Shown in pieces: positions 1 to 64,000 of a stretch of DNA of 64,000 bases. A program made the translations under genes and the position numbers. The stretch spans positions 1 to 64,000 of the forward strand of contig CALSPD010000002.1 of the NCBI GenBank assembly GCA_943788145.1, given 5' to 3'. How positions within the stretch are numbered: the first letter of the stretch is position 1; each line of letters opens with the position of its first letter. The notes below the pieces were generated by a model. The model worked only from the letters and a program-made list of their open reading frames with translations. It made no database searches and was not told the origin of the DNA. Origin of the DNA: an uncultured Flavobacteriales bacterium. GTDB taxonomy: Bacteria > Bacteroidota > Bacteroidia > Flavobacteriales_G > Salibacteraceae.

Positions 1-74
1 TTCCCGACAACGTGCAATACCTCAAATAACAAGCGGTTCCTTTTGGAAACCATAACGATATCTTCACGATTCAT
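1..74 (-). CDS. Possible start of a gene running off the left edge
   Basis: Reading leftward from an ATG at 74-72 there are 24 codons without a stop, translating as MNREDIVMVSKRNRLFEVLH and a few more residues, up to the window edge. A purine-rich stretch lies directly upstream of the ATG. It would be divergent from the membrane protein gene that follows. No family is recognisable in so few residues, and a chance open frame is quite possible. Confidence 0.25.
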   Translation of the reverse strand, partial: MNREDIVMVSKRNRLLFEVLHVVG

Positions 75-265
75 CCTTTTCTCGAATTAATCCCTTTTTA
101 TAGGTGGAATGTACTTTGGAGTTTGTAAAAGGAGTATCAAGGGTTTTGGAAAACCCTCTTGAAATTGAAAATTCATCGAAGAGAAAGGCGTGAAAAAAAA
201 AGCGTTTGTTAAATGAGATAAATTTTTGTAATGTTGGACCACACAAGAATCAATCGACACAAATT

Positions 266-3067
266 ATGCTTTTTACTACTATCTCAATATTTACCTCAAT
301 CGCTGTATTAGCTTCGTTAGGCTATATAATTTCTGCAGTATTTGACATTAAAAATTCTAATCTCATAAATGTAAACAAGACTATCTCAAAATTTATTGGG
401 AAAGAAAGTTGGATTTCGATGGTCTCTCCGATTTATGGACTAATGCTTCATTTTTACAATGTTTTGTTATGGGCAATATTTTCTATCCATCAGATATTCA
501 AGGTAATTGCTGTTATCTTTTCTCTGATTTTGCGAATTTTTCAATTCGTAATTGAAGTATTCAAGTGGCTTTGGAGTGAATTAATAGATCCAACAATATT
601 TTTTGTTTTAAAACTTATCTGGCATTACGGTGTAAAGTTTATCTGGAAATTTTTTGTCTTAGCAATATCATTCATTGCCCCTACATACAGTCAACGAAAC
701 GTACTTCTCACTGTTAAAGGTATCCTAAAGCTAACATCGATTATAGCTCTGGGATATATTATAACTTCATTATTTGATTGGTTTGCGTATATAGCATTAA
801 CGGCTTCATTCATTTATTTGATCTACACTTTGAATGTCATCAATGTAAAGTTAAATATTACTGAAGAAGCAGAAAATCTAGCATTACGTTTGACTCGAAA
901 GAATCTTTTTTGGTTTGGCATCGCAGGAGCGGATATCGCTATGTTGTATGTGTTTCAATCTAACTCCCAAAATGATTTTATCAGCAATTTAGCTTTTCCA
1001 GGTTCTGAGTTTTTAGTGCCTGTCGGACTGATTTTCTTATTTGCTTCATTATTTGCTGGAATATTTTTGATCGCTTTTGATCATCATGAAAAAGAAAAAT
1101 CTGGAGTGCTGGACTTCATTAAATCTATCCTTCGAAGAATACCTAAAATTATATACTCCTCTCCTTTCGCTGGAATTGCGTTAATTATAGTGTACATTAT
1201 ACCAGTCTTATTATATTTTTTCATTAATTGGGGGGTCAATGAGTATTCAGGTAAAGATGTGGCTGAACATTACGTTGATGTGGTGGAAATGATTGGAATT
1301 GACAATCAATACAGAAAGCTTGGAGAAGATATAGAGACTAATGACTCGCTGATCATAAATTTAGACTCGACTTTTATTGTTGACTCCACTGCAATTGCAA
1401 ATCAAATTCTTTCCAAAGAAGAAGAAATTACTAATCTGGAAGGAATTGAGGCACACTTACTAAAGGAGACCATCTATACACATGACGGGGGGGTAAATGT
1501 TAACGATAATCAATTTTTTAGTTTGCCTCCATTTCCAAATAGTGAATCAATTACATGGATTGTTTTCGATAGCAATAATAAGGTCATTAAAAAGGTAACG
1601 AAAGGCTCAGAGTCAGAGAGCTCTAACCTATTTAATCACACATGGAATGCTCCAGGCGATTATTATGTTGAAGCCTATTTTGATAATTCATGTGACACAT
1701 CAAGTAAATTCACTACAAACATAGAGGTCAAAGACTTAGCTACAAGAATTGGCTCTATAAATGGCCCAACTCAAATTTGTAGTGGAGACGAAATAAGTTT
1801 CAGTGTTAATCGAAACAACCTTGATCTGTATGAATGGGAAATACCGAATGATGCGGTAATATTAGAAGGCAGACAAAGCAATAAAATTATAGTTAAATGG
1901 GGAAAATCTTCTGGATTGGTGACTATTAGAGCTAAGGAAAAAGATAAAGAATTTTCGTCCAGATCCTATATTTCAGTTTATGTTCCACCCATACTTGGAA
2001 GTTCTGAGCCGTCAAATGAAATCACCTTACCTGAAGATTTAATCAGTTCTGAGCTGCCGGATCGCCCCTTTGTTTATTATGACATTGCTGTTGTCAAGGA
2101 TGCTATCTATTCTGTTTCCAATGAGATCGAAGAATTAAATGCTGCGATTGTAAATCTTTCTGCAGAACACACTGTTAGCGTAAACAGTCTTGAGTCAGAA
2201 AACTCCGGATTATCCTCCCAACGCACAGATTTAATTGTAAGATGGTTTGCACTACTTTTCTCTTTGCTCGGATTGGTAATTCTTGTATCGATTTTACTTA
2301 CGCCAATAATAATTTATTCTTCACTATTTAATTTTCGCATTTATAATTATGAAGAAGAAGGGGCGAATTATTTTTCAGAGAAATTAGCAGGATATAAAAA
2401 CAGGAACCCTCAGCAGCCTCTTTTTGGATGGTTTATGCTTGGTGTAGCTATAATTTTGACTTTTCTTTATACTTCTGGAGCGTTTCTGGTGGTTTCTTCA
2501 AGTAGCATGTTTGAAAGCGAGAATCAGTCTGCTTTCAATTATTCTGATGTTAGTGCACAAAGCCGAGATATAATCAATGATTCAACATATGTTGCCACTG
2601 GAGTGGATCAACACTTACTTACTAATGAGAAATTTTTGGATCCTGAAGAAGATAGTTATGATCAAGAAGATCAATTTGATTTGCTCGATCGATTTATAGC
2701 CTTTTTTGAAAATGATAAAGGTTCTGAGGGGATTGAAGAATTAGAGAAGGATTTGATAGACTCATCATCTCTCACAGTTGAAATCTACAGTAGTGAAGTC
2801 TACAGAATTCAATTACTGAGTGGAGATTTGAATGACTGTGAACGAGAAATTCGGAGGATTGAATCAAGTAATAATAAATTAGACTTAGAGTGCTTCTCAA
2901 ATGATTCCAATAGAATATTATTACTCTCAAAAAAGCTATGTTACTCCAAGAATGATGCTTGTGAAATGCTGAAGAAAATAAAAGAATACCAGCCAAGGGC
3001 TTTCATAGTTTCTCACGACCTTGATTCAGACAAAATCCTCCCCACCAGGCTCGGAGAAAGTTGTTAA
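266..3067 (+). CDS. Large polytopic membrane protein with PKD-like and SPOR-like regions
   Basis: Not a family I recognise as a whole. Reading from the ATG at 266 (an in-frame TTG at 206 would add 20 residues), the N-terminal third is a series of hydrophobic, Trp/Phe-rich membrane segments to about residue 330. A mostly soluble region of about 380 residues follows, in which residues about 430-610 resemble two PKD/Ig-like modules (GPTQICSGDEISF then a YEWEIP core). Two more membrane segments flank residues about 670 and 750. The last 80 residues (VYRIQLLSG, then NRILLLSKK, then a closing Phe-Ile-Val strand) look like a SPOR-type peptidoglycan-binding fold. This suggests an envelope protein spanning the inner membrane with periplasmic domains. 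The gene is visibly richer in A+T than the genes downstream and ends 56 bases before an insertion element, which may indicate an accessory region. Function unknown. Confidence 0.8.
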   Translation: MLFTTISIFTSIAVLASLGYIISAVFDIKNSNLINVNKTISKFIGKESWISMVSPIYGLMLHFYNVLLWAIFSIHQIFKVIAVIFSLILRIFQFVIEVFKWLWSELIDPTIFFVLKLIWHYGVKFIWKFFVLAISFIAPTYSQRNVLLTVKGILKLTSIIALGYIITSLFDWFAYIALTASFIYLIYTLNVINVKLNITEEAENLALRLTRKNLFWFGIAGADIAMLYVFQSNSQNDFISNLAFPGSEFLVPVGLIFLFASLFAGIFLIAFDHHEKEKSGVLDFIKSILRRIPKIIYSSPFAGIALIIVYIIPVLLYFFINWGVNEYSGKDVAEHYVDVVEMIGIDNQYRKLGEDIETNDSLIINLDSTFIVDSTAIANQILSKEEEITNLEGIEAHLLKETIYTHDGGVNVNDNQFFSLPPFPNSESITWIVFDSNNKVIKKVTKGSESESSNLFNHTWNAPGDYYVEAYFDNSCDTSSKFTTNIEVKDLATRIGSINGPTQICSGDEISFSVNRNNLDLYEWEIPNDAVILEGRQSNKIIVKWGKSSGLVTIRAKEKDKEFSSRSYISVYVPPILGSSEPSNEITLPEDLISSELPDRPFVYYDIAVVKDAIYSVSNEIEELNAAIVNLSAEHTVSVNSLESENSGLSSQRTDLIVRWFALLFSLLGLVILVSILLTPIIIYSSLFNFRIYNYEEEGANYFSEKLAGYKNRNPQQPLFGWFMLGVAIILTFLYTSGAFLVVSSSSMFESENQSAFNYSDVSAQSRDIINDSTYVATGVDQHLLTNEKFLDPEEDSYDQEDQFDLLDRFIAFFENDKGSEGIEELEKDLIDSSSLTVEIYSSEVYRIQLLSGDLNDCEREIRRIESSNNKLDLECFSNDSNRILLLSKKLCYSKNDACEMLKKIKEYQPRAFIVSHDLDSDKILPTRLGESC

Positions 3068-3194
3068 GTTCTGGCTGCTATGATCTCTTGATCTAACTCA
3101 AGAGTTGACTTTATAACAATGCTGTCCTAAATAATTTCAAACGAAGATCTAACCTCCTTATTTGATTGAATTAGGGCTAATATAGTAGCCAGTA

Positions 3195-3552
3195 CTAAAA
3201 AAGAACCCCTTGGATACAATTTGGTGGTGCTTTTGAATGGTCATCAAAGGGCTTGTCAAGCCATTTTTGGAGTTCTATTTTGACGAAAATATTTAGCCTG
3301 ATAAATGCAACCAGATTAGATAGCTGCCAACCATATTTTGCCGTTGCTTTCATCACTTTGAGTAGTAAAATAGTGATCAAAGCTGTCCATATTTGGATCA
3401 TCACCGCGTTTTTAGACGTCCCTATCAAGGTTTTAATGTGTAGCAACTGTTTGATGTCTCTGAAAAACATCTCTATTTCCCATCTTGATTTATAAAGGTC
3501 TCCGATTGTTTTTGCGGCCCAGGCCAAATTGTTGGTGATCAGTTCTATGGTC
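3195..3552 (-). pseudogene. IS4-family transposase, C-terminal fragment
   Basis: This piece begins at the IS3 boundary and encodes TIELITNNLAW, then the IS4 signature YKSRWEIEMFFRDIK (Y-x2-R-x3-E-x6-K pattern), which carries the catalytic Glu. It ends with a tail typical of the family (LVAFIRLNIFVKIELQKWLDKPF). An apparent ATG start formed by the IS3 terminal repeat is an accident of the insertion. It belongs to the same original gene as the fragment at 4827-5513. Confidence 0.85.
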
Positions 3553-3614
3553 TGTAATACCTCCATCTTTAGGACAGGAATCAGTCAAAGTTAAGATATG
3601 ATTTGGTTCATTAT

Positions 3615-4436
3615 TTAGGCAGCTTTTCTTAGTGATTGATAAACTTGATTGGGAGTTTCATAGTCGAGTGATTGATGAGGTCTTTGGTTGTTGTAAAAGT
3701 CTATATATTCCTTGATTCCCTTATAAAGTGCGACTCCGCCATTGGCAGGGTTTAGATAGACATATTCGACCTTCACGCTTCTCCACAAACGTTCGATAAA
3801 CACATTGTCGATTGCCCGTCCTTTGCCATCCATAGAGATTGCAATGTCATTTTCCTTGAGCAGATCAGTGAACATTAATGAGGTGAACTGGCTTCCCTGA
3901 TCTGTGTTGAATATTTCCGGGCAACCGTGCATGTTTATGGTTTCTTTGAGAACCTCTGTACACCACGCGGCATCCATCGTGTTAGATATGCTCCAGTTCA
4001 GCACATATCGACTTTTGAGATCGATAATGGCCATCATATACATAAAGCCTTGTTTCATGGGGATCCAGGTTATGTCTGTTGCCCATACCTGGTTGATTCG
4101 CTCGATTTTCAGTCCTTTGAGCAAGTAGGGATATTTCTTATGCCCTTTGTCTGGTTTGGAGGTGTTTTTTCTGGGATATACCACCCGAATGTCCATGAGT
4201 TTATACAATCGAGCAATGCGTTTTTCATTAACCATGTGGCCAGAATGCCTCATATGATGTGTCATCCTGCGGACTCCATAAAACGGTCGATCAAAGATTG
4301 TTTGGTCGATCAATTTCATCAAATACAGATTCAATGTACTCTCGCTCCGTGGCTTGTAATACATGCCACTTCTATGGATGCCCAACAGTTCACACTGGTG
4401 TGATATGCTCAGGGTTTTGTGTTCGTGATTTACCAT
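3615..4436 (-). CDS. IS3-family transposase OrfB (DDE integrase core)
   Basis: A 273-residue catalytic subunit. An HTH_21-like N-terminal part (FYGVRRMTHHMRHSGHMVNEKRI) precedes the rve integrase core, with the catalytic triad visible in WATDITWIP (Asp), FNTDQGSQFTS (Asp) and VFIERLWRSVKVEYV (Glu). The conserved tail FYNNQRPHQSLDYETPNQVY is present. Length and order are normal for the family and no damage is seen. It is probably expressed as an OrfAB fusion by -1 frameshifting rather than from its own ATG. Confidence 0.95.
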   Translation of the reverse strand: MVNHEHKTLSISHQCELLGIHRSGMYYKPRSESTLNLYLMKLIDQTIFDRPFYGVRRMTHHMRHSGHMVNEKRIARLYKLMDIRVVYPRKNTSKPDKGHKKYPYLLKGLKIERINQVWATDITWIPMKQGFMYMMAIIDLKSRYVLNWSISNTMDAAWCTEVLKETINMHGCPEIFNTDQGSQFTSLMFTDLLKENDIAISMDGKGRAIDNVFIERLWRSVKVEYVYLNPANGGVALYKGIKEYIDFYNNQRPHQSLDYETPNQVYQSLRKAA

Positions 4437-4456
4437 CTTGCGTTTTTGATAAATGC

Positions 4457-4744
4457 TTAGTCCTCGCCCAAACTTTTTTTTAGAAAATCTACCTCCATTT
4501 GAAGCCTTCCGATTTTCTTGTAAAGCTTCTCATGGTCCTCTTCTGCGGACTTCGAGACTGGCTTGACATCACCCTCAAAAACACCCTCTGCAGAATCTAA
4601 AAATTGCCGCTTCCACATACTGATTTGGGTTGGGTGGATCTCATAACGAGCCGCAAGCTGGTGGATTGTCTCGCGCTCTTTTAATGCTTCCAAAACCACT
4701 TTGGTCTTGAATTTACTCGTAAACTTTCGTCTTGTTGTTTTCAT
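4457..4744 (-). CDS. IS3-family transposase OrfA
   Basis: A 95-residue DNA-binding protein with an N-terminal helix-turn-helix of the IS3 OrfA type (RRKFTSKFKTKVVLEALKE, then IHQLAARYEIHPTQISMWKR) and a C-terminal segment with leucine-zipper character (EKLYKKIGRLQMEVDFLKKS). It recognises the element ends and is fused to OrfB by frameshifting to make the active transposase. The start is an ATG about 67 bases inside the right-hand end of the element. It terminates at TAA just after the A-rich slip site. Confidence 0.92.
   Translation of the reverse strand: MKTTRRKFTSKFKTKVVLEALKERETIHQLAARYEIHPTQISMWKRQFLDSAEGVFEGDVKPVSKSAEEDHEKLYKKIGRLQMEVDFLKKSLGED
4474..4481 (-). other. Programmed -1 frameshift site between orfA and orfB
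   Basis: On the minus strand a run of eight A residues spans the orfA codons CTA AAA AAA AGT. A one-base backward slip changes the reading to AAG TTT GGG CGA, which runs without a stop through KFGRGLSIYQKRK into the orfB start MVNHEH. The frame arithmetic (orfB is -1 to orfA) and the position just before the orfA stop match the standard IS3 mechanism. That frameshifting occurs here is inferred from this. Confidence 0.75.
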
Positions 4745-4826
4745 TGTTCAGGTATTAAAATTAGGTGTTTTCCTATCTTAACTACCTGCCTTAATTTCGG
4801 GGAGCATTACATGTCAAACCTTATGT

Positions 4827-5513
4827 TTAACATTGTACTTGACACGCACATCTTAAATTATGCTTATGCCTAATGACAAAGAACACCCCGTTGCTGTCCC
4901 AAACGTTGAGCATAGGAAAGTCGTTGTAATATCTGTCAGCCACCACCACCGAACCTTTTTCTAAAGGGATATTATACGCTCCTTTATTGTCGGCCACACT
5001 TCCTTCTGTAATATTCACATAAACAGGTAGTTTACCATCATATTCTAACAGGGTGTGCATTTTAACAGCTCCTTTTTTAGTACGAAATGTAGCCCAATCA
5101 AACATCGAAAGGCACAAACTAATGACCGTTGCGTCCAACAAGTAGACAGGTACCTTGATCTTCAGTTTGACTCGTTTCAAGGCAGCCTGCTGTCCTAAAC
5201 TCTGTAGGAGAGAATAATAGAGTTCTTTGAATAAATCAGCGTCCCTTCGCTTATTTTGATAACTGATACTCGACTTCGATGGAGCTTTAATAATGCCCAA
5301 ATGGTTGAGATTACCGGTGGCGGAGCGCAGCCCATTAGAAATATCTCGAACTGAGGTGCTCTTCGCAAAATGGCAGAAAAGCATGAAGACAAGGTGTGTC
5401 CAGCTATCAAAACCCTTACAACCCTTATCCGTCTGCTTTTGGGTTACTAATTTTTTGAAAATAGATCGATCAACCTTTTGGATGATCTGCGAAAACATTG
5501 TAATATTACCCAT
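4827..5513 (-). pseudogene. IS4-family transposase, N-terminal fragment
   Basis: The 228-codon frame opens with a DUF4372-type N-terminal domain (MGNITMFSQIIQKVD, then the GFDSWTHLVFMLFCHFAKS region). It continues into the RNase H-like catalytic core with the first two acidic residues, in VYLLDATVISL and VVVADRYYND. Homology appears to end around RHKHNLR; the last few residues before the stop and the roughly 40 bases up to the IS3 end do not look like transposase in the frames I examined. The third catalytic residue lies in the other fragment, so this piece cannot be active alone. Confidence 0.85.
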
Positions 5514-5682
5514 GAGAGAGGTTGTTTTTGGTGCAAACCCAAAATATACGTTTTGGGCAAAAACTTCAGCCTCTCTCTTTTTTATTTAGGACGCTATTGA
5601 ACAATACTCTTTTTTTGTCTAAACTCGCAATCCGACTAATCGTTTTGCAAAACCTATTTTCTAACTAAACCCAATCTATTCT

Positions 5683-8103
5683 ATGAGACGTATTCTCCTG
5701 TTTTCAGCTATCCTCTGTTTGGGATACGCTACGATGGCACAATCGCCCTCGAAATTTAATTATCAAGCCGTTGCGCGTGATGCAGGCGGTGAATTAATTG
5801 CGGACAAAACCATTGCGGTTAAAGTCAGCATACTAATCGGTTCGGCCACAGGCACTGCCGCATACTCTGAAGAGCATGCGCCAACCACCAACGCATTTGG
5901 TCTTTTCAATTTCAAAATTGGCGAAGGAACCAATGGAACGGGTAGCCTGGGTGGAGTAGATTGGGGGACAAACACACACTTCATCAGTGTCGAGGTTGAC
6001 CCTGAGGGTGGCACAAACTACACCATTTCGAGCACTTCTGAATTGGTATCCGTGCCTTATGCTATGAACGCAAAGACAGTTGAGAACGATGCAGTTGATG
6101 ATGCCGATGCCGATCCAACAAATGAAATCCAAACGCTCAGTTTGACTGGAAATTCGCTAGATCTTTCAATAGGTGGTGGTTCAGTTGATTTAAGTGCTTA
6201 CGATCAATCTACCGCATTGGCTGCTGAAGTTGCCGCGCGTCAAGCCGACTCGGCTTCCTTCCAAGGACAAATTGATGATAACACTACAGATATAGGAACC
6301 AATGCAACAGACATTGCTACTAACGCAACGGACATTGCAACCAACACAACAGATATCTCGACCAATGCAACGGACATTGCAACGAATGCAACGGATATTG
6401 CTACCAATGCGACAGACATCGCAACAAACGCAACCGATATAGCCGCAAATGCAGATTCAATTGATCAAGTTGCGGCAAATCTAGCTACGCATGTTGCCGC
6501 TGATATGGATGTTGATTCTACAAACGAATTGATTACTGGTGCTGCCTTTGTAAACGACAGCAGCTTGGTGATCTACGAAGCTGGCGACAGCTTTATAGTT
6601 GACCTTTCTTCCTTGATCAATGATGACGATTGGGTTCGATCTGGCGACACCTTGTCAAACTCAGCCGACTCACTACTTTCTATTGGTGCTTCTGGTCCAA
6701 ACAATGTGAGCTATAAATTAAGTTTAAGCCCAGGTCAAAACCTTGGAGGCCTTTCCATCCGAACAGACTATAGCTCTAGCGATGATTGGGCTATCTACAA
6801 TATGGATAATTATCATCAAGGAACCATTCGTGGCATGTTAAACTATTTCTACGATGGAACTTCAGGTTCAACTGGACTGGAAAACCTTTCATATTACATG
6901 AACAGCACTTCCTATGGGGTGCGAAATAACATGTATTACAATACAGGAACGGATTACGGTGTTTATAACAACATCTATGATCCTAGTGGCTATGCCTATG
7001 GAATTTATAACCAAATTTCCTATGGTTATTACGGATACGGAACATACAATAACGTTTCTTACTCCGATTACAACGGATATGGAAACTATTCAAATGTGTA
7101 TAGCCCAGGAAGCAATGGGTACGGTGCCTATAATCAAGTTCAATACGCAGGAAGCTATGGCTATGGTACATACAATTACGTGTACGATCCAAGCGGCAAT
7201 GCTTATGGCTCATACAATCGAACTTACTATGGTTCTTATGGGTATGGCAGCTATAATCAAGCTTATTATCCCGATTATTATGGATTTGGGTCATATAATG
7301 AAACCGATGCCTCTAATGGATATGCCCAATATGGGTCGTACAGTGATGCCTACAATGGCAGTACGGGTACTTCGTATGGGTCGTACAATCAAGGACGAAG
7401 TTATGGAAACGGCTACGGTTCGTACAATTACGGATACTCTTATGATCCGTCTAGTGGGTACTCGGCATACGGGTCGTACAATTACGGTTATAAAGGCGGC
7501 TCATATTACGGCACAGCCTATGGTTCATACAACTATGCGTATGCTGGTGCTTCGTATTATGATTACGCCTATGGTTCTTACAATTACGCTGGAGGGGGTT
7601 ATTCCGGAAATTATGCAACCTATTCAAATGGAGTTACTTATTCTTCTGGAGGGTTCACAAGTTCTGACAGAAAATTGAAAAAGAACATTCGAGATTATGA
7701 AGGGGCAATTGGAGATTTAATGCAACTAAAGCCGCGTGTTTATGACTTCGATTTGGAGTCTTATCCAACCATGGGGTTGCCCGAAGAAGAGCAACTCGGC
7801 CTAGTGGCCCAAGAATTAGAGGCGGTTTTTCCAAATTTGATCAAGGAGACGCATAATCCTAAAATTAGAATGCCAGAAACACAAGCTAAGGAAGCAGGTT
7901 TTAAATATGTTGTGATAGAACCGGCAATGTATGATGAGGAAGGAAACTTAACTCAAGACGCAATGGTAGATGCTGGTGACGAGGTCGACTTCAAAGCCGT
8001 CAATTACACCGCTTTAATTCCAGTGCTAATTAAAGGTATTCAAGAGCAGCAAGCTCTCATCGAAGCGCTTGAAACACGCATTGAGCAGCTTGAAGCTGAA
8101 TAA
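5683..8103 (+). CDS. Secreted fibre-like protein with S74 (endosialidase-type) chaperone domain
   Basis: An 806-residue protein with a signal peptide (MRRILLFSAILCLGYATMAQ) and an N-terminal domain to about residue 130. A stalk-like run of heptads of the TNATDIA type covers residues about 200-258. A long Tyr/Gly/Ser/Asn-rich region of about 245 residues (410-655) has recurring YGSYN or YGxYN motifs. The C terminus is an intramolecular chaperone of the peptidase S74 family beginning near SSDRKLKKNIRDY (Ser660/661-Asp662), with the QLGLVAQELEAVFPNL core and a short coiled coil at the end. In phage tail spikes this domain trimerises the fibre and then cleaves itself off; a similar assembly step is inferred here. 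There is no T9SS signal on this protein; the small gene 11 bases downstream has one. Confidence 0.9.
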   Translation: MRRILLFSAILCLGYATMAQSPSKFNYQAVARDAGGELIADKTIAVKVSILIGSATGTAAYSEEHAPTTNAFGLFNFKIGEGTNGTGSLGGVDWGTNTHFISVEVDPEGGTNYTISSTSELVSVPYAMNAKTVENDAVDDADADPTNEIQTLSLTGNSLDLSIGGGSVDLSAYDQSTALAAEVAARQADSASFQGQIDDNTTDIGTNATDIATNATDIATNTTDISTNATDIATNATDIATNATDIATNATDIAANADSIDQVAANLATHVAADMDVDSTNELITGAAFVNDSSLVIYEAGDSFIVDLSSLINDDDWVRSGDTLSNSADSLLSIGASGPNNVSYKLSLSPGQNLGGLSIRTDYSSSDDWAIYNMDNYHQGTIRGMLNYFYDGTSGSTGLENLSYYMNSTSYGVRNNMYYNTGTDYGVYNNIYDPSGYAYGIYNQISYGYYGYGTYNNVSYSDYNGYGNYSNVYSPGSNGYGAYNQVQYAGSYGYGTYNYVYDPSGNAYGSYNRTYYGSYGYGSYNQAYYPDYYGFGSYNETDASNGYAQYGSYSDAYNGSTGTSYGSYNQGRSYGNGYGSYNYGYSYDPSSGYSAYGSYNYGYKGGSYYGTAYGSYNYAYAGASYYDYAYGSYNYAGGGYSGNYATYSNGVTYSSGGFTSSDRKLKKNIRDYEGAIGDLMQLKPRVYDFDLESYPTMGLPEEEQLGLVAQELEAVFPNLIKETHNPKIRMPETQAKEAGFKYVVIEPAMYDEEGNLTQDAMVDAGDEVDFKAVNYTALIPVLIKGIQEQQALIEALETRIEQLEAE
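6280..6456 (+). repeat. 21-bp coding repeats (TNATDIA heptads)
   Basis: About eight tandem copies of a 21-base unit encode the heptad T-N-A-T-D-I-A inside the S74 fibre protein. Codons for the same residues vary (gcaaca, gcgaca, gcaacg), so the repeat is kept at protein level more than at DNA level. The regular Ile/Ala spacing fits a trimeric stalk. Confidence 0.85.
6905..7640 (+). repeat. Tyr/Gly/Asn-rich degenerate coding repeats (YGxYN)
   Basis: Roughly 15 copies of a unit of about 15-18 codons centred on YG-[STIAV]-YN, with variable linkers such as DPSGNA and GSYGYG. Composition is almost entirely Tyr, Gly, Ser, Asn and Ala. Copies toward the C-terminal side are more uniform (YGSYNYGY), suggesting recent local expansion. 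Confidence 0.85.
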
Positions 8104-8114
8104 TTTAGAAGACT

Positions 8115-8615
8115 ATGAAGATTAATCATAAATATTTTATCGTTACACTATCGCTACTCACTGTGGTCGCATTCAACACGAATGCGCAACAATTGGAAGT
8201 GATAGGCAGCGCTGGAACCGTGTCCGAAAGCTCGGGAGGAACCATCGCCTACACCATCGGTGAAATGGTGATTGAAACTGGAGAGACGGCCGGGGGTATT
8301 CTTACCCAAGGCTTTCACCAAAGCTTCATTACCATCACAGCCATCGATGAGCTTCCCAGCGATTTATCGTTGAAGCTTTACCCAAACCCAGCCACGGACT
8401 TTGTTATCGTTGAATCGGATCAACTGACTCGATTTGATCAAATAGCATTGTATGACATGGCAGGTCAATTGGTGTGGAAAGCAAATGGAAGCAGCGCTGT
8501 GGACAACAGACTGACCATAAACTTTGAAAACCGCGCTGCAGGAAACTACATCGTTCGTTTGAGCGATTCCAAAGCCCAGCAAAGTTTTTCTTATAGCTTG
8601 ATTAAATCACATTAA
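8115..8615 (+). CDS. Small secreted protein with T9SS type A sorting domain
   Basis: 166 residues: a signal peptide ending near NTNAQ, a short domain (LEVIGSAGTVSESSGGTIAY, then a GGILTQGFHQ motif), and a type A T9SS C-terminal domain from about residue 85 (LKLYPNPATDFVIVES, then IALYDMAGQLVW, then GNYIVRLSD). It starts 11 bases after the fibre gene, so the two are almost certainly one transcript. Known type A domains direct export across the outer membrane and surface attachment. A role as surface partner or anchor for the fibre is inferred from context. Confidence 0.88.
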   Translation: MKINHKYFIVTLSLLTVVAFNTNAQQLEVIGSAGTVSESSGGTIAYTIGEMVIETGETAGGILTQGFHQSFITITAIDELPSDLSLKLYPNPATDFVIVESDQLTRFDQIALYDMAGQLVWKANGSSAVDNRLTINFENRAAGNYIVRLSDSKAQQSFSYSLIKSH

Positions 8616-8634
8616 TCAACCTCCACTTTTAGAG

Positions 8635-8663
8635 AAAGCCGCGACATGTGTCGCGGCTTTTTT
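8635..8663 (+). terminator. Intrinsic terminator after the fibre cassette
   Basis: A stem of at least 11 bp (AAAGCCGCGAC at 8635-8645 paired with 8650-8660), a four-base loop and a T run. It ends the fibre and small T9SS gene transcript and separates it from the next gene at 8681. Confidence 0.88.
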
Positions 8664-8680
8664 ATTGCCATTTTTACCGA

Positions 8681-9985
8681 ATGAATCGAGCATTTCTTGT
8701 GTTTCTCTTGCTGTCAAATTTGGCGCATACCGGGTTTAGTCAAAGCAGCTATAAAAACGTATTGATTTACGAGCAGTCCGCGTTGGGATATGCGCCTTGC
8801 GAGCCAAGCATTGCTATCAGTAAAAGCGACCCGGCCTATATGGTCGGTGGTGCCGTCTTGAAATATGTCTTCATTTCGTCTGATTCGGGAAAAACTTGGA
8901 AAGCGGACAAAATGAAATCGAGGCATGGCGTTTATGGCGACCCATGTCTATTGTCCGACAATAGCGGCAAGTTTTATTATTTCCATTTGAGCGACCCAAG
9001 TGGTCGCGGATGGGCGAGTCCAAAACTGCTCGATCGTATCGTTTGCCAATATTCCACTTCAAACGGCAAGCGCTGGTCGAGAGGAAGCTCCATTGGATTC
9101 AACCACCCGAAGGATCAAGACAAAGAATGGGTTTGCTATGATCCAATCAACGACAGGCTGATTGCAACCTGGACGCAATTTGACACATACAACGATGCCA
9201 GCCCTAGCTGCGAATCAAACATTCTCCTTTCTACGAGCAAAACGGGCAAGCAATGGAGTGAAGCAGCGACCTTATCAACTGTTCCTGGAAATTGTATTGA
9301 CGACAGTCGAACGGCCGAAGGCGCAACATCAGATGTGGACAATGAGGGAAACATTTATACGGCTTGGAGCATGAATGGGAAAATCCGCGTGGTTATCGGA
9401 TATACAGATCGAGCCAGTGGCCAAATAACCGGATATTCTGATGAAATTGTTGCCGTTGAATCCTTGGCCGATTGGGACTTTAACATTCCCGGGCTAGGCA
9501 GAGCGAACGGTATGCCCATCATAAAATGCGACCGCTCGAACGGGTCAAATCGCGGGACGCTCTACATCAATTGGGCCGATCAACGCAATGGAACGGACGA
9601 CACAGACATTTGGATGATTAAATCTACCGACAAAGGCGTGAGCTGGTCTTTACCGACTCGAGTAAATGACGATGCGTCAGGCAAGCATCAATTCTTCACT
9701 TGGATGGATCTTGATCAAAGCACCGGGTATATATACACCATCTTTTACGACAGAAGGAATTACAGCGATAATCAAACCGATGTTTATTTGGCTGTAAGCC
9801 GAGATGGCGGCAATAGCTTCCAAAACGAGCGCATAAGTCAAAAGCCATTTACAGCTCCGGGCTTTGGATTCTTTGGCGACTACAATAACATTTCCGTAGT
9901 GAACGGAGTTGTGCGGCCCATTTGGACACACTATGAAAATGGAAAACAAAGCATTTGGACAGCATTAATTAATGACTTCGATTAA
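8681..9985 (+). CDS. Secreted BNR/Asp-box repeat protein (sialidase-like propeller)
   Basis: 434 residues from the ATG at 8681; a longer frame opening at 8648 starts inside the terminator and is rejected. A signal peptide (MNRAFLVFLLLSNLAHTGFSQ) is followed by a beta-propeller with Asp-box motifs: SSDSGKTWKA, STSNGKRWSR, STSKTGKQWSE, STDKGVSWSL and SRDGGNSFQN. This is the fold of sialidases and many other exoglycosidase-like or binding proteins. I could not identify the sialidase Arg triad or FRIP motif, so substrate and activity are open. It has no T9SS C-terminal domain, so the protein may stay in the periplasm or be a lipid-independent secreted factor. It probably has its own promoter. Confidence 0.88.
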   Translation: MNRAFLVFLLLSNLAHTGFSQSSYKNVLIYEQSALGYAPCEPSIAISKSDPAYMVGGAVLKYVFISSDSGKTWKADKMKSRHGVYGDPCLLSDNSGKFYYFHLSDPSGRGWASPKLLDRIVCQYSTSNGKRWSRGSSIGFNHPKDQDKEWVCYDPINDRLIATWTQFDTYNDASPSCESNILLSTSKTGKQWSEAATLSTVPGNCIDDSRTAEGATSDVDNEGNIYTAWSMNGKIRVVIGYTDRASGQITGYSDEIVAVESLADWDFNIPGLGRANGMPIIKCDRSNGSNRGTLYINWADQRNGTDDTDIWMIKSTDKGVSWSLPTRVNDDASGKHQFFTWMDLDQSTGYIYTIFYDRRNYSDNQTDVYLAVSRDGGNSFQNERISQKPFTAPGFGFFGDYNNISVVNGVVRPIWTHYENGKQSIWTALINDFD

Positions 9986-10021
9986 TGAAACTTTCAATTA
10001 TTTTCGCGCACTCAATTCACC

Positions 10022-10070
10022 TGCCCAGGTGGTCCCAACTAATAGTCGGGATAAACTCCACCACTGGGCA
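10022..10070. other. Hairpin containing a copy of the tRNA-Leu 5' end
   Basis: TGCCCAG-GTGG at 10022-10032 can pair with CCAC-CACTGGGCA at 10058-10070, enclosing a smaller TCCC/GGGA stem. The ten bases GCCCAGGTGG at 10023-10032 are identical to the first ten bases of the tRNA-Leu gene 60 bases downstream, so this looks like a fragment of a second tRNA copy. Confidence 0.5.
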
Positions 10071-10082
10071 ATTGAAATGAAC

Positions 10083-10164
10083 GCCCAGGTGGCGGAATTG
10101 GTAGACGCGCTGGTCTCAAACACCAGTTTCTTCGGAAGTACCGGTTCGACCCCGGTCCTGGGTA
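10083..10164 (+). tRNA. tRNA-Leu (anticodon CAA)
   Basis: A class II tRNA that folds completely. The acceptor GCCCAGG (10083-10089) pairs with CCTGGGT (10157-10163, a G-U pair at the end), with discriminator A. The anticodon stem CTGGT/ACCAG encloses the loop CTCAAAC, anticodon CAA, reading UUG. There is a long variable arm closed by a UUCG loop, and a T arm ACCGG-TTCGACC-CCGGT at 10140-10156. CCA is not encoded, as is common in this phylum. It is followed after about 20 bases by an intrinsic terminator. Confidence 0.95.
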
Positions 10165-10184
10165 CGAGTGCAACGAGTGCACAG

Positions 10185-10214
10185 AAAGGCTAGCCGTGAG
10201 GCTGGCCTTTTTTT
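10185..10214 (+). terminator. Intrinsic terminator of tRNA-Leu
   Basis: AAAGGCTAGCC at 10185-10195, a GTGA loop, and GGCTGGCCTTT at 10200-10210 (one wobble pair), followed by T residues. Confidence 0.88.
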
Positions 10215-10301
10215 GTTTGGGACAAACAAATCAAGGGGAGAGGTTTATGCCGCTGTATTTTTTCAAGGGATGTAAGGCCGTAGAAAAAAACAAGCGGTAA
10301 A

Positions 10302-10315
10302 CCCGGTCCTGGGTA
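10302..10315 (+). other. tRNA-Leu 3'-end fragment, copy 2
   Basis: CCCGGTCCTGGGTA is a 14-base exact match to the last 14 bases of the tRNA-Leu gene (10151-10164), covering half of the T stem, the acceptor strand and the discriminator. No tRNA body precedes it. A terminator follows within 10 bases, as in the intact gene. Confidence 0.7.
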
Positions 10316-10321
10316 AATTTG

Positions 10322-10353
10322 AAAAAAGACTCACTGAAAAGTGGGTCTTTTTT
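10322..10353 (+). terminator. Second tandem intrinsic terminator
   Basis: AAAAAAGACTCACT at 10322-10335, a GAAA loop, and AGTGGGTCTTTTTT at 10340-10353 (one wobble). It follows the second tRNA-Leu fragment and has no gene of its own. Confidence 0.85.
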
Positions 10354-10426
10354 GTTATTTGTTCCGTCTTGAAATAAGGTGATACAAATTCCACAATTAA
10401 TGAAAATATCCTACTTCTGAGAAACT

Positions 10427-10470
10427 AGTACCGGTTCGTCCCGATAGCTATCGGGACCGGTCCTGGGTAC
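10427..10470 (+). other. tRNA-Leu 3'-end fragment, copy 3, with a palindrome in its T loop
   Basis: AGTACCGGTTCG at 10427-10438 matches 10137-10148 of the tRNA gene, and CCGGTCCTGGGTAC at 10457-10470 matches 10152-10165. Between them, in the T loop, sits the perfect 18-bp palindrome TCCCGATAGCTATCGGGA (10439-10456). The fragment thus keeps the T arm and acceptor 3' strand but carries a hairpin-forming insertion. Confidence 0.7.
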
Positions 10471-10481
10471 ATTTAAAAATT

Positions 10482-10510
10482 AAGGCTTGCCTATCGGTAA
10501 GCCTTTTTTT
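10482..10510 (+). terminator. Third tandem intrinsic terminator
   Basis: AAGGCTTGCC at 10482-10491, a TATC loop, and GGTAAGCCTT at 10496-10505 (one wobble), followed by a T run. It follows the third tRNA-Leu fragment. From here to the prs promoter (about 10511-10667) I see only a minor hairpin at 10572-10588 and no gene. Confidence 0.85.
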
Positions 10511-10667
10511 ATGTCCTAGCGTTTAAGGGGGAGAGCGCAATCCTCATTATTATCAGGACCAATGTCCGAAGAGTGCTCGCAAAGCACTGCCCTCAAGACT
10601 CTACAGACGTATAGATCGCAACTCTCAGGGCACCTAACATTCCCTTCGAATAAACTACAATATCCCT

Positions 10668-10697
10668 TTTGACAAGCTACTCATTTACTTACATTTG
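10668..10697 (+). promoter_or_regulatory. Bacteroidota-type promoter of prs
   Basis: TTTG at 10668-10671 and TACATTTG at 10690-10697 match the -33 TTTG and -7 TAnnTTTG elements of the phylum's primary sigma factor, with an 18-base spacer. The predicted transcript would start near 10703, about 17 bases before the ATG. Confidence 0.65.
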
Positions 10698-10719
10698 CAC
10701 CCCTTTTTAAGGAAGCGCT

Positions 10720-11652
10720 ATGTCCAAAGAAGTAAAAATTTGTGCCGGTACAGCCACTATGGTTTTGGGAGAGAAAATCGCCCAGAGCTACGGCATCAAT
10801 TTGGCCAACGTAAACATACTGCGGTTTAGCGATGGCGAATTTCAGCCTTCGTTTGAAGAGACGGTGCGCGGTGCCGATGTTTTTATCATCCAAAGCACCA
10901 ATCCTCCTGGCGACAACTTAATGGAGCTATTGCAAATGGTGGATGCTGCGAAACGCGCTTCAGCTAGACACATCATCGCTGTCATGCCTTACTATGGATA
11001 TGCTCGACAAGATCGGAAGGACAAACCGAGGGTTTCCATTGGCGCGAAACTGGTAGCCAACTTGCTTGGAGCTGCTGGAGTTACGCGCATAATGACCATG
11101 GATTTACATGCCGATCAGATTCAAGGATTTTTTGAAGTTCCCGTAGATCACTTGTTTGCATCGAGTATTTTTCTTCCTTATTTGCAAGGCCTGAATTTGC
11201 CTGACCTTGTAATGGCCGCGCCAGACACAGGAGGCACGAAGCGCGCCAATGCTTATGCCAAACACTTGAACTGCGACTTAGCTATTTGCTACAAGCAACG
11301 AAAGGTGGCGAATCAAATTGAATCTATGACGGTGATTGGCGATGTAGAAGGTAAGGACATCGTTATTGTTGATGATCTCATTGACACAGCCGGAACCCTA
11401 ACCAAGTCCGCTACTATGATGATGGAGCAGGGAGCTAAATCCGTTCGAGCCATCATTACGCATCCTGTTTTGAGCGGTCCAGCATACGATAGAATAAATG
11501 ACTCGGTATTGACTGAATTGGTAGTCACAGACACCATTCCGTTGAGGTATGAGTCACCAAAAATAAAAGTACTTAGCGTGGCAGATATTTTTGCGAGCAC
11601 CATGCGAAGTATTGTTAGTTACGAATCAATAAGCTCGCAATTCATTATTTAA
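10720..11652 (+). CDS. prs: Ribose-phosphate pyrophosphokinase
   Basis: Makes PRPP from ribose 5-phosphate and ATP, feeding purine, pyrimidine, His, Trp and NAD synthesis. The 310-residue length is standard. Visible motifs are FSDGEFQPSFEETVRG and PYYGYARQDRKDKPR near the ATP site, the metal/regulatory segment MDLHADQIQGFF, the catalytic flexible loop around CYKQRKVAN, and the PRPP-binding loop IVIVDDLIDTAGTLTKSA. It heads a probable operon with rplY and pth (gaps of 16 and 11 bases), an arrangement I recall from other Flavobacteriia. Confidence 0.97.
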   Translation: MSKEVKICAGTATMVLGEKIAQSYGINLANVNILRFSDGEFQPSFEETVRGADVFIIQSTNPPGDNLMELLQMVDAAKRASARHIIAVMPYYGYARQDRKDKPRVSIGAKLVANLLGAAGVTRIMTMDLHADQIQGFFEVPVDHLFASSIFLPYLQGLNLPDLVMAAPDTGGTKRANAYAKHLNCDLAICYKQRKVANQIESMTVIGDVEGKDIVIVDDLIDTAGTLTKSATMMMEQGAKSVRAIITHPVLSGPAYDRINDSVLTELVVTDTIPLRYESPKIKVLSVADIFASTMRSIVSYESISSQFII

Positions 11653-11668
11653 TTAATCACGAATCGAA

Positions 11669-12295
11669 ATGAAAACGATCGAAATCAATGGACATCTACG
11701 TGAGACATTAGGCACAAAAACAGCCAAACATCTGCGTAGAGAAGGTCAAGTTCCGTGTGTTGTTTATGGAGGTAAAGAGAATTTACACTTCCATGCAGAC
11801 GAACGCGAACTCAACAAACTCATTTACACTCCAAACGTTTATCAAGTAAAATTGAACCTAGACGGTAAGGAGCTTAATGCTGTAATGAGAAACCCAGAGT
11901 ATCACCCGGTAAGCGATAAGCTCATCCACTTAGACTTCATCGAAGTTATAGCAGGAAAGCTTGTTACGATGCGTATTCCAGTTCAACTGGAAGGAACTGC
12001 AATTGGCGTGAAAAACGGAGGTGTTTTAAGACATAACGCAAAGAAACTACTGGTAAGAGGCCTTATCGAAAATATTCCAGACACGATAGAAGTAGAAATC
12101 TCCAAGATGAAAATTGGTACTTCTAAGAAAGTGGGAGAACTCGACATCGCAAACTTGGAAGTGATGGAATCATCAAATCGAGTAATTGTAGCCATTAAAA
12201 CTTCTCGTAAAGCTGTAACTACAGAAGAAGGTGAGGAAGAAGGCGAAGAAGGAGCTGAAGCTGCAGAAGGAGCTGAAGGAGCATCTGAAGAATAG
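11669..12295 (+). CDS. rplY: 50S ribosomal protein L25 (CTC/TL5 form)
   Basis: Binds 5S rRNA in the large subunit. The 208-residue length marks the long general-stress form: an L25 N-terminal domain (MKTIEINGHLRETLGTKTAK, then REGQVPCVVYGG), a TL5-type C-terminal beta domain from about residue 95, and an acidic Glu/Ala/Gly-rich tail of about 25 residues that is probably disordered. It lies between prs and pth. Confidence 0.96.
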   Translation: MKTIEINGHLRETLGTKTAKHLRREGQVPCVVYGGKENLHFHADERELNKLIYTPNVYQVKLNLDGKELNAVMRNPEYHPVSDKLIHLDFIEVIAGKLVTMRIPVQLEGTAIGVKNGGVLRHNAKKLLVRGLIENIPDTIEVEISKMKIGTSKKVGELDIANLEVMESSNRVIVAIKTSRKAVTTEEGEEEGEEGAEAAEGAEGASEE

Positions 12296-12306
12296 GCAAC
12301 ATAGCC

Positions 12307-12870
12307 ATGAAGTATTTAATTGTTGGACTTGGTAATCCTGGCGCGGAATACGCAGATACCCGGCACAACATAGGTTTTAAAGCATTGGACGCACTTGCAA
12401 GTGCGTCCAATGTTGTTTTTAGCCCAGGCAGGTATTCCGACAAATGTGAAATCAAGCACAAAGGGCGAACGTTAATTCTAATCAAACCCATGACCTTCAT
12501 GAATTTGAGTGGAAAGGCGGTCAATTATTGGATGCAGGAGGAAAAAATTCCCATTGATCGAATTCTTGTCATTACCGATGACCTAGCGCTTCCGTTCGGA
12601 AAAATTCGCATCAGAGCAAAAGGCAGTGCTGGCGGTCATAATGGGCTGAAAAATATTCAAGAACTTATAGGAACTCAAGACTATCCGAGGTTGCGGTTTG
12701 GTGTTGGATCAGACTTTTCATCGGGACAACAAGTTCGCTATGTACTTTCTGAATGGAACGAAGAAGAATCTGCGGCAATAACAGAGCGTTTAAAGCTGGT
12801 GCAAGAGGCTGTGCTGACATTCTCAGCAATTGGCTTAGCTCGGACGATGAATATGTTCAATAATCGCTAG
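12307..12870 (+). CDS. pth: Peptidyl-tRNA hydrolase
   Basis: Releases tRNA from peptidyl-tRNA that drops off ribosomes. Its 187 residues include the expected signatures: VGLGNPGAEYADTRHNIGF with the catalytic His (about residue 20), PMTFMNLSGKAV, the Asp in ITDDLALPFGKIRIR, and GSAGGHNGLKNI. It starts 11 bases after rplY and is presumably cotranscribed with it. It contains a perfect 30-bp palindrome (see 12383-12412). The stop is followed by about 160 bases without a gene, apart from a promoter box. Confidence 0.97.
   Translation: MKYLIVGLGNPGAEYADTRHNIGFKALDALASASNVVFSPGRYSDKCEIKHKGRTLILIKPMTFMNLSGKAVNYWMQEEKIPIDRILVITDDLALPFGKIRIRAKGSAGGHNGLKNIQELIGTQDYPRLRFGVGSDFSSGQQVRYVLSEWNEEESAAITERLKLVQEAVLTFSAIGLARTMNMFNNR
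12383..12412. repeat. Perfect 30-bp palindrome inside pth
   Basis: The 15 bases CATTGGACGCACTTG at 12383-12397 are followed directly by their exact reverse complement to 12412. It encodes ALDALASASN, a stretch near the Pth active-site helix, so the symmetry coexists with a conserved protein segment. The RNA would form a hairpin of about 13 bp with a minimal loop. Confidence 0.9.
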
Positions 12871-13005
12871 CAGTCCGCAGAACAGTCTTATCATTGTGAC
12901 TCTTTGCAGTTCTAAATTGATTAGTTTAAACTACATTCTGCATGGCATCCTTTTTACCAACCTAACGTCCTGATAACGAAATACTCGTTCTTAACAAAAG
13001 AGTTA

Positions 13006-13013
13006 TAATTTTG
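13006..13013 (+). promoter_or_regulatory. Putative -7 box upstream of the 13032 gene
   Basis: TAATTTTG matches TAnnTTTG; no clear -33 TTTG is seen at the right distance. It overlaps an in-frame TTG at 13011 and so supports the ATG at 13032 as the true start. Confidence 0.4.
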
Positions 13014-13031
13014 AATTCAATCCAAACGGCA

Positions 13032-13502
13032 ATGAAAAATCTGATCTTAACAAGCTTAATAGCACTTTCTTCCCTAGTTTCTTTATCTCAGGACCCGATT
13101 TATGTTTTCGTTGAAACTGAAGCTCAAAATGGAGCCACGTTGCGAACATTCTATATTGAAGGGAATTATTGCGACAAACTGATTGAGCAGTTTACCGCTG
13201 ATTATGGAACGCCAAACGTTGCAAGTACTGGCATCAAAAAGTGGAATAACGTTAGCATTACTGGCATCGGCACAAGCCTTTCGCTTGAGCTGAACGATGG
13301 TGTTCAAATTTTTGACGGAAGCAACTGGTCACACAGCACGGCCATCAACGCGGCCGATATGGAGTCTAAATTGTATGCCGACCCGTCTCGTGCTCGAAGA
13401 ATGTACATCACAGTCAAGAAAGGCAACAAGAATAAAGTCGATAATGAGGAAAAAGAGGGCATTGTCGTTTCCATGGTAGAAGACATTATTCTGGCCGAAT
13501 AG
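13032..13502 (+). CDS. Hypothetical secreted protein
   Basis: 156 residues from the ATG at 13032, with a clear signal peptide (MKNLILTSLIALSSLVSLSQ). The mature part is small and mixed, with one Cys (NYCDKLIEQF), several Thr/Gly-rich strands and a basic segment (RRMYITVKKGNKNK) near the end. I recognise no family. It lies alone between pth and a methyltransferase gene, which follows after 36 bases and may be cotranscribed. Confidence 0.75.
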   Translation: MKNLILTSLIALSSLVSLSQDPIYVFVETEAQNGATLRTFYIEGNYCDKLIEQFTADYGTPNVASTGIKKWNNVSITGIGTSLSLELNDGVQIFDGSNWSHSTAINAADMESKLYADPSRARRMYITVKKGNKNKVDNEEKEGIVVSMVEDIILAE

Positions 13503-13538
13503 GAATTGACAACTAGGATTTTATCCTAGCCATTTTCA

Positions 13539-14306
13539 GTGAAACAAAAAATAAAGCAACTCAAAATAAAGGCGCTTAAAAAGATCTCAGATCTTTTTGG
13601 CGCCTCTTCTTTTTTCATTCAAGGCCGAATGGATATAGACCCCAAATCCTTGTGGTTCGACCCAGATTTTAACAACCACACAGGCGGGTTTACCATTCAC
13701 AACGACAGTATAAATCGAAGAGAGGTTAATCTCCCTCTTCATGATAGCGTTAGGCGTGACATGCTTACGCTTTTATGCCGGAGTGTTGCGGAACGCAATA
13801 TTTCTGGTGCAATTGCAGAATTGGGGGTGTTTCAAGGTCAAACGGCCCGACTTTTACATTACTACTTCCCCGAACGGAAACTCCTTTTATTTGATACGTT
13901 TCAGGGTTTCGACAAACGAGATGTTGAGGCAGAGCTGGAAACTACCGGATTAAAAACCACCGAGGAACACTTCTCAAATACAGCTGTGGATAGCGTGCGA
14001 AAGCTCATACAACCGCTCAACGACAACATTCAATTCATTCCAGGCTATTTTCCGTCATCCATTCAGGATGCTGAAATTCCATCCGAATTCGCTTTTGTTC
14101 ATATTGATGTTGACCTCTATCAACCAACCTTGGCAGGGTTATCCTACTTTTTTCCAAAGCTTTCACACGGTGGCATCATCGTTATCCACGATTACAATGC
14201 GTGGCCTGGCGTACGAAAGGCCGTTGAAGAGTATTGTTTGACGCAGAGCCTCATTCCTATACCTATGCCGGACAAAAGCGGGTCTTGCATGATCCTAAAA
14301 ACGTGA
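13539..14306 (+). CDS. TylF/MycF-like O-methyltransferase
   Basis: A 255-residue class I SAM-dependent methyltransferase of the macrocin O-methyltransferase type. It shows the SAM-binding ELGVFQGQTARLLHYYFP, then LLLFDTFQGFD, the metal- and substrate-site motif FVHIDVDLYQPTLAGLSYF, and GGIIVIHDYN. Family members methylate sugars of antibiotics or surface polysaccharides; no glycan cluster is nearby, so the substrate is unknown. The start is GTG at 13539. A DUF1569 gene follows after 10 bases, suggesting an operon. Confidence 0.85.
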   Translation: MKQKIKQLKIKALKKISDLFGASSFFIQGRMDIDPKSLWFDPDFNNHTGGFTIHNDSINRREVNLPLHDSVRRDMLTLLCRSVAERNISGAIAELGVFQGQTARLLHYYFPERKLLLFDTFQGFDKRDVEAELETTGLKTTEEHFSNTAVDSVRKLIQPLNDNIQFIPGYFPSSIQDAEIPSEFAFVHIDVDLYQPTLAGLSYFFPKLSHGGIIVIHDYNAWPGVRKAVEEYCLTQSLIPIPMPDKSGSCMILKT

Positions 14307-14316
14307 TTGAACCGAC

Positions 14317-14769
14317 ATGGAAAACATTTACGATCCAAAAAAACTTGAAGCGCTTATTCAACGTATTCAGCAATTAACTCCCGATTCTAAACCACTTTGG
14401 GGTAAAATGACTGTTGCGGAGATGCTAGCACATTCAAGTTTGGTCTTTGAATACAACAATGGTAAACGACAAGCCAAAGTAAACCCGATCATGCGCTTCC
14501 TTTTATCTCCTATGATGAAAGGGGTTATCATCGGCCCTAAGCCTTACAAACGAAACTCGCCCACAGCACCATATTTTAGAATTGCCTCCACCGAGGGGTT
14601 TGAAATCGAAAAAGCACGGCTGATTTCCAATTTAAGCGCCTATTCTAACGAAGGGCCAGAAGTTGCGTCAAGTCGGCAACACGTTTGGCTTGGAAAACTC
14701 TCTTCAGAAGAATGGAGTTGGGCTATGTTCAAGCATTTGGATCATCACTTACAGCAATTTGGCGTTTAA
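14317..14769 (+). CDS. DUF1569 (DinB-like fold) protein
   Basis: 150 residues with the DUF1569 pattern: LTPDSKPLWGKMTVAEMLAHSSLVFEY near the N terminus and a closing FKHLDHHLQQFGV. The DinB-like four-helix fold uses His residues for metal in related proteins, and the AHS and HLDHH positions here fit that. Biological role not established. It is directly followed by a cupin gene after one base. Confidence 0.8.
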   Translation: MENIYDPKKLEALIQRIQQLTPDSKPLWGKMTVAEMLAHSSLVFEYNNGKRQAKVNPIMRFLLSPMMKGVIIGPKPYKRNSPTAPYFRIASTEGFEIEKARLISNLSAYSNEGPEVASSRQHVWLGKLSSEEWSWAMFKHLDHHLQQFGV

Positions 14770-14770
14770 T

Positions 14771-15139
14771 ATGGTACCTAAAAAAATCAATGTCCAAGAA
14801 AAATTTCAACTTTTCTCCGATCATTGGAATCCACGCATTTTAACTGAACTCAATGGACAAGTCGTTAAGGCCGCCAAGTTGAAGGGAGACTTTGTTTGGC
14901 ATGCTCATGAACTAGAGGACGAACTTTTTTATGTGATTTCAGGAAAGCTTGAAATACAGTTTCGCGATGGAACAATCGTTTTAAATGCAGGCGAAATGCT
15001 CACCATTCCGAAAGGAATCGAACACCGGCCGGTAGCTCAGGAGGAAGTTTTAGTACTGCTATTTGAGCCCGCATCCACGGTCAATACTGGAGATCAACCC
15101 CAGTCTGAGTTAACCAAACAAAATCTTGAGCGACTTTAG
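14771..15139 (+). CDS. Small cupin-domain protein
   Basis: 122 residues from the ATG at 14771, one base after the DUF1569 stop. A single cupin barrel has motif 1 VWHAHELEDELFYVISGKLEIQF (His, His and Glu ligands) and motif 2 NAGEMLTIPKGIEHRPVA. Such proteins bind a divalent metal and act as isomerases, dioxygenases or sensors; which applies here cannot be told. Its TAG stop overlaps, tail to tail, the stop of the TonB-dependent receptor gene on the other strand. Confidence 0.85.
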   Translation: MVPKKINVQEKFQLFSDHWNPRILTELNGQVVKAAKLKGDFVWHAHELEDELFYVISGKLEIQFRDGTIVLNAGEMLTIPKGIEHRPVAQEEVLVLLFEPASTVNTGDQPQSELTKQNLERL

Positions 15140-17547
15140 AAACTATATCTAAGGCTTAAAATAAAGTTTCTTCCTGGTGCAGAAATTCCAGAGGAATATG
15201 GGCGATAACGCACATCTAACAAATTCTCAAGACCACCAGTTGCCAGAAAGGAATTGGTCAGTTTATACGATGCTTTGAGATTTACGGTATACCAAGCTGG
15301 GGCATAAGGCTTCCCGTTTGCATTTAGCGCATATATATAATCCTTCTCTTGCTCACTTGGGGCCAAGTTTCTATTGCTTACCTCACCGTTATAGTCAACA
15401 TAAAGCTCCGAAACCAAGCGCTTTCGTTTATACATTACTCGAACAACTCCAAATATGGGAGGTGCATGACGAAGCGGAGCAACGGAGCCATCATCCAGCT
15501 CTTCTTCCCCTTTTTGGTAGTTGAATCTTGAAGAAACACTTATTGCTCTGCCTAGCTTTAATTCAAATCCAAGCTGAACACCATAAACCGTTGCTTTAGC
15601 CGCGTTCTGAATGGCCTGAACTCTACTCATTTCACCTTCGAACATGACACTGTCCTTTCCTGCCAATTGATAATCTCTTCTAACTAAAGCGTTATTTAGA
15701 TAGGTGTAGTACAGAACGCCATCAACCTTCAAAAACTGCTTAACAATTTTGACCATTCCAAGCTCGCCATTATAGGCGTATTCGGGCACTAAGTTGGCGT
15801 TTGGCACCACTACTGAACCCGGTTCCGAATCGAATATTTTACCCACATCATCAATGTTCGGAGCTCTAAATCCAGTAGAGAAATTGGCATTTAACTGCCA
15901 TTTTGATGAAGGTTTGTAAGCTATTCCTCCACTCCCTGTGAGGGCGTCCATAAATAGGTCAACCGATTGGCTAGGAAAATCAAAAAAGGTCGTATCAATC
16001 TGTGCTTTAACCTGAACGATGTTATAGCGCAATCCGCCCAAAAGGGTAACCTTATCATTTAGCCGAAAGCGATCTGAAGCGTACGTAGATGCCGACATCC
16101 AATTTGAACCATCCGGGTAGCGCGACTGTGCCAAATCGATTGATCCCGTCTCGATGTTTTTATCGGTGGCTTTTGAGTCCACCCAATTCATGATGGCCTC
16201 CGCACCATAAAAAACCTCATGTCGTTCGCCTATATCTTGCTCGAAATCTGCATTTAACGAATAGGCATAAACCCGCTCTGTTCGATTGTAGCGGATCGGT
16301 TTCTTAAAATCCCTGTCGTGGCGGCTTTCTTTAAAAGTCTGGTATGCTGCCGTAATACTCATCTTATCGTAAAGCTTGTTTTTCTGAGTGTTTTCAGCAC
16401 TTACAGCATGCATCATCCACTCTTGAGGCCCATAATTCCATTCCGCAGATCGCAATTGCGAGCCCTTGTATCTGATTAGTCTATCATAACGGGAATAGTC
16501 TGACGTAGTCGAATAGTGTCCTCCATATTCCATGTTCCAATATTTGCTTGGCTTAAACCGAATTTTTTGCATCAAATGGACCTGACTAAACGCGGTCGGA
16601 ACTTGAATCCGCGAATCGGGATTTTTTACTATCGTATCTACCCCGTTTATTTGAGAAACATATTCAGGTCTTAAATAATCTTTCGGGCCATTTGAACCCA
16701 TTCTAAGATCTTGAAAATCCGAAAGAGAGGCGCTGGAAACAAAGGCCCATTTCTTTAATCCAATATTAAAATCTAAGTGTCCCGTTCTTTCGTTATTTGC
16801 CGTTGATCCACGCACAAACGCTGATCCTGATGCGATCGGCTCCTCGCCTTGAGCAAGTTTCGGTTCTAGTGTGTAAAAACTCATCACGCCCCCTATGGCA
16901 TCGCTTCCGTAGATTACCGATCCGGGTCCAAAAATGACTTCTGTGTTTTCGATTGCTAATGGATCAATGGAAATTACGTTTTGAATGTTGCCACTTCTAA
17001 AAATGGCATTGTTCATGCGAACACCGTCAACCGACAGCATAACTCTGTTAGTGGCAAATCCGCGAATCATAGGACTTCCCCCGCCTAATTGACTCTTTTG
17101 CACATAAACTTCACCAGACCCGCTGATAAGATCTGCGGCAGTTTGGGGGTTTTCGAGCCGAATTTCATCTGCCGATATGGTTCGGATTTTAAGCGGAATA
17201 TCCGTTTTCTCTTGCTTCCACTTTGTCGCGCTTATGGTTATTCCTCCAAGATCGAAGGGGTTTCGATTAAGTAAGACTTCTGCGTTTTCTAAACTGTCAA
17301 ACAAGGTCGAATAGGCGATGTTACAAGGCTCATAACTAACCAGCTGAAACTGGATATTTTCACTGTCCTTAAAGGCAGCCATGATGGCCTGGCCCATATG
17401 GTTTGTTAGCGCAAAGGCATCCGGATTCTGACTTGCAATTGCGACAAACTCGAGCGGTTTTCCCGAGGTTGCATCACGAACCACCACTACTTGCGACTGC
17501 GAAAAAAAGAAGGTCAAGACAAAGGAAAGGGTGAACAGCTTCTTCAT
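15136..17547 (-). CDS. TonB-dependent outer-membrane receptor
   Basis: 803 residues. A signal peptide (MKKLFTLSFVLTFFFSQSQ) precedes a short carboxypeptidase-regulatory-like segment. The plug (about residues 115-225) contains LENPQTAADLISGSGEVYVQ, GGGSPMIRGFATNRVMLSVDGVRMNNA and GSDAIGGVMSFYT. A 22-strand-type barrel ends in the aromatic RNFILSLRYSF. The plug resembles the haemoglobin/transferrin/lactoferrin receptor group, pointing to a metal or haem source, but no haem-uptake partner is adjacent, so the ligand is a guess. It lies downstream of glyS on the same strand (42-base gap). Confidence 0.92.
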   Translation of the reverse strand: MKKLFTLSFVLTFFFSQSQVVVVRDATSGKPLEFVAIASQNPDAFALTNHMGQAIMAAFKDSENIQFQLVSYEPCNIAYSTLFDSLENAEVLLNRNPFDLGGITISATKWKQEKTDIPLKIRTISADEIRLENPQTAADLISGSGEVYVQKSQLGGGSPMIRGFATNRVMLSVDGVRMNNAIFRSGNIQNVISIDPLAIENTEVIFGPGSVIYGSDAIGGVMSFYTLEPKLAQGEEPIASGSAFVRGSTANNERTGHLDFNIGLKKWAFVSSASLSDFQDLRMGSNGPKDYLRPEYVSQINGVDTIVKNPDSRIQVPTAFSQVHLMQKIRFKPSKYWNMEYGGHYSTTSDYSRYDRLIRYKGSQLRSAEWNYGPQEWMMHAVSAENTQKNKLYDKMSITAAYQTFKESRHDRDFKKPIRYNRTERVYAYSLNADFEQDIGERHEVFYGAEAIMNWVDSKATDKNIETGSIDLAQSRYPDGSNWMSASTYASDRFRLNDKVTLLGGLRYNIVQVKAQIDTTFFDFPSQSVDLFMDALTGSGGIAYKPSSKWQLNANFSTGFRAPNIDDVGKIFDSEPGSVVVPNANLVPEYAYNGELGMVKIVKQFLKVDGVLYYTYLNNALVRRDYQLAGKDSVMFEGEMSRVQAIQNAAKATVYGVQLGFELKLGRAISVSSRFNYQKGEEELDDGSVAPLRHAPPIFGVVRVMYKRKRLVSELYVDYNGEVSNRNLAPSEQEKDYIYALNANGKPYAPAWYTVNLKASYKLTNSFLATGGLENLLDVRYRPYSSGISAPGRNFILSLRYSF

Positions 17548-17589
17548 AAATCAAAAGCACCATTTTAAGCAAAAATCAAACCGAAAGTG

Positions 17590-19113
17590 CTATTGGTTGA
17601 CTTTTAATCGGCTCTGAACGATTCTTCGAATTTCGTCAATGCTAATGCGCTCCTGTTTCAGGTCGTCTCGATCTCGAATGGTTACCGTATTATCCTCTAA
17701 GGTTTGATGATCAACCGTAATGGCGTACGGAGTACCAATTGCATCTTGCCTTCTATATCTGCGGCCTATTGCGTCCTTCTCATCATATTGACACATAAAG
17801 TCTTGCATCAAATCCCCAAGAATTTCTCTGGCCTTTTCTGGAAGTCCATCCCTTTTGAGCAAGGGCAACACGGCTATTTTATAGGGTGCAAGTATCGCGG
17901 GCAATTTAAGCACAGTTCTTTCTGAGCCATCTTCGAGTTTTTCTTCCTGAAGCGCATGACAAATCGTAGCTAGAAACATTCGGTCTAATCCAATACTCGT
18001 TTCGACTACATATGGCACATAGCTTTCGTTGGATTCTGGATCGAAATACTGCAATTTCTTTCCGCTATGGGCCTCATGCTGTTTTAGATCAAAATCTGTC
18101 CGCGAATGAATTCCTTCAAGTTCCTTGAAACCAAAAGGAAAATTAAACTCAATGTCTGCCGCTGCGTTAGCGTAATGTGCGAGTTTAATATGGTCGTGGA
18201 ATCGGTATTCAGAAGCTGGAATCCCCAAGGACAAATGCCAAGCCATACGCTCCTTTTTCCAGCTTTCGTACCACTCCATTTCAGTTCCTGGTTTCACAAA
18301 AAACTGCATCTCCATTTGCTCAAATTCTCGCATTCTAAAAATGAACTGTCGTGCGACTATCTCATTTCTGAACGCCTTTCCAATTTGCGCTATTCCAAAA
18401 GGAATTTTCATGCGTCCAGATTTCTGAACACTTAAATAATTCACGAAAATTCCTTGTGCTGTTTCTGGCCTGAGATACACCTTGTTCGCTCCTTCGGCTA
18501 CCGACCCCATTTCGGTGCTAAACATTAAATTAAACTGCCTTACATCGGTCCAGTTTCGAGAGCCGCCTACCGGGTCGACTATTTCTTCATCTTCAATGAG
18601 TTGTTTAATGCCAACCAAATCATCCGCCTCTAGGCAGCTTTTCATACGGGCTTCTATTCCTTGAATTTTTTCTATGTAAGCGGAAACTCTTGGATTAGTT
18701 TGTTTAAACATCGCCTCGTCAAAGCTTTCACCAAAACGACCTGCAGCCTTATTTACCTCTTTCGCGACTTTCGCTTCTATTTTGGCAATGTGATCTTCAA
18801 TGAGCACGTCAGCTCGATAACGCTTTTTACTGTCCTTGTTATCAATTAATGGATCGCTAAAAGCATCAACATGGCCAGAGGCTTTCCATGTTGTTGGATG
18901 CATAAATATGGCGGCATCAATGCCTACAATATTCTCGTGCATTTGCACCATGCTCTTCCACCAATATTGTTTGATGTTGTTTTTCAATTCTGACCCAAGT
19001 TGGCCATAATCATACACAGCGCTAAGGCCATCGTATATCTCGCTTGATTGGAATACAAAGCCATACTCTTTTGCATGGCTAATTACGTTCTTAAATTTAT
19101 CCTCTTGGTTCAT
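17590..19113 (-). CDS. glyS: Glycyl-tRNA synthetase (single-chain, alpha2 type)
   Basis: Charges tRNA-Gly. The 507-residue length and the class II motifs (FQSSEIYDGLSAVYDYG, LRPETAQGIFVNY as motif 2, then the motif 3 region VVETSIGLDRMFLA) identify the eukaryote/archaea-like homodimeric enzyme rather than the two-gene glyQ/glyS form. The C-terminal anticodon-binding domain starts around LAPYKIAVLPLL. A TACCTTTG box ends only 5 bases before the ATG, so the message may be nearly leaderless. Confidence 0.97.
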   Translation of the reverse strand: MNQEDKFKNVISHAKEYGFVFQSSEIYDGLSAVYDYGQLGSELKNNIKQYWWKSMVQMHENIVGIDAAIFMHPTTWKASGHVDAFSDPLIDNKDSKKRYRADVLIEDHIAKIEAKVAKEVNKAAGRFGESFDEAMFKQTNPRVSAYIEKIQGIEARMKSCLEADDLVGIKQLIEDEEIVDPVGGSRNWTDVRQFNLMFSTEMGSVAEGANKVYLRPETAQGIFVNYLSVQKSGRMKIPFGIAQIGKAFRNEIVARQFIFRMREFEQMEMQFFVKPGTEMEWYESWKKERMAWHLSLGIPASEYRFHDHIKLAHYANAAADIEFNFPFGFKELEGIHSRTDFDLKQHEAHSGKKLQYFDPESNESYVPYVVETSIGLDRMFLATICHALQEEKLEDGSERTVLKLPAILAPYKIAVLPLLKRDGLPEKAREILGDLMQDFMCQYDEKDAIGRRYRRQDAIGTPYAITVDHQTLEDNTVTIRDRDDLKQERISIDEIRRIVQSRLKVNQ

Positions 19114-19118
19114 GGCGG

Positions 19119-19126
19119 CAAAGGTA
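19119..19126 (-). promoter_or_regulatory. Putative -7 box of glyS
   Basis: TACCTTTG on the minus strand (TAnnTTTG), five bases before the ATG at 19113. Transcription about 7 bases downstream would start at or next to the start codon. Confidence 0.45.
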
Positions 19127-19147
19127 TTCAGACGAATAGAGCTAAAA

Positions 19148-19178
19148 GAAAAAAGCCCCGGAGAAATTCTCCGAGGCT
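19148..19178 (-). terminator. Intrinsic terminator of the SusC/SusD operon
   Basis: Read on the minus strand, AGCCTCGGAGAA pairs with TTCTCCGGGGCT and is followed by TTTTTT. It lies between the SusD gene and glyS and stops transcription from the operon before glyS. Confidence 0.85.
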
Positions 19179-19206
19179 CTCAATCAATAAAAAAGTACTA
19201 TTACTG

Positions 19207-20637
19207 CTAATTTACATCCCAAAAAACCTTGTCTGTAACCTTATCGCTACCGCCATTAGCTGCGCTAGCTGCAGTTCCGTTTACAGAATATTCATCCACA
19301 CTGTAGTTGTATCGCGTTGGAGGAACTGTTCCTGCCTCAGCCGCCTCCTCCATCTGTGGTGCGTCATATAATCTCCATGTTGACCACGCTTCGAATCCAC
19401 GATCGTACATCGCCACCCACTTCTGAGTTGCAATGATCTCTTTCCATGTTTTTCCAGCAGCAATTTGCACATCATAATTCACATTTGGATCGGCCAAGAA
19501 TGTATCTAGGTCAGCTCCCCAAAGTGACATGGATTCTGCAATTGCATCGTCATAGTTGCTCTGAACAGTTCCGCCTACCGCCCAGCCCCTTGCTGCCGCC
19601 TCGGCTTTGAGGAACATAACTTCATCATACGTGATCAAAGAAGCCGGAAAACTTGGGTCTTCCAAAATATCTCCTGGTTGTGAGAAGTTATTGTAAGCAC
19701 CACCAGAACCATGAGGATTACCTACCACATTGCCAAGAGAATCAAGCGCTCTAAAGTATATCCCTCTTCGCGGGTCTTTAGTCGTATTCATGACGTTGCT
19801 TAATGTCTGAGAAGCGATAAAGTCAGTTCTACCACTTTGCACTAAATCCTCCCATAATGGATTGGTATTAGGCGGAGCGCTCTCAAAATATAAGGTTGCA
19901 TTTGATCCACTTGATGACAACGCTCCACTTGCTGCTGCCTCCGCAATTGCTTGCGAGCCAGTATTTACATCAGCTGTTCTAAGGGCCAATTTCAAGCGCA
20001 TAGATTGAGCAAATTCAGTCCAAAGTGAAACATCGCCTCCGTAAATTAAATCTGAAGCCCCAAGTTCACCAGAGCTTCCTCCAGCATTCAAATCCGCAAT
20101 TGCTGCTGTAAGTCGAGTCTGTAGGTCGGCATAGATGTCGGCCCCATTGTCGAACCCAGGTGTCAATTCCTCAAGAAGCATTACCGCTTCAGTATATGGA
20201 ACATCATTGAAGATATCGACCAAAACATGATAAGTATAAATCTCGATGAGAGATATCATTGCTGTTTGCACTTTTGCATCAGCCGCTGAAATGACTTCAT
20301 CTTCAGCTATGATGGCTCTTGCATCGCTTAAATCGCGCAGCACATCTGCGTATAAACTATTGAAAACCCGACCATTTATATTTCGCTCGGTTAATTCATA
20401 GTTTGATTCATCGATATACGTGGTTTGAGTCCAATGCTGAGACCAGAGCCTTAACGTATTGGTGTTAACATTCGGGCTGGCCATATAATAGACTAGGTCT
20501 TTTTGTGCATTGGCAAAAAGCATTGCCGCTGGCACATTTTCTGGAGCCTTAGTGTTTGTGTTTAAATCTGTGATATCCTTTGTACAACTCGCGAAGACGA
20601 AGGCAATCAGTGCTGTATATATTAATTTATTCTTCAT
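19207..20637 (-). CDS. SusD/RagB-like outer-membrane lipoprotein
   Basis: 476 residues. A lipoprotein signal has its lipobox at FASC (Cys17), and the body resembles the SusD-like_2 group (NVPAAMLFANAQKDLVYYM, then LRLWSQHWTQTTYIDES). SusD-type proteins form the surface lid of a SusC channel and bind the incoming oligosaccharide or peptide. It starts 11 bases after the SusC gene, so the two form one transcript. No glycosidase, protease or regulator is adjacent, so substrate cannot be read from context. Confidence 0.93.
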   Translation of the reverse strand: MKNKLIYTALIAFVFASCTKDITDLNTNTKAPENVPAAMLFANAQKDLVYYMASPNVNTNTLRLWSQHWTQTTYIDESNYELTERNINGRVFNSLYADVLRDLSDARAIIAEDEVISAADAKVQTAMISLIEIYTYHVLVDIFNDVPYTEAVMLLEELTPGFDNGADIYADLQTRLTAAIADLNAGGSSGELGASDLIYGGDVSLWTEFAQSMRLKLALRTADVNTGSQAIAEAAASGALSSSGSNATLYFESAPPNTNPLWEDLVQSGRTDFIASQTLSNVMNTTKDPRRGIYFRALDSLGNVVGNPHGSGGAYNNFSQPGDILEDPSFPASLITYDEVMFLKAEAAARGWAVGGTVQSNYDDAIAESMSLWGADLDTFLADPNVNYDVQIAAGKTWKEIIATQKWVAMYDRGFEAWSTWRLYDAPQMEEAAEAGTVPPTRYNYSVDEYSVNGTAASAANGGSDKVTDKVFWDVN

Positions 20638-20648
20638 TTTTTCTTCGA

Positions 20649-23600
20649 TTAGAATTTGAGTGTTACATTGAATCCTACTTCACGAACTGCAGGATAAGCT
20701 CCTGACTGGTATCCTTGAACATTTCCCGCACTTAATCCAGCTTCTGGATCCGTGTATGGACTGTTCTTGTATAGGATAGCTAAGTTTCTACCAATTATTG
20801 AAAGATCTAGCCCTTGAATAGGCCATTTCTCAATGATAGACTTAGGAAGTGAATAGGTAAGTGACATTTGACGAAGCTTAACGTAAGTAGCATCATAAAC
20901 GTGCATTGCATTTGGTGCAGTTGCCCAACCTGAAGCATTTGAGTAGTTACCATAGTATCCATATTCTGTGTTGGCCGTTCCGTCAGAAGTAAGGTTACCG
21001 GTTTCCTCATCATAGATATAATCACCATTTGCATCTGTAGCTGCAACAACCCCTCCTAATGGCAATCCTCCACCATCTTCAGGATTATCACGAACCGGGT
21101 TACCCTTGTCGTTTGTTCCTGAAGTGAAGTCATAAATACCTGTTCCGTATCCATACCATGTGTCAAGCGAGAAGAATTGACCTCCTTTTTGAACATCGAT
21201 CAACGCAGATAAACTTACATTCTTGTAAGAAAATGTATTTGTCCAGCCGCCTGTCCAATCTGGCAACATGTTTCCAATTTGCTCAGTTGTGCTTGTCTTG
21301 GCATATCGAACGCCTCCAGCAGGATGATCATACACAATTGGCTTGTCTTCATCACCATTATAATATACATAGTTGGTTCCTTTGATTACACCGTATGGTT
21401 GACCCACTTCGGCCTCAATCGTGATTCCACCTTGAACCGATGCCAATTGATAGGTAGTTAAATCCCCATCAAGCTCAATAACTTCATTTCGGTTAAGCGC
21501 CCAGTTCACTCTTGTCATCCATTCGAAATCATTTGATTTCAGGACAGATGCGTAAAGAGACAACTCAATTCCTTGGTTCTGAATATTTCCAGCATTAACG
21601 TACTGATAGATTGTTCCTGTAGAGCTAGAAACCCGAGCTGCAATAATTTGATTAAGCGTGTTTGTCTTATACAGCGTCAAATCAAATCCTACTCTGTCTT
21701 TTATGAATTTATTTTCAAATCCTAACTCAAACGTTTTGGTTAACTCAGGCACAAGGTTCGCGTTTGGATTTGTGTTTTGAGCACTGGCAAGAGCCGTTCC
21801 CGCAAACGATGTGTTCAAGTTATACACCGATCGAATACTCTGAACTGGTGCGTCATTACCAACAGCTGCATAATTCACACGAATTTTTCCAAAATCCATG
21901 AAGCTGGCATCAAACAACTCTGAATAAACAAAGCTTACAGATGCTGCTGGATAGAAAACGGCATTTGCGCCAGCAGGCAACGTGGAGCTAATATCATAAC
22001 GACCAGATAGATCTAAGTATACGAATCTCTTGTATCCCATGCTCGCACGACCAAAATAGCCGTCAACGGCTCTGTTCCATTCGGCTTCGTATGGTTGAGT
22101 CAGAATCTTGTAGTCATTAGTTGACGGCAAGAACGTTGGTGCTATAATTCCATTGACTCCATTAGACAACGAATACTGACCAGGAACGATTAAACCTCCG
22201 TTGGTTTGGGCTTCCGTCTCTTCGCTGTGTTGTCTTCTGAAGTTCGAACCCAAGTTAGCGTCAAAGTTCCACTCATTATCGGTACCAAAGCTCTTATTCA
22301 TTGATAAAATCAAATCGTAGTTTCTTTCGTAGTAGCTCCTTGTATACTTATAATACATAGGTACATCCACCGAACCAACGGCAATACGCTCTTCACGCGT
22401 CTCGTCATAGCTATCGTTCGTTACTCTTGCCATCACGTTCAACCAATCCGTAACTTGATAAGTAGCCGCCATGCTTCCGATGAGTCGATTACGTATATCG
22501 TTTTGATAACTTTCATTTCGCATGAAATATGGGTTATCAAAATAGTGTGGTTGCTCCCGAGTTCCTTCAGGGAATGTGAAGCCGTATGGATTCCAAGTTA
22601 AGTTCTTACCCGTGCTCTCGTAAGCATCCTTTTGTGCTTGCATATCGGTGTTAACTTGATACCATTGGCGGAAAGATTGATTTGGATTTCTTGAATCGTA
22701 ACCCGTTCCGTATCTACCTTCTCCCAAAGTCTGTATTAAACTTGCAGATGAAGCAACCGAAAGTTTATCCGTTAACTTATACCCTATATTAACAGAGGCA
22801 TTGTTTCTTTTTAAATGGCTATTAGGTAGAACACCTTTTTGACGCATGTCCGTAAAGCCCAATCTGTAATTTCCTTTATCATCTCCACCTTCAACCGAAA
22901 CACTATTATTTACCATCACCGATGTCTCATAAAAAGTAGTCGCATCATTGTCGGTAGCTTCGTAAGGTTGCGGCTTTAAATATGTGTCTGTTAATTCTGG
23001 ATATATAGACTCCCAAGAAAGTAACTTGTCTGCCTCATCAAAGGCAAGTCCATAGGACGCATCTTCACCAAGTGGAGAACTCAATCCGTCAACTACGCCA
23101 TCGCCATCAACATCAACCTCTTCAACATATCCGTTGTAAATTTCTCCCGAAAAAACAGTATCTGGTCCATAATACTGGCCGTAACCTGGTCCGTACTCTT
23201 TTTGATATGTTGGCATCGTATTCTTGTTGATTTTACCAACAATAACACCCGAGGAAATAGTTACCCCCGCGCCCTTCTTCTTTTTCGAACCTTTTTTTGT
23301 TACTACAAGAACAACTCCATTCGCAGCTCTAGCACCATAAAGAGCCGTTGCAGCCGCACCTTTTAATACCGAAATGGATTCAATATCTTCTGGATTGATG
23401 TCCATTGCGGCATTTCCATAGTCAAATCCACCGCGACCTGTTCTTTGGTTAGATGAGTTTGAAATCGCGTTACTAATAGGAATTCCATCTATAACATATA
23501 GTGGCTGATTATTTCCAGCTATAGACTTATATCCTCGAATAATAACATTCGCTGAGCCGCCCATTGTACCGCTATTCTTAATTTGAGCTCCGGCTACTTG

Positions 23601-24032
23601 ACCAGACAAAGAACTCATAAAGTTAACGTCCTTTACTTTGGAGACATCGTCTCCACTGACAGTTTGAGTGGAATAACCGAGCGATTTCTTTTCTCTCGAA
23701 ATACCTAGGGCGGTAACCACTACTTCATCCATGACTTTGCCGAATTCCATTCCGACATCTAGTGTGGAATTAGCACCGACTGGTCTCTCGACATCAGACA
23801 TTCCCACGAAGGAGAAAACAAGGACGGCTTCATTTCCTGGAACCTCAATGGAGTAATTACCATTGATGTCCGTAGTTGTTCCTGTCTGTGTTCCTTTAAT
23901 CATTACGGACGCTCCGGGCAGTGTTTCTCCATCGTCAGATTTGACGACTCCGGTAACGGTCCTCTGTTGCGAGAACATTGAGCCGCAAAACAGCAGCATC
24001 AGTGCCCCGACTAGGCATAATTGTTTAGTCAT
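20649..24032 (-). CDS. SusC/RagA-family TonB-dependent transporter
   Basis: 1127 residues. A signal peptide ends near CGSMFSQ, a carboxypeptidase-regulatory-like domain follows (VTGVVKSDDGETLPGASVMI, then TTTDINGNYSIEVPG), a TonB box lies around MDEVVVTALG, and the plug carries the SusC signature (VIIRGYKSIAGNNQPLYVID, LKGAAATALYGARAANGVVLV). A large beta barrel ends in REVGFNVTLKF. It imports bulky nutrients with its SusD partner using TonB energy. It is the first gene of the two-gene operon; no anti-sigma or hybrid two-component regulator is nearby. Confidence 0.96.
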   Translation of the reverse strand: MTKQLCLVGALMLLFCGSMFSQQRTVTGVVKSDDGETLPGASVMIKGTQTGTTTDINGNYSIEVPGNEAVLVFSFVGMSDVERPVGANSTLDVGMEFGKVMDEVVVTALGISREKKSLGYSTQTVSGDDVSKVKDVNFMSSLSGQVAGAQIKNSGTMGGSANVIIRGYKSIAGNNQPLYVIDGIPISNAISNSSNQRTGRGGFDYGNAAMDINPEDIESISVLKGAAATALYGARAANGVVLVVTKKGSKKKKGAGVTISSGVIVGKINKNTMPTYQKEYGPGYGQYYGPDTVFSGEIYNGYVEEVDVDGDGVVDGLSSPLGEDASYGLAFDEADKLLSWESIYPELTDTYLKPQPYEATDNDATTFYETSVMVNNSVSVEGGDDKGNYRLGFTDMRQKGVLPNSHLKRNNASVNIGYKLTDKLSVASSASLIQTLGEGRYGTGYDSRNPNQSFRQWYQVNTDMQAQKDAYESTGKNLTWNPYGFTFPEGTREQPHYFDNPYFMRNESYQNDIRNRLIGSMAATYQVTDWLNVMARVTNDSYDETREERIAVGSVDVPMYYKYTRSYYERNYDLILSMNKSFGTDNEWNFDANLGSNFRRQHSEETEAQTNGGLIVPGQYSLSNGVNGIIAPTFLPSTNDYKILTQPYEAEWNRAVDGYFGRASMGYKRFVYLDLSGRYDISSTLPAGANAVFYPAASVSFVYSELFDASFMDFGKIRVNYAAVGNDAPVQSIRSVYNLNTSFAGTALASAQNTNPNANLVPELTKTFELGFENKFIKDRVGFDLTLYKTNTLNQIIAARVSSSTGTIYQYVNAGNIQNQGIELSLYASVLKSNDFEWMTRVNWALNRNEVIELDGDLTTYQLASVQGGITIEAEVGQPYGVIKGTNYVYYNGDEDKPIVYDHPAGGVRYAKTSTTEQIGNMLPDWTGGWTNTFSYKNVSLSALIDVQKGGQFFSLDTWYGYGTGIYDFTSGTNDKGNPVRDNPEDGGGLPLGGVVAATDANGDYIYDEETGNLTSDGTANTEYGYYGNYSNASGWATAPNAMHVYDATYVKLRQMSLTYSLPKSIIEKWPIQGLDLSIIGRNLAILYKNSPYTDPEAGLSAGNVQGYQSGAYPAVREVGFNVTLKF

Positions 24033-24160
24033 TTAGTTAGGTTTTAGTTAGATTTACAGGCGCAATTTAAGAACATTCAGTTAACTCAACTTCGATTAAC
24101 GTAAATTTTTTTTCGACTAACCCAATTATAGTAACGTCAAAAGGATATCCCCAATTAAGC

Positions 24161-24757
24161 ATGATTCAAATTAATGACCAACTCATTTCTCTCGATGTTT
24201 TCTCTCAGGAATTTGTTTGCAACCTCAGTGCATGTAAGGGCGCTTGTTGTGTCCAAGGTGATTCTGGTGCCCCACTTGAGAAAAAAGAATTAAAAGAACT
24301 TGCGAAAGAGTTTTCATCTATTCGTCCATTTATTTCTGAAAAAGGAATTAAATCAATCGAACAACAAGGAACAAGCATGAAGGATAAGGATGGTGATTGG
24401 GTTACCCCTTTAAATGACGGTAAGGAGTGTGCATATACTGTATTTGAATCGGACGGAACGGCTAAGTGCGGCATTGAGAATGCGTGGAGAGCGGGCAAAA
24501 CCACTTTCAGAAAGCCCTTATCTTGTCACCTCTACCCCATCCGTACCAAGCGTTATCCAACATTTGAAGCAGTTAATTATGATCGTTGGAGCATTTGTTC
24601 TGATGCTTGTGCTTTGGGAAAAGAACTCCAAGTTCCAGTATATAAGTTTTTAGAGGAACCTTTGATTCGAAAATTTGGGGAGAAATGGTTTGACCAACTC
24701 GAAATTGCTGCTACCGAACTCAGATTGATTAATCAGAAAGATGAGACAGCCAAATAA
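24161..24757 (+). CDS. DUF3109 Cys-rich protein
   Basis: 198 residues, cytoplasmic, close to the usual Bacteroidota DUF3109 form. The conserved cysteines are in FVCNLSACKGACCVQGDSG, GKECAYTVF, AKCGIENAW, LSCHLYPIR and WSICSDACALG, a pattern expected to bind metal or an Fe-S cluster. No biochemical role is known to me. It is divergent from the SusC gene, which starts about 128 bases away on the other strand. It is followed by a long gap before nrdB. Confidence 0.88.
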   Translation: MIQINDQLISLDVFSQEFVCNLSACKGACCVQGDSGAPLEKKELKELAKEFSSIRPFISEKGIKSIEQQGTSMKDKDGDWVTPLNDGKECAYTVFESDGTAKCGIENAWRAGKTTFRKPLSCHLYPIRTKRYPTFEAVNYDRWSICSDACALGKELQVPVYKFLEEPLIRKFGEKWFDQLEIAATELRLINQKDETAK

Positions 24758-25154
24758 TTTTAATGTCATTTCCCGGAATTAACACCGCTTAATTCTTGCA
24801 ACTCCTTCTCACCTTGGGTTAAGGTTCGTGAATTATTTTTTTAAACAATTTCGATTCAACCCAAGTGTTCAAAAAGTCAACCGATTGTCAATAAAAATGG
24901 TTTGCCTTGGGAGGCTTTTTTCTCAAGTTTTGTGGAGCAATAAATGAAGAGGCGTTTCGGACGCCACATTTCATCTAAAGTAAATTTAGCTTTTAACTTA
25001 TTGTGTTTCAGTTTATTAACCCGTTGCCGAAGCAGGCGACATGGAAATGTTTTCGCTTCCATTTTGAACTAAACACCTGATAAACAAAGCTTACCGAGTC
25101 GACCAAAATTTAAAAACCCAGCCAAGCGATTTTTCGCTTTAAAAGTCCAGTTTC
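24758..25154 (+). promoter_or_regulatory. Long leader region before nrdB with RNA-like hairpins
   Basis: Almost 400 bases without a credible gene. Two hairpins stand out. In the first, GGCGT-TTCGG-ACGCC (24951-24965) is flanked by ATGAA and TTCAT, which extend the stem across an internal loop. The second is AAGCGA-TTTT-TCGCTT (25124-25139), ending 15 bases before the nrdB ATG. I did not find a convincing NrdR box pair or a clear TAnnTTTG promoter. Regulation of ribonucleotide reductase through this leader is an inference. Confidence 0.4.
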
Positions 25155-26126
25155 ATGCAAGAAGAACCCATACTAAAAGAAGATGCCAAGCGATTTGTGT
25201 TGTTCCCAATTCAACATGATGACATCTGGGCGTTTTACAAAAAAGCAGAAGCAAGTTTTTGGACAGCTGAGGAAATCGATCTTGGAACAGATTTAAATGA
25301 TTGGGAAAACAAGTTAAGTGACGATGAGCGATTTTTTGTGAAACACGTTCTCGCATTTTTTGCTGCCAGTGATGGCATCGTGAATGAGAATCTAGCAGAA
25401 AATTTTGTAGCGGAGGTTCAATATACAGAGGCGAAGTTTTTCTATGGTTTCCAAATCGCAATGGAAAACATACACAGTGAAACCTATTCGCTTTTAATCG
25501 ACACTTACATCAAGGATAGCGCAGAAAAAACCAAACTGTTTAATGCTATCGACACGATGGACTGCGTTAAGAAAAAGGCCGACTGGGCACTCAGCTGGAT
25601 TGATAATGGATCCTTTGCCGAGCGATTAATCGCCTTTGCCGCTGTAGAAGGAATCTTCTTTTCTGGATCATTTTGCTCCATTTTTTGGCTTAAAAAACGT
25701 GGGTTAATGCCGGGCTTGAGCTTTAGCAATGAGTTAATATCAAGAGATGAGGGTATGCATTGTGATTTCGCTTGCTTGCTTTACAATGACCACGTAGTAA
25801 ATAAACTACCTAAAGAAACGGTCACCAAAATAATTGCAGATGCGGTTGAAATTGAAAAGGAATTCGTTTCTGATTCTTTACCCGTTTCGTTAATTGGCAT
25901 GAATGCCAAACTAATGATGCAATACATCGAATTCGTGGCGGATAGACTTTTAACAGAGCTCGGTTGCGAAAAGCTATATAACTCAGACAATCCATTTGAC
26001 TTTATGGAAATGATAAGCCTACAAGGGAAAACCAATTTTTTCGAAAAGCGTGTAGCAGAATATCAAAAAGCAGGCGTGGCCTCAGGAAGCGAATCACAGG
26101 TTTTTAAGTTAGACGAAGATTTCTAA
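25155..26126 (+). CDS. nrdB: Class I ribonucleotide reductase small subunit, eukaryote-like
   Basis: 323 residues forming the diiron-tyrosyl radical subunit. The metal ligands and radical site are visible in [36 protein letters not shown] (radical Tyr97 by analogy with Tyr177 of the mouse R2 protein) and [16 protein letters not shown]. From memory the sequence tracks the eukaryotic R2 protein almost segment for segment ([51 protein letters not shown] with Q for E). The C-terminal tail FKLDEDF is the docking peptide for the large subunit. nrdA follows after 43 bases. Confidence 0.97.
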
Positions 26127-26169
26127 ACCAACCCAATAACAAGACACAATAACCTTAACCTATTAGAAA

Positions 26170-28548
26170 ATGTTTGTATTAAAAAGAGATGGTAGAAGCG
26201 AAGCAGTAAAGTTTGATAAGATCACAGGTCGAATCAAAAAGCTCTGCTATGGTCTTCACCCAAGTGTTGACCCGGTTAAAATTTCGATGAAAGTGATCGA
26301 AGGAATCTATGACGGAGTAACAACTACCATCCTTGACAATTTAGCTGCTGAAACGGCAGCTTCTATGACGACAACGCACCCTGATTATGCCCTGCTGGCC
26401 TCTAGGATTGCTGTCTCCAACTTGCACAAGAACACGGAAAAGTCATTCTCCGCCACCATGGAGATGATGTACAATTACACCGACCCCAAGACAAAGAAAA
26501 AGGCGCCACTCTTAGCGGACGATGTCTATAAAATCATTTCAGATAACGCGGAACACTTAGACAGCACGATCATTTATGATCGTGACTTTGGCTATGATTA
26601 TTTCGGTTTCAAAACCCTAGAGCGATCGTATCTTTTAAAAATTGATGGCGAAGTAGCCGAACGGCCACAGCATATGCTTATGCGTGTTGCTATAGGAATT
26701 CATAAAAACGACATTGACGCAGCAATTGAGACATATGATCTGATGTCAGAACGCTGGTTTACCCACGCTACGCCTACGTTATTTAACGCTGGAACGCCAA
26801 AGCCACAAATGTCAAGCTGCTTTTTATTGACGACAAAAGACGATAGCATTAGTGGCATTTACGACACATTAACACAGTGCGCAAAAATTTCTCAATCAGC
26901 AGGTGGAATCGGTTTGTCTATCCATAATATTCGTGCGACAGGTTCATATATTAGAGGAACTAATGGAACAAGCAATGGCATCGTACCGATGCTTCGTGTA
27001 TTCAATGACACCGCTCGTTACGTTGATCAAGGTGGTGGAAAACGGAAAGGCTCGTTTGCTATATACCTCGAGCCATGGCATGCTGATGTGTTCGACTTCC
27101 TTGATCTTAAGAAAAACCATGGAAAGGAAGAACAACGAGCTCGTGACTTATTCTATGCGATGTGGACTCCGGACCTTTTCATGAAGCGCGTTGAAGAAGG
27201 CGGAAATTGGTCGCTCATGTGTCCAGATGAATGTCCAGGACTATCAGACTGCTGGGGCGAAGAATTCGAAAAGCTTTATACGAAGTACGAAAAAGAAGGA
27301 AAGGTTAAGAAAACGATCAAGGCCCAAGAACTGTGGTTTAAAATCCTTGAATCTCAAATTGAAACAGGAACGCCATACATGCTTTATAAGGATGCGGCCA
27401 ACTCGAAATCAAATCAACAAAACTTAGGCACCATCAAGTCGTCCAATTTGTGTACAGAGATTATGGAATACACCGCTCCGGACGAAGTGGCTGTATGCAA
27501 CTTGGCTTCGCTTGCCTTACCAAAGTTTGTATCCAACGGAAAGTTCGATCACAACAAATTATTTGACATCACTTACGTTGCGACCAAAAACCTCAACAAG
27601 ATCATCGATGGCAACTATTATCCAGTAGCTGAAGCTAAAAAATCAAACTTCAGACATCGACCAATTGGCTTGGGCGTTCAAGGACTTGCAGATGCATTTA
27701 TCCTTATGCGATTCCCATTTGACTCAGCCGAAGCGAAGCAGTTGAATAAGGACATTTTTGAAACGATTTATTATGCCGCTCTAACTGCATCCAAAGATTT
27801 AGCAATGGAGCATGGCGCTTATGAAACCTATGAAGGATCTCCTATTTCAAAAGGCAAATTTCAATTCGACCTTTGGAATGTCTCTCCAAGCAATCGATGG
27901 GAATGGGACGTGTTACGTGACGAAATCAAACAACATGGCGTACGCAACTCTTTATTAATGGCGCCAATGCCTACTGCATCTACTAGTCAAATTTTGGGCA
28001 ACAATGAATGTATCGAACCATACACTTCGAATATATATAGCCGAAGAACATTGAGTGGTGAGTTTGCGGTAGTGAACAAGCACCTCATGCGAGACCTAGT
28101 GAAGTTAGGGATATGGAATGAAGGGTTAAAGAACAAACTCATTGGAGCAAATGGATCTGTACAGTCGATAGACGAGATTCCTGATAATCTCAAAGAATTA
28201 TACAAGACAGCATGGGAGATTAGCCAAAAGGTGATTATCGACATGAGTGCCGATCGTGGAGCTTATATCGATCAAAGCCAGTCGTTGAACATATTCATGG
28301 AGAGCGCCAATTTCGCAAAACTTACTTCAATGCACTTCTACGGTTGGAAAGCCGGATTGAAAACAGGGATGTATTACTTAAGAACCAAAGCAGCGAGAGA
28401 CGCCATTAAATTCACTGTCGATAAAGCCAAGTTAGAGGAACCTTCTTCCAAATCAGTCGATGAAGAAGTGGTGAGTGTAGAACAACGACAGGCCGAAATT
28501 GCATGTTCACTTGACAATCCTGAGGATTGCGAAATGTGTGGCAGCTAG
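26170..28548 (+). CDS. nrdA: Class I ribonucleotide reductase large subunit, eukaryote-like
   Basis: 792 residues, the same length I recall for human RRM1. The N-terminal ATP-cone ([20 protein letters not shown], residues 1-90) provides overall activity control. Active-site cysteines are Cys217 (QMSSCFLL), Cys428 (SNLCTEI) and Cys443 (VAVCNLASL). The substrate-site loop [16 protein letters not shown] is present, and the C-terminal redox pair is in DCEMCGS. With NrdB it converts NDPs to dNDPs. It is followed by a strong terminator. No frameshift or missing residue is seen. Confidence 0.97.
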
Positions 28549-28572
28549 GTAAATAAATCATAAAACCCTTAG

Positions 28573-28604
28573 AAAGCCCGCTCTAACGATGCGGGCTTTT
28601 TTTG
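28573..28604 (+). terminator. Intrinsic terminator of nrdBA
   Basis: AAAGCCCGC at 28573-28581 pairs with GCGGGCTTT at 28591-28599, followed by T residues. Confidence 0.88.
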
Positions 28605-28711
28605 TGTCAAATTCCAGTGGTTTAGTTCCCTATCTAGCCTCAAACCTTTGGAGATTACGAATAGAATTTGGATTTTTACTGGCTTTACCAAACCAAGTTG
28701 TTAATTCAACG

Positions 28712-28719
28712 TAACTTTG
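28712..28719 (+). promoter_or_regulatory. Putative -7 box of the giant adhesin operon
   Basis: TAACTTTG matches TAnnTTTG, 28 bases before the GTG start at 28748. No good -33 TTTG lies at the ideal distance. Confidence 0.4.
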
Positions 28720-28747
28720 CGCCAAACTAACCCTATTTTGAATAACC

Positions 28748-31700
28748 GTGTTCTTTCCTAGATCCATATTTCTACTTCGATTAGCATCATTAATACTCAT
28801 GTTTTTCGTTGGTAATTTGACTTTTGGGCAGATTATCGTCACCGACACATTTAATTATACTGGTTCTGTTCAATCCTTTACGGTGCCTGCCGGTGTGGAT
28901 TCCATTACGGTGGACCTCCGAGGAGCTCAAGGAGGAAGGGCATATGTTTGCGGCTCCATTGGTGGCACAGGAGGCTATGGTGGCAGAACTACTGGTACTA
29001 TTAGCGTTTCCCCTGGTGATGTGATTTATATATATGTTGGCGGTCAAGGATCAACTGCCGCTTCATCGATAGGAGGCGCAGGAGGATATAATGGTGGCGC
29101 ATACGGCAATAACCATAGCAACAATCAGTCAGGTGGTGGTGGTGGTGGTGGCACTGACATAAGACTTAACGGAACCTCACTAACCAACCGCATTGCCGTT
29201 GCTGGTGGTGGTGGTGGGGCTTCTTGCGGTAGTTGTTCGGCCTCTAATGGAGGTCATGCTGGCGGACTCACAGGTGTTGGTGGCACTAACTGTTGTTCAG
29301 GAGTCAACCCTACTGGCGGCACACAATCCGCTGGTGGAAGTGGCGGTTCATATTCTGGATATTGCACTGCTTCGTCAGGATCACTTGGTTCGGGCGGCAA
29401 CGCGTGCTCACCTTCTGGTGGCGGTGGTGGTGGCGGTGGTTATTATGGTGGTGGTGGTGGTGCTTGGGCCTCTGGCGGTGGCGGAAGCAGTTATATCATA
29501 TCCAGCGCTGTAAATTACGCCCTTGTTGGCGCCAGCAATACGGGTAATGGAATTGCCTACATTACCTATAAACGTTGTAGTTTACCGACCATTGACGATC
29601 CAATTTCTTTTAGCCCACATTCGAGGCAGGTCACTTTTAGTAATGTTAATATTAACAGTTCCGGAAGTAATGTAGCATTTGTTTCACCCGGGCAATCGAT
29701 TACTCTGGCATTTAACTATACGATAACGCAAAATGGAACATATTGTCCCGGTTGTGTTTCTCAATATTACATCGGTATTTATGGTTTTTGGCAAGATTGC
29801 TTTCGAAATTCTGGTGGCTATTGCAATTGTTCTGGATCTGAATCCTATAGTATAACAGCGCCAACAACGCCAGGCATCTATTACTTCACTCAAGGAAGAA
29901 CGCTGAATTTCACTTGTGCCACAGGCAACACTACCGTTTCCAGTGGCACGGATGGTATCGCAGCAATTATTGTGAGGGAAACTTATTCGAGTAGCGTCAC
30001 AGATGAAACCTGTGTTGGCGACCTCAATGGTTCTATCGTAATGACGCCTGACTCGGCTACAACAGGAAACACTTACAATTGGTCAACAGGAAACTCAACA
30101 AATACTTTGAGCTCCATTGGAGCAGGCATTTACACAGTAACAAGCTCAGATTCATACGGCTGTTTTCAAATAGATACGATAGAGGTATTTACAGATACCA
30201 TCGCTCCTATAGCTGATGCGTTTGAGTCTGCCACGATATACTTAGATGCTACAGGAAATGCAATTGTTAGTGCAAGTTCGTTGGATAGTGCCAGTTCGGA
30301 CGCTTGTTCTTTAACTTTTACCTTATCAGATTCAACTTTTAACTGCGCTGACACGGGAGTTCAGAACATCACCTTCTATGCCACTGATCCAGGGGGATTA
30401 ATCGGTTCGGACAACATTCAACTTACGATTCTAGATACGGTTGCGCCCAACGTCATTACTCAACCTCTTACGTTAAACCTTGGTGCTTCAGGAATAGCAG
30501 TTATTTCAGCATCTAGTGTGGATAATGGAAGTGCCGATGCCTGTGGCATCGATGCTATGGCAATTAGCAAAGACTCTTTTGACTGTAGTGATATTGGCAT
30601 TAATTCCGTTACTCTATATGTAATGGACAACAATGGAAACATCGATTCAGGTGAAGCAATAGTTACTGTAATCGACAACATCGCCCCTGTGGTTATTACC
30701 AAAAACCTAAACCTATTCATTGGTTCAAGCGGATCGGTTTCTATACTTGCCTCAGACCTTGACAGCGCATCTTCGGACAATTGCGGGATCGATTCTTTAT
30801 ATGCGAGCACCACTTCCTTCACATGTTCGGATGTTGGTTCAAACACAGTAACCCTTTATGCTAGCGATGCCGATGGGAATGTGGATTCAGCAAGTGCTAC
30901 CGTAAGTGTAACAGACACAACTACGCCTTCTCTTTTTCTTTATAACTCGAAAACCATTTACCTCGATGGCAGCGGAATGGCTACGATAAACATAGATACA
31001 CTAGACAGTGCAAGCTTCGATAACTGTAATTATTCTTTCAGCTTAACTAATGGGTATTCTGGCCCCTTGAACATAGCTAATGGGACAACTACAGGCGGAG
31101 CAGCATCAATAGTTAAATTTGAAAGCGGAGGAGGAGCCGTTAATTACAATTCATCAATAGGAACCGCTTGTAATGAAAATTGGTATGCTTTAGGGTCTTT
31201 GTGTGACGAAGGGTCAACGCTTAATAGCCCAGATAGCAGCTATAAATCAAATACGAATTCAGGCGCCACTTGGGATAACACTACACCTGGTACTTCATAC
31301 GGAATTCTCGTGGTTGATCTGGCTTCGGTTAAATCCATAGAGGCAATGTCCGTGTTTCAGATGTTCTCAGATGGAAAAACAACGCACATCCGGGCTTTTT
31401 CACATCCATCCAGTGACACTATTTCTCCTTCCACCAATGACGCTGGTTGGAGTGAGTTTTTAACTTCTACAGCCGTTGGTGCTGGAGGCATTTCAAGCGG
31501 ATATGCATATAATCCGCTGCAGCTTTCTTTTAGCAATATTCAGTCTCGCTATGTTAAGTTGTACCTCTACAATTCGGGTATTTATGGGAACAGTAGTTAT
31601 ATCGAACTGAGGTCCATTAAGCTATTTGGGTCAGACATTACCAAAACATTTAGTTGCAGCGATGTCGGTTCTCAGCCACTGACCATTCATGCCACTGACT

Positions 31701-34700
31701 CCTCTGGAAACTCTGATAGTGCTTACGTAAATATTATTGTGATTGACACGGTTCGTCCTGTCGTATTAACAAAGTCAGCCACCATCTATTTAGGCGCCAC
31801 AGGAATAGGGACGATAAACGTAACAACCATTGATAGCGGCAGCTCAGATGCTTGTGGAATAGATACCATGTACCTCAGTAAGGACAGCTTTTCGTGTGCC
31901 GATATCGGTGTAAATACGATTACGTTATTCGCCATAGATGTGAATGGAAATCTCGATTCGAATCAAGCATTCGTAACTATTGAAGACAATATACCACCAA
32001 CGGTATTTACACAAAACATTGTTGTAGCTCTTGACTTTAATGGTGATGCAACAATATCAGCGAGCATGGTTGATTCTGCCTCTTCTGACACCTGTGGAAT
32101 CGATACCCTTTGGCTGAATAATTACAGCTTCGACTGTTCTGATATTGGAGTGAATACCGTCACACTATTCGCTGCGGATGTATATGGAAATATAGATTCT
32201 GCATCCGCCATTGTAACGATAATTGACACAACACCTCCAACGCTTTACCTGCAAAACATTACTGTTTATTTAGACTCCATTGGCCAAATCAGTATTTCAT
32301 CAACGGATATTGATAGCGCTTCTTTTGATGCATGTGGCATCATTTCAATGTCGCTCAATGATTCCCTATTTGATTGTTCTAATATTGGTTTAAATAATCC
32401 GGTGACGCTAACCGCCCTAGATGCAAATGGTAATTCAAAAAGCGACACGGTCTATGCAACTGTGCTTGACACCATTGCACCAAAGGTCATCACCAACAAT
32501 CTTGTTGTTTACCTAGACTCATTCGGAAGTGTCGCCATTACTCCGCAGGATGTGGATCAAAATTCTTGGGATAGTTGTGGTGTAGACACGCTTTACCTTG
32601 ATGTTTATGCTTTTAATTGTTCGGATATAGGATCGAATACTGTCATCCTAACGGCAGTTGATATATATGGCAATACGAGCTCAAGCCCCTCAACTGTGAC
32701 AGTAATGGATACAATTGCCCCTGAGGTAATTACACAGAACATATCCATTTACCTTAACGCTTCAGGTCAATACAATTTGAGCCCAAATGAAGTGGACAAT
32801 GGCTCATGGGACAGTTGCGGAATAGCCACATTCAGTTTAGATACTTCGTCTTTTAGCTGTTCGGATACGGGTGTTTTCAGTGTGCAATTGACGGTTACTG
32901 ACGTTAACGGAAATCAAAATAGCGCAATTGCTCAGGTAACATTATCTGATACTTCGTCACCAAATATGCTTACCCAAAGCATTACCATTTATTTGGATGC
33001 GTCTGGTGATGCTAGTATCACTCCTAATATGATCGATGACGGGTCAAATGACAACTGTGCCATTGACACTCTTTACCTTGATGAATATGACTTTACTTGC
33101 GCAGACACCACATCACAAATTGTTACTCTAATTGGTATCGATAAGAGTGGTAATACCAGTTCGGCAAATGCCGTAGTCACAATTTTAGACACTGCAGCTC
33201 CAACAATTGTCACGCAAAACTTAACGCTATACTTAAATCAGGACGGTGAGGCAAGCGTTAGCGCTGCGTCAGTTGATAACGGCACCTTCGATAATTGCGC
33301 GGTTGACAGCATTTGGATTAGCGATACACTCTTTACTTGCGCAGATACCATTAACACTCAGGTTATAACCTTTTTTGCGCGAGATGTAAGTGGAAACGTC
33401 AACAGCAGTTTGGCTTATTTGGACCTGTACGATACAATAGCCCCAACGGTTAGTGCGCAAAACTTGGTTATCTATCTTGATTCCTTCGGAGATGCTAATA
33501 TTTTCCCATCGCAAGTTGATAGCAATTCACTTGACAATTGCGGAATAGATTCGTCATGGATAAGTCAAAATACCTACGATTGCTCGAATGTAGGTGACAC
33601 CGTGACTGTGTTGCTTTTTATAAAAGATAATAGCGGCAATGTCGCTTCTGACTCCGCTACCATGGTGACGCTGGACACAATTGCTCCTCAGGTGATTAGT
33701 CAAAACATCACCGTTTATTTAGACTCATTCGGCAGCGCCTCAATCAGCGCCTCCATGATCGACAATGGCACTTGGGATGCATGTGGTGTTGATACCCTCT
33801 ATCTCAACCAATACAGTTTTGACTGCGGCAGCATGGGCGTTAATTCTATCCTATTATTTGCCGCTGATATTCACGGTAACATAAGCTCTACAAACGCAAG
33901 CGTAACTGTTTTTGACACAATTGCGCCTGCTATTGCGTTATTACCCCACATCGTTTACCTCGACTCGTTTGGTTCAGCAACCATCACGTATTCCGATTTA
34001 GACAACGGCACATGGGATAGCTGTGGAATCGCATCCATAGTGATTGACTCAAGCAATTTCACTTGCGTTAGCCACGGTGACACTATTTCAATCCTATTTA
34101 CAGCCACTGATGTCAACGGAAATATTAGCGAAGATTCAACATTTGTAGTAATTCTGGACACGTTAGCACCCGCGGTTTTTGCGGGTTCTACAACCGTATA
34201 TCTTGATTCAAGCGGACAATTTATACTTGATGCCTCGACCGTTGATTCCGGTTCGTACGACAATTGTACACTCAGTTCAATTTATCTTTCTGATTCTGTC
34301 TTCTCCTGTGCAAATGTTGACTCCACATGGACAGTATGGTTCGTGGCTGTTGATTCCTTTTTTAACGTAGACTCCATCCAGATTCAAATTACTGTACTGG
34401 ACACCATCGCCCCCGAAATTACTTGCCAGGACAGCATCATACTGAATAACGACACGGGGCAATGTGGTGGAATAGTTTCCTTTAGTTGGCCAGCAGTTTG
34501 GGATAATTGTTCGATCGACACCTTGATACAAATCGACACTACTGGACTCGATAGCGGAATGTTTTTCCCAGTCGGAGTTACAACGCTCACCTACGCTGTC
34601 TTTGATCAATCTGGAAACAGCGATACCTGTTCGATCATTGTTGAGATAATTGACACAGAAACTCCCGTGTTGGTTTGCATCAGTGACACGTCTATTTGCG

Positions 34701-35887
34701 ATAGCATATTCACTTTTGATCCAGTAACTTATCAGGATAATTGTGCTGGGCTCGATGTAGTTCAAATTGCTGGTATCGAATCTGGCCTCACTTATCCTGT
34801 TGGAATTACGGTGAACACCTTTGCTGTAACAGACCTTTATGGAAACACCGATACTTGCTCTTTCGAGGTGCTCCGATTTGATTACCCTTCTCTTGCGGAA
34901 GCAGGAATAGATCAACTTCTTTGTGAGAATCCTACTACGGATTTAACCGCAACAGCTCCCATTGTTGGAAATGGAGTATGGAGCCAGATAATAGGTTCGG
35001 CTATTATTGCCAATCCTCTGTCGGCCACAACTGCTATTAGCGGAATGGATACGGGAACGTACGTTTTTGAGTGGTCTATCAGTAATGGCGTTTGTCCTGT
35101 AGATCGTGATTCAATCACCATTGTAAACTTTAGCAATGCATCTGTCATTGACGCAGGTCTTGACCAAATTCTATGTGACACAAATGCAACCAACTTAAAT
35201 GCCACCGCGACTATAATCACTGCTGGATATTGGACGAGCTTAAATTCAACAGCAATAATAGATGACAGTCTATCTGAAAACAGCTTGATTTCCGGTCTTG
35301 CGCTGGGTGATTATACATTTGTGTGGAATGTGAAAAACGGTGTTTGCGCAGCTGGATATGACACGGTTAGCGTTTCGGTACATCCGCTGCCAATTGTTAC
35401 TGCCAATTCAGATCAATTCATCTTCCCTCCCACTGCTGTCGAGTTAATCGCAACAAGCGACATTGCAACATCCTTCGCTTGGTTTGATTCAGAAAATAAC
35501 CCTATTGGCTCGAATCTATCCGTATCAGTTTCCCCTTCTTCTACGACTCACTACGTTGTGATTGGAACAACAGACGCTGGCTGCATCAACTCAGACACGA
35601 TGATGGTTGGAGTGAACGATGATCTTGAAATTCCCACCGCTTTTACGCCAGATGGAGATGGATATAATGACGTTTGGAACATTAAGGAACTTGCAAACTA
35701 TCCCGACTGTAATGTTTCGATCTATAATCGATGGGGAAACAAGATGTTTGAATCTGACGGATATGGTATTCCGTGGGACGGAACATATAATAGCGAACAA
35801 TTGCCATCTGGAGCATATTTCTTTGTGATTAACCTAAACGTTGGTGAGGTAAAACCATTGACGGGATCAATAACCATTATCAAATGA
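28748..35887 (+). CDS. Giant surface adhesin-like protein with T9SS type B signal
   Basis: 2379 residues from a GTG start; the next in-frame ATG would leave too short a signal peptide. In order: a signal peptide (to about 28); a glycine-rich domain of the ALK/LTK type (about 29-275, FTVPAGVDSITVDLRGAQGG to GGGGSSYI); an unassigned domain (about 276-410); one SprB-like repeat (about 418-478); fifteen tandem repeats of about 80 residues (about 485-1886), each opening with a [AT]P-x-x-x-T-[QKN]-like strand and carrying a conserved Cys pair (D-x-CGID and F-x-CSD); two HYR-like domains (to about 2050); PKD/Ig-like segments; and a gliding-motility type B sorting domain (IPTAFTPDGDGYNDVW, then NRWGNKMFES, then LPSGAYFF). 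Repeat 4 is split by a discoidin-like domain (about 770-965). It is translationally coupled to a PorP/SprF gene and is probably a surface adhesin. Confidence 0.93.
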   Translation: MFFPRSIFLLRLASLILMFFVGNLTFGQIIVTDTFNYTGSVQSFTVPAGVDSITVDLRGAQGGRAYVCGSIGGTGGYGGRTTGTISVSPGDVIYIYVGGQGSTAASSIGGAGGYNGGAYGNNHSNNQSGGGGGGGTDIRLNGTSLTNRIAVAGGGGGASCGSCSASNGGHAGGLTGVGGTNCCSGVNPTGGTQSAGGSGGSYSGYCTASSGSLGSGGNACSPSGGGGGGGGYYGGGGGAWASGGGGSSYIISSAVNYALVGASNTGNGIAYITYKRCSLPTIDDPISFSPHSRQVTFSNVNINSSGSNVAFVSPGQSITLAFNYTITQNGTYCPGCVSQYYIGIYGFWQDCFRNSGGYCNCSGSESYSITAPTTPGIYYFTQGRTLNFTCATGNTTVSSGTDGIAAIIVRETYSSSVTDETCVGDLNGSIVMTPDSATTGNTYNWSTGNSTNTLSSIGAGIYTVTSSDSYGCFQIDTIEVFTDTIAPIADAFESATIYLDATGNAIVSASSLDSASSDACSLTFTLSDSTFNCADTGVQNITFYATDPGGLIGSDNIQLTILDTVAPNVITQPLTLNLGASGIAVISASSVDNGSADACGIDAMAISKDSFDCSDIGINSVTLYVMDNNGNIDSGEAIVTVIDNIAPVVITKNLNLFIGSSGSVSILASDLDSASSDNCGIDSLYASTTSFTCSDVGSNTVTLYASDADGNVDSASATVSVTDTTTPSLFLYNSKTIYLDGSGMATINIDTLDSASFDNCNYSFSLTNGYSGPLNIANGTTTGGAASIVKFESGGGAVNYNSSIGTACNENWYALGSLCDEGSTLNSPDSSYKSNTNSGATWDNTTPGTSYGILVVDLASVKSIEAMSVFQMFSDGKTTHIRAFSHPSSDTISPSTNDAGWSEFLTSTAVGAGGISSGYAYNPLQLSFSNIQSRYVKLYLYNSGIYGNSSYIELRSIKLFGSDITKTFSCSDVGSQPLTIHATDSSGNSDSAYVNIIVIDTVRPVVLTKSATIYLGATGIGTINVTTIDSGSSDACGIDTMYLSKDSFSCADIGVNTITLFAIDVNGNLDSNQAFVTIEDNIPPTVFTQNIVVALDFNGDATISASMVDSASSDTCGIDTLWLNNYSFDCSDIGVNTVTLFAADVYGNIDSASAIVTIIDTTPPTLYLQNITVYLDSIGQISISSTDIDSASFDACGIISMSLNDSLFDCSNIGLNNPVTLTALDANGNSKSDTVYATVLDTIAPKVITNNLVVYLDSFGSVAITPQDVDQNSWDSCGVDTLYLDVYAFNCSDIGSNTVILTAVDIYGNTSSSPSTVTVMDTIAPEVITQNISIYLNASGQYNLSPNEVDNGSWDSCGIATFSLDTSSFSCSDTGVFSVQLTVTDVNGNQNSAIAQVTLSDTSSPNMLTQSITIYLDASGDASITPNMIDDGSNDNCAIDTLYLDEYDFTCADTTSQIVTLIGIDKSGNTSSANAVVTILDTAAPTIVTQNLTLYLNQDGEASVSAASVDNGTFDNCAVDSIWISDTLFTCADTINTQVITFFARDVSGNVNSSLAYLDLYDTIAPTVSAQNLVIYLDSFGDANIFPSQVDSNSLDNCGIDSSWISQNTYDCSNVGDTVTVLLFIKDNSGNVASDSATMVTLDTIAPQVISQNITVYLDSFGSASISASMIDNGTWDACGVDTLYLNQYSFDCGSMGVNSILLFAADIHGNISSTNASVTVFDTIAPAIALLPHIVYLDSFGSATITYSDLDNGTWDSCGIASIVIDSSNFTCVSHGDTISILFTATDVNGNISEDSTFVVILDTLAPAVFAGSTTVYLDSSGQFILDASTVDSGSYDNCTLSSIYLSDSVFSCANVDSTWTVWFVAVDSFFNVDSIQIQITVLDTIAPEITCQDSIILNNDTGQCGGIVSFSWPAVWDNCSIDTLIQIDTTGLDSGMFFPVGVTTLTYAVFDQSGNSDTCSIIVEIIDTETPVLVCISDTSICDSIFTFDPVTYQDNCAGLDVVQIAGIESGLTYPVGITVNTFAVTDLYGNTDTCSFEVLRFDYPSLAEAGIDQLLCENPTTDLTATAPIVGNGVWSQIIGSAIIANPLSATTAISGMDTGTYVFEWSISNGVCPVDRDSITIVNFSNASVIDAGLDQILCDTNATNLNATATIITAGYWTSLNSTAIIDDSLSENSLISGLALGDYTFVWNVKNGVCAAGYDTVSVSVHPLPIVTANSDQFIFPPTAVELIATSDIATSFAWFDSENNPIGSNLSVSVSPSSTTHYVVIGTTDAGCINSDTMMVGVNDDLEIPTAFTPDGDGYNDVWNIKELANYPDCNVSIYNRWGNKMFESDGYGIPWDGTYNSEQLPSGAYFFVINLNVGEVKPLTGSITIIK
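30202..34409 (+). repeat. Fifteen tandem ~240-bp coding repeats
   Basis: These encode the Cys-containing repeats of the giant adhesin. Consensus features are an opening Pro with a VIT(Q/K)N-like strand, YLDSxGxA, a DNGSxDxCGID turn, FxCSDxGxNTVTL, and a closing DxxGNxxS then VTVLDT. Copies 7-14 are most alike. Copy 4 carries a domain insertion of about 580 bases. Confidence 0.88.
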
Positions 35888-36882
35888 GAAAAGCGCTAGG
35901 ACATATTTGCGGTTTACTGATTTGTTCGAGTCTGATCGTTTCAAACATGAACGCCCAGCAGGTCTATCAATTCAGTCAATATCAACAGAATCTATACATT
36001 CTAAATAGTGCTTCTTCGGGGGTGCATGACTATTTGGAGGTCAACATGAGTTATCGGAAACAATGGGCCGGCATAACCAATAGCCCAACCACCTATTATG
36101 TTAGCGCAAATATGCCCATTGGGAAACGGCTTGATATCAACCCAAAAGTTTCGTCATCAAGAATCAGTTCACCAAGTACGTATAACACCATCACCAGAAC
36201 ATCTTTTCATGCTGTAGGAGTTTATGCTGCTCAGGATTCTTATGGTCCTTATGGCTTAAACATCATCTCGGCTTCGTATGCATTCCATTTACCCATTGCA
36301 GAGGAATTGACACTGAGCTTTTCACCGAATGTGTCATTCAACTCCGTAACATTTGATCCAAACAAAGCTGTTGTGGAAGATGCCGTGGACCCTACTTATG
36401 CCAATTATCTTGGGAATCGAAACCAAAGCAGTCAAATGGACATTAACTTGGCTTTTTGGCTTTACCACGATCGATACTTCGTTGGCTATTCTTCCGATCA
36501 ATTGGTTCAGGACAAATTGAAGCTTTCGAATCAAGTTACGTTTGAAAAAATAAAAGCGCATCATAATTTCATTGCAGGTTACAAGATTCGATTAAATCGG
36601 AACTTGGTTTTAACGCCAAGCGCAATGGTGAAATATGTGAGTCAAGCCCCACTTTCTGCAGACTTAAATCTTCGACTTGACATTCAAGACCGCTTTTGGA
36701 CTGGCCTCACTTATCGCAACAGCAACACCCTATCTGGCATGGTTGGACTCTATCTAAATAATACCCTTCGATTTGGTTACTCCTTCGATTTCACCTTGTC
36801 TTCCTTGCAGCTACAGAATTCTGGTAGTCATGAGGTTATGCTGGGAATAAACTTGTTTAATAAGGAAAAAGCCGTTTTCTAA
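35884..36882 (+). CDS. PorP/SprF-family outer-membrane protein
   Basis: 332 residues. A signal peptide (ending near SNMNAQ) is followed by the family opening QVYQFSQYQQNLYILNSASSG and MSYRKQWAGITNSPTTYYVS. The rest alternates as beta strands for a 14-16-strand barrel and ends NLFNKEKAVF. In Flavobacterium, SprF is needed for surface delivery of SprB, and type B signal proteins are generally encoded next to such a partner. The ATG overlaps the adhesin stop by four bases, supporting a dedicated pairing. Confidence 0.93.
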   Translation: MRKALGHICGLLICSSLIVSNMNAQQVYQFSQYQQNLYILNSASSGVHDYLEVNMSYRKQWAGITNSPTTYYVSANMPIGKRLDINPKVSSSRISSPSTYNTITRTSFHAVGVYAAQDSYGPYGLNIISASYAFHLPIAEELTLSFSPNVSFNSVTFDPNKAVVEDAVDPTYANYLGNRNQSSQMDINLAFWLYHDRYFVGYSSDQLVQDKLKLSNQVTFEKIKAHHNFIAGYKIRLNRNLVLTPSAMVKYVSQAPLSADLNLRLDIQDRFWTGLTYRNSNTLSGMVGLYLNNTLRFGYSFDFTLSSLQLQNSGSHEVMLGINLFNKEKAVF

Positions 36883-36888
36883 ACCCAA

Positions 36889-39800
36889 ATGAAAAAAGCC
36901 CTTCTTCCCTTTCTATTCCTTTCAGCAACTGCGTTTTCGCAAGTTGATTTTAGCTTTTCTGACGTTGAACTGCTTTCTAATTCAATTAATTCGAAGTTTG
37001 AAGAAACCGCGCCAGTTTATGATGCTAAAAACGACATATTGTATTTCACGAGATCTCTTCATGTTGACAACATAGGTGGACCCCAAGCCGGCCAAGATGT
37101 TTGGTACAGCAAGTTCGAAAACGGTTCGTGGTCAGTCTCAGAAAACAACCTGCCTACCCTGAACAACAAGCTAAATAACTCCGTCATTGGAGTTTCAGCG
37201 GATGGAGAGGTTCTTTACCTCCTGAGCACTTACGCCCGCAAAGTGAGTCTACAAGATGGCTTTTCTTCGGCACAATTTAACGGAGAGATATGGGAACATC
37301 CTGAAAAACTAGACATTTCAGGGCTAAATTTTAAAGGTGATTTCTATAGTGGATTTGTAAACGAAATGGGCGATATTCTGATTATCTCTATGGATGATAA
37401 AAATTCGCTTGGCCAGGAAGACCTGTACATATCCATCTTAGAAGCTGGAAAATGGTCAAAACCTGAATGGTTAGGCGATAGCCTTAACTCTGCTGGTTAT
37501 GAAATATCACCATACCTGTTCCCGGATAATAAAACATTGGTTTTCGCGTCCAATGGACATGGTGGTTTGGGCGATTGTGACATTTTTTATGCATACAGAA
37601 AAGACAGTACATGGACCAACTGGACAAAACCAATAAATATGGGCGCACCTATCAATTCTACAGGCTTTGATGCATACGCCTACCCAGCCAACGATGTACT
37701 TTTCTTCTCATCCAACCGAGTTGATTCGCTGAGCAACATTTTTCAAGCACAAAATGAGAGTTATTACAAAGAGGCAGACACGGTTCGATTGTCATTTCGC
37801 ATGCACAAAACCTCGCTTTCTAGAGTAAAGGTTGATGTTTTTGACATGGCCGGAACCGCAATGGGTAGATACAGTTCCGCGAACGGAAATGTTGTAAACA
37901 TACCTGGGCTGAGGCAAAAGCAGGAATATCAGTTTATAGCAAGCCACGAAGACGTAAACGTTGCGCTGTTCACTCCTTACGTTCTAAACGTAAAAAAAGA
38001 GCCCATTTCCGAAATTGAAATAGATAAGAATGGTGAGATGCGTATAACTCCGGAATCGAAGGAAGCCAATAATAAATCCCCTCGACTACCAGACCCGGTT
38101 TACGTTAAAGGCATGTCTGGAATTTTTGAATTAGATGGGGTTCCGGTTCGGGATGTGATGTTGGGTCTCGTTGATAAGGATGGTTTCCCGACTCAATATG
38201 CACAAACAGATGCTGAAGGACGTTTTGAGTTTGCTGACACTCCTGACTCTGCTGAACTTTTTGTTGAAGTCATTTCAGACCTTCAATACATTAAGAAAAA
38301 TGGAGAACTGTTCTTTACGGACAACAATGGAGACAAACTCATAAAGGCCGAAACAGACGAATCTGGTGTATACACTTATCAAAATCTCAAGGCCAGTGAA
38401 ATGGCTCAACTTCAGCAAATGAAGGAAATGGATGCTAACAACCTGGTTGAAACGGGTGGCGTTTTTCGATATAAAAATCTTCCTCGAGAAGGCGTTAAAC
38501 TGTACTTACTTGATGAGAACGACAACATTATTGAAGAAGTAACCACTGACGCAAATGGAGAATTCAAATTCAAAAAACTTCGACCCGATGGTAATTTTCA
38601 AATTCGCGTTTCAGAGGAAGAAGACAGCGAATTTAATTCAGATGGCTTCGTTTACATGCTTGACGCCCAAGGCAATGTAGTTGGCGCATTAGAGTCGGAA
38701 ACCAATGGTGGTGGATTTACTTATCGCGCACTTAGCAGTCAATTGGCCAATTCATTAAGAAAATTCGAGGAAGAAGATGCGGGAATGTCGCTCCAGCGTA
38801 ACGTATTTTCTGTGGGTCTATTCAAATACAAATCGCTGCCGGCTGAAGGCACAATTTTAAGATTAATTGATGAAAACGACATGGTCATAGAAACGGCCAC
38901 AACCGATGCAAATGGTCATTTTGTGTTCTCAATGCTCGAGCCAGATCGGTCTTATCGCATAGAGCTTGTTGGGGCTGATGAGGTATACTTAAAAGAAACA
39001 GAAATGTATTTTGTTAGTAAAGAAGGTAAGGTTGTTACAGCCAAGAACGCCCCAGGCTCGCCTACTTATACTTTTTCGAAACTTTCCTCGGATTACTTCT
39101 TTAATGTAAATCAAATTAACGAACGCGAAACCCAGCTTCAAATCACAGAAAGCTTCAAAGATTTCAAGGGGCAGTTTAAATACCAAACCCTTCCCAAAGC
39201 CGGAGTTAAGCTTTATCTATACGATGAAAACGATAAGATCATTGATACGGTCTATACGGATGAAGAGGGAAACTTTGTGTTCTCAAAACTCGCGCGTGAA
39301 TCAAATTATTTCGTTCGATTAGCAGAGGAGGATATGTCGCTACTGGATGGCGCATCCTTCACTTTAGTTGATGAAGAAGGCAAGGAAATCGTGCAAGAAG
39401 AAGTCAACGAGGACGGTGGGTTCAGCTTTAAAACGTTACCTCGTTCGAGTCAAGCGGCATTGCTCGCGCAAGATGAGGCCAGTGATGGGAGCTTAGACGC
39501 TTCGCGATTTCTGAACTCAAACAAACAGGTAAAAATGGGCACTCCGAGTGAGTCAGCTAAAACACAAACCGCTGGGCAGACCCTCAAGCTAAATACAACC
39601 TATTTTCATTTTAATAGCGTTCGTTTAAGCGACAGAGATCGATATAAAATGAACCGAGAGGTCATAAAGGAGATTTTAAAAACTAGGCAGCCAATTCTGG
39701 TTGTTGGTTATTCTTGCGATTTAGGAAGCCCTGAAGAACGAGAAGCCTTTGCAAGGCTTCGAGCAGAAACAACTAAGGCTTATTTGATTAACGCTGGACT

Positions 39801-39918
39801 TACCGCAGATTTAATCGAAATCGGGACCGTTATTGACTCTTTGGATGGAACTCCAAATCCAACGTCAGACCAACGCGTTCAGAGCCGAAAAGTTGAGATT
39901 ATTCATTTGATCCCCTGA
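36889..39918 (+). CDS. OmpA-family protein with PD40 propeller and four internal repeats
   Basis: 1009 residues. A signal peptide is followed by a WD40-like (PD40) beta-propeller at about residues 30-300 (APVYDAKNDILYFTRS, SPYLFPDNKTLVFASNG, DVLFFSSNR). Four repeat units of about 119 residues follow from about 408 to 885, each with a carboxypeptidase-regulatory/CNA-B-like strand set (FRYKNLPREGVKLYLLDEND, then TTDANGEFKFKKLRPD). The C-terminal OmpA peptidoglycan-binding domain starts near 900 (YFHFNSVRL, then VVGYSCDLGSPEERE and LRAETTKAYLINAGL). It starts 6 bases after the SprF gene. It probably ties the adhesin-SprF complex to the cell wall, as OmpA proteins do in T9SS and gliding complexes. 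Confidence 0.92.
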   Translation: MKKALLPFLFLSATAFSQVDFSFSDVELLSNSINSKFEETAPVYDAKNDILYFTRSLHVDNIGGPQAGQDVWYSKFENGSWSVSENNLPTLNNKLNNSVIGVSADGEVLYLLSTYARKVSLQDGFSSAQFNGEIWEHPEKLDISGLNFKGDFYSGFVNEMGDILIISMDDKNSLGQEDLYISILEAGKWSKPEWLGDSLNSAGYEISPYLFPDNKTLVFASNGHGGLGDCDIFYAYRKDSTWTNWTKPINMGAPINSTGFDAYAYPANDVLFFSSNRVDSLSNIFQAQNESYYKEADTVRLSFRMHKTSLSRVKVDVFDMAGTAMGRYSSANGNVVNIPGLRQKQEYQFIASHEDVNVALFTPYVLNVKKEPISEIEIDKNGEMRITPESKEANNKSPRLPDPVYVKGMSGIFELDGVPVRDVMLGLVDKDGFPTQYAQTDAEGRFEFADTPDSAELFVEVISDLQYIKKNGELFFTDNNGDKLIKAETDESGVYTYQNLKASEMAQLQQMKEMDANNLVETGGVFRYKNLPREGVKLYLLDENDNIIEEVTTDANGEFKFKKLRPDGNFQIRVSEEEDSEFNSDGFVYMLDAQGNVVGALESETNGGGFTYRALSSQLANSLRKFEEEDAGMSLQRNVFSVGLFKYKSLPAEGTILRLIDENDMVIETATTDANGHFVFSMLEPDRSYRIELVGADEVYLKETEMYFVSKEGKVVTAKNAPGSPTYTFSKLSSDYFFNVNQINERETQLQITESFKDFKGQFKYQTLPKAGVKLYLYDENDKIIDTVYTDEEGNFVFSKLARESNYFVRLAEEDMSLLDGASFTLVDEEGKEIVQEEVNEDGGFSFKTLPRSSQAALLAQDEASDGSLDASRFLNSNKQVKMGTPSESAKTQTAGQTLKLNTTYFHFNSVRLSDRDRYKMNREVIKEILKTRQPILVVGYSCDLGSPEEREAFARLRAETTKAYLINAGLTADLIEIGTVIDSLDGTPNPTSDQRVQSRKVEIIHLIP

Positions 39919-39967
39919 CATTGTTATGACATACTTGGTTCGATTCTGATGGACTTTCGCGCTCAGT

Positions 39968-41215
39968 TTGAATCAATTTAACGTAATAGCATTAACCCAC
40001 CGGCAGCTAGGTCTCGATCTAGTTGGAAAGTACCATATAGAACCTGAATTACAGGCAGCTAGATTTAGACCCCACTTCGAAGAATTCGAGATCAAGGAGT
40101 TTGTTTTTCTTTCAACTTGTAATCGAGTAGAGTTTTTCTTTCGAAGCACCCAAATAGTAGACACAAAATTCGTTTTCCGTTTTCTCTCTGTCTATTATCC
40201 AACTATTGAACATGAGCACTTAAGTATAAGCGCGGAGAATTCCCGCATTTACAATGGTTTAGACGCCATAAGACATCTTTTCCATGTCGCATGCTCTCTC
40301 GATTCCCTAGTAGTTGGTGAACGAGAAATTATATCGCAAGTAAGATCTGCTTTTAACCGTTCTGTTGAATCGCAAATGTGTGGCGACTTTATTCGAATCG
40401 CAATTACCAATGCGATCGAAACGGCCAAACAGGTTTATACTGAAACCGAAATAGCTACTAAGCCCGTTTCTGTGGTTAATTTAGGGTTTCGCAAACTACT
40501 TGACCATGATTTTGGCGATAACGCCAACATCGTCTTTATTGGCGCTGGAACCACTATGGAGGCAATCGCGGGTAATGTCAAGTCAATGCCATATAAAAGC
40601 CTTAAGGTTTTTAATCGAACCCCTGAAAAGGCGAAAGCCTTGGCGAACAACTTGAATGGACAGGGCTATGGATTGGACTTAATGGAACAAGAAATTGGCG
40701 ATTTCGATGTCATCGTTACCTGCACAGGCTCGGAGCTTCCCATACTTACTTTAGATAAGTTTCGATCATTAATTAATGGTTCGAAAAAGCGCAAGGTAAT
40801 TTTAGATTTGGCCATTCCGACCGATGTCGATCCGGCCATTTTAGAGGAGTTCTCAATTGACTACATTTCAATTGAAGATTTAAAAGTTGAGGCAAAAAAC
40901 AACCTCAAAGAGCGAGAAAAAGAAGTTTTTCAATGCGAAAACTTGGTAGAACTTCGCTTGATTAAATTTGAAGAAGCCTTTCGAACTAGAAAGCTTGAGT
41001 TGGCCATGGCAAGCGTTCCAAAACTTATGAAGGAAATCAAAACCACGGCCATTGATAAAAAATTCGCCAAGGAAATTGAAATCATGGATGAAGCTGGCCG
41101 ACAGACTATGTTCAACGTTTTAGATTATCTCGAAAAAAAATACATCTCCATTCCAATGAAAATGGCCAAACAAGTGGTTTTGGATAAAGATTTAAAGGAT
41201 TCTATCATTGACTAA
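39968..41215 (+). CDS. hemA: Glutamyl-tRNA reductase
   Basis: 415 residues. Reduces Glu-tRNA to glutamate-1-semialdehyde, the first committed step of tetrapyrrole synthesis. The N-terminal catalytic domain has the nucleophile Cys in FLSTCNRVEFFF and the motif SLDSLVVGEREIISQVR. The NADPH-binding domain is around VFIGAGTTMEAIAGN with NRTPEKAKALA, and a C-terminal dimerisation helix follows. The start is TTG at 39968; no ATG lies before conserved sequence and the resulting N terminus (MNQFNVIALTHRQ) fits the family. It overlaps the next gene by eight bases. Confidence 0.95.
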   Translation: MNQFNVIALTHRQLGLDLVGKYHIEPELQAARFRPHFEEFEIKEFVFLSTCNRVEFFFRSTQIVDTKFVFRFLSVYYPTIEHEHLSISAENSRIYNGLDAIRHLFHVACSLDSLVVGEREIISQVRSAFNRSVESQMCGDFIRIAITNAIETAKQVYTETEIATKPVSVVNLGFRKLLDHDFGDNANIVFIGAGTTMEAIAGNVKSMPYKSLKVFNRTPEKAKALANNLNGQGYGLDLMEQEIGDFDVIVTCTGSELPILTLDKFRSLINGSKKRKVILDLAIPTDVDPAILEEFSIDYISIEDLKVEAKNNLKEREKEVFQCENLVELRLIKFEEAFRTRKLELAMASVPKLMKEIKTTAIDKKFAKEIEIMDEAGRQTMFNVLDYLEKKYISIPMKMAKQVVLDKDLKDSIID

Positions 41216-42764
41216 ACCAGTAATAATCGGAAGCCGAGGTAGCGATTTAGCCCTCTGGCAGGCAAACTTTTTTCAAGCATCCTTAAATGAGTTAGGAATC
41301 GCTTCTGAGATTAAAATAATATCCACAAAAGGCGACCGAATCCAACATTTAAGTTTCGACAAAATAGAGGGAAAGGGGTTTTTCACCAAAGAGATTGAGG
41401 AATCTCTTTTAAATGAAGAAATCGATGTTGCGATTCACTCCCATAAGGATTTAGAAACTAGGTCTCCCGAAGGGCTTACAATAGGGGCTGTCAGTTATCG
41501 TGAAACTCCCACCGAATTGTTGTTGGTACACAAATCAGCGATTGACCCTTCCATGCCTTTCGGCTTCAAAAGGGGCGCAGTGGTTGGTACATCTTCCGCC
41601 AGAAGAAAATCTCAAATCAAAGATTTGCGTCCTGATATAACGCTAAAAGATATTCGAGGAAATGTTCCCACTCGAATTGAAAAACTAAAAAGCGGTGATT
41701 TTGATGCCATTCTACTGGCTACTGCTGGCGTTAAAAGACTCAAGTTGGATCTTGTAGGAATTTCGGCTAAAGAAATAGATGCTCGGCTATTTATTCCCGC
41801 TCCTGCTCAGGGAGTTTTAGCCTTTCAATGTCGCGCAACCGATGAACGAATAAAGGCTATCCTTTTGAAACTCCACAATCGTGAAGTTCAGGCTGCCATA
41901 GACATTGAGCGGGGAATATTGTCAAGTTTTGGCGGGGGTTGTCAAATTCCAATTGGCGTTCATGCAGAAAAGCAAGAGAATCATTTCGTTGTGCGAGCTT
42001 CATTTGCAAATGATTGGTCCGATTTTACGCGAAGAGTGAGGTTTAAAGCCGATTCGATAAGCGAGGCACTTTCCCATTTCCAAAAGTTAAAAACTAAGCC
42101 GCTTCCGAAATCTGTATTTATTTCAAAAGCTTTAGAATCAGATGATTTGCTTGAACGGGCCAGTAAATCTTTTGGCTTTCAATTATATGGAAAGGCGCTT
42201 ATTAAGATCACTCCATTCGAATTTGAACTTCCAGATAATTTCGATTGGATATTCTTTTCTTCTTCCAATGGCGTAAAAGCCTTTTTTGACCAAGTGAAAA
42301 ATGCTTTTCCTGCTGGTTTGAAGTTCGGTGCTTATGGCGAGGCCACGGCACAGACATTGGCTCAGTATGTGTCTCAAATTGATTTTGTAGCTTCTCCTGG
42401 TCAACCCAATAATGTCGCGTTTGAATTCAAAAATGTCCTAAAAGAGGATGTTGCGCTTTTCCCTTCTTCTGATATTTCTATGAACTCGATACAGCGTGAT
42501 CTAGCTCCAAATCAGTGCATAACCTTAAGTGTATATAAAACAACTGAAGTACACGATAGCCGTATTGACCCTTGTGAAGCCTATATTTTCACAAGCCCCA
42601 GTAATGTGCGGGCTTTTCACAATAGTTCCAATGAAATTTCATCATTAAGCAAGGTTATTGCCATAGGAACAAGCACAGCCAACGCATTGTCAGCTTTTGG
42701 CATAAATGCCGAAATTGCGGACTATCCGCATGATGCTGAATTATTTACTTTGCTGTGCTCTTAA
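41208..42764 (+). CDS. hemCD: Fused porphobilinogen deaminase / uroporphyrinogen-III synthase
   Basis: 518 residues. Residues 1-300 are HemC: IIGSRGSDLALWQANFF, DVAIHSHKDLETRSPEGL, GTSSARRKSQIKDLRP, GNVPTRIEKLKSG, and the dipyrromethane-cofactor Cys in SFGGGCQIPIGVHA. Residues about 305-518 are HemD-like (SVFISKAL, then WIFFSSSNGVKAFF and YIFTSPSNVRAF). Together they turn four porphobilinogens into uroporphyrinogen III. The start is a TTG overlapping the hemA stop, so translation is coupled. The fusion appears genuine, with no stop or shift between the parts. No other hem gene is in the window. Confidence 0.95.
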   Translation: MTKPVIIGSRGSDLALWQANFFQASLNELGIASEIKIISTKGDRIQHLSFDKIEGKGFFTKEIEESLLNEEIDVAIHSHKDLETRSPEGLTIGAVSYRETPTELLLVHKSAIDPSMPFGFKRGAVVGTSSARRKSQIKDLRPDITLKDIRGNVPTRIEKLKSGDFDAILLATAGVKRLKLDLVGISAKEIDARLFIPAPAQGVLAFQCRATDERIKAILLKLHNREVQAAIDIERGILSSFGGGCQIPIGVHAEKQENHFVVRASFANDWSDFTRRVRFKADSISEALSHFQKLKTKPLPKSVFISKALESDDLLERASKSFGFQLYGKALIKITPFEFELPDNFDWIFFSSSNGVKAFFDQVKNAFPAGLKFGAYGEATAQTLAQYVSQIDFVASPGQPNNVAFEFKNVLKEDVALFPSSDISMNSIQRDLAPNQCITLSVYKTTEVHDSRIDPCEAYIFTSPSNVRAFHNSSNEISSLSKVIAIGTSTANALSAFGINAEIADYPHDAELFTLLCS

Positions 42765-42840
42765 AATTAGAGACTTTTGCACTCAACCCATCAAGAGGAT
42801 TCCTCGCATTAACGTCACGCTACAACTAAAAAATATATCC

Positions 42841-45800
42841 ATGAGAATTAATTTATTTCTGTCGCTTATTGTTGCATTAGCAACAACTTATAGCGCACAA
42901 TCGCAACTTTCATCATCAAGTACGTTCATCAACGTGACCTGCGCAGGTGACAGCAACGGATCCATCACTTTTAGTGGTGTTGAAGCTTGCTTTGCACCCA
43001 TCACAGTCGTTCTCGATTCGATGCCGCCTATGTCGTTTAACACTTTGAAAAACGATGGTTACGACTATATTAATCATGGTACGGGAACTGGCGGAGATGT
43101 AGCTTTAGGGGTTGCTTCTGGCTCAACTTCGATTGGAGATGTATATGTGACAACAGGATGGTTTAAAGACTCCATCTCTTTTGACACCTTGACTGTTTAT
43201 GGAAATGGCGGTTCGTCCGAATCAGCTTTCATGGCTTGCTTTGACGCTGCCACGAATCAGGTGCTTTGGTTAGACGCTGCGACCTCAGGGTCGGGCACGT
43301 ATAATCGCGCATACGGAGTCGATCTTATTGGTGACAAAGCATACGTAGTCGGTTATTTTGAGGGAACCGCAAACTTTAACTCCGCAACCATTGTGTCAAC
43401 AGGTTCTTACCAAGGATTTATTGCCAAATATGACATTCCAACGGGCTTGATCGACACCGTCATTCAGGTGGGAAATGCCGGTTTAGATGAATGCTCAAAT
43501 ATTCGAGCTGGGGCTGATAACAGACTTTACGTAACAGGTGATTTCACCGGTTCGATCAGTTTAGCCGGCAACAACTATAGCACAAACGGCTCCTACGATG
43601 CCTTTGTCACGTGCTATGATTCCTCATTGGCAACAAACTATTGGGCAACCACTGGTGGTGGTAGTGGTGTTGATATTGCTGCTGATATTGTTCCTTATAC
43701 CGAGAATGGCGTAACCCAACACGCTTATCTCGTTGGATACATTGGCGGTAACGCAACTTTTGGTTCAAATTCACTAACAACGGCTGGGGGTCAAGATTTC
43801 TATGTGGCCAAAGTTGACACCTTAGGAAACTGGATTTGGGCGAAAAGAGGAGGCGGAACATCTACAGATAACGCATTCACCATTGACGTCAACTCTACTG
43901 GAGACCGATTATACGTTGGCGGCCAGTGGCGCAACACAATGACGTTTGGTGGTCAAAACTTCACCTCTAATGGAAACGCAGATGGTTTTATCGCTTATTT
44001 AGATACTGCAGGTGCGTTAGATGATTTATATCAAATTGGTGGAACCGGCTTAGATGGTGTTTACGACCTTCAAAGTATTGATGACGATTACTTGGTGTTC
44101 GCTGCGGGTATTGTTGGTACTTGGACTTATGCCGATTCAACATTTGTTTCCAATGGTGGCGTAGATGCGTTCGCAGCGAAAATTGGCCCTGATCAACACG
44201 AAATATGGGGTAAGAACTTTGGAAGCGCGGGCACAAATGGAGATGCGTTTAACTCCATTTCAGCAGGACCAAACAAACGATTACACTGTGCAGGATATAT
44301 TGGGTCTAATGCTTCATTTTACCAAGCTGGACTAATCGCTGTAGGGTCTAGTGATGCCATTGTCGCCAATGGCACCATAATGGGGTTTGCAGATACAACC
44401 ATTGTTTTGAGCAACCTTGGCGGTGGCGAACACTACATCACAATGACAGACTCCAATGGGAATGTTGTTATTGACACAATTATTATCTCCGAACCAAATC
44501 CTATTTCTATCACAGGAGTGGTGACAAATGCATCATCAGGCGGGTCTAGCGATGGCGAAATCGACATTACAGTGACGGGAGGAACACCTGGATACACCTT
44601 CCTTTGGTCTAATGCAGCAACGACAGAAGATGTTACCGGTCTTGCGTATGGAAGCTATACCGTTACCGTTACCGACAGTAATGGATGCATCGACACAGCT
44701 TCATTTTTAATAGATACGACCTTGAGCATTTTTGGTGTAACAGCCCAAATCACTAATCTAGCTTGTGGTGGAGACTCCAGCGGAGCCATAGACTTAACTG
44801 TTACTGGGGGCACAACGCCTTACACATTCGCATGGAGCACTGGAGCATCTTCAGAAGACATCTCAGGGCTTGATGGCGGTGTTTACACAGTCACAGTTAC
44901 AGATAGTGACACGAATTCTTATATCGACTCATTTACAGTTACTGAGCCTGCTCCAATAATGATTTCGGGAACGATTACTTCGCCTTCAACGGGTACAGCG
45001 ACCGATGGCGCAATTGATGTTACGGTTAGCGGTGGAACACCGCCTTACGCCTTCCTTTGGAGCAATTCAGCAACGACAGAAGATTTGTCTGGAATTGGAA
45101 TAGGCAACTATACCATCACGGTGACCGATTCCACTGGCTGTTCAGCTTCAGCATTCTTTTTAGTAGATACAGTAGCATCTCTTAACCTTGCCCTGACATC
45201 AAGTGATGTGACCTGCACAGGAACAGATAATGGCGCAATCGACTTAACGGTTATTGGAGGCGTTTCTCCATATAGCTTCGCATGGAGTAATGGCGCAACA
45301 ACGGAAGATATCTCCGCGCTTGCAGCTGGAACATATACCGTAACTGTCACAGATAATGCATCTCAAGTCGCAAGTGAATCCGCTATAATAGTCTCAAACC
45401 CTATTTACCCTGATCCAATTGTTGGTCCTATAACGGGTGCGGCATCGGCTCAAGCTTGGCTTTCATATAGCTACAATGTGCCAGCAACAACGGGGTCTAA
45501 TTTTGTATGGACGGCAAGTATTGGTACGGTGCAATCAGCGGCCAGTAATACTGCTTCTATATTATGGAACGCAGGGCCTAGTGGCGCGGTGTATGTTTCA
45601 GAAACCGATGCCAATGGTTGTTCGGCCGTTGATAGCCTCGAGGTAACCATTCTTTTTGTGGGAATAGATGAGTCAGACGAGAATGCGATTTTGGTTTACC
45701 CAAATCCAACTAAAGATCAATTGCACATTGAGCTTCCTAGTTCTTTTGCGAATCCTACGTTGACAATAAACGACATTAGCGGACGCATGGTTTATACATC

Positions 45801-45915
45801 TCGAACCAATAGTTTGATGAACACAGTTGATGTTAGCGACTTTAAACCAGGGATGTACATTCTTCATTTGACAATAGGCGACACTAATATCTCACACAAG
45901 TTCATTGTAGATTAG
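42841..45915 (+). CDS. Surface or secreted SBBP-propeller/SprB-repeat protein with T9SS type A signal
   Basis: 1024 residues from the ATG at 42841, chosen because a clean signal peptide begins there (MRINLFLSLIVALATTYSAQS). One SprB-like repeat is followed by a beta-propeller of SBBP type at about residues 60-510 (repeating DAFVxxYD and GDVYVTGxF-like strands). Four SprB repeats follow (DGEIDITVTGGTPGYTFLWS, then SYTVTVTDSNGC). The type A T9SS domain comes last (ILVYPNPTKDQLHIELPS, then LTINDISGRMVYTS and GMYILHLTI). It is probably cell-surface exposed; the ligand is unknown. It follows hemCD by 76 bases and is followed by a terminator. Confidence 0.9.
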   Translation: MRINLFLSLIVALATTYSAQSQLSSSSTFINVTCAGDSNGSITFSGVEACFAPITVVLDSMPPMSFNTLKNDGYDYINHGTGTGGDVALGVASGSTSIGDVYVTTGWFKDSISFDTLTVYGNGGSSESAFMACFDAATNQVLWLDAATSGSGTYNRAYGVDLIGDKAYVVGYFEGTANFNSATIVSTGSYQGFIAKYDIPTGLIDTVIQVGNAGLDECSNIRAGADNRLYVTGDFTGSISLAGNNYSTNGSYDAFVTCYDSSLATNYWATTGGGSGVDIAADIVPYTENGVTQHAYLVGYIGGNATFGSNSLTTAGGQDFYVAKVDTLGNWIWAKRGGGTSTDNAFTIDVNSTGDRLYVGGQWRNTMTFGGQNFTSNGNADGFIAYLDTAGALDDLYQIGGTGLDGVYDLQSIDDDYLVFAAGIVGTWTYADSTFVSNGGVDAFAAKIGPDQHEIWGKNFGSAGTNGDAFNSISAGPNKRLHCAGYIGSNASFYQAGLIAVGSSDAIVANGTIMGFADTTIVLSNLGGGEHYITMTDSNGNVVIDTIIISEPNPISITGVVTNASSGGSSDGEIDITVTGGTPGYTFLWSNAATTEDVTGLAYGSYTVTVTDSNGCIDTASFLIDTTLSIFGVTAQITNLACGGDSSGAIDLTVTGGTTPYTFAWSTGASSEDISGLDGGVYTVTVTDSDTNSYIDSFTVTEPAPIMISGTITSPSTGTATDGAIDVTVSGGTPPYAFLWSNSATTEDLSGIGIGNYTITVTDSTGCSASAFFLVDTVASLNLALTSSDVTCTGTDNGAIDLTVIGGVSPYSFAWSNGATTEDISALAAGTYTVTVTDNASQVASESAIIVSNPIYPDPIVGPITGAASAQAWLSYSYNVPATTGSNFVWTASIGTVQSAASNTASILWNAGPSGAVYVSETDANGCSAVDSLEVTILFVGIDESDENAILVYPNPTKDQLHIELPSSFANPTLTINDISGRMVYTSRTNSLMNTVDVSDFKPGMYILHLTIGDTNISHKFIVD

Positions 45916-45943
45916 ACTTCTACATAGTCTCCATTAGACATAG

Positions 45944-45980
45944 AGCCCTAATCCACCATGTTGGATTAGGGCTTTCTTTT
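45944..45980 (+). terminator. Intrinsic terminator after the SBBP protein
   Basis: AGCCCTAATCCA at 45944-45955 pairs exactly with TGGATTAGGGCT at 45962-45973, followed by a T-rich run. The rest of 45916-46183 shows no gene, only the second terminator at 46126. Confidence 0.88.
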
Positions 45981-46125
45981 TGATTTCTATTCTTCGAAGA
46001 AACTTAATGATTCAAACCGCAACCATAATAACACGTGTTGAATCCGTTTAACGGCCAATTCGTCATTCGATGATGATCTTTTAGGTTAATTGAATCTGCT
46101 CTATATAGGCTGCCGAACACAGCAT

Positions 46126-46165
46126 AAAAAAGGGGCAATAACCATGTGGTTATTGCCCCTTTTTT
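46126..46165 (-). terminator. Very strong bidirectional terminator
   Basis: A perfect 19-bp stem (46126-46144 with 46147-46165) with a nominal two-base loop, with A residues on one side and T on the other. It ends the minus-strand gene at 46184 and can also stop readthrough from the left. Confidence 0.88.
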
Positions 46166-46183
46166 GTGTTTTTAATAGCTACT

Positions 46184-47482
46184 TTATCTCACGTAGATCT
46201 TTTCAGAAGCTTCGGTGGTATTTGTTTTCGTTACTAGGACATAAACTCCGGTTGTCATATTTCCAGTATTAATCTCAAGTTGCATAGAACCTAAACCATT
46301 CGACTTAGAGACCATTTCGCCTAACAAATTATAAATCCTCACCTCTTCAATTATACTTCCCGATTGGATTTTAACCACTTCGGCATTTTGAATAACCTTC
46401 ACTTGTTTCGCGTCTAATTCGCCAATACTGAAAGGAGTTCCAGCAAAAGCATCGAGAACATTCACCGTGGCGGTTACGTTAGATCGGCATCCACCAGCAT
46501 CGCTTCCAATGATTTTTATAGCTATCGCTCCTGGTTCATTTGGCGAAACCGTTTGCACATTTGAAGTTGTCTGAAGTGTGGAATTTGGAAATTTCCATAC
46601 ATAGCTCTCACAGCTAGGACATACAACTGTAATAACGTCCGTCTCATCAAGCTTTATAGGACTGCCATTCGATGACTGCGTGTAGTTCATTGATGGTGGA
46701 TTCAAAACTGTAACGGTAAACGAAGTATCGACTTTACATCCGAGCTTAGTACCAACTACCGTATAAGTTGTCGTGGCAGCCGGGCCAGCCATCACCTCTG
46801 TTCCCGAACTTGCACTTAGCGTAGCCGAAGGAGACCAAACATAGCTAGAAACAATTCCAACTCCTGTGGCCAACAACGTTGCCGAATCACCAGGGCAAAT
46901 TTCACTTGGACTAACCGAAACAGAGAAAACAGGATAGGAGGACCCAACTTGTACAATTTTTGATGCGGAAACTTGACAGCCATAAATATTAGTCACCAAT
47001 GCCGTGTAAGTAGTGGCTTCAGCTGGTGAGGCCATAACCATAACCCCCGTATTCGTATCGAGACCTGTTGATGGACTCCAAAACACACTTGCTAACGTTC
47101 CTGTATCAGAGACTGCGTTAAGCGTTGCGCTTGAGCCAAGACAAATAAAATTGTTGTCTGACGCGGCAGAACTCATTATAACCAATGATGGATTCGGATT
47201 GATAACTATACTTATCATCTCGGTATCAGCCATGTTTAAGGCGGTATCAAATCCAATTATCATTATCGTATGGCTACCAACAGGTGGTGTGGTCATAACC
47301 GTATTTCCCGCATTTGTATCCAAGGATACGGTAGACGACCAACTATATTCATCTGCACCCGATGCCATAATCGTAATTTCAGTCCCTTCACACGCTGAGG
47401 TGTCACTCGCAGTGACAACCAATTGCGCTTGACTACCTGCTGCAATGAACAGGAATAATATCATGTAGCCAATTCTCTTCAT
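46184..47482 (-). CDS. Secreted PKD/Ig-like protein with T9SS type A signal
   Basis: 432 residues. A signal peptide (MKRIGYMILFLFIAAGSQAQ) is followed by four consecutive Ig/PKD-like modules with paired cysteines (SDTSACEGTEITIMASG; FICLGSSATLNAVS; SEICPGDSATLLATG; VCPSCESYVWKF), then a type A sorting domain (EEVRIYNLLGEMVS, then NMTTGVYVLVTKT). It has the shape of a small surface binding protein. It is monocistronic between a promoter at 47506-47537 and the terminator at 46126. Confidence 0.88.
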   Translation of the reverse strand: MKRIGYMILFLFIAAGSQAQLVVTASDTSACEGTEITIMASGADEYSWSSTVSLDTNAGNTVMTTPPVGSHTIMIIGFDTALNMADTEMISIVINPNPSLVIMSSAASDNNFICLGSSATLNAVSDTGTLASVFWSPSTGLDTNTGVMVMASPAEATTYTALVTNIYGCQVSASKIVQVGSSYPVFSVSVSPSEICPGDSATLLATGVGIVSSYVWSPSATLSASSGTEVMAGPAATTTYTVVGTKLGCKVDTSFTVTVLNPPSMNYTQSSNGSPIKLDETDVITVVCPSCESYVWKFPNSTLQTTSNVQTVSPNEPGAIAIKIIGSDAGGCRSNVTATVNVLDAFAGTPFSIGELDAKQVKVIQNAEVVKIQSGSIIEEVRIYNLLGEMVSKSNGLGSMQLEINTGNMTTGVYVLVTKTNTTEASEKIYVR

Positions 47483-47505
47483 AGTTAGATTTTTGTGTAA
47501 GATCG

Positions 47506-47537
47506 CAAATCTACTGATAAAACGATACTTCCCAAGT
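47506..47537 (-). promoter_or_regulatory. Promoter of the PKD/T9SS gene
   Basis: On the minus strand, CTTG lies 19 bases before TAGATTTG (47513-47506), matching the -33 and -7 elements. The ATG follows about 23 bases after the -7 box. Confidence 0.55.
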
Positions 47538-47577
47538 CATTCAACTGTATTAGACCCCGTTTTAAACTAAGAACTAC

Positions 47578-48030
47578 ATGGAATTAAACCCCTTTTCGGA
47601 CGAATACTTTATGAAAACCGCCTTTCACGAGGCGCAATTGGCCTTTGAAAAAAAGGAAGTTCCGGTAGGGGCCATTGTAGTTTCACGCAATAAAATCATT
47701 GCCAGAGCACATAATTTAACTGAACAGCTTAATGACGTGACGGCTCATGCAGAAATGCAAGCGATAACGGCAGCTGCTAATTATTTGGGTGGAAAATATC
47801 TCGAAGGATGTACGCTCTTTGTTACGCTTGAACCTTGTGTGATGTGTGCAGGCGCGCTTTTTTGGTCAAAATTAGATCGGGTAGTTTTTGGGGCTTGGGA
47901 CAAAAAAAGAGGTTTTAGTTCATCGAGTGAAGCTATTCTCCACCCTAAAACTGAGGTGCTTGGCGGGGTCATGGAACTCGAATGCGCTGAGCTAATTCAA
48001 AATTTCTTTCGAGAAAAACGCGGCCAATAA
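47578..48030 (+). CDS. tadA: tRNA-specific adenosine deaminase
   Basis: 150 residues. Converts the wobble adenosine of tRNA-Arg(ACG) to inosine. The zinc site and catalytic Glu are in THAEMQAI-type sequence (TAHAEMQAITAAAN) and LEPCVMCAGAL. RVVFGAWDKKRGF and a C-terminal helix complete the family pattern. A short gap of 57 bases separates it from the bacilliredoxin gene. Confidence 0.96.
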   Translation: MELNPFSDEYFMKTAFHEAQLAFEKKEVPVGAIVVSRNKIIARAHNLTEQLNDVTAHAEMQAITAAANYLGGKYLEGCTLFVTLEPCVMCAGALFWSKLDRVVFGAWDKKRGFSSSSEAILHPKTEVLGGVMELECAELIQNFFREKRGQ

Positions 48031-48087
48031 TGCCGTTGATTTCATGCGCTTTTGATTGATTACCTTCGCATCCAAATATTTAAAACT

Positions 48088-48501
48088 ATGTATCCAGAAG
48101 AAATCGTTGCTCCAATGAAGGCAGAGCTTACAAGCGCTGGCTTTGATGAGCTTAAGTCTGCTGCAGATGTAGATGCCCTAATGAACAGTATGAGCGGAAC
48201 GGCTCTAGTGATGGTGAATAGTGTGTGTGGATGTGCTGCGGCTAACGCTCGGCCAGCAGTTCGCATGGCTATTCAGCATGATAAGAAGCCTATAAAGTTG
48301 ACAACTGTTTTTGCCGGTGTTGATGCTGAAGCTACAGCTAAAGCGCGTCAGTATTTTCTACCATATCCTCCGTCATCTCCTAGCATCGCTTTGATGAAAG
48401 ATGGTAAGCTTGTTCATTTTATTGAACGACATCATATTGAGGGAAGACCTGCAGAATTAATTGCGGAAAATTTAAAAGCCGCTTTTGACGAGTATTGCTA
48501 G
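48088..48501 (+). CDS. BrxA/BrxB-family bacilliredoxin
   Basis: 137 residues from the ATG at 48088, chosen because MYPEEIVAPMKAEL is the usual family N terminus. The redox-active CGC motif is in VNSVCGCAAANARPAVR, and the thioredoxin-like fold continues with FLPYPPSSPSIALMKDGKLVHFIERHHIEGR. In Bacillus the homologues (YphP/YqiW) remove bacillithiol from protein thiols. In this phylum the low-molecular-weight thiol partner is not known from the window. Confidence 0.94.
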   Translation: MYPEEIVAPMKAELTSAGFDELKSAADVDALMNSMSGTALVMVNSVCGCAAANARPAVRMAIQHDKKPIKLTTVFAGVDAEATAKARQYFLPYPPSSPSIALMKDGKLVHFIERHHIEGRPAELIAENLKAAFDEYC

Positions 48502-48521
48502 ACATCGCATTAAGTAAAATG

Positions 48522-48552
48522 AAAAGCGCATTCTTTCGAATGCGCTTTTTTT
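48522..48552. terminator. Bidirectional terminator between the bacilliredoxin gene and gatC
   Basis: AAAGCGCATTC pairs with GAATGCGCTTT (48538-48548) around a TTTC loop, with A and T tracts on both sides. It serves the plus-strand bacilliredoxin gene and the minus-strand gatC gene. Confidence 0.88.
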
Positions 48553-48844
48553 ATGCCTTGTCCAAAACTTTAGGAACTTTAAAATAGTCTGAGTCCTTAG
48601 ATGGTGCGTTTATCAATGCTTGACTTTGACTGAGCTCCACCCCAATTTCATCTTTTCTCAAACGCAAAGGCTCGTCCGTCATATATATTAACGGGCTTAT
48701 GCCAGTTGTATCTACTTCTTCAAGTTTATCCACGAAGCGAAGCATCCGCTCCAAATCATTTTTAATTTTTATCCGCTCCGGACCTTCAAATTTCAATCGA
48801 CTTAAGTCGGCAAGTTTGGCAATAACCGCGTCAGTAATCTCCAT
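48551..48844 (-). CDS. gatC: Asp-tRNA(Asn)/Glu-tRNA(Gln) amidotransferase subunit C
   Basis: 97 residues of the normal GatC form: MEITDAVIAKLADLSRLKF, the DLERMLRFVDKLEEVDTTGI core, then PLRLRKDEI and a C-terminal YFKVPKVLDKA tail that wraps on GatA. It stabilises the GatCAB complex, which amidates misacylated tRNA. gatA and gatB are not here. It overlaps the upstream plsC gene by 14 bases, so the two are translationally coupled. Confidence 0.94.
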   Translation of the reverse strand: MEITDAVIAKLADLSRLKFEGPERIKIKNDLERMLRFVDKLEEVDTTGISPLIYMTDEPLRLRKDEIGVELSQSQALINAPSKDSDYFKVPKVLDKA

Positions 48845-49583
48845 AGCTATCTCTCAAAGGTTTTTCTATTATTTCAAATATATCCTGTTTCATTTTAACC
48901 ACCCCAAGCGCCTGGTATGCTTCCGGATAAACGGGCGGATGAATAATGACTCTAGATATTCCAGGTCCACCCGAATTCCTCAACGCGGGCCCAGCTTGTA
49001 ATCGCCTCCAATTATTCACAAAAGTGACGGGGACAATGGGTATGTTTTTTTCCAACGACAACTTGAACGCCCCATTTTTAAACGCCCGCATTTTAGGAGC
49101 CGTTGTTGGGATTGTCCCCTCTGGAAATATCACAATATTATGTCCATTATCGCATTCTCGTTTTGCCCGTTCAAACGCTTCATGAGCGCCTAGTTTGCTT
49201 TCGCGATTAACTGAAATATTCATCCCTTTCGTGAAGAAGATCCCAAAAAAAGGCCATTTAACAATTTCGATTTTCCCCATGAAAATGAAGTAGTCAGAAA
49301 ACACCCTATACATGGTGATTATGTCCAAGTATGACCCGTGGTTCGGGCAGATCAAATAAGGACTCTTAGGCATATTTTCGGGTCGCTTGATGTCCATCAC
49401 AAGTCCAGAAGCGAAGGTCAAGGCCTGTGACCACATCAGCATTAATCGAAACGCTTGATGAAATCGGCTCTCCTTTTTGAACAAATAAACAAAGGCGGGA
49501 TAAAGCATTATCATGGACACTACAAACAAGAGGAAGAACCAAATCTTCCACAATACCCGAAATGGTTGTAGCACATAATACAT
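48831..49583 (-). CDS. plsC: 1-acyl-sn-glycerol-3-phosphate acyltransferase
   Basis: 250 residues. Acylates lysophosphatidic acid to phosphatidic acid. One or two N-terminal membrane segments (VLWKIWFFLLFVVSMIMLYP) precede the HX4D catalytic motif (NHGSYLD), then FFGIFFTKGMNISVNRES, the FPEGTI substrate motif and IVPVTFVNN. It sits upstream of gatC with overlapping ends. A -33/-7 pair lies immediately before the ATG. Confidence 0.94.
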   Translation of the reverse strand: MYYVLQPFRVLWKIWFFLLFVVSMIMLYPAFVYLFKKESRFHQAFRLMLMWSQALTFASGLVMDIKRPENMPKSPYLICPNHGSYLDIITMYRVFSDYFIFMGKIEIVKWPFFGIFFTKGMNISVNRESKLGAHEAFERAKRECDNGHNIVIFPEGTIPTTAPKMRAFKNGAFKLSLEKNIPIVPVTFVNNWRRLQAGPALRNSGGPGISRVIIHPPVYPEAYQALGVVKMKQDIFEIIEKPLRDSYGDY

Positions 49584-49587
49584 TTTG

Positions 49588-49616
49588 CAAATGTAGCTGT
49601 TGAATGATGCTGCAAA
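49588..49616 (-). promoter_or_regulatory. Promoter abutting the plsC start codon
   Basis: On the minus strand, TTTG is followed after 17 bases by TACATTTG (49595-49588), whose last base is four bases from the ATG. If used, transcription would begin at or just inside the start codon. Confidence 0.5.
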
Positions 49617-49714
49617 CGACTTACTTCTGATTCATGACACGAAACAAAACGGAGATGTGTCCATTCACACAAAGATCAATGGTAAGCGACCGCTTCTCAA
49701 TGCAAAATTTGAAG

Positions 49715-49722
49715 TAGGTTTG
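49715..49722 (+). promoter_or_regulatory. Putative -7 box of trpS
   Basis: TAGGTTTG matches TAnnTTTG and ends 14 bases before the trpS ATG; the -33 element is weak. Confidence 0.35.
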
Positions 49723-49736
49723 GCCAAAAAAGGACC

Positions 49737-50708
49737 ATGGCCCGCATTTTAACTGGTATTCAAGCAACTGGAACACCTCATCTTGGCAACATATTAGGTG
49801 CTTTAGTTCCAGGAATAGAGCTTTCTAAAGATCCAAAGAACGAAGCCTTTTTCTTCATCGCAAACTTGCATTCACTCACGGCCATAAAGGACTCCGACCT
49901 TATTAGCGAAAATTCTTACGGAGTGGCTGCTGCTTGGCTCGCCTTCGGCCTTGACACTCAAAAGAACACCTTTTATCGTCAAAGTGATGTCCCTGAGGTT
50001 TGTGAGCTCATGTGGTATTTGAGTTGTTTTACTCCTTTTCCAATGCTGGCCAATGCGCATTCATTTAAAGACAAATCTGAAAACTTAGCAGACGTCAATG
50101 CCGGACTTTTCACTTATCCAGTTCTGATGGCTGGCGACATTTTGCTTTATGACGCCAATTACGTCCCTGTAGGGAAAGATCAGCGCCAACACTTGGAAAT
50201 GGCCCGAGACATGGCCGGAGGATTTAATCACAAGTACGGTGAGGTCTTCGTTTTACCAGAAGGAAAGTATGACGATAGGGTAATGATTGTTCCTGGAACA
50301 GACGGGCGAAAAATGAGCAAGAGCTATGATAATTTCATCAACATATTTTTGGAGGAGAAAAGTCTCAAAAAGCAAGTAATGAGCATTATAACGGATAGCC
50401 TAGCACTTGAAGAACCCAAGAACCCAGACACCTGTAATGTTTTTGGCATTTATAAGCTTGTTGCCAGCGAATCTGAAACAGCCGACTTAAGAAAAAAGTA
50501 TTTAAATGGTGGTTTCGGTTATGGTCATGCCAAGCTAGCCTTGCTCGATGTGTTGATGTCAGAATATGCGACCGAACGGGCAGAGTTCACGCGATGGATG
50601 AACGATAAAGGCGCAATCGATAACGAACTCTCCAAAGGCGCTTTGAAGGCCAGAGAAGTATCTTCTGGAGTTTTATTAAAGGTTAGGCAGGCCTTAAGGT
50701 ATTCTTAA
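49737..50708 (+). CDS. trpS: Tryptophanyl-tRNA synthetase
   Basis: 323 residues, class I. The HIGH-type motif is TGTPHLGNILGA (residues 11-22) and KMSKS is at about 194-198 in DGRKMSKSYDN. The Trp-binding core AGDILLYDANYVPVGKDQRQHLEMARDMA is intact. It is monocistronic, with a convergent amidohydrolase gene ending one base after its stop. Confidence 0.96.
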   Translation: MARILTGIQATGTPHLGNILGALVPGIELSKDPKNEAFFFIANLHSLTAIKDSDLISENSYGVAAAWLAFGLDTQKNTFYRQSDVPEVCELMWYLSCFTPFPMLANAHSFKDKSENLADVNAGLFTYPVLMAGDILLYDANYVPVGKDQRQHLEMARDMAGGFNHKYGEVFVLPEGKYDDRVMIVPGTDGRKMSKSYDNFINIFLEEKSLKKQVMSIITDSLALEEPKNPDTCNVFGIYKLVASESETADLRKKYLNGGFGYGHAKLALLDVLMSEYATERAEFTRWMNDKGAIDNELSKGALKAREVSSGVLLKVRQALRYS

Positions 50709-50709
50709 T

Positions 50710-52023
50710 CTAGTGGGCTTGTTTCTTAGCGTATTTTTCGAAGAGGGCTTGTTGGTGGTTTTTCAAGCTCGTGCTTCTACCTTCAATAAAAATGGCTTCC
50801 ACTTGATTGGTCGAAAGGTCTAAGGCATCCCCAGTAGATATAAAAAGCGTGGCTTTTTTACCCGATTCAAGGGTGCCATATTTAGCATCAATCCCCATCA
50901 GTTTAGCAGGGGTTTGAGTAGCGGCTTTAATTGCATTTTCGTAATCTAAACCATAATGCACAGCTGTTCCCATTTCAAAAGGTAGGTTTCTACTAATCAT
51001 ATGTTCCATGCCCCCGCTCATTGCGAATGCAAAAACTACTCCGGCTTCTGAAAGCTGTTTGGCCAAGGTAAATGGTTGATCTAATGGGTCATCGGGGTGA
51101 ACGGGAAGCTTGTGCACTCGGTCAATAATGACGGCAATGTTACTTTCTTTTAATTCAGTCAAAACCAAATGAGCTTCTGCGCCTCCAACAATCGCGACCT
51201 GCTTTATTCCCATCTCTTTGGCGAATTGGACTACATCTAATATGTCTTTGGCCCAATCAACCCGAACATAAATTCGTTTGCTCCCTTCAAAAATTTGACG
51301 CATTGATTCAAACGCTAGGTTGGTGACAACGGGCTTCGACTGCTTCGAATATGCCTTTGCGTCTTGAAAATAGGCCAACAATTCTTGGCAATCTTCGCTA
51401 TACTTCTTATTCATTTTCGCATCACCTGGTTCGGCCCACCATCCTCTGTATCCATATCGCGAAGGCCAATTCACAAAGGTGCCTTCATCGGCTTCAACGG
51501 TGGCATCTTGCCAGTTCCAACCATTAAAATGAACGCAAGAAGAAGACCCTGAAACCCTACCTCCAGTAGGCGCTATTTGCGCCATTAACACCCCATTTGT
51601 GCGAACAGTCGATATAACCTTTGACTCCGAATTAAATGCTGGTAGCGTTCTTACACTCGGGGTGTATTCCCCCGTTTCATTAAAATCATGTGTAGCCGCA
51701 ATGGCGTCAATTTCGTTAAGTCCCAACCGGCTATCCATCACAATAAACCCGGGATAGATGTGTTTTCCCTCTGCATCAATTATGGAATCATAGTCGAGAA
51801 TGTTTATCCGCACGTTGTTTCCATTTGCCAATATGCCTATTTCATCTCCCTCAATGGTCAAGTAAGCATTATCAATCACTTCGCCATTACCAACATGTGC
51901 TGTGGCATATCGAATCAATATTTTCTTGGGCGATTTTAACCTTGGACTTGGTGTTTGACCATAGGTGGAATCTATCCCTATAACAATAAACAAGGCCATC
52001 CCGATTATACCAATCTTGCTCAT
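50710..52023 (-). CDS. Secreted amidohydrolase-like protein lacking the His-x-His motif
   Basis: 437 residues with a signal peptide (ending near IDSTYG). It shows the amidohydrolase/imidazolonepropionase-like frame: an N-terminal beta cap (AHVGNGEVIDNAYLTIEGDEI), a GKHIYPGFIVMDSRLGL segment where active enzymes have PGxIDxHxH, and the C-terminal AAIKAATQTPAKLMGI-type segment (ENAIKAATQTPAKLMGIDAKYGTLESGKKATLFI). The loss of both metal-binding histidines argues against a normal hydrolase; it may be a structural partner. Its ATG overlaps the stop of the larger upstream homologue by four bases. Confidence 0.85.
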   Translation of the reverse strand: MSKIGIIGMALFIVIGIDSTYGQTPSPRLKSPKKILIRYATAHVGNGEVIDNAYLTIEGDEIGILANGNNVRINILDYDSIIDAEGKHIYPGFIVMDSRLGLNEIDAIAATHDFNETGEYTPSVRTLPAFNSESKVISTVRTNGVLMAQIAPTGGRVSGSSSCVHFNGWNWQDATVEADEGTFVNWPSRYGYRGWWAEPGDAKMNKKYSEDCQELLAYFQDAKAYSKQSKPVVTNLAFESMRQIFEGSKRIYVRVDWAKDILDVVQFAKEMGIKQVAIVGGAEAHLVLTELKESNIAVIIDRVHKLPVHPDDPLDQPFTLAKQLSEAGVVFAFAMSGGMEHMISRNLPFEMGTAVHYGLDYENAIKAATQTPAKLMGIDAKYGTLESGKKATLFISTGDALDLSTNQVEAIFIEGRSTSLKNHQQALFEKYAKKQAH

Positions 52024-55000
52024 TCCTCTAGATAATTTTCAAGAAGCGTGTCACAGTGCATGTGCTTTTCCTCCTTATGTTTTGGCGTTTTCTTGTTTGG
52101 CGTTTTGTCCTGAATCATGGTTTGAATTAATCGCGTTCGTTCGGATTGAATTGCCGCTTGTTGACCTGATAATTTTGACTGCTCAAAATACAAGACCCCC
52201 TCAATGAACGTTTTCTCTGCATGGCTATAAACTGAAAGCGGATCCCCAGACCAGATTACTAAGTCTGCGCTTTTACCTGGCTCGATGCTCCCAATTTCAT
52301 CATCAAGATGGAGCATTTTAGCTGGATTTATCGTTACAAGTTTTATGGCTTCTTCTCGTGAAAGTCCGCCATACTTCATCGTTTTGGCGGCCTCTTGATT
52401 TAAACGTCTACCCATTTCTGCGTCATCCGAATTAATTCCAGTATTTACTCCCGCTCTTGTCAACATTGCTGCATTGTAAGGAATGGCATCGTTCACCTCA
52501 AATTTGTAGGCCCACCAGTCTGAAAATGTTGAAGCATTGGCGCCATGAGCTCGCATTTCTTCACTCACCTTATATCCCTCTAAAATATGTGTGAAAGTGT
52601 TGACCTTAAACCCGAGGCTGTCGCCTAAAGCCATTAACATCAGGATCTCAGATTGAACATAACTGTGGCAGGTAATAAACCGTTCTTCATTTAAGATTTC
52701 CTTTATAGCCTCCAGCTCTAGATCTTTTCGTTGCAAAGGTTTTGTTGACGTTTCTTCTCGCTTTGATCCTTTAGCTTCAGGCTGCGAACTAGATGAGCGT
52801 TGATATTCTGAGGCGCGTATAAATGCATCAGCGAACGATTGTTCCACGCCCATTCTCGTGAGCGGGAACCGCCCTTTTGGATCACGATTATTCGATCGTT
52901 TGACGTTTTCACCAAGGGCAAATTTGATGAAATTAGGCGCATTGTCAATCAACATTTCCTCTGCGCTTTGACCCCATTTTAATTTGATCAACGCACTTTG
53001 ACCGCCAATAGGATTTGCTGAACCATGTAATAATTGAGCCGTTGTGACGCCTCCTCCTAACTGCCTATAGATATTGATGTTCCATGGATCAATTGCATCG
53101 CCAATTCGAACTTCAGCTGAGGACGATTGGGCCCATTCGTTCACCCCACCTCGAATACCAATGTGGCTATGTTCATCAATCAAACCGGGTGTAAGGTGTT
53201 TGCCGTTGGCATTAATGCGTTTGATGTTGTCAGGAAACAAGGATCCCGTGCCAACCGACTTGATGATTCCATCCACCACGTACACATCGGCATGTTCTAA
53301 AACGCCTTGACTTGAAGCGGTCCAGACCGTGGCGTTTGTTATGATGAACGTGCGTTCGCCTGACAAGGAATCCCAGCCATAAGCCATATTTGGATGGTTG
53401 AAATTAGGTCGAACTGGTGCTTGAGTCTTTGATTTTGATTCGGCCTTTTTCGGTGTGGCCTTTCTGTCCTTAATAGCTGCCCAATTAATCCAATCACCTT
53501 CAGAGTTTTGTCCGCGGCCGTCCCAAACTCCTCCTTGAAAACTAATCTTACCCGTGAGCTGATACAAAACCTTTGGAAGCGTGTCATTCGATTGAATTAA
53601 AATCGCCAACAACTCCCCTTCTCTTTTAATCGAGGCTCTAAGTTTTTCACCTTTCGTTCCAGCAGTCAATTCCGTCTTAATCTCTTTATCCGAAGTTGGT
53701 AAAACTTTCAGCATGAAATCTTTGCCATCAACGACAAGGTTATAAACTCCCTGCATGTCGCTGTAGCTTGGGTCTGACTCAAACACTTTTACCCCCCTAG
53801 TCCAATGCGACTCAACCCGAAAATCTTCCTGGTCCATTGTGGTATTGCAAATCATCAAATTCGCCATTTTCCCAATTTCCAGGCTCCCGATGTTCGACCC
53901 CAGATTTAACCAGGTGGCCGGTGTGATCGTTAAAGCGCGCAGCGCTTCCTTATGGCTAAGTCCACAATCCATTGCCTTTTTCAAATTTTTCAAGAACTCT
54001 TTTGATGAAGCGATTGTGTCTCGGGTTAGGCAAATCTGCACGCCATTCTCAATCAAAATCACGGGATTAAAAGGTGCCGCCTCCCAATGTTTTAACTCTT
54101 CAAGCGAGCTCATTCTGGCCAAGTACGGATCTTCAACGGCTAACGCTTTTGGGAAGTTTAACGGCACAATCATTTTAGATGTGCTGGTCATTTCCTTCAA
54201 CGCCAAATACTCTTTACCAACACCAACCATGATGAAGGTTTTGTCAAATTCTTTTTCCAAAAGTTCCACATTCCGCACCGAAAGCGAATGATTGAGTTCG
54301 ATGATATTTGGCAAGCTTGTGCGTTTATTAATGGCTTCAAGTGAAGGGTTCACTTCCTTTTTGGTCGCACCAAGACCAGCATACCACTTCGCATCGTAAT
54401 AGGTTTGTCGCATGAGCGCGATAGCTCCAATAAAGGATGAGGGATAATCATCAGGGCTTGTGCCTTTCGAAAAGCTCAAATGATTAGCTGCTCCGGCCTG
54501 TATCAGCGCCTCGTTCGGATTGTTTTGACCCAGCATTATCACGCTGGACGTGCCCCTCATAATTCCATCTCGGTCGTGCAGGTTAACCACACCAAATCCG
54601 CTTTCGAGCCAATCGGCTGTTTTCTTTTTCTCCGTTGGAAAAGTGGCAGCATAATCAAACTCTGGCCGAATAGCAGGATTCCAGTTGCCAGCTTTTTGCA
54701 CTTGAAGTGGCTTAGTCTTCTCCTGAATTTTTCCTCTTTTAGCTACGTTCAGACCAGAATAAATATCGATAAATGAAGGATATATTGTTTTCCCTTTACA
54801 ATCATGAACAACTGTTTCGGCTGGTAAAGCCAGCCCTTTTCCCGATACCACAACACGTCCTTCTTTGATCAACAACGTTGCTGAATCCATCACCACATCC
54901 GGGTTGACGAAGATTTTAGCATTGGTAAATGCATGATAAACTTGTCTAACATCGTGCACCCCGTTCACCGGAAAAGTTTCCTGTGCGGATGCGTTCAATA

Positions 55001-55043
55001 CAAACAAGGTTAAGAGTCCGAAGACGGTTGAAGTCAGTTTCAT
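52020..55043 (-). CDS. Secreted double amidohydrolase, first half degenerate
   Basis: 1007 residues from the ATG at 55043, which begins a proper signal peptide (MKLTSTVFGLLTLFVLNASA); a frame extended to 55082 is less likely. Residues about 25-450 form one amidohydrolase-like module whose motif reads YPSFIDIYSGLNV instead of PGxIDxHxH. From about 570 a second, complete module has TPGLIDEHSHIGI (metal His pair), further ligands around FITCHSYVQSEILM and TFTHILEGYKV, NTGINSDDAEMGRR and NPAKMLHLDDEIGSIEPGKSADLVIW. It is probably a periplasmic or exported metal-dependent hydrolase, perhaps a peptidase-like amidohydrolase. It is cotranscribed with the smaller gene. Confidence 0.88.
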   Translation of the reverse strand: MKLTSTVFGLLTLFVLNASAQETFPVNGVHDVRQVYHAFTNAKIFVNPDVVMDSATLLIKEGRVVVSGKGLALPAETVVHDCKGKTIYPSFIDIYSGLNVAKRGKIQEKTKPLQVQKAGNWNPAIRPEFDYAATFPTEKKKTADWLESGFGVVNLHDRDGIMRGTSSVIMLGQNNPNEALIQAGAANHLSFSKGTSPDDYPSSFIGAIALMRQTYYDAKWYAGLGATKKEVNPSLEAINKRTSLPNIIELNHSLSVRNVELLEKEFDKTFIMVGVGKEYLALKEMTSTSKMIVPLNFPKALAVEDPYLARMSSLEELKHWEAAPFNPVILIENGVQICLTRDTIASSKEFLKNLKKAMDCGLSHKEALRALTITPATWLNLGSNIGSLEIGKMANLMICNTTMDQEDFRVESHWTRGVKVFESDPSYSDMQGVYNLVVDGKDFMLKVLPTSDKEIKTELTAGTKGEKLRASIKREGELLAILIQSNDTLPKVLYQLTGKISFQGGVWDGRGQNSEGDWINWAAIKDRKATPKKAESKSKTQAPVRPNFNHPNMAYGWDSLSGERTFIITNATVWTASSQGVLEHADVYVVDGIIKSVGTGSLFPDNIKRINANGKHLTPGLIDEHSHIGIRGGVNEWAQSSSAEVRIGDAIDPWNINIYRQLGGGVTTAQLLHGSANPIGGQSALIKLKWGQSAEEMLIDNAPNFIKFALGENVKRSNNRDPKGRFPLTRMGVEQSFADAFIRASEYQRSSSSQPEAKGSKREETSTKPLQRKDLELEAIKEILNEERFITCHSYVQSEILMLMALGDSLGFKVNTFTHILEGYKVSEEMRAHGANASTFSDWWAYKFEVNDAIPYNAAMLTRAGVNTGINSDDAEMGRRLNQEAAKTMKYGGLSREEAIKLVTINPAKMLHLDDEIGSIEPGKSADLVIWSGDPLSVYSHAEKTFIEGVLYFEQSKLSGQQAAIQSERTRLIQTMIQDKTPNKKTPKHKEEKHMHCDTLLENYLEE

Positions 55044-55052
55044 ACGCGGGGT

Positions 55053-55060
55053 CAAAAATA
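55053..55060 (-). promoter_or_regulatory. Putative -7 box of the amidohydrolase operon
   Basis: TATTTTTG on the minus strand matches TAnnTTTG and ends nine bases before the ATG at 55043, in agreement with that start choice. Confidence 0.35.
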
Positions 55061-55134
55061 GCTTCGGAAAGGTCGCTTTCATAGGTCTTAACTTCGGGTT
55101 AATGACAACGGATAGTTAACGTCACGAGAAGGAC

Positions 55135-55142
55135 TAACTTTG
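55135..55142 (+). promoter_or_regulatory. Putative -7 box of the 55158 gene
   Basis: TAACTTTG matches TAnnTTTG and ends 15 bases before the ATG at 55158. It overlaps the alternative TTG start at 55140, arguing against that start. Confidence 0.4.
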
Positions 55143-55157
55143 GCAAAATTTTTTTCG

Positions 55158-55613
55158 ATGATTACAGGCCTTACCCATCTACACAGCAGCTTTAGATATG
55201 TTGTCTTACTCTTATTAGTCTTAGCTATAATCGATGCTGTAATCTCCATTGCGGGAGATAAAACCTACCGTAAGCAAAGCAAAATGCTCGCTTTGTTCGC
55301 TCTGATCTTTTCACATATTCAGTTGCTCATGGGTTCCGTGCTTTATTTTTTAGGCAATCGGGGTGCTTTCGCTTCCTTGTTAGAAGGAGCAAGCACAATG
55401 TCAAATCCGGAAGCGCGTTTCTTTGCAGTAGAACACATGTTGGCTATGATAGTCGCAATCGCGCTTATTACTGTGGGCTATAGTCGCTCCAAAAAACAAG
55501 AGGTCGATAAGAAAAAGTACGCATCTATACTTATGTTTTACAGCATCGCATTATTGCTCATATTTGTTATGATTCCTTGGCCATTTATGAAAGACTTTGG
55601 ACGTTGGTTCTAA
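55158..55613 (+). CDS. Conserved small membrane protein
   Basis: 151 residues from the ATG at 55158. Four hydrophobic helices: HSSFRYVVLLLLVLAIIDAV, LALFALIFSHIQLLMGSVLYF, HMLAMIVAIALITVGYS and ILMFYSIALLLIFVMIPWPF. His residues sit at the N-terminal LTHLHS, the second helix (SHIQ) and the third (EHML), so haem binding is conceivable; Bacteroidota homologues are sometimes labelled cytochrome b-like. No role is demonstrated. It is followed after 31 bases by hflX. Confidence 0.8.
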   Translation: MITGLTHLHSSFRYVVLLLLVLAIIDAVISIAGDKTYRKQSKMLALFALIFSHIQLLMGSVLYFLGNRGAFASLLEGASTMSNPEARFFAVEHMLAMIVAIALITVGYSRSKKQEVDKKKYASILMFYSIALLLIFVMIPWPFMKDFGRWF

Positions 55614-55644
55614 TTCTTACACACCAAAAAGGATAATCCAATAA

Positions 55645-56877
55645 ATGGGAGGATATTCAAACGAAACCAGAGAGTCAACGGCTGTTATAGTCGGTCTGGC
55701 ACACCGAGAGCAATCTAGGGAAAAACTAGAAGAGTATATGGTTGAGCTGGAATTTTTAGCTGAAACTGCTGGAATCAAAACGCTTAAATCGTTCAGCCAA
55801 TACCTAGACACACCTAATCCAAAAACCTTTATTGGTGCGGGAAAACTCAATGAAGTAATTGCCTACGTTAAAGAACATGATGTTGAATTTGTCATTTTTG
55901 ATGACGAGTTGACTCCTTCTCAAATGCGCAACCTTGAAAAAGAAATCAAGCGCAAAATCTTTGATCGAAGCTTGCTCATCCTAGATATTTTTCAAATGCG
56001 TGCCCAAACCTCTCAGGCCAAAACCCAAGTAGAATTGGCGCGCTATGAATACCTGCTCCCACGATTGACGGGGCTGTGGACTCACCTTGAGCGACAGCGA
56101 GGTGGAACAGGAACCAGAGGTGGTTCTGGGGAAAAAGAAATTGAAACCGATAGGCGAATTATCCGCGATAAAATTGCGTTGCTGAAACACCAACTGGTAA
56201 AGATTGACAAGCAAATGCATGTGCAGCGCAAAAGCCGTGTAAGCATGGTTCGTGTTGCATTGGTAGGCTATACCAACGTTGGTAAGTCAACCATCATGAA
56301 TTTGGTTTCTAAAAGCACCGTGTTTGCCGAAAACAAACTATTTGCTACGCTAGACACGACCGTTCGAAAAGTGGTGGTAAAAAACCTGCCTTTCCTTATG
56401 GCCGACACGGTTGGTTTCATCCGCAAATTGCCCCATCAGTTGGTCGAGTCCTTTAAATCTACCTTGGATGAAACGCGAGAATCGGATTTGCTTATTCACG
56501 TAGTGGATATATCTCACCCGCAGTTTGAAGATCAAATTCGAACCGTTGAAGCGACCCTCGCGGAAATCGGAGCAATAGACAAACCGACCATATTGGTTTT
56601 TAATAAAATCGATCAGTTTCCCGAGCCGCCAGATGAGGAGTGGAAGTGGGATGGAGAAATTCACCCAGCCATGCGATTGGATGACTTGGAGAAGTCATGG
56701 ATGGCAAGAGCAGATCATCAAACCATTTTTATTTCCGCGAAAGAAAAAATCAACCTTGATAAGCTTCGCGAGATCTTGTACGATAAAGTCAAGGAAATCC
56801 ACATTAAGCGTTATCCTTATAATAGTTTCTTGTATGATTTACCCGAGGAGTCAGAAGGCGCTGATAACCTTGATTAA
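55645..56877 (+). CDS. hflX: Ribosome-associated GTPase HflX
   Basis: 410 residues. The N-terminal HflX domain (KTFIGAGKLNEVIAYV, then FDDELTPSQMRNLE and FDRSLLILDIFQMRAQT) is followed by a Gly-rich linker region (RGGTGTRGGSGEKEIETDRR). The GTPase domain has the P-loop GYTNVGKSTIMN, switch I FATLDTTVRK, DTVGFIRKLPH and NKID. HflX splits stalled ribosomes under stress. Its stop overlaps, tail to tail, that of the protease gene on the other strand by four bases. Confidence 0.96.
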   Translation: MGGYSNETRESTAVIVGLAHREQSREKLEEYMVELEFLAETAGIKTLKSFSQYLDTPNPKTFIGAGKLNEVIAYVKEHDVEFVIFDDELTPSQMRNLEKEIKRKIFDRSLLILDIFQMRAQTSQAKTQVELARYEYLLPRLTGLWTHLERQRGGTGTRGGSGEKEIETDRRIIRDKIALLKHQLVKIDKQMHVQRKSRVSMVRVALVGYTNVGKSTIMNLVSKSTVFAENKLFATLDTTVRKVVVKNLPFLMADTVGFIRKLPHQLVESFKSTLDETRESDLLIHVVDISHPQFEDQIRTVEATLAEIGAIDKPTILVFNKIDQFPEPPDEEWKWDGEIHPAMRLDDLEKSWMARADHQTIFISAKEKINLDKLREILYDKVKEIHIKRYPYNSFLYDLPEESEGADNLD

Positions 56878-59012
56878 ACCCCCTTTTTCATGTCGCTGAT
56901 GACAAAAACTGCTTCATTCAAAAAGACATCTTTATTTAGTTTTTTCAGCCATTTTTCATTCAATTCAACTTTCACGGAGTCCGTTGAAATGTCGTTCATA
57001 TCCGAAACTATATTCGATACACTCAGGCTCTCAATAGGCTTCATTAAATCATCGAATGCTTCGTCTTCTTTGTCCAACTCCAGCTTACGCAGCTTGTAGG
57101 TGTCGTAATTCAATGAAACAATGGTTTCTTCCGTTTGAGATTTTAGTCGTTTCGAGTTTTCTTCGACCTTGACCATTACTTCATTACCGGCAATGCGCTC
57201 TTGGCTCGATTTAACGATAGAAGCTTCGTTATAACTAGGCTTCCAAACACTGTATGAGGCCGCTGGAATTTCATCCCAAGGCATGACAAAATCTTGTTCG
57301 CCCTCACCCATATCCAAATACTTGTATCGATCTGGCATGCTGATATCGGAAGCAACGCCACGCAATTGTGTAGCTCCTCCATTGACTCGATAAAATTTTT
57401 GCGTTGTAATTTTTACCGAACCAATTGGGCGATATTGGCTTTCAGAGCCCGCCAAACCTCGATCCAAATCAAAAAAGCGCTGCACTGTACCTTTTCCAAA
57501 ACTCTGTGTCGATCCCATGATGATTCCTCGATCGTAGTCCTGAATGGCAGCGGCTAAAATTTCAGAAGCCGAGGCGCTAAAATGATTCAACATAACCACC
57601 AACGGTCCGTCATAGATTACCCCGTTTTGACGATCAGACATAACTTCTGGTTTTGAATACCGGCCCTTCACCTGCACCACCGGTCCATCTGGAATAAAAT
57701 GTCCTGTCATTTCGATGGCGTCTCGTAAAGACCCTCCTCCATTGCCTCGTAAATCCAGAATAATCCCTTCGACATTTTCTTGCTTCAATTTCAATAGTTC
57801 TTTCTTGACATCGTCTGCTGCTGCGCGTCCACCCGATTGGTTGAAATCTGCATAGAATTTCGGGAGGTTAATGTAGCCTACTCTTGTTCCTGTTTCATTC
57901 TGAATGATGGCCGATTTGGCATAGGTTTCTTCCAGTATAACAACGTCTCGAATGATTGATATTTCCTTTATAACTCCCGAAATCTTTTTAATAGTCAATC
58001 TTACTTCCGTCCCTTTTTTTCCGCGTATCAGTTTCACCGCTTCGTCCAAGCGCATATCAGTGACGTCCACAGGATCACCTGAACCTTGTGCAACTTTCAA
58101 AATCAAATCTTCCTCTTCTAATTCGCCTTGACGATAGGATGCGCTGCCCGGAACAATGTTTGTCACTTTAATAAATCCATCTTTTTCTTGAAGCTGCGCC
58201 CCAATTCCTTCCAATTGGCCACTCATGCTGATGTCGAAATTTTCCTTGTCTTTTGGTGCAAAATATCCCGTATGTGGCCCAAAAACATTGACCATCGAAT
58301 TGATGTACACTTCCATTTGATCCTCACGGTCCCATTTGGTCATTCGTTCGAAGAATCGGTCGTTGCTCTTCAACACCTTCTCCCGAGCCGTGATTTCAAG
58401 TTCGGTAAATTCCTTAATGACAACTGTGTCTGATTCTTCGTGTCGTTTTTCTTGCTGTTCTTCCATTTCAGCGATACGTGTAAGACACTGGTACTTCAAA
58501 ATTTTCCTCCAATGTTCTTTAAGCTCATCATGGCTAGCAGCAAAATCTCGGTTTTCCTGATCCAATTCCAAGTCTTCTATAACCTTGTAATCAAAAGGTT
58601 CAGCCAGTATTTCGCGGTAATAACCTTGGGTTTCTTTCAATCGATTTTGAAGTATATCCCAACTCTTGTCGAACAAGGTAAAATCAGATTCATTGACTTG
58701 ATCGTCAATTTTAGTTTCATATGCTCGCAAGGCCTTAACGTCCTCCTGAAGCAAAAACCGTTTGGAGTAATCCAACCGTTCTAAATAAAGTCCAAATGCC
58801 TTTTTACTAAAATCATCATCAATATTAATTGGAGCGTAATGTGCGTTTTGCAAGCTCGACATGAGCGTCTTGATAAGCACCTTATCCTTTTCGTGATCGT
58901 CAGCAGGCGGAGTGATGGTCGCACCTGAATCGAACAGGATAAAAGAGCAAAACAGAACGGCAGCGGCCGTAGAAATAGTGAACTGAAGGCTTCGTGATTT
59001 CATAGTAAGCAT
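56874..59012 (-). CDS. prc: C-terminal processing protease (Tsp/Prc, family S41)
   Basis: 712 residues; a second in-frame ATG three codons later (59003) is equally possible. An N-terminal signal or anchor (SLQFTISTAAAVLFCSFILF) is followed by a Tsp N-terminal domain, a PDZ domain at about 235-320 (GQLEGIGAQLQEKDGFIKVTN) and the S41 core with catalytic Ser in NHFSASASEILAAA and Lys in SFGKGTVQRFF. It degrades or trims periplasmic proteins from the C terminus. The C-terminal domain is of the long Prc type. A -7-like box lies at 59059-59066. Confidence 0.94.
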   Translation of the reverse strand: MLTMKSRSLQFTISTAAAVLFCSFILFDSGATITPPADDHEKDKVLIKTLMSSLQNAHYAPINIDDDFSKKAFGLYLERLDYSKRFLLQEDVKALRAYETKIDDQVNESDFTLFDKSWDILQNRLKETQGYYREILAEPFDYKVIEDLELDQENRDFAASHDELKEHWRKILKYQCLTRIAEMEEQQEKRHEESDTVVIKEFTELEITAREKVLKSNDRFFERMTKWDREDQMEVYINSMVNVFGPHTGYFAPKDKENFDISMSGQLEGIGAQLQEKDGFIKVTNIVPGSASYRQGELEEEDLILKVAQGSGDPVDVTDMRLDEAVKLIRGKKGTEVRLTIKKISGVIKEISIIRDVVILEETYAKSAIIQNETGTRVGYINLPKFYADFNQSGGRAAADDVKKELLKLKQENVEGIILDLRGNGGGSLRDAIEMTGHFIPDGPVVQVKGRYSKPEVMSDRQNGVIYDGPLVVMLNHFSASASEILAAAIQDYDRGIIMGSTQSFGKGTVQRFFDLDRGLAGSESQYRPIGSVKITTQKFYRVNGGATQLRGVASDISMPDRYKYLDMGEGEQDFVMPWDEIPAASYSVWKPSYNEASIVKSSQERIAGNEVMVKVEENSKRLKSQTEETIVSLNYDTYKLRKLELDKEDEAFDDLMKPIESLSVSNIVSDMNDISTDSVKVELNEKWLKKLNKDVFLNEAVFVISDMKKGV

Positions 59013-59058
59013 TAATATAGCATCGCAATAAAGAACAAGTTTTACGATCTAATGTTAT

Positions 59059-59066
59059 CAAATGTA
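59059..59066 (-). promoter_or_regulatory. Putative -7 box of prc
   Basis: TACATTTG on the minus strand matches TAnnTTTG, 46 bases before the ATG at 59012; a proper -33 element is not evident. Confidence 0.35.
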
Positions 59067-59118
59067 ACAAGCGCCCACGTAAATTTATCCGTCCAATTAT
59101 AAACTGAACAAAGCATCC

Positions 59119-62100
59119 ATGATATTAAAAGCAACGCAACTCTTATCCATTCTGCTGATTACTTGTGTTTTAACTGCACGATCGCAAAACCCAGCGATCC
59201 TGCTAAAACTTCGTTCCGGTGATTTTGAATTAACAGAAAATAACGGTAGCCAATTTGGTTCTGCAAATATCTCAGACTGGCCGGGTCATTTAAATTCTCG
59301 GGTTGGTATCGTTTCATTAAAAAACTATCCTACGGATTTAGAGTGGTCTGAATTGGAACTAAAAGGCATCCATAAATTGGAGATTTTTCCTTCGCGATCA
59401 TTTCTCGTTTCAATCTCTGAAAAAGCCGATTTCAGTGCGTTAAATGGTTTTTCAGTCATAGGCTATTCTCCCTTTCAATGGGAAATGAAAACATCGATCA
59501 ATCAAGAAGCCGTTCCCGTTCGAGCTAAGTCTTCTCGATCAAACATTTTGGTAAATATTCATCCAATTTCAGGAACAGATATGGATGGGGTGTCCAGCCA
59601 AATGCAGCATCTAGGTTTTAAAGTGGAAGAATCGCGAAACGCACTGGGTTTTATTACGATTGAATGTAAGCAATCCGATATTCAATCTATCTGTGAGCTC
59701 GGATTTGTTCAGTTCGTTGACTGGAAATACGATTTTGGCGCACCAGAAAATTACACAGGCCGAACGCTACATCGAACAAACTTTATTAGCCCAGAAAACA
59801 CGAATGGCATTAATTACGATGGTTCAGGAATCAGCGTAATGCTGCAAGATGACGGTTTTATCGGACCGCACATAGATCATGAAGGAAGGATAATCGAGCA
59901 GTTTTGGGCGACCAGCGATGGCGACCATGGCGACCACGTTGCGGGAACCATCAATGGTGCAGGCAATTTAAATCCATACAATGAAGGCCAGGCAAAAGGA
60001 TCGGATATTTACGTTTATAAGGCCGCCCCTGAATATCAAGGGTTCGATAGTATCGTAAACCACTACACGTCCAAGCAAATTGTTATTACTTCAACCTCGT
60101 ACAGCAATGGCTGCAACGCTGGATATACTGCACTTGCCCGCACTATGGATGAACAAATCCACGATATGCAAAACCTCATCCATGTTTTTTCCGCAGGAAA
60201 TAGTGGAACATCGAACTGCGGATACGGAGCCGGAAACACTTGGGGGAATATTACAGGTGGGCATAAGGTTGGTAAAAACACCATTACTGTGGCCAACTTG
60301 GATGAAGACGATGTGGTTGTAAGCTCTAGCAGTAGAGGTCCAGCTCACGATGGGCGAATTAAACCCGACATAAGCGCAAAGGGAACAAATGTGACGTCCA
60401 CCTTAGATGGCAACACCTATGGCGTTAAGAGCGGAACATCCATGTCTTGCCCGGGTGTTTCAGGTACATTGGCTGTGCTTTACGAAGCTTTTGATGACGT
60501 TCAGGGCGACTTGCCAAAATCCGGACTTATGAAAGCGATCGTATTAAATACAGCCGATGATTTGGGAAATGTTGGCCCCGATTTCATACACGGCTGGGGA
60601 AGAATCAACGCGCGAAAAGCATACGAAGTCATAGCAAATTTATACTTCAGCTCAGGAAGTGTAGCTGATGGAGATTCCGTACAGTTTACGCTGATTGTTC
60701 CTACAAACAAAACCAAAGCACGCGTGATGCTTTATTGGATGGACCCTGAGGCCTCCGTGAATGCATCCACCGCGTTAATAAACGACTTGGATTTAACCAT
60801 AACTGATCCATCCTCTACCATTCATTTGCCCTATTTACTAGATCATACGCCTTCTATTTCAGCCCTTTCAGCGCCAGCCATTCCTGGAGTTGATCATTTG
60901 AACAACATGGAACAAATAGAATTCTTTAATCCTGTTTCGGGGAATTACCTTGTAAAAATCAAGGGATTTGATGTGCCGAGCGGACCACAAGAATACTTCG
61001 TTGTTTATTGGTTCGAATCGGAAGACCTGACCTTAACCTACCCTGTTGGTGGTGAATCCTTGGTTCCGTTTAATACTGAAAAAATACGCTGGGATAGTCC
61101 AGACACCGCTGGAACGGCCATGATTGAATATAGCCCTGATGGTGGGTCCACTTGGAACACCTTGGTTGCCTCAACTCCTGTGGCCTTAGGCTATTACAAT
61201 TGGAATGTTCCAAACCTTGCTACAGGAAATATTAAAATCCGAATTAACTATTCCGGTCAAGTAGTTACTTCTGATGTGTTTTCAATCATTCAGACACCAT
61301 CCAATTTAACAGTCGAGTTTTCATGTCCAGATTCCATCGGTCTAAGTTGGACTGCCGCGTCAAGCGCCAATGGCTACACTATTCACCGTTTAGGAAATAA
61401 ATACATGGAAGAGATAGGCATCTCGGAAACCACTGAATTCACAGATACGCTTTCTAACCCTCTTAGCGACAAGCTTTGGTATAGCGTTTCGAGTTTAGGA
61501 GCAAACGGGGCGGTTGGAAAACGGATGGTAGCCGTCCAAAAAGCTCCTGGTATTTTTAATTGTACGATCAACGATGATGCTGGAATAACTAGCATCAGCC
61601 CAACAACAGGAAGCCTTTTTGCTTGTCATGGCGACAGCGTGCCCGTTACACTCAAAGTCCGAAATCATGGTGTTAATCCTATAGTAAGCTTGAGCGCTTC
61701 GTATGTCAGTTCGGATGGACAAACGGCAACAGAAACATTTACGCCCAATATCGCTCCCAACACTTCGACAACGATTATATTTAATACGCTTTACGAGATT
61801 CCAGCGACATCATCTAATCTGACGGCATCAGTGAGTGTTAGCAATGATGGTAATCCATATAACGACTCTCTCGTGGTGAGTTATCATCCACAAACAACAC
61901 CTGCCGTGCAGGCAATCTGGGGCGAAGACTTTGAGTCGTTCACGCTTTGTGGCATTGACCCAGATTGTGGCGTCACATCGTGCGAAATGCTTCAAGGCTG
62001 GGTCAATGAATTGAATGGCGAAACAGATGAAATCGATTGGAGAACAAACGCTGGATCTACCGCTTCGCAGAATACTGGACCAAACGAAGACCATACTACT

Positions 62101-62925
62101 GGAAATAGTTCAGGAAAATACCTTTATCTTGAGTCGAGTGGCAGTTGTAATCAAGTGGAAGCTTTTTTAACTTCACCATGTATTGATTTAATTAATGCCA
62201 CTGAACCATTCTTAACCTTTTGGTATTCAATGTACGGTGCCGATATGGGCACCCTCTATATTGACGTTTTTGACGGTCAAGAATGGGATGAAAACGTGTA
62301 CAGCATTTCTGGAAACCAGGGATTTGGTTGGAATTTTGCTGAAGTTGATCTCAGCGATTTTATTGGGAAAATAGTGAACGTCCGTTTCCGAGGCCGTACC
62401 GGAAACGATTATAGAAGTGATATGGCCATTGACGACATTTTGATTTCACACCCACCTGTCGCCAATTTCGCATATGCTGTTCAAGAAGATGGACTGACCA
62501 TTAATTTCACAGACTTGAGTTATGCGAGCGATTCCACGCTTTTCGAGCTAGGAGAAGGAACAATAATCGATTCTATGCCTTCCTCATACACGTATCCACA
62601 AATTCAGGTTTACACAACAACTCAACGAGTATATAACGAAATTGGTGCAGACACTATGATTCAGCTCATTACAACACTTGGTAATTATGAATTAGGAGAT
62701 CAGCAAACCTTGATTTTTCCAAACCCTGCAAACAATTATTTATTTGCCCGAAGCCTAGAGCCAATCTCATCATTTGTTTTAATCACATCTGACGGTCGAA
62801 TTGTAAAAAAATTCGAGGCCAATGGAGAAACAATGTGCACTATGAATATTTCCTCGCTTAGCGATGGTGTCTATTTTCTTCAGTTTGAAAATGGTGCTGT
62901 CGAAAAGATCAGTATAACGCATTAA
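59119..62925 (+). CDS. Secreted subtilase with MAM-like domain and T9SS type A signal
   Basis: 1268 residues. A signal peptide (MILKATQLLSILLITCVLTARS) and a propeptide-like region (to about 215) precede an S8 catalytic domain: Asp near 245 (MLQDDGFIGPHIDHEG), His near 272 (GDHGDHVAGTINGAG), oxyanion Asn near 358 (HVFSAGNSGTS) and Ser441 (SGTSMSCPGVSG). It is followed by a P/jelly-roll-like domain, Ig/Fn3-like modules and a CARDB-like module (VTLKVRNHGVNPIVSLSASY). A MAM-type jelly roll lies at about 930-1115 (WGEDFESFTLCG to FRGRTGNDYRSDMAIDDILI). The last 75 residues are a type A sorting domain. It is a surface or released protease likely used for protein breakdown. Confidence 0.94.
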   Translation: MILKATQLLSILLITCVLTARSQNPAILLKLRSGDFELTENNGSQFGSANISDWPGHLNSRVGIVSLKNYPTDLEWSELELKGIHKLEIFPSRSFLVSISEKADFSALNGFSVIGYSPFQWEMKTSINQEAVPVRAKSSRSNILVNIHPISGTDMDGVSSQMQHLGFKVEESRNALGFITIECKQSDIQSICELGFVQFVDWKYDFGAPENYTGRTLHRTNFISPENTNGINYDGSGISVMLQDDGFIGPHIDHEGRIIEQFWATSDGDHGDHVAGTINGAGNLNPYNEGQAKGSDIYVYKAAPEYQGFDSIVNHYTSKQIVITSTSYSNGCNAGYTALARTMDEQIHDMQNLIHVFSAGNSGTSNCGYGAGNTWGNITGGHKVGKNTITVANLDEDDVVVSSSSRGPAHDGRIKPDISAKGTNVTSTLDGNTYGVKSGTSMSCPGVSGTLAVLYEAFDDVQGDLPKSGLMKAIVLNTADDLGNVGPDFIHGWGRINARKAYEVIANLYFSSGSVADGDSVQFTLIVPTNKTKARVMLYWMDPEASVNASTALINDLDLTITDPSSTIHLPYLLDHTPSISALSAPAIPGVDHLNNMEQIEFFNPVSGNYLVKIKGFDVPSGPQEYFVVYWFESEDLTLTYPVGGESLVPFNTEKIRWDSPDTAGTAMIEYSPDGGSTWNTLVASTPVALGYYNWNVPNLATGNIKIRINYSGQVVTSDVFSIIQTPSNLTVEFSCPDSIGLSWTAASSANGYTIHRLGNKYMEEIGISETTEFTDTLSNPLSDKLWYSVSSLGANGAVGKRMVAVQKAPGIFNCTINDDAGITSISPTTGSLFACHGDSVPVTLKVRNHGVNPIVSLSASYVSSDGQTATETFTPNIAPNTSTTIIFNTLYEIPATSSNLTASVSVSNDGNPYNDSLVVSYHPQTTPAVQAIWGEDFESFTLCGIDPDCGVTSCEMLQGWVNELNGETDEIDWRTNAGSTASQNTGPNEDHTTGNSSGKYLYLESSGSCNQVEAFLTSPCIDLINATEPFLTFWYSMYGADMGTLYIDVFDGQEWDENVYSISGNQGFGWNFAEVDLSDFIGKIVNVRFRGRTGNDYRSDMAIDDILISHPPVANFAYAVQEDGLTINFTDLSYASDSTLFELGEGTIIDSMPSSYTYPQIQVYTTTQRVYNEIGADTMIQLITTLGNYELGDQQTLIFPNPANNYLFARSLEPISSFVLITSDGRIVKKFEANGETMCTMNISSLSDGVYFLQFENGAVEKISITH

Positions 62926-63041
62926 CTCAGACATTCGTGCTCCGAAATCAGATCTAATTAAAACTTGGCAGAGTGATTGTAATAAGTGATTTATCATTTT
63001 ACTCATGAAAAAATCATTTCTTTACGACCAATTAATCCCTT

Positions 63042-63473
63042 ATGACTATGAGAACCGGCTTAATCCTTTTATCGCTCTTTTTATTTAGTATTGGCGCTTC
63101 CGCCCAAAACGCGGATGATATTTTAGGCATCTGGTACAATCAGGAAAAAACGGCTAAAGTTGAAATATTCAAGAAAGGCGAAAAATATTTTGGCAAGGTT
63201 GTTTGGCTAAAAGAGCCTTTGAGAGACGGAAAACCAAAACTTGACGTTGAAAACGAGGACGAAAAACTAAGAACCCGTCCAATTATGGGTTTACAGCTTT
63301 TGAATGATTTTGAATTCGATGATGATGAATGGGAAGACGGAACAATTTACGACCCGAAGAACGGAGAAACATACTCTTGTTATATTACTAAAGAAGGAGA
63401 TAAACTGAATGTTCGAGGGTTTATCGGTTTCTCCTTCATCGGAAGAACTTCAATATGGACTAAAGCAGATTAA
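63042..63473 (+). CDS. Secreted DUF2147 protein
   Basis: 143 residues; the second Met, two codons on, is an alternative start. A signal peptide (ending SIGASAQ) is followed by a DUF2147 domain: ILGIWYNQEKTAKVEIFKKGEKYFGKVVWL, then LLNDFEFDDDEWEDGTIYDPKNGETYSCYI and a closing RTSIWTKAD. This small periplasmic beta-barrel family has no firm function. The next secreted protein gene begins 8 bases later, suggesting cotranscription. Confidence 0.9.
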   Translation: MTMRTGLILLSLFLFSIGASAQNADDILGIWYNQEKTAKVEIFKKGEKYFGKVVWLKEPLRDGKPKLDVENEDEKLRTRPIMGLQLLNDFEFDDDEWEDGTIYDPKNGETYSCYITKEGDKLNVRGFIGFSFIGRTSIWTKAD

Positions 63474-63481
63474 TACTAAAA

Positions 63482-64000
63482 ATGAAAAAGTTAATTCTAG
63501 GCCTTTCGGCACTGTTGTTCACACCAACACTATCAGCTCAAAAAATTCCCGGAACAGCTAATGTTATTGAGGGAAAAGTGGTTTTTATAGAAGCTAATCC
63601 AGCCATTCAATATCGCCACATTGGAACGGTTGAATGCTCTGCATTTTCTCCGGACAAATTTGACCTAATGATGAAGCATATGCTCGTAAAGCGCATGGCC
63701 AAGGAGCACGCTGAAGTAGAATTTGATGCGCTTATTTTTCGCCCGGGTAGCGCTTTTTGTAAAGCTGATGTGATTCAATTCTATAGAGATCCAAAGGCAA
63801 AAAAGAAGAAGAATAAAAAAGGAGAAGAGGTTGAAGTTGATCCGGAATTCAGAAAGTCTGAATCTGTAGGTCGAGGAGGAATAAACTTGTTTATCGAAAA
63901 TAACCCAACTGCAGAGTATACATTATTAGGAAAAGTTGAGATTCCAACGAATTTCCAATCCGTTGATTACGAAGCTGTCATTAAAGAAATGACCCGAGTT
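63482..64000 (+). CDS. Secreted protein of unknown function, cut by the window end
   Basis: An ATG at 63482 opens 173 codons with no stop up to the edge. It begins with a signal peptide (MKKLILGLSALLFTPTLSAQ). The mature part includes a Cys pair about 50 residues apart (GTVECSAFSP and GSAFCKADV), a Lys-rich loop (KAKKKKNKKGEE) and NLFIENNPTAEYTLLGKVEI. I recognise no family. It starts 8 bases after the DUF2147 gene, so it is probably in the same transcript. Confidence 0.8.
   Translation, partial: MKKLILGLSALLFTPTLSAQKIPGTANVIEGKVVFIEANPAIQYRHIGTVECSAFSPDKFDLMMKHMLVKRMAKEHAEVEFDALIFRPGSAFCKADVIQFYRDPKAKKKKNKKGEEVEVDPEFRKSESVGRGGINLFIENNPTAEYTLLGKVEIPTNFQSVDYEAVIKEMTRV

Follow-up and report, generated by a model that had tools for sequence, protein, structure and literature searches.

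The window (the whole stretch of 64,000 nucleotides analyzed here, from an uncultured Flavobacteriales bacterium) contains an intact tRNA-Leu(CAA) gene accompanied by partial copies of itself, one upstream and two downstream (Table 1). An ORF further in the 3' direction encodes 310 amino acids and is presumably prs (PRPP synthetase). The first 10 bases of the tRNA gene, GCCCAGGTGG, recur exactly at 10023-10032, and its 3' end, CCCGGTCCTGGGTA, recurs exactly at 10302-10315. The preliminary description of this DNA had listed these copies together with the more distal 3' one, and all three proved to be exact. It had also held such matches to be unlikely by chance, and simulation agrees. When the 355 downstream bases were replaced by first-order Markov versions (5000 of them), 6 had one or more exact 12-base matches and none had three or more; the upstream 10-mer turned up in 1 of 5000 versions. 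The tRNA 12-mers were found nowhere else in the window on either strand. A terminator-like hairpin follows every 3' end, including that of the intact tRNA, as had been described. In total, 7 terminator-like sites were found on both strands of a 1.5-kb stretch, against a mean of 1.5 in shuffles; some of these hairpins are perhaps not real, since the shuffles themselves give such sites.

Table 1. Features of the tRNA-Leu(CAA) locus in the window.
Feature	Coordinates	Strand	Basis or content
Intact tRNA-Leu(CAA) gene, proposed target	10083..10165	+	ARAGORN 10083-10165; Rfam RF00005 10083-10164, 54.1 bits
Upstream footprint	10023..10070	+	tRNA 5' start, imperfect palindrome, TAAACTCC, ACCACTGGGCA; from sequence
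Terminator-like hairpin of the intact tRNA	10183..10212	+	hairpin scan
Downstream footprint 1	10235..10315	+	GGGGAGAGGTTTA, long imperfect hairpin, tRNA 3'-end copy; from sequence
Terminator-like hairpin of footprint 1	10322..10353	+	hairpin scan
Downstream footprint 2	10427..10470	+	T-arm/acceptor copy 10427-10438 and 10457-10470, split by TCCCGATAGCTATCGGGA at 10439-10456
Terminator-like hairpin of footprint 2	10482..10505	+	hairpin scan
310-aa ORF 3' of the footprints	10720..11652	+	ORF; anchor for locus comparison, relatives by tblastn

The three footprints differ in their inner structure. Footprint 2 consists of two exact pieces of the tRNA, AGTACCGGTTCG and CCGGTCCTGGGTAC, between which the perfect 18-bp palindrome TCCCGATAGCTATCGGGA substitutes exactly 3 T-loop bases. 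This palindrome had been overlooked in the preliminary description. Footprint 1 and the upstream footprint are without a perfect palindrome. In footprint 1, GGGGAGAGGTTTA and a long imperfect hairpin (10248-10299) precede the 3'-end copy, together occupying 10235-10299 as read by eye. In the upstream footprint, the 5' start is followed by the imperfect palindrome TCCCAACTAATAGTCGGGA (10033-10051), by TAAACTCC (10052-10059), and then by ACCACTGGGCA, which is complementary to the start. By eye, TAAACTCC is a near reverse complement of GGGGAGAGGTTTA, and the upstream footprint looks like a mirror image of the footprint 1 type. The sequence GGAGAAGTTTATCCC, related to the footprint 1 motif, has four exact matches in 60 genomes, none of them in the window's genome. 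All four sites are located just 3' of a tRNA gene (Leu-GAG, Leu-CAG, Lys, and Leu-CAA), and each precedes a palindrome-like stretch and a 3'-end copy of the same tRNA. With 4 of 4 matches at tRNAs, a dispersed repeat was ruled out for GGAGAAGTTTATCCC. Judged from these sites, footprint 1 belongs to a second putative miniature type related to GGAGAAGTTTATCCC.

In a search of 60 genomes with the interval, the palindrome-bearing T-arm copy was found next to tRNA-Leu in further genera as well; in G016, such copies stand in series, about 409 bp apart. Small GIY-YIG ORFs were found on reading the related loci. In L022, tRNA-Leu and a terminator come first, then a palindrome-tagged T-arm copy and the nuclease, and finally another tagged copy with a copied terminator. 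In L024, tRNA-Leu is followed by the nuclease and by a tagged copy starting at the anticodon, and an upstream 5' copy bears the same palindrome in its D-loop. At least five tandem units were found in L021, in a stretch without a tRNA that ends at the contig end. The same plan was found at tRNA-Leu(UAA) and tRNA-Met. At tRNA-Pro, the nuclease lies upstream with a 5' half copy; the 5' copy at tRNA-His and the tagged copy in L023 are without a nuclease. Footprint 2 of the window is the same as the copies in the nuclease-bearing L022 and L024 in its tRNA, its T-loop position, and its palindrome. The arrangement upstream of tRNA-Leu in L025 and L026 is similar, by eye, to the upstream footprint of the window.

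Two sets of nuclease genes were used for a broader comparison. Set 1 comprises 100 regions around short-frame GIY-YIG matches in 60 genomes, chosen among the matches listed with some listed ones omitted; among its 112 small GIY-YIG ORFs are tandem copies and a few fragments belonging to a single gene. Set 2 comes from a protein scan of one genome per species with a query alignment (A1) of four tRNA-Leu-associated nucleases. The scan matched 194 stretches, of which 129 were confirmed, and the best 80 of the 129 were used, corresponding to 79 distinct loci. Three of these (L209, L211, and L212) are the same as L022, L021, and L024, respectively, and L213 is nearly identical to L212. By record titles, the set 2 loci (best 80 of 129) belong to Bacteroidota (76), Ignavibacteriales (two), and Rickettsiales (one).

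The proteins are predicted nucleases. PF01541 (GIY-YIG) was found above the Pfam cut-off in all three proteins tested. The residues Y5, Y16, G18, R26, H30, and E64, which we take to be the GIY-YIG catalytic residues, are invariant in the 20 sequences of alignment A2; these are what remained of 30 rows first chosen, two of which had a stop and eight more of which were omitted. The search of solved structures gave weak matches (best E 0.044 for a ribosome factor, 0.49 for I-TevI, and 0.9 for SLX1), and NCBIfam gave sub-cutoff matches to intron endonucleases alone, for two of the three proteins.

In Bacteroidota, small nuclease genes of this family are often located beside tRNA genes. Among the matches listed for set 1, a tRNA was found within 600 bp of 46 of the 112 ORFs, and nuclease and tRNA are on the same strand in all 46 pairs, which involve 42 distinct tRNAs. 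Within 250 bp, 48 ORF-tRNA pairs were found in 54,770 bp (8.76 per 10 kb), against 3 pairs in 719,895 bp at 2-6 kb, again among the matches listed. In the best 80 of 129 matches of set 2, a tRNA lies within 600 bp at 63 of 79 loci, on the same strand in 63 of 63; 65 tRNAs were found in 38,060 bp within 250 bp, against 1 in 204,258 bp at 1-2.5 kb. The isotypes at these best-80 loci are Asn (23), Met (16), Leu (14), Phe (5), Arg (3), Val (1), and Thr (1). Overall, the pattern of a half copy with a nuclease spans tRNAs for ten amino acids, with the same nuclease family at all of them. No tRNA was found within 600 bp of 66 of the 112 set 1 ORFs (among the matches listed) or at 16 of the 79 set 2 loci (best 80 of 129), some of which lie at contig ends.

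Partial copies of the neighboring tRNA were found beyond the nuclease in both sets. Among the matches listed for set 1, a copy of the locus's own tRNA scored above the 99th percentile of decoys at 29 of 42 loci, against 3 of 336 decoys; one of the 29, L126, has a full second tRNA and not a half copy. The corresponding numbers for the best 80 of 129 matches of set 2 are 45 of 63 loci and 4 of 504 decoys. No copy above the decoy threshold was found at 13 of the 42 nuclease-tRNA loci of set 1 (among the matches listed) and at 18 of the 63 of set 2 (best 80 of 129). The copies have a polarity. Where the nuclease lies upstream of the tRNA (19 cases in the best 80 of 129), 16 copies retain the 5' but not the 3' end, and the other 3 cases gave no copy. 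In the 44 downstream cases of the same selection, 27 copies have the 3' end only, 10 have neither end, 1 has both, and 6 cases have no copy.

Inserts that split the copied tRNA are mostly palindromic. In 50 tRNA loci examined, 29 of 42 inserts were palindromes, against 1.7% of shuffles; these 42 are non-independent, since some loci contribute more than one insert and 6 inserts derive from the loci that had led to this test (the window, L022, L024, and L074). In set 2 (best 80 of 129; 63 loci examined), 42 of 51 inserts were palindromic, against 1.1% of shuffles. The main palindrome, found in 34 of these 51 set 2 inserts (best 80 of 129), is represented by 18-mers near CCCGATAGCTATCGGG with an extra paired base at each end. 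The main-type 18-mer is present whatever the tRNA; it replaces 3-5 bases (6 in L278) and is located in the D-loop, the anticodon loop, the variable region, or the T-loop. Palindromes of other types replace no bases or more of them. Other nuclease groups have other palindromes, such as TCCGCC...GGCGGA at tRNA-Met and TCCCCAA...TTGGGGA at tRNA-Asp.

Trees of the nucleases, built on about 95 columns with a midpoint root and with many unresolved forks, were compared with these features. The amino-acid identity of the neighboring tRNA requires 18 changes on a tree for 40 loci, against 29.0 after shuffling (minimum 24), and 17 changes on a tree of 66 nucleases, against 39.5 (minimum 34). Palindrome type requires 5 changes on the tree of 66 nucleases, against 11.7 (minimum 9), in a lopsided test with 54 of 66 rows of the main type (type A), since the nucleases of set 2 had been selected for their similarity to those of this type. 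The types were assigned by regular expression in set 1, with some missed (e.g., L125), and by eye in set 2, for 48 of 51 loci. At tRNA-Met alone, 13 rows have one type and 3 the other, with 1 change. The upstream or downstream position of the nuclease gave no clear signal on the tree (7 changes against 9.0 shuffled, minimum 5). Thus, as far as the comparison of these sequences goes, nuclease lineages are shown to track tRNA identity, and palindrome type to track nuclease lineage. One branch of 44 rows (support 88 with the midpoint root) consists solely of ORFs without a tRNA, and the other 64 rows hold every tRNA-associated ORF.

No small GIY-YIG gene was found at the window locus or elsewhere in the window's genome (86.6% complete). 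The two GIY-YIG domains of this genome are located in frames of 622 and 461 aa, with no match to A1. Fragments of their own sequence within 500 bp were found for 3 of the 29 tRNAs of this genome, against 6 of 174 decoys. This excess is weak by itself; more convincing is the palindrome that separates the pieces. Besides tRNA-Leu(CAA), the tRNAs concerned are tRNA-Met and tRNA-Arg. The former has two downstream copies with no nuclease ORF seen, the first of which contains a TCCGCC-type palindrome, a CCCGATAGCTATCGGG palindrome, and a copied terminator; the latter has a 5' copy around TCCGCCAGCTGGCGGA.

The tRNA-Leu(CAA) gene was seen in eight of twelve genus mates. No footprints were found at this gene in G001, G005, G007, G010, and G011. 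The automated fragment test misses diverged copies (L023 and L026 were missed and read by eye), so the result for these five mates rests in part on inspection by eye of the 80 upstream and 260 downstream bases. One palindrome-tagged T-arm copy of the footprint 2 kind was found in G003, a copy of the footprint 1 kind in G004, and a diverged one of that kind plus an upstream copy in G012. Footprint 2 is absent from the loci of G004, G012, and G015, which have the same version of the tRNA as the window. The footprints at tRNA-Leu(CAA) in G003, G004, G012, and the window are all without a nuclease. In the genus mate G009 (L314), a nuclease close to A1 (E 9e-23) is followed by a palindrome-bearing T-arm copy resembling the 3' end of tRNA-Leu; the tRNA of this locus would fall beyond the contig end. 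The presence of footprints is thus patchy within the genus, as the comparison of these loci shows.

Taken together, the comparison of loci shows a common architecture, rules of strand and polarity, an association of palindrome type with nuclease lineage, and palindrome-bearing copies at three tRNAs of the window's genome. The fragments in the window are probably nuclease-less footprints of tRNA-gene-targeting elements that occur mostly in Bacteroidota. Since no nuclease gene was found at the locus and none of the small type in the genome, the window is tied to these elements by shared anatomy, above all by footprint 2, where a palindrome interrupts a partial copy of the neighboring tRNA.

A full element consists of a single gene for a small GIY-YIG nuclease of about 90 aa and a half copy of a tRNA gene. 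After cleavage, such an element might enter a tRNA gene by a homing-like movement in which one half of the gene is regenerated and one intact tRNA is left. The half left behind would be the 3' one, beyond the nuclease gene and sometimes accompanied by a duplicated terminator, for a downstream element, and the 5' one for an upstream element. Within this half, a few bases inside or next to the D-loop, anticodon loop, variable loop, or T-loop are replaced by a palindrome whose type corresponds to the nuclease lineage. Entry with regeneration of one half would account for the intact tRNA, the position of the nuclease, the polarity of the half genes, the copied terminators, and the occurrence of both orientations. 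Because palindrome type goes with the nuclease, the palindrome may mark the nuclease's own site; we infer that it could protect the displaced half from recutting and, by shortening the homology, could make recombinational deletion of the element less frequent. If the nuclease gene were lost, or if the element moved without it, short footprints like the three in the window would remain. A weakness of this model is that the adjoining intact tRNA should remain cuttable, for which plain homing does not account.

The preliminary description had regarded the locus as a recombination-active site. This stands insofar as the copies look like the marks of a mobile element at a tRNA gene; of the two origins that it offered, integrase scars are not supported and plain array decay is not favored. 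It had also named two findings that would speak against its view. The tRNA fragments did not turn up as a family of repeats at sites without tRNAs, though the bare palindrome occurs elsewhere, and the relatives do have the tRNA, with or without such copies.

The strongest rival explanation, which we still regard as unlikely, is that the palindrome itself is the mobile unit, as in REP systems, with the GIY-YIG protein recognizing a hairpin and moving it into loops of hairpin-forming DNA; insertions would be tolerated in the tRNA copies because an intact copy remains. The constancy of the main palindrome within one nuclease lineage whatever the tRNA is consistent with this. The palindrome TCCCGATAGCTATCGGGA was found away from tRNAs too and therefore may move on its own. 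A flanking stem of at least 5 bp was found at 12 of 26 TCCCGATAGCTATCGGGA sites, against 6.5-9.6% in controls, and outside tRNA copies at 8 of 19 sites, two of the 8 (L040 and L041) being near-duplicates. Apparently two palindromes per copy were found in L246, L283, L276, and L287, and L303 is another such case. Furthermore, small GIY-YIG ORFs without a nearby tRNA are located amid repeats: repeats common to both 300-bp flanks were found for 34 of 60 such ORFs, against 4 of 310 shifted controls, and a neighboring nuclease lineage lies among palindromic repeats, some with a CGTC start. Movement of the palindrome alone, however, leaves unexplained the nuclease between the intact tRNA and the copy, the polarity of the half genes, and the copied terminators. 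Moreover, TCCCGATAGCTATCGGGA is low-copy, with 4 exact copies in the window's genome and 0-17 per genome across 60 genomes, 49 of which have none; a high-copy genome repeat was ruled out for the bare palindrome on the count in the window's genome.

Decay of a tandem tRNA-Leu array, in which duplicated genes with their terminators lost their bodies and palindromes drifted or were inserted into dead copies, had been put forward in the preliminary description and now appears improbable. It would fit the terminator-like hairpin of each 3' copy, the existence of tandem units, and the duplication of the tRNA 3' flank in 19 of 43 downstream cases (best 80 of 129 in set 2). It is not favored because palindrome type tracks nuclease lineage and because the copies are mostly half genes of fixed polarity; their recurrence at tRNAs for ten amino acids beside the same nuclease family also argues against it. 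A still smaller probability is given to functional small RNAs, i.e., tRNA-end mimics with terminators acting, for example, as sponges or regulators. The terminator-like hairpin at the end of each 3' copy and the similar upstream and downstream copies of L025 and L026 would be expected of such RNAs, yet presence in the genus is patchy, and a small RNA role would be compatible with a mobile origin. Attachment-site scars of tyrosine-integrase elements, also suggested earlier and classically marked by 3' tRNA-end repeats, were rejected as highly improbable because none of the 10 listed integrase matches of the window's genome is on the window's contig, palindromes and 5' as well as 3' halves occur among the copies, and at related loci a GIY-YIG gene stands between tRNA and copy in units of about 400 bp.

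The footprint reading would suggest a probable function for small GIY-YIG genes of a kind common in Bacteroidota and would account for partial tRNA copies otherwise taken as integrase scars or pseudogenes. It would also provide naturally occurring nucleases already grouped by the tRNA that they target. More tentatively, these elements may form a distinct class of bacterial mobile elements, in which minimal GIY-YIG nucleases parasitize tRNA genes and every nuclease lineage has a tRNA and a palindrome of its own; the element would regenerate the tRNA half that it displaces, and the displaced half would receive the palindrome in place of a loop. Under this extended proposal, a neighboring lineage may mobilize some REP families, with one nuclease family serving both.

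No matching description was found in the open-access literature, which was covered mostly by titles and abstract openings in partial listings. Several known systems share single features with the elements described here. Genomic islands that integrate at tRNA genes likewise target these genes and leave 3'-end copies. They differ in having a tyrosine integrase and large cargo, and we know of no palindrome and no 5'-half mode among them. Mobile ORFs of fungal mitochondria, as in Allomyces atp6, bring a replacement gene end. The likeness lies in the insertion into a gene, the displaced end left behind, and the function kept by the supplied copy, and the difference in their targets, which are organelle protein genes; to our knowledge, these ORFs have no nuclease-matched palindrome. 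Rickettsia palindromic elements are palindromes inserted within genes and resemble the tagged copies in this respect, with no tie to a nuclease or to half tRNA copies known to us.

The Rickettsia palindromic elements are named in a report on REP sequences (PMC3733652), which describes RAYTs as tyrosine transposases and REPs as high-copy, extragenic sequences. The likeness to REP/RAYT systems consists in a nuclease-family gene associated with short palindromes that are also dispersed (PMC3733652). It extends to the match between palindrome type and protein lineage (5 changes against 11.7, with set 2 types assigned by eye and 54 of 66 rows of one type). In contrast to RAYTs, the protein of the present element is a GIY-YIG protein and not a tyrosine (HUH) transposase, and its palindrome is low-copy and located inside tRNA copies. 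CGTC-type REPs were reported in 2013 without a dedicated transposase (PMC3733652). The question of their mobilizer may become testable through the neighboring nuclease lineage found amid palindromic repeats.

By analogy, the element would work most like a free-standing homing endonuclease element. The nearest example is SegB of T-even phages, a free-standing GIY-YIG homing endonuclease that is enriched beside tRNA genes of many isotypes and has been connected with the amplification of a segment that contains a tRNA gene (PMC13096335). The two have in common a stand-alone GIY-YIG nuclease adjoining tRNA genes. SegB has been studied in phage genomes, and a term search of the main text of that report finds no palindromes or partial tRNAs (PMC13096335). 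The present element differs in its bacterial genomes, its proteins of about 90 aa, its palindrome-tagged half tRNA, and its lineages tied to tRNA identity. Placed beside these systems and judged by shared anatomy, the partial tRNA-Leu copies of the window are probably nuclease-less footprints of a putative nuclease-driven mobile element that belongs to a little-known family.

Two versions of tRNA-Leu(CAA) were observed within the genus (window 10083-10165; regions L023, L189, L191, L192, L196, and L197). In the window lineage, this gene precedes the 310-aa ORF herein referred to as prs, and in most other lineages it is apparently divergent from prs. The tRNA allele may have been replaced. In genome G003 (L023), the intact tRNA-Leu has the T-stem GTGGG/CCCAC, and the tagged copy, a partial tRNA copy split by a palindrome, has GCGGG/CCCGC. 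The latter T-stem is also present in several genus mates, and the tagged copy in G003 may preserve an older tRNA-Leu sequence.

Tagged copies can also be arranged in tandem. At least five tandem units, each comprising a nuclease and a palindrome-tagged tRNA-Leu copy, were found in L021 (5700-7765), with a spacing of mostly ~409 bp and the array extending past the contig end. Additionally, tandem copies of the tRNA 5'-half with palindromes in the D-arm were observed in L081 (1480-1687) and in L288 upstream of tRNA-Leu(GAG); no nuclease was seen with the copies at these two loci. Tandem 5'-half copies form 74-bp units at a contig end in genome G043 and are represented by two copies in G005.

Two other ORFs of the window are listed in the table. 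Judging by their sequences, the shorter resembles a partial IS transposase, and the tail of the longer appears endosialidase chaperone-like.

Additional ORFs in the window
ORF	Position	Strand	Sequence feature
228 aa	4827-5513	-	
806 aa	5683-8103	+	long GYGxYNxxY repeats

The palindrome TCCCGATAGCTATCGGGA often lies in the loops of terminator-like or other hairpins (L030:4398, L040:1501, L077:1501, and others). A flanking stem of at least 5 bp was found at 12 of the 26 TCCCGATAGCTATCGGGA sites and at 8 of the 19 sites outside tRNA copies.

For many small GIY-YIG ORFs having no tRNA within 600 bp (L089-L188), the flanks carry palindromic repeats, for example ATGCTGAACTTGTTTCAGCAT and CGTCATTCCTGCGAAAGCAGGAATC. 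Repeats common to both 300-bp flanks were found for 34 of 60 such ORFs, a set including a few members of the tRNA-type arrays, versus 4 of 310 shifted controls. In the tree, 44 tRNA-less small GIY-YIG ORFs form a single branch. These nucleases are a possible mobiliser of the CGTC-type REPs, palindromic repeats reported in 2013 to lack a dedicated transposase.
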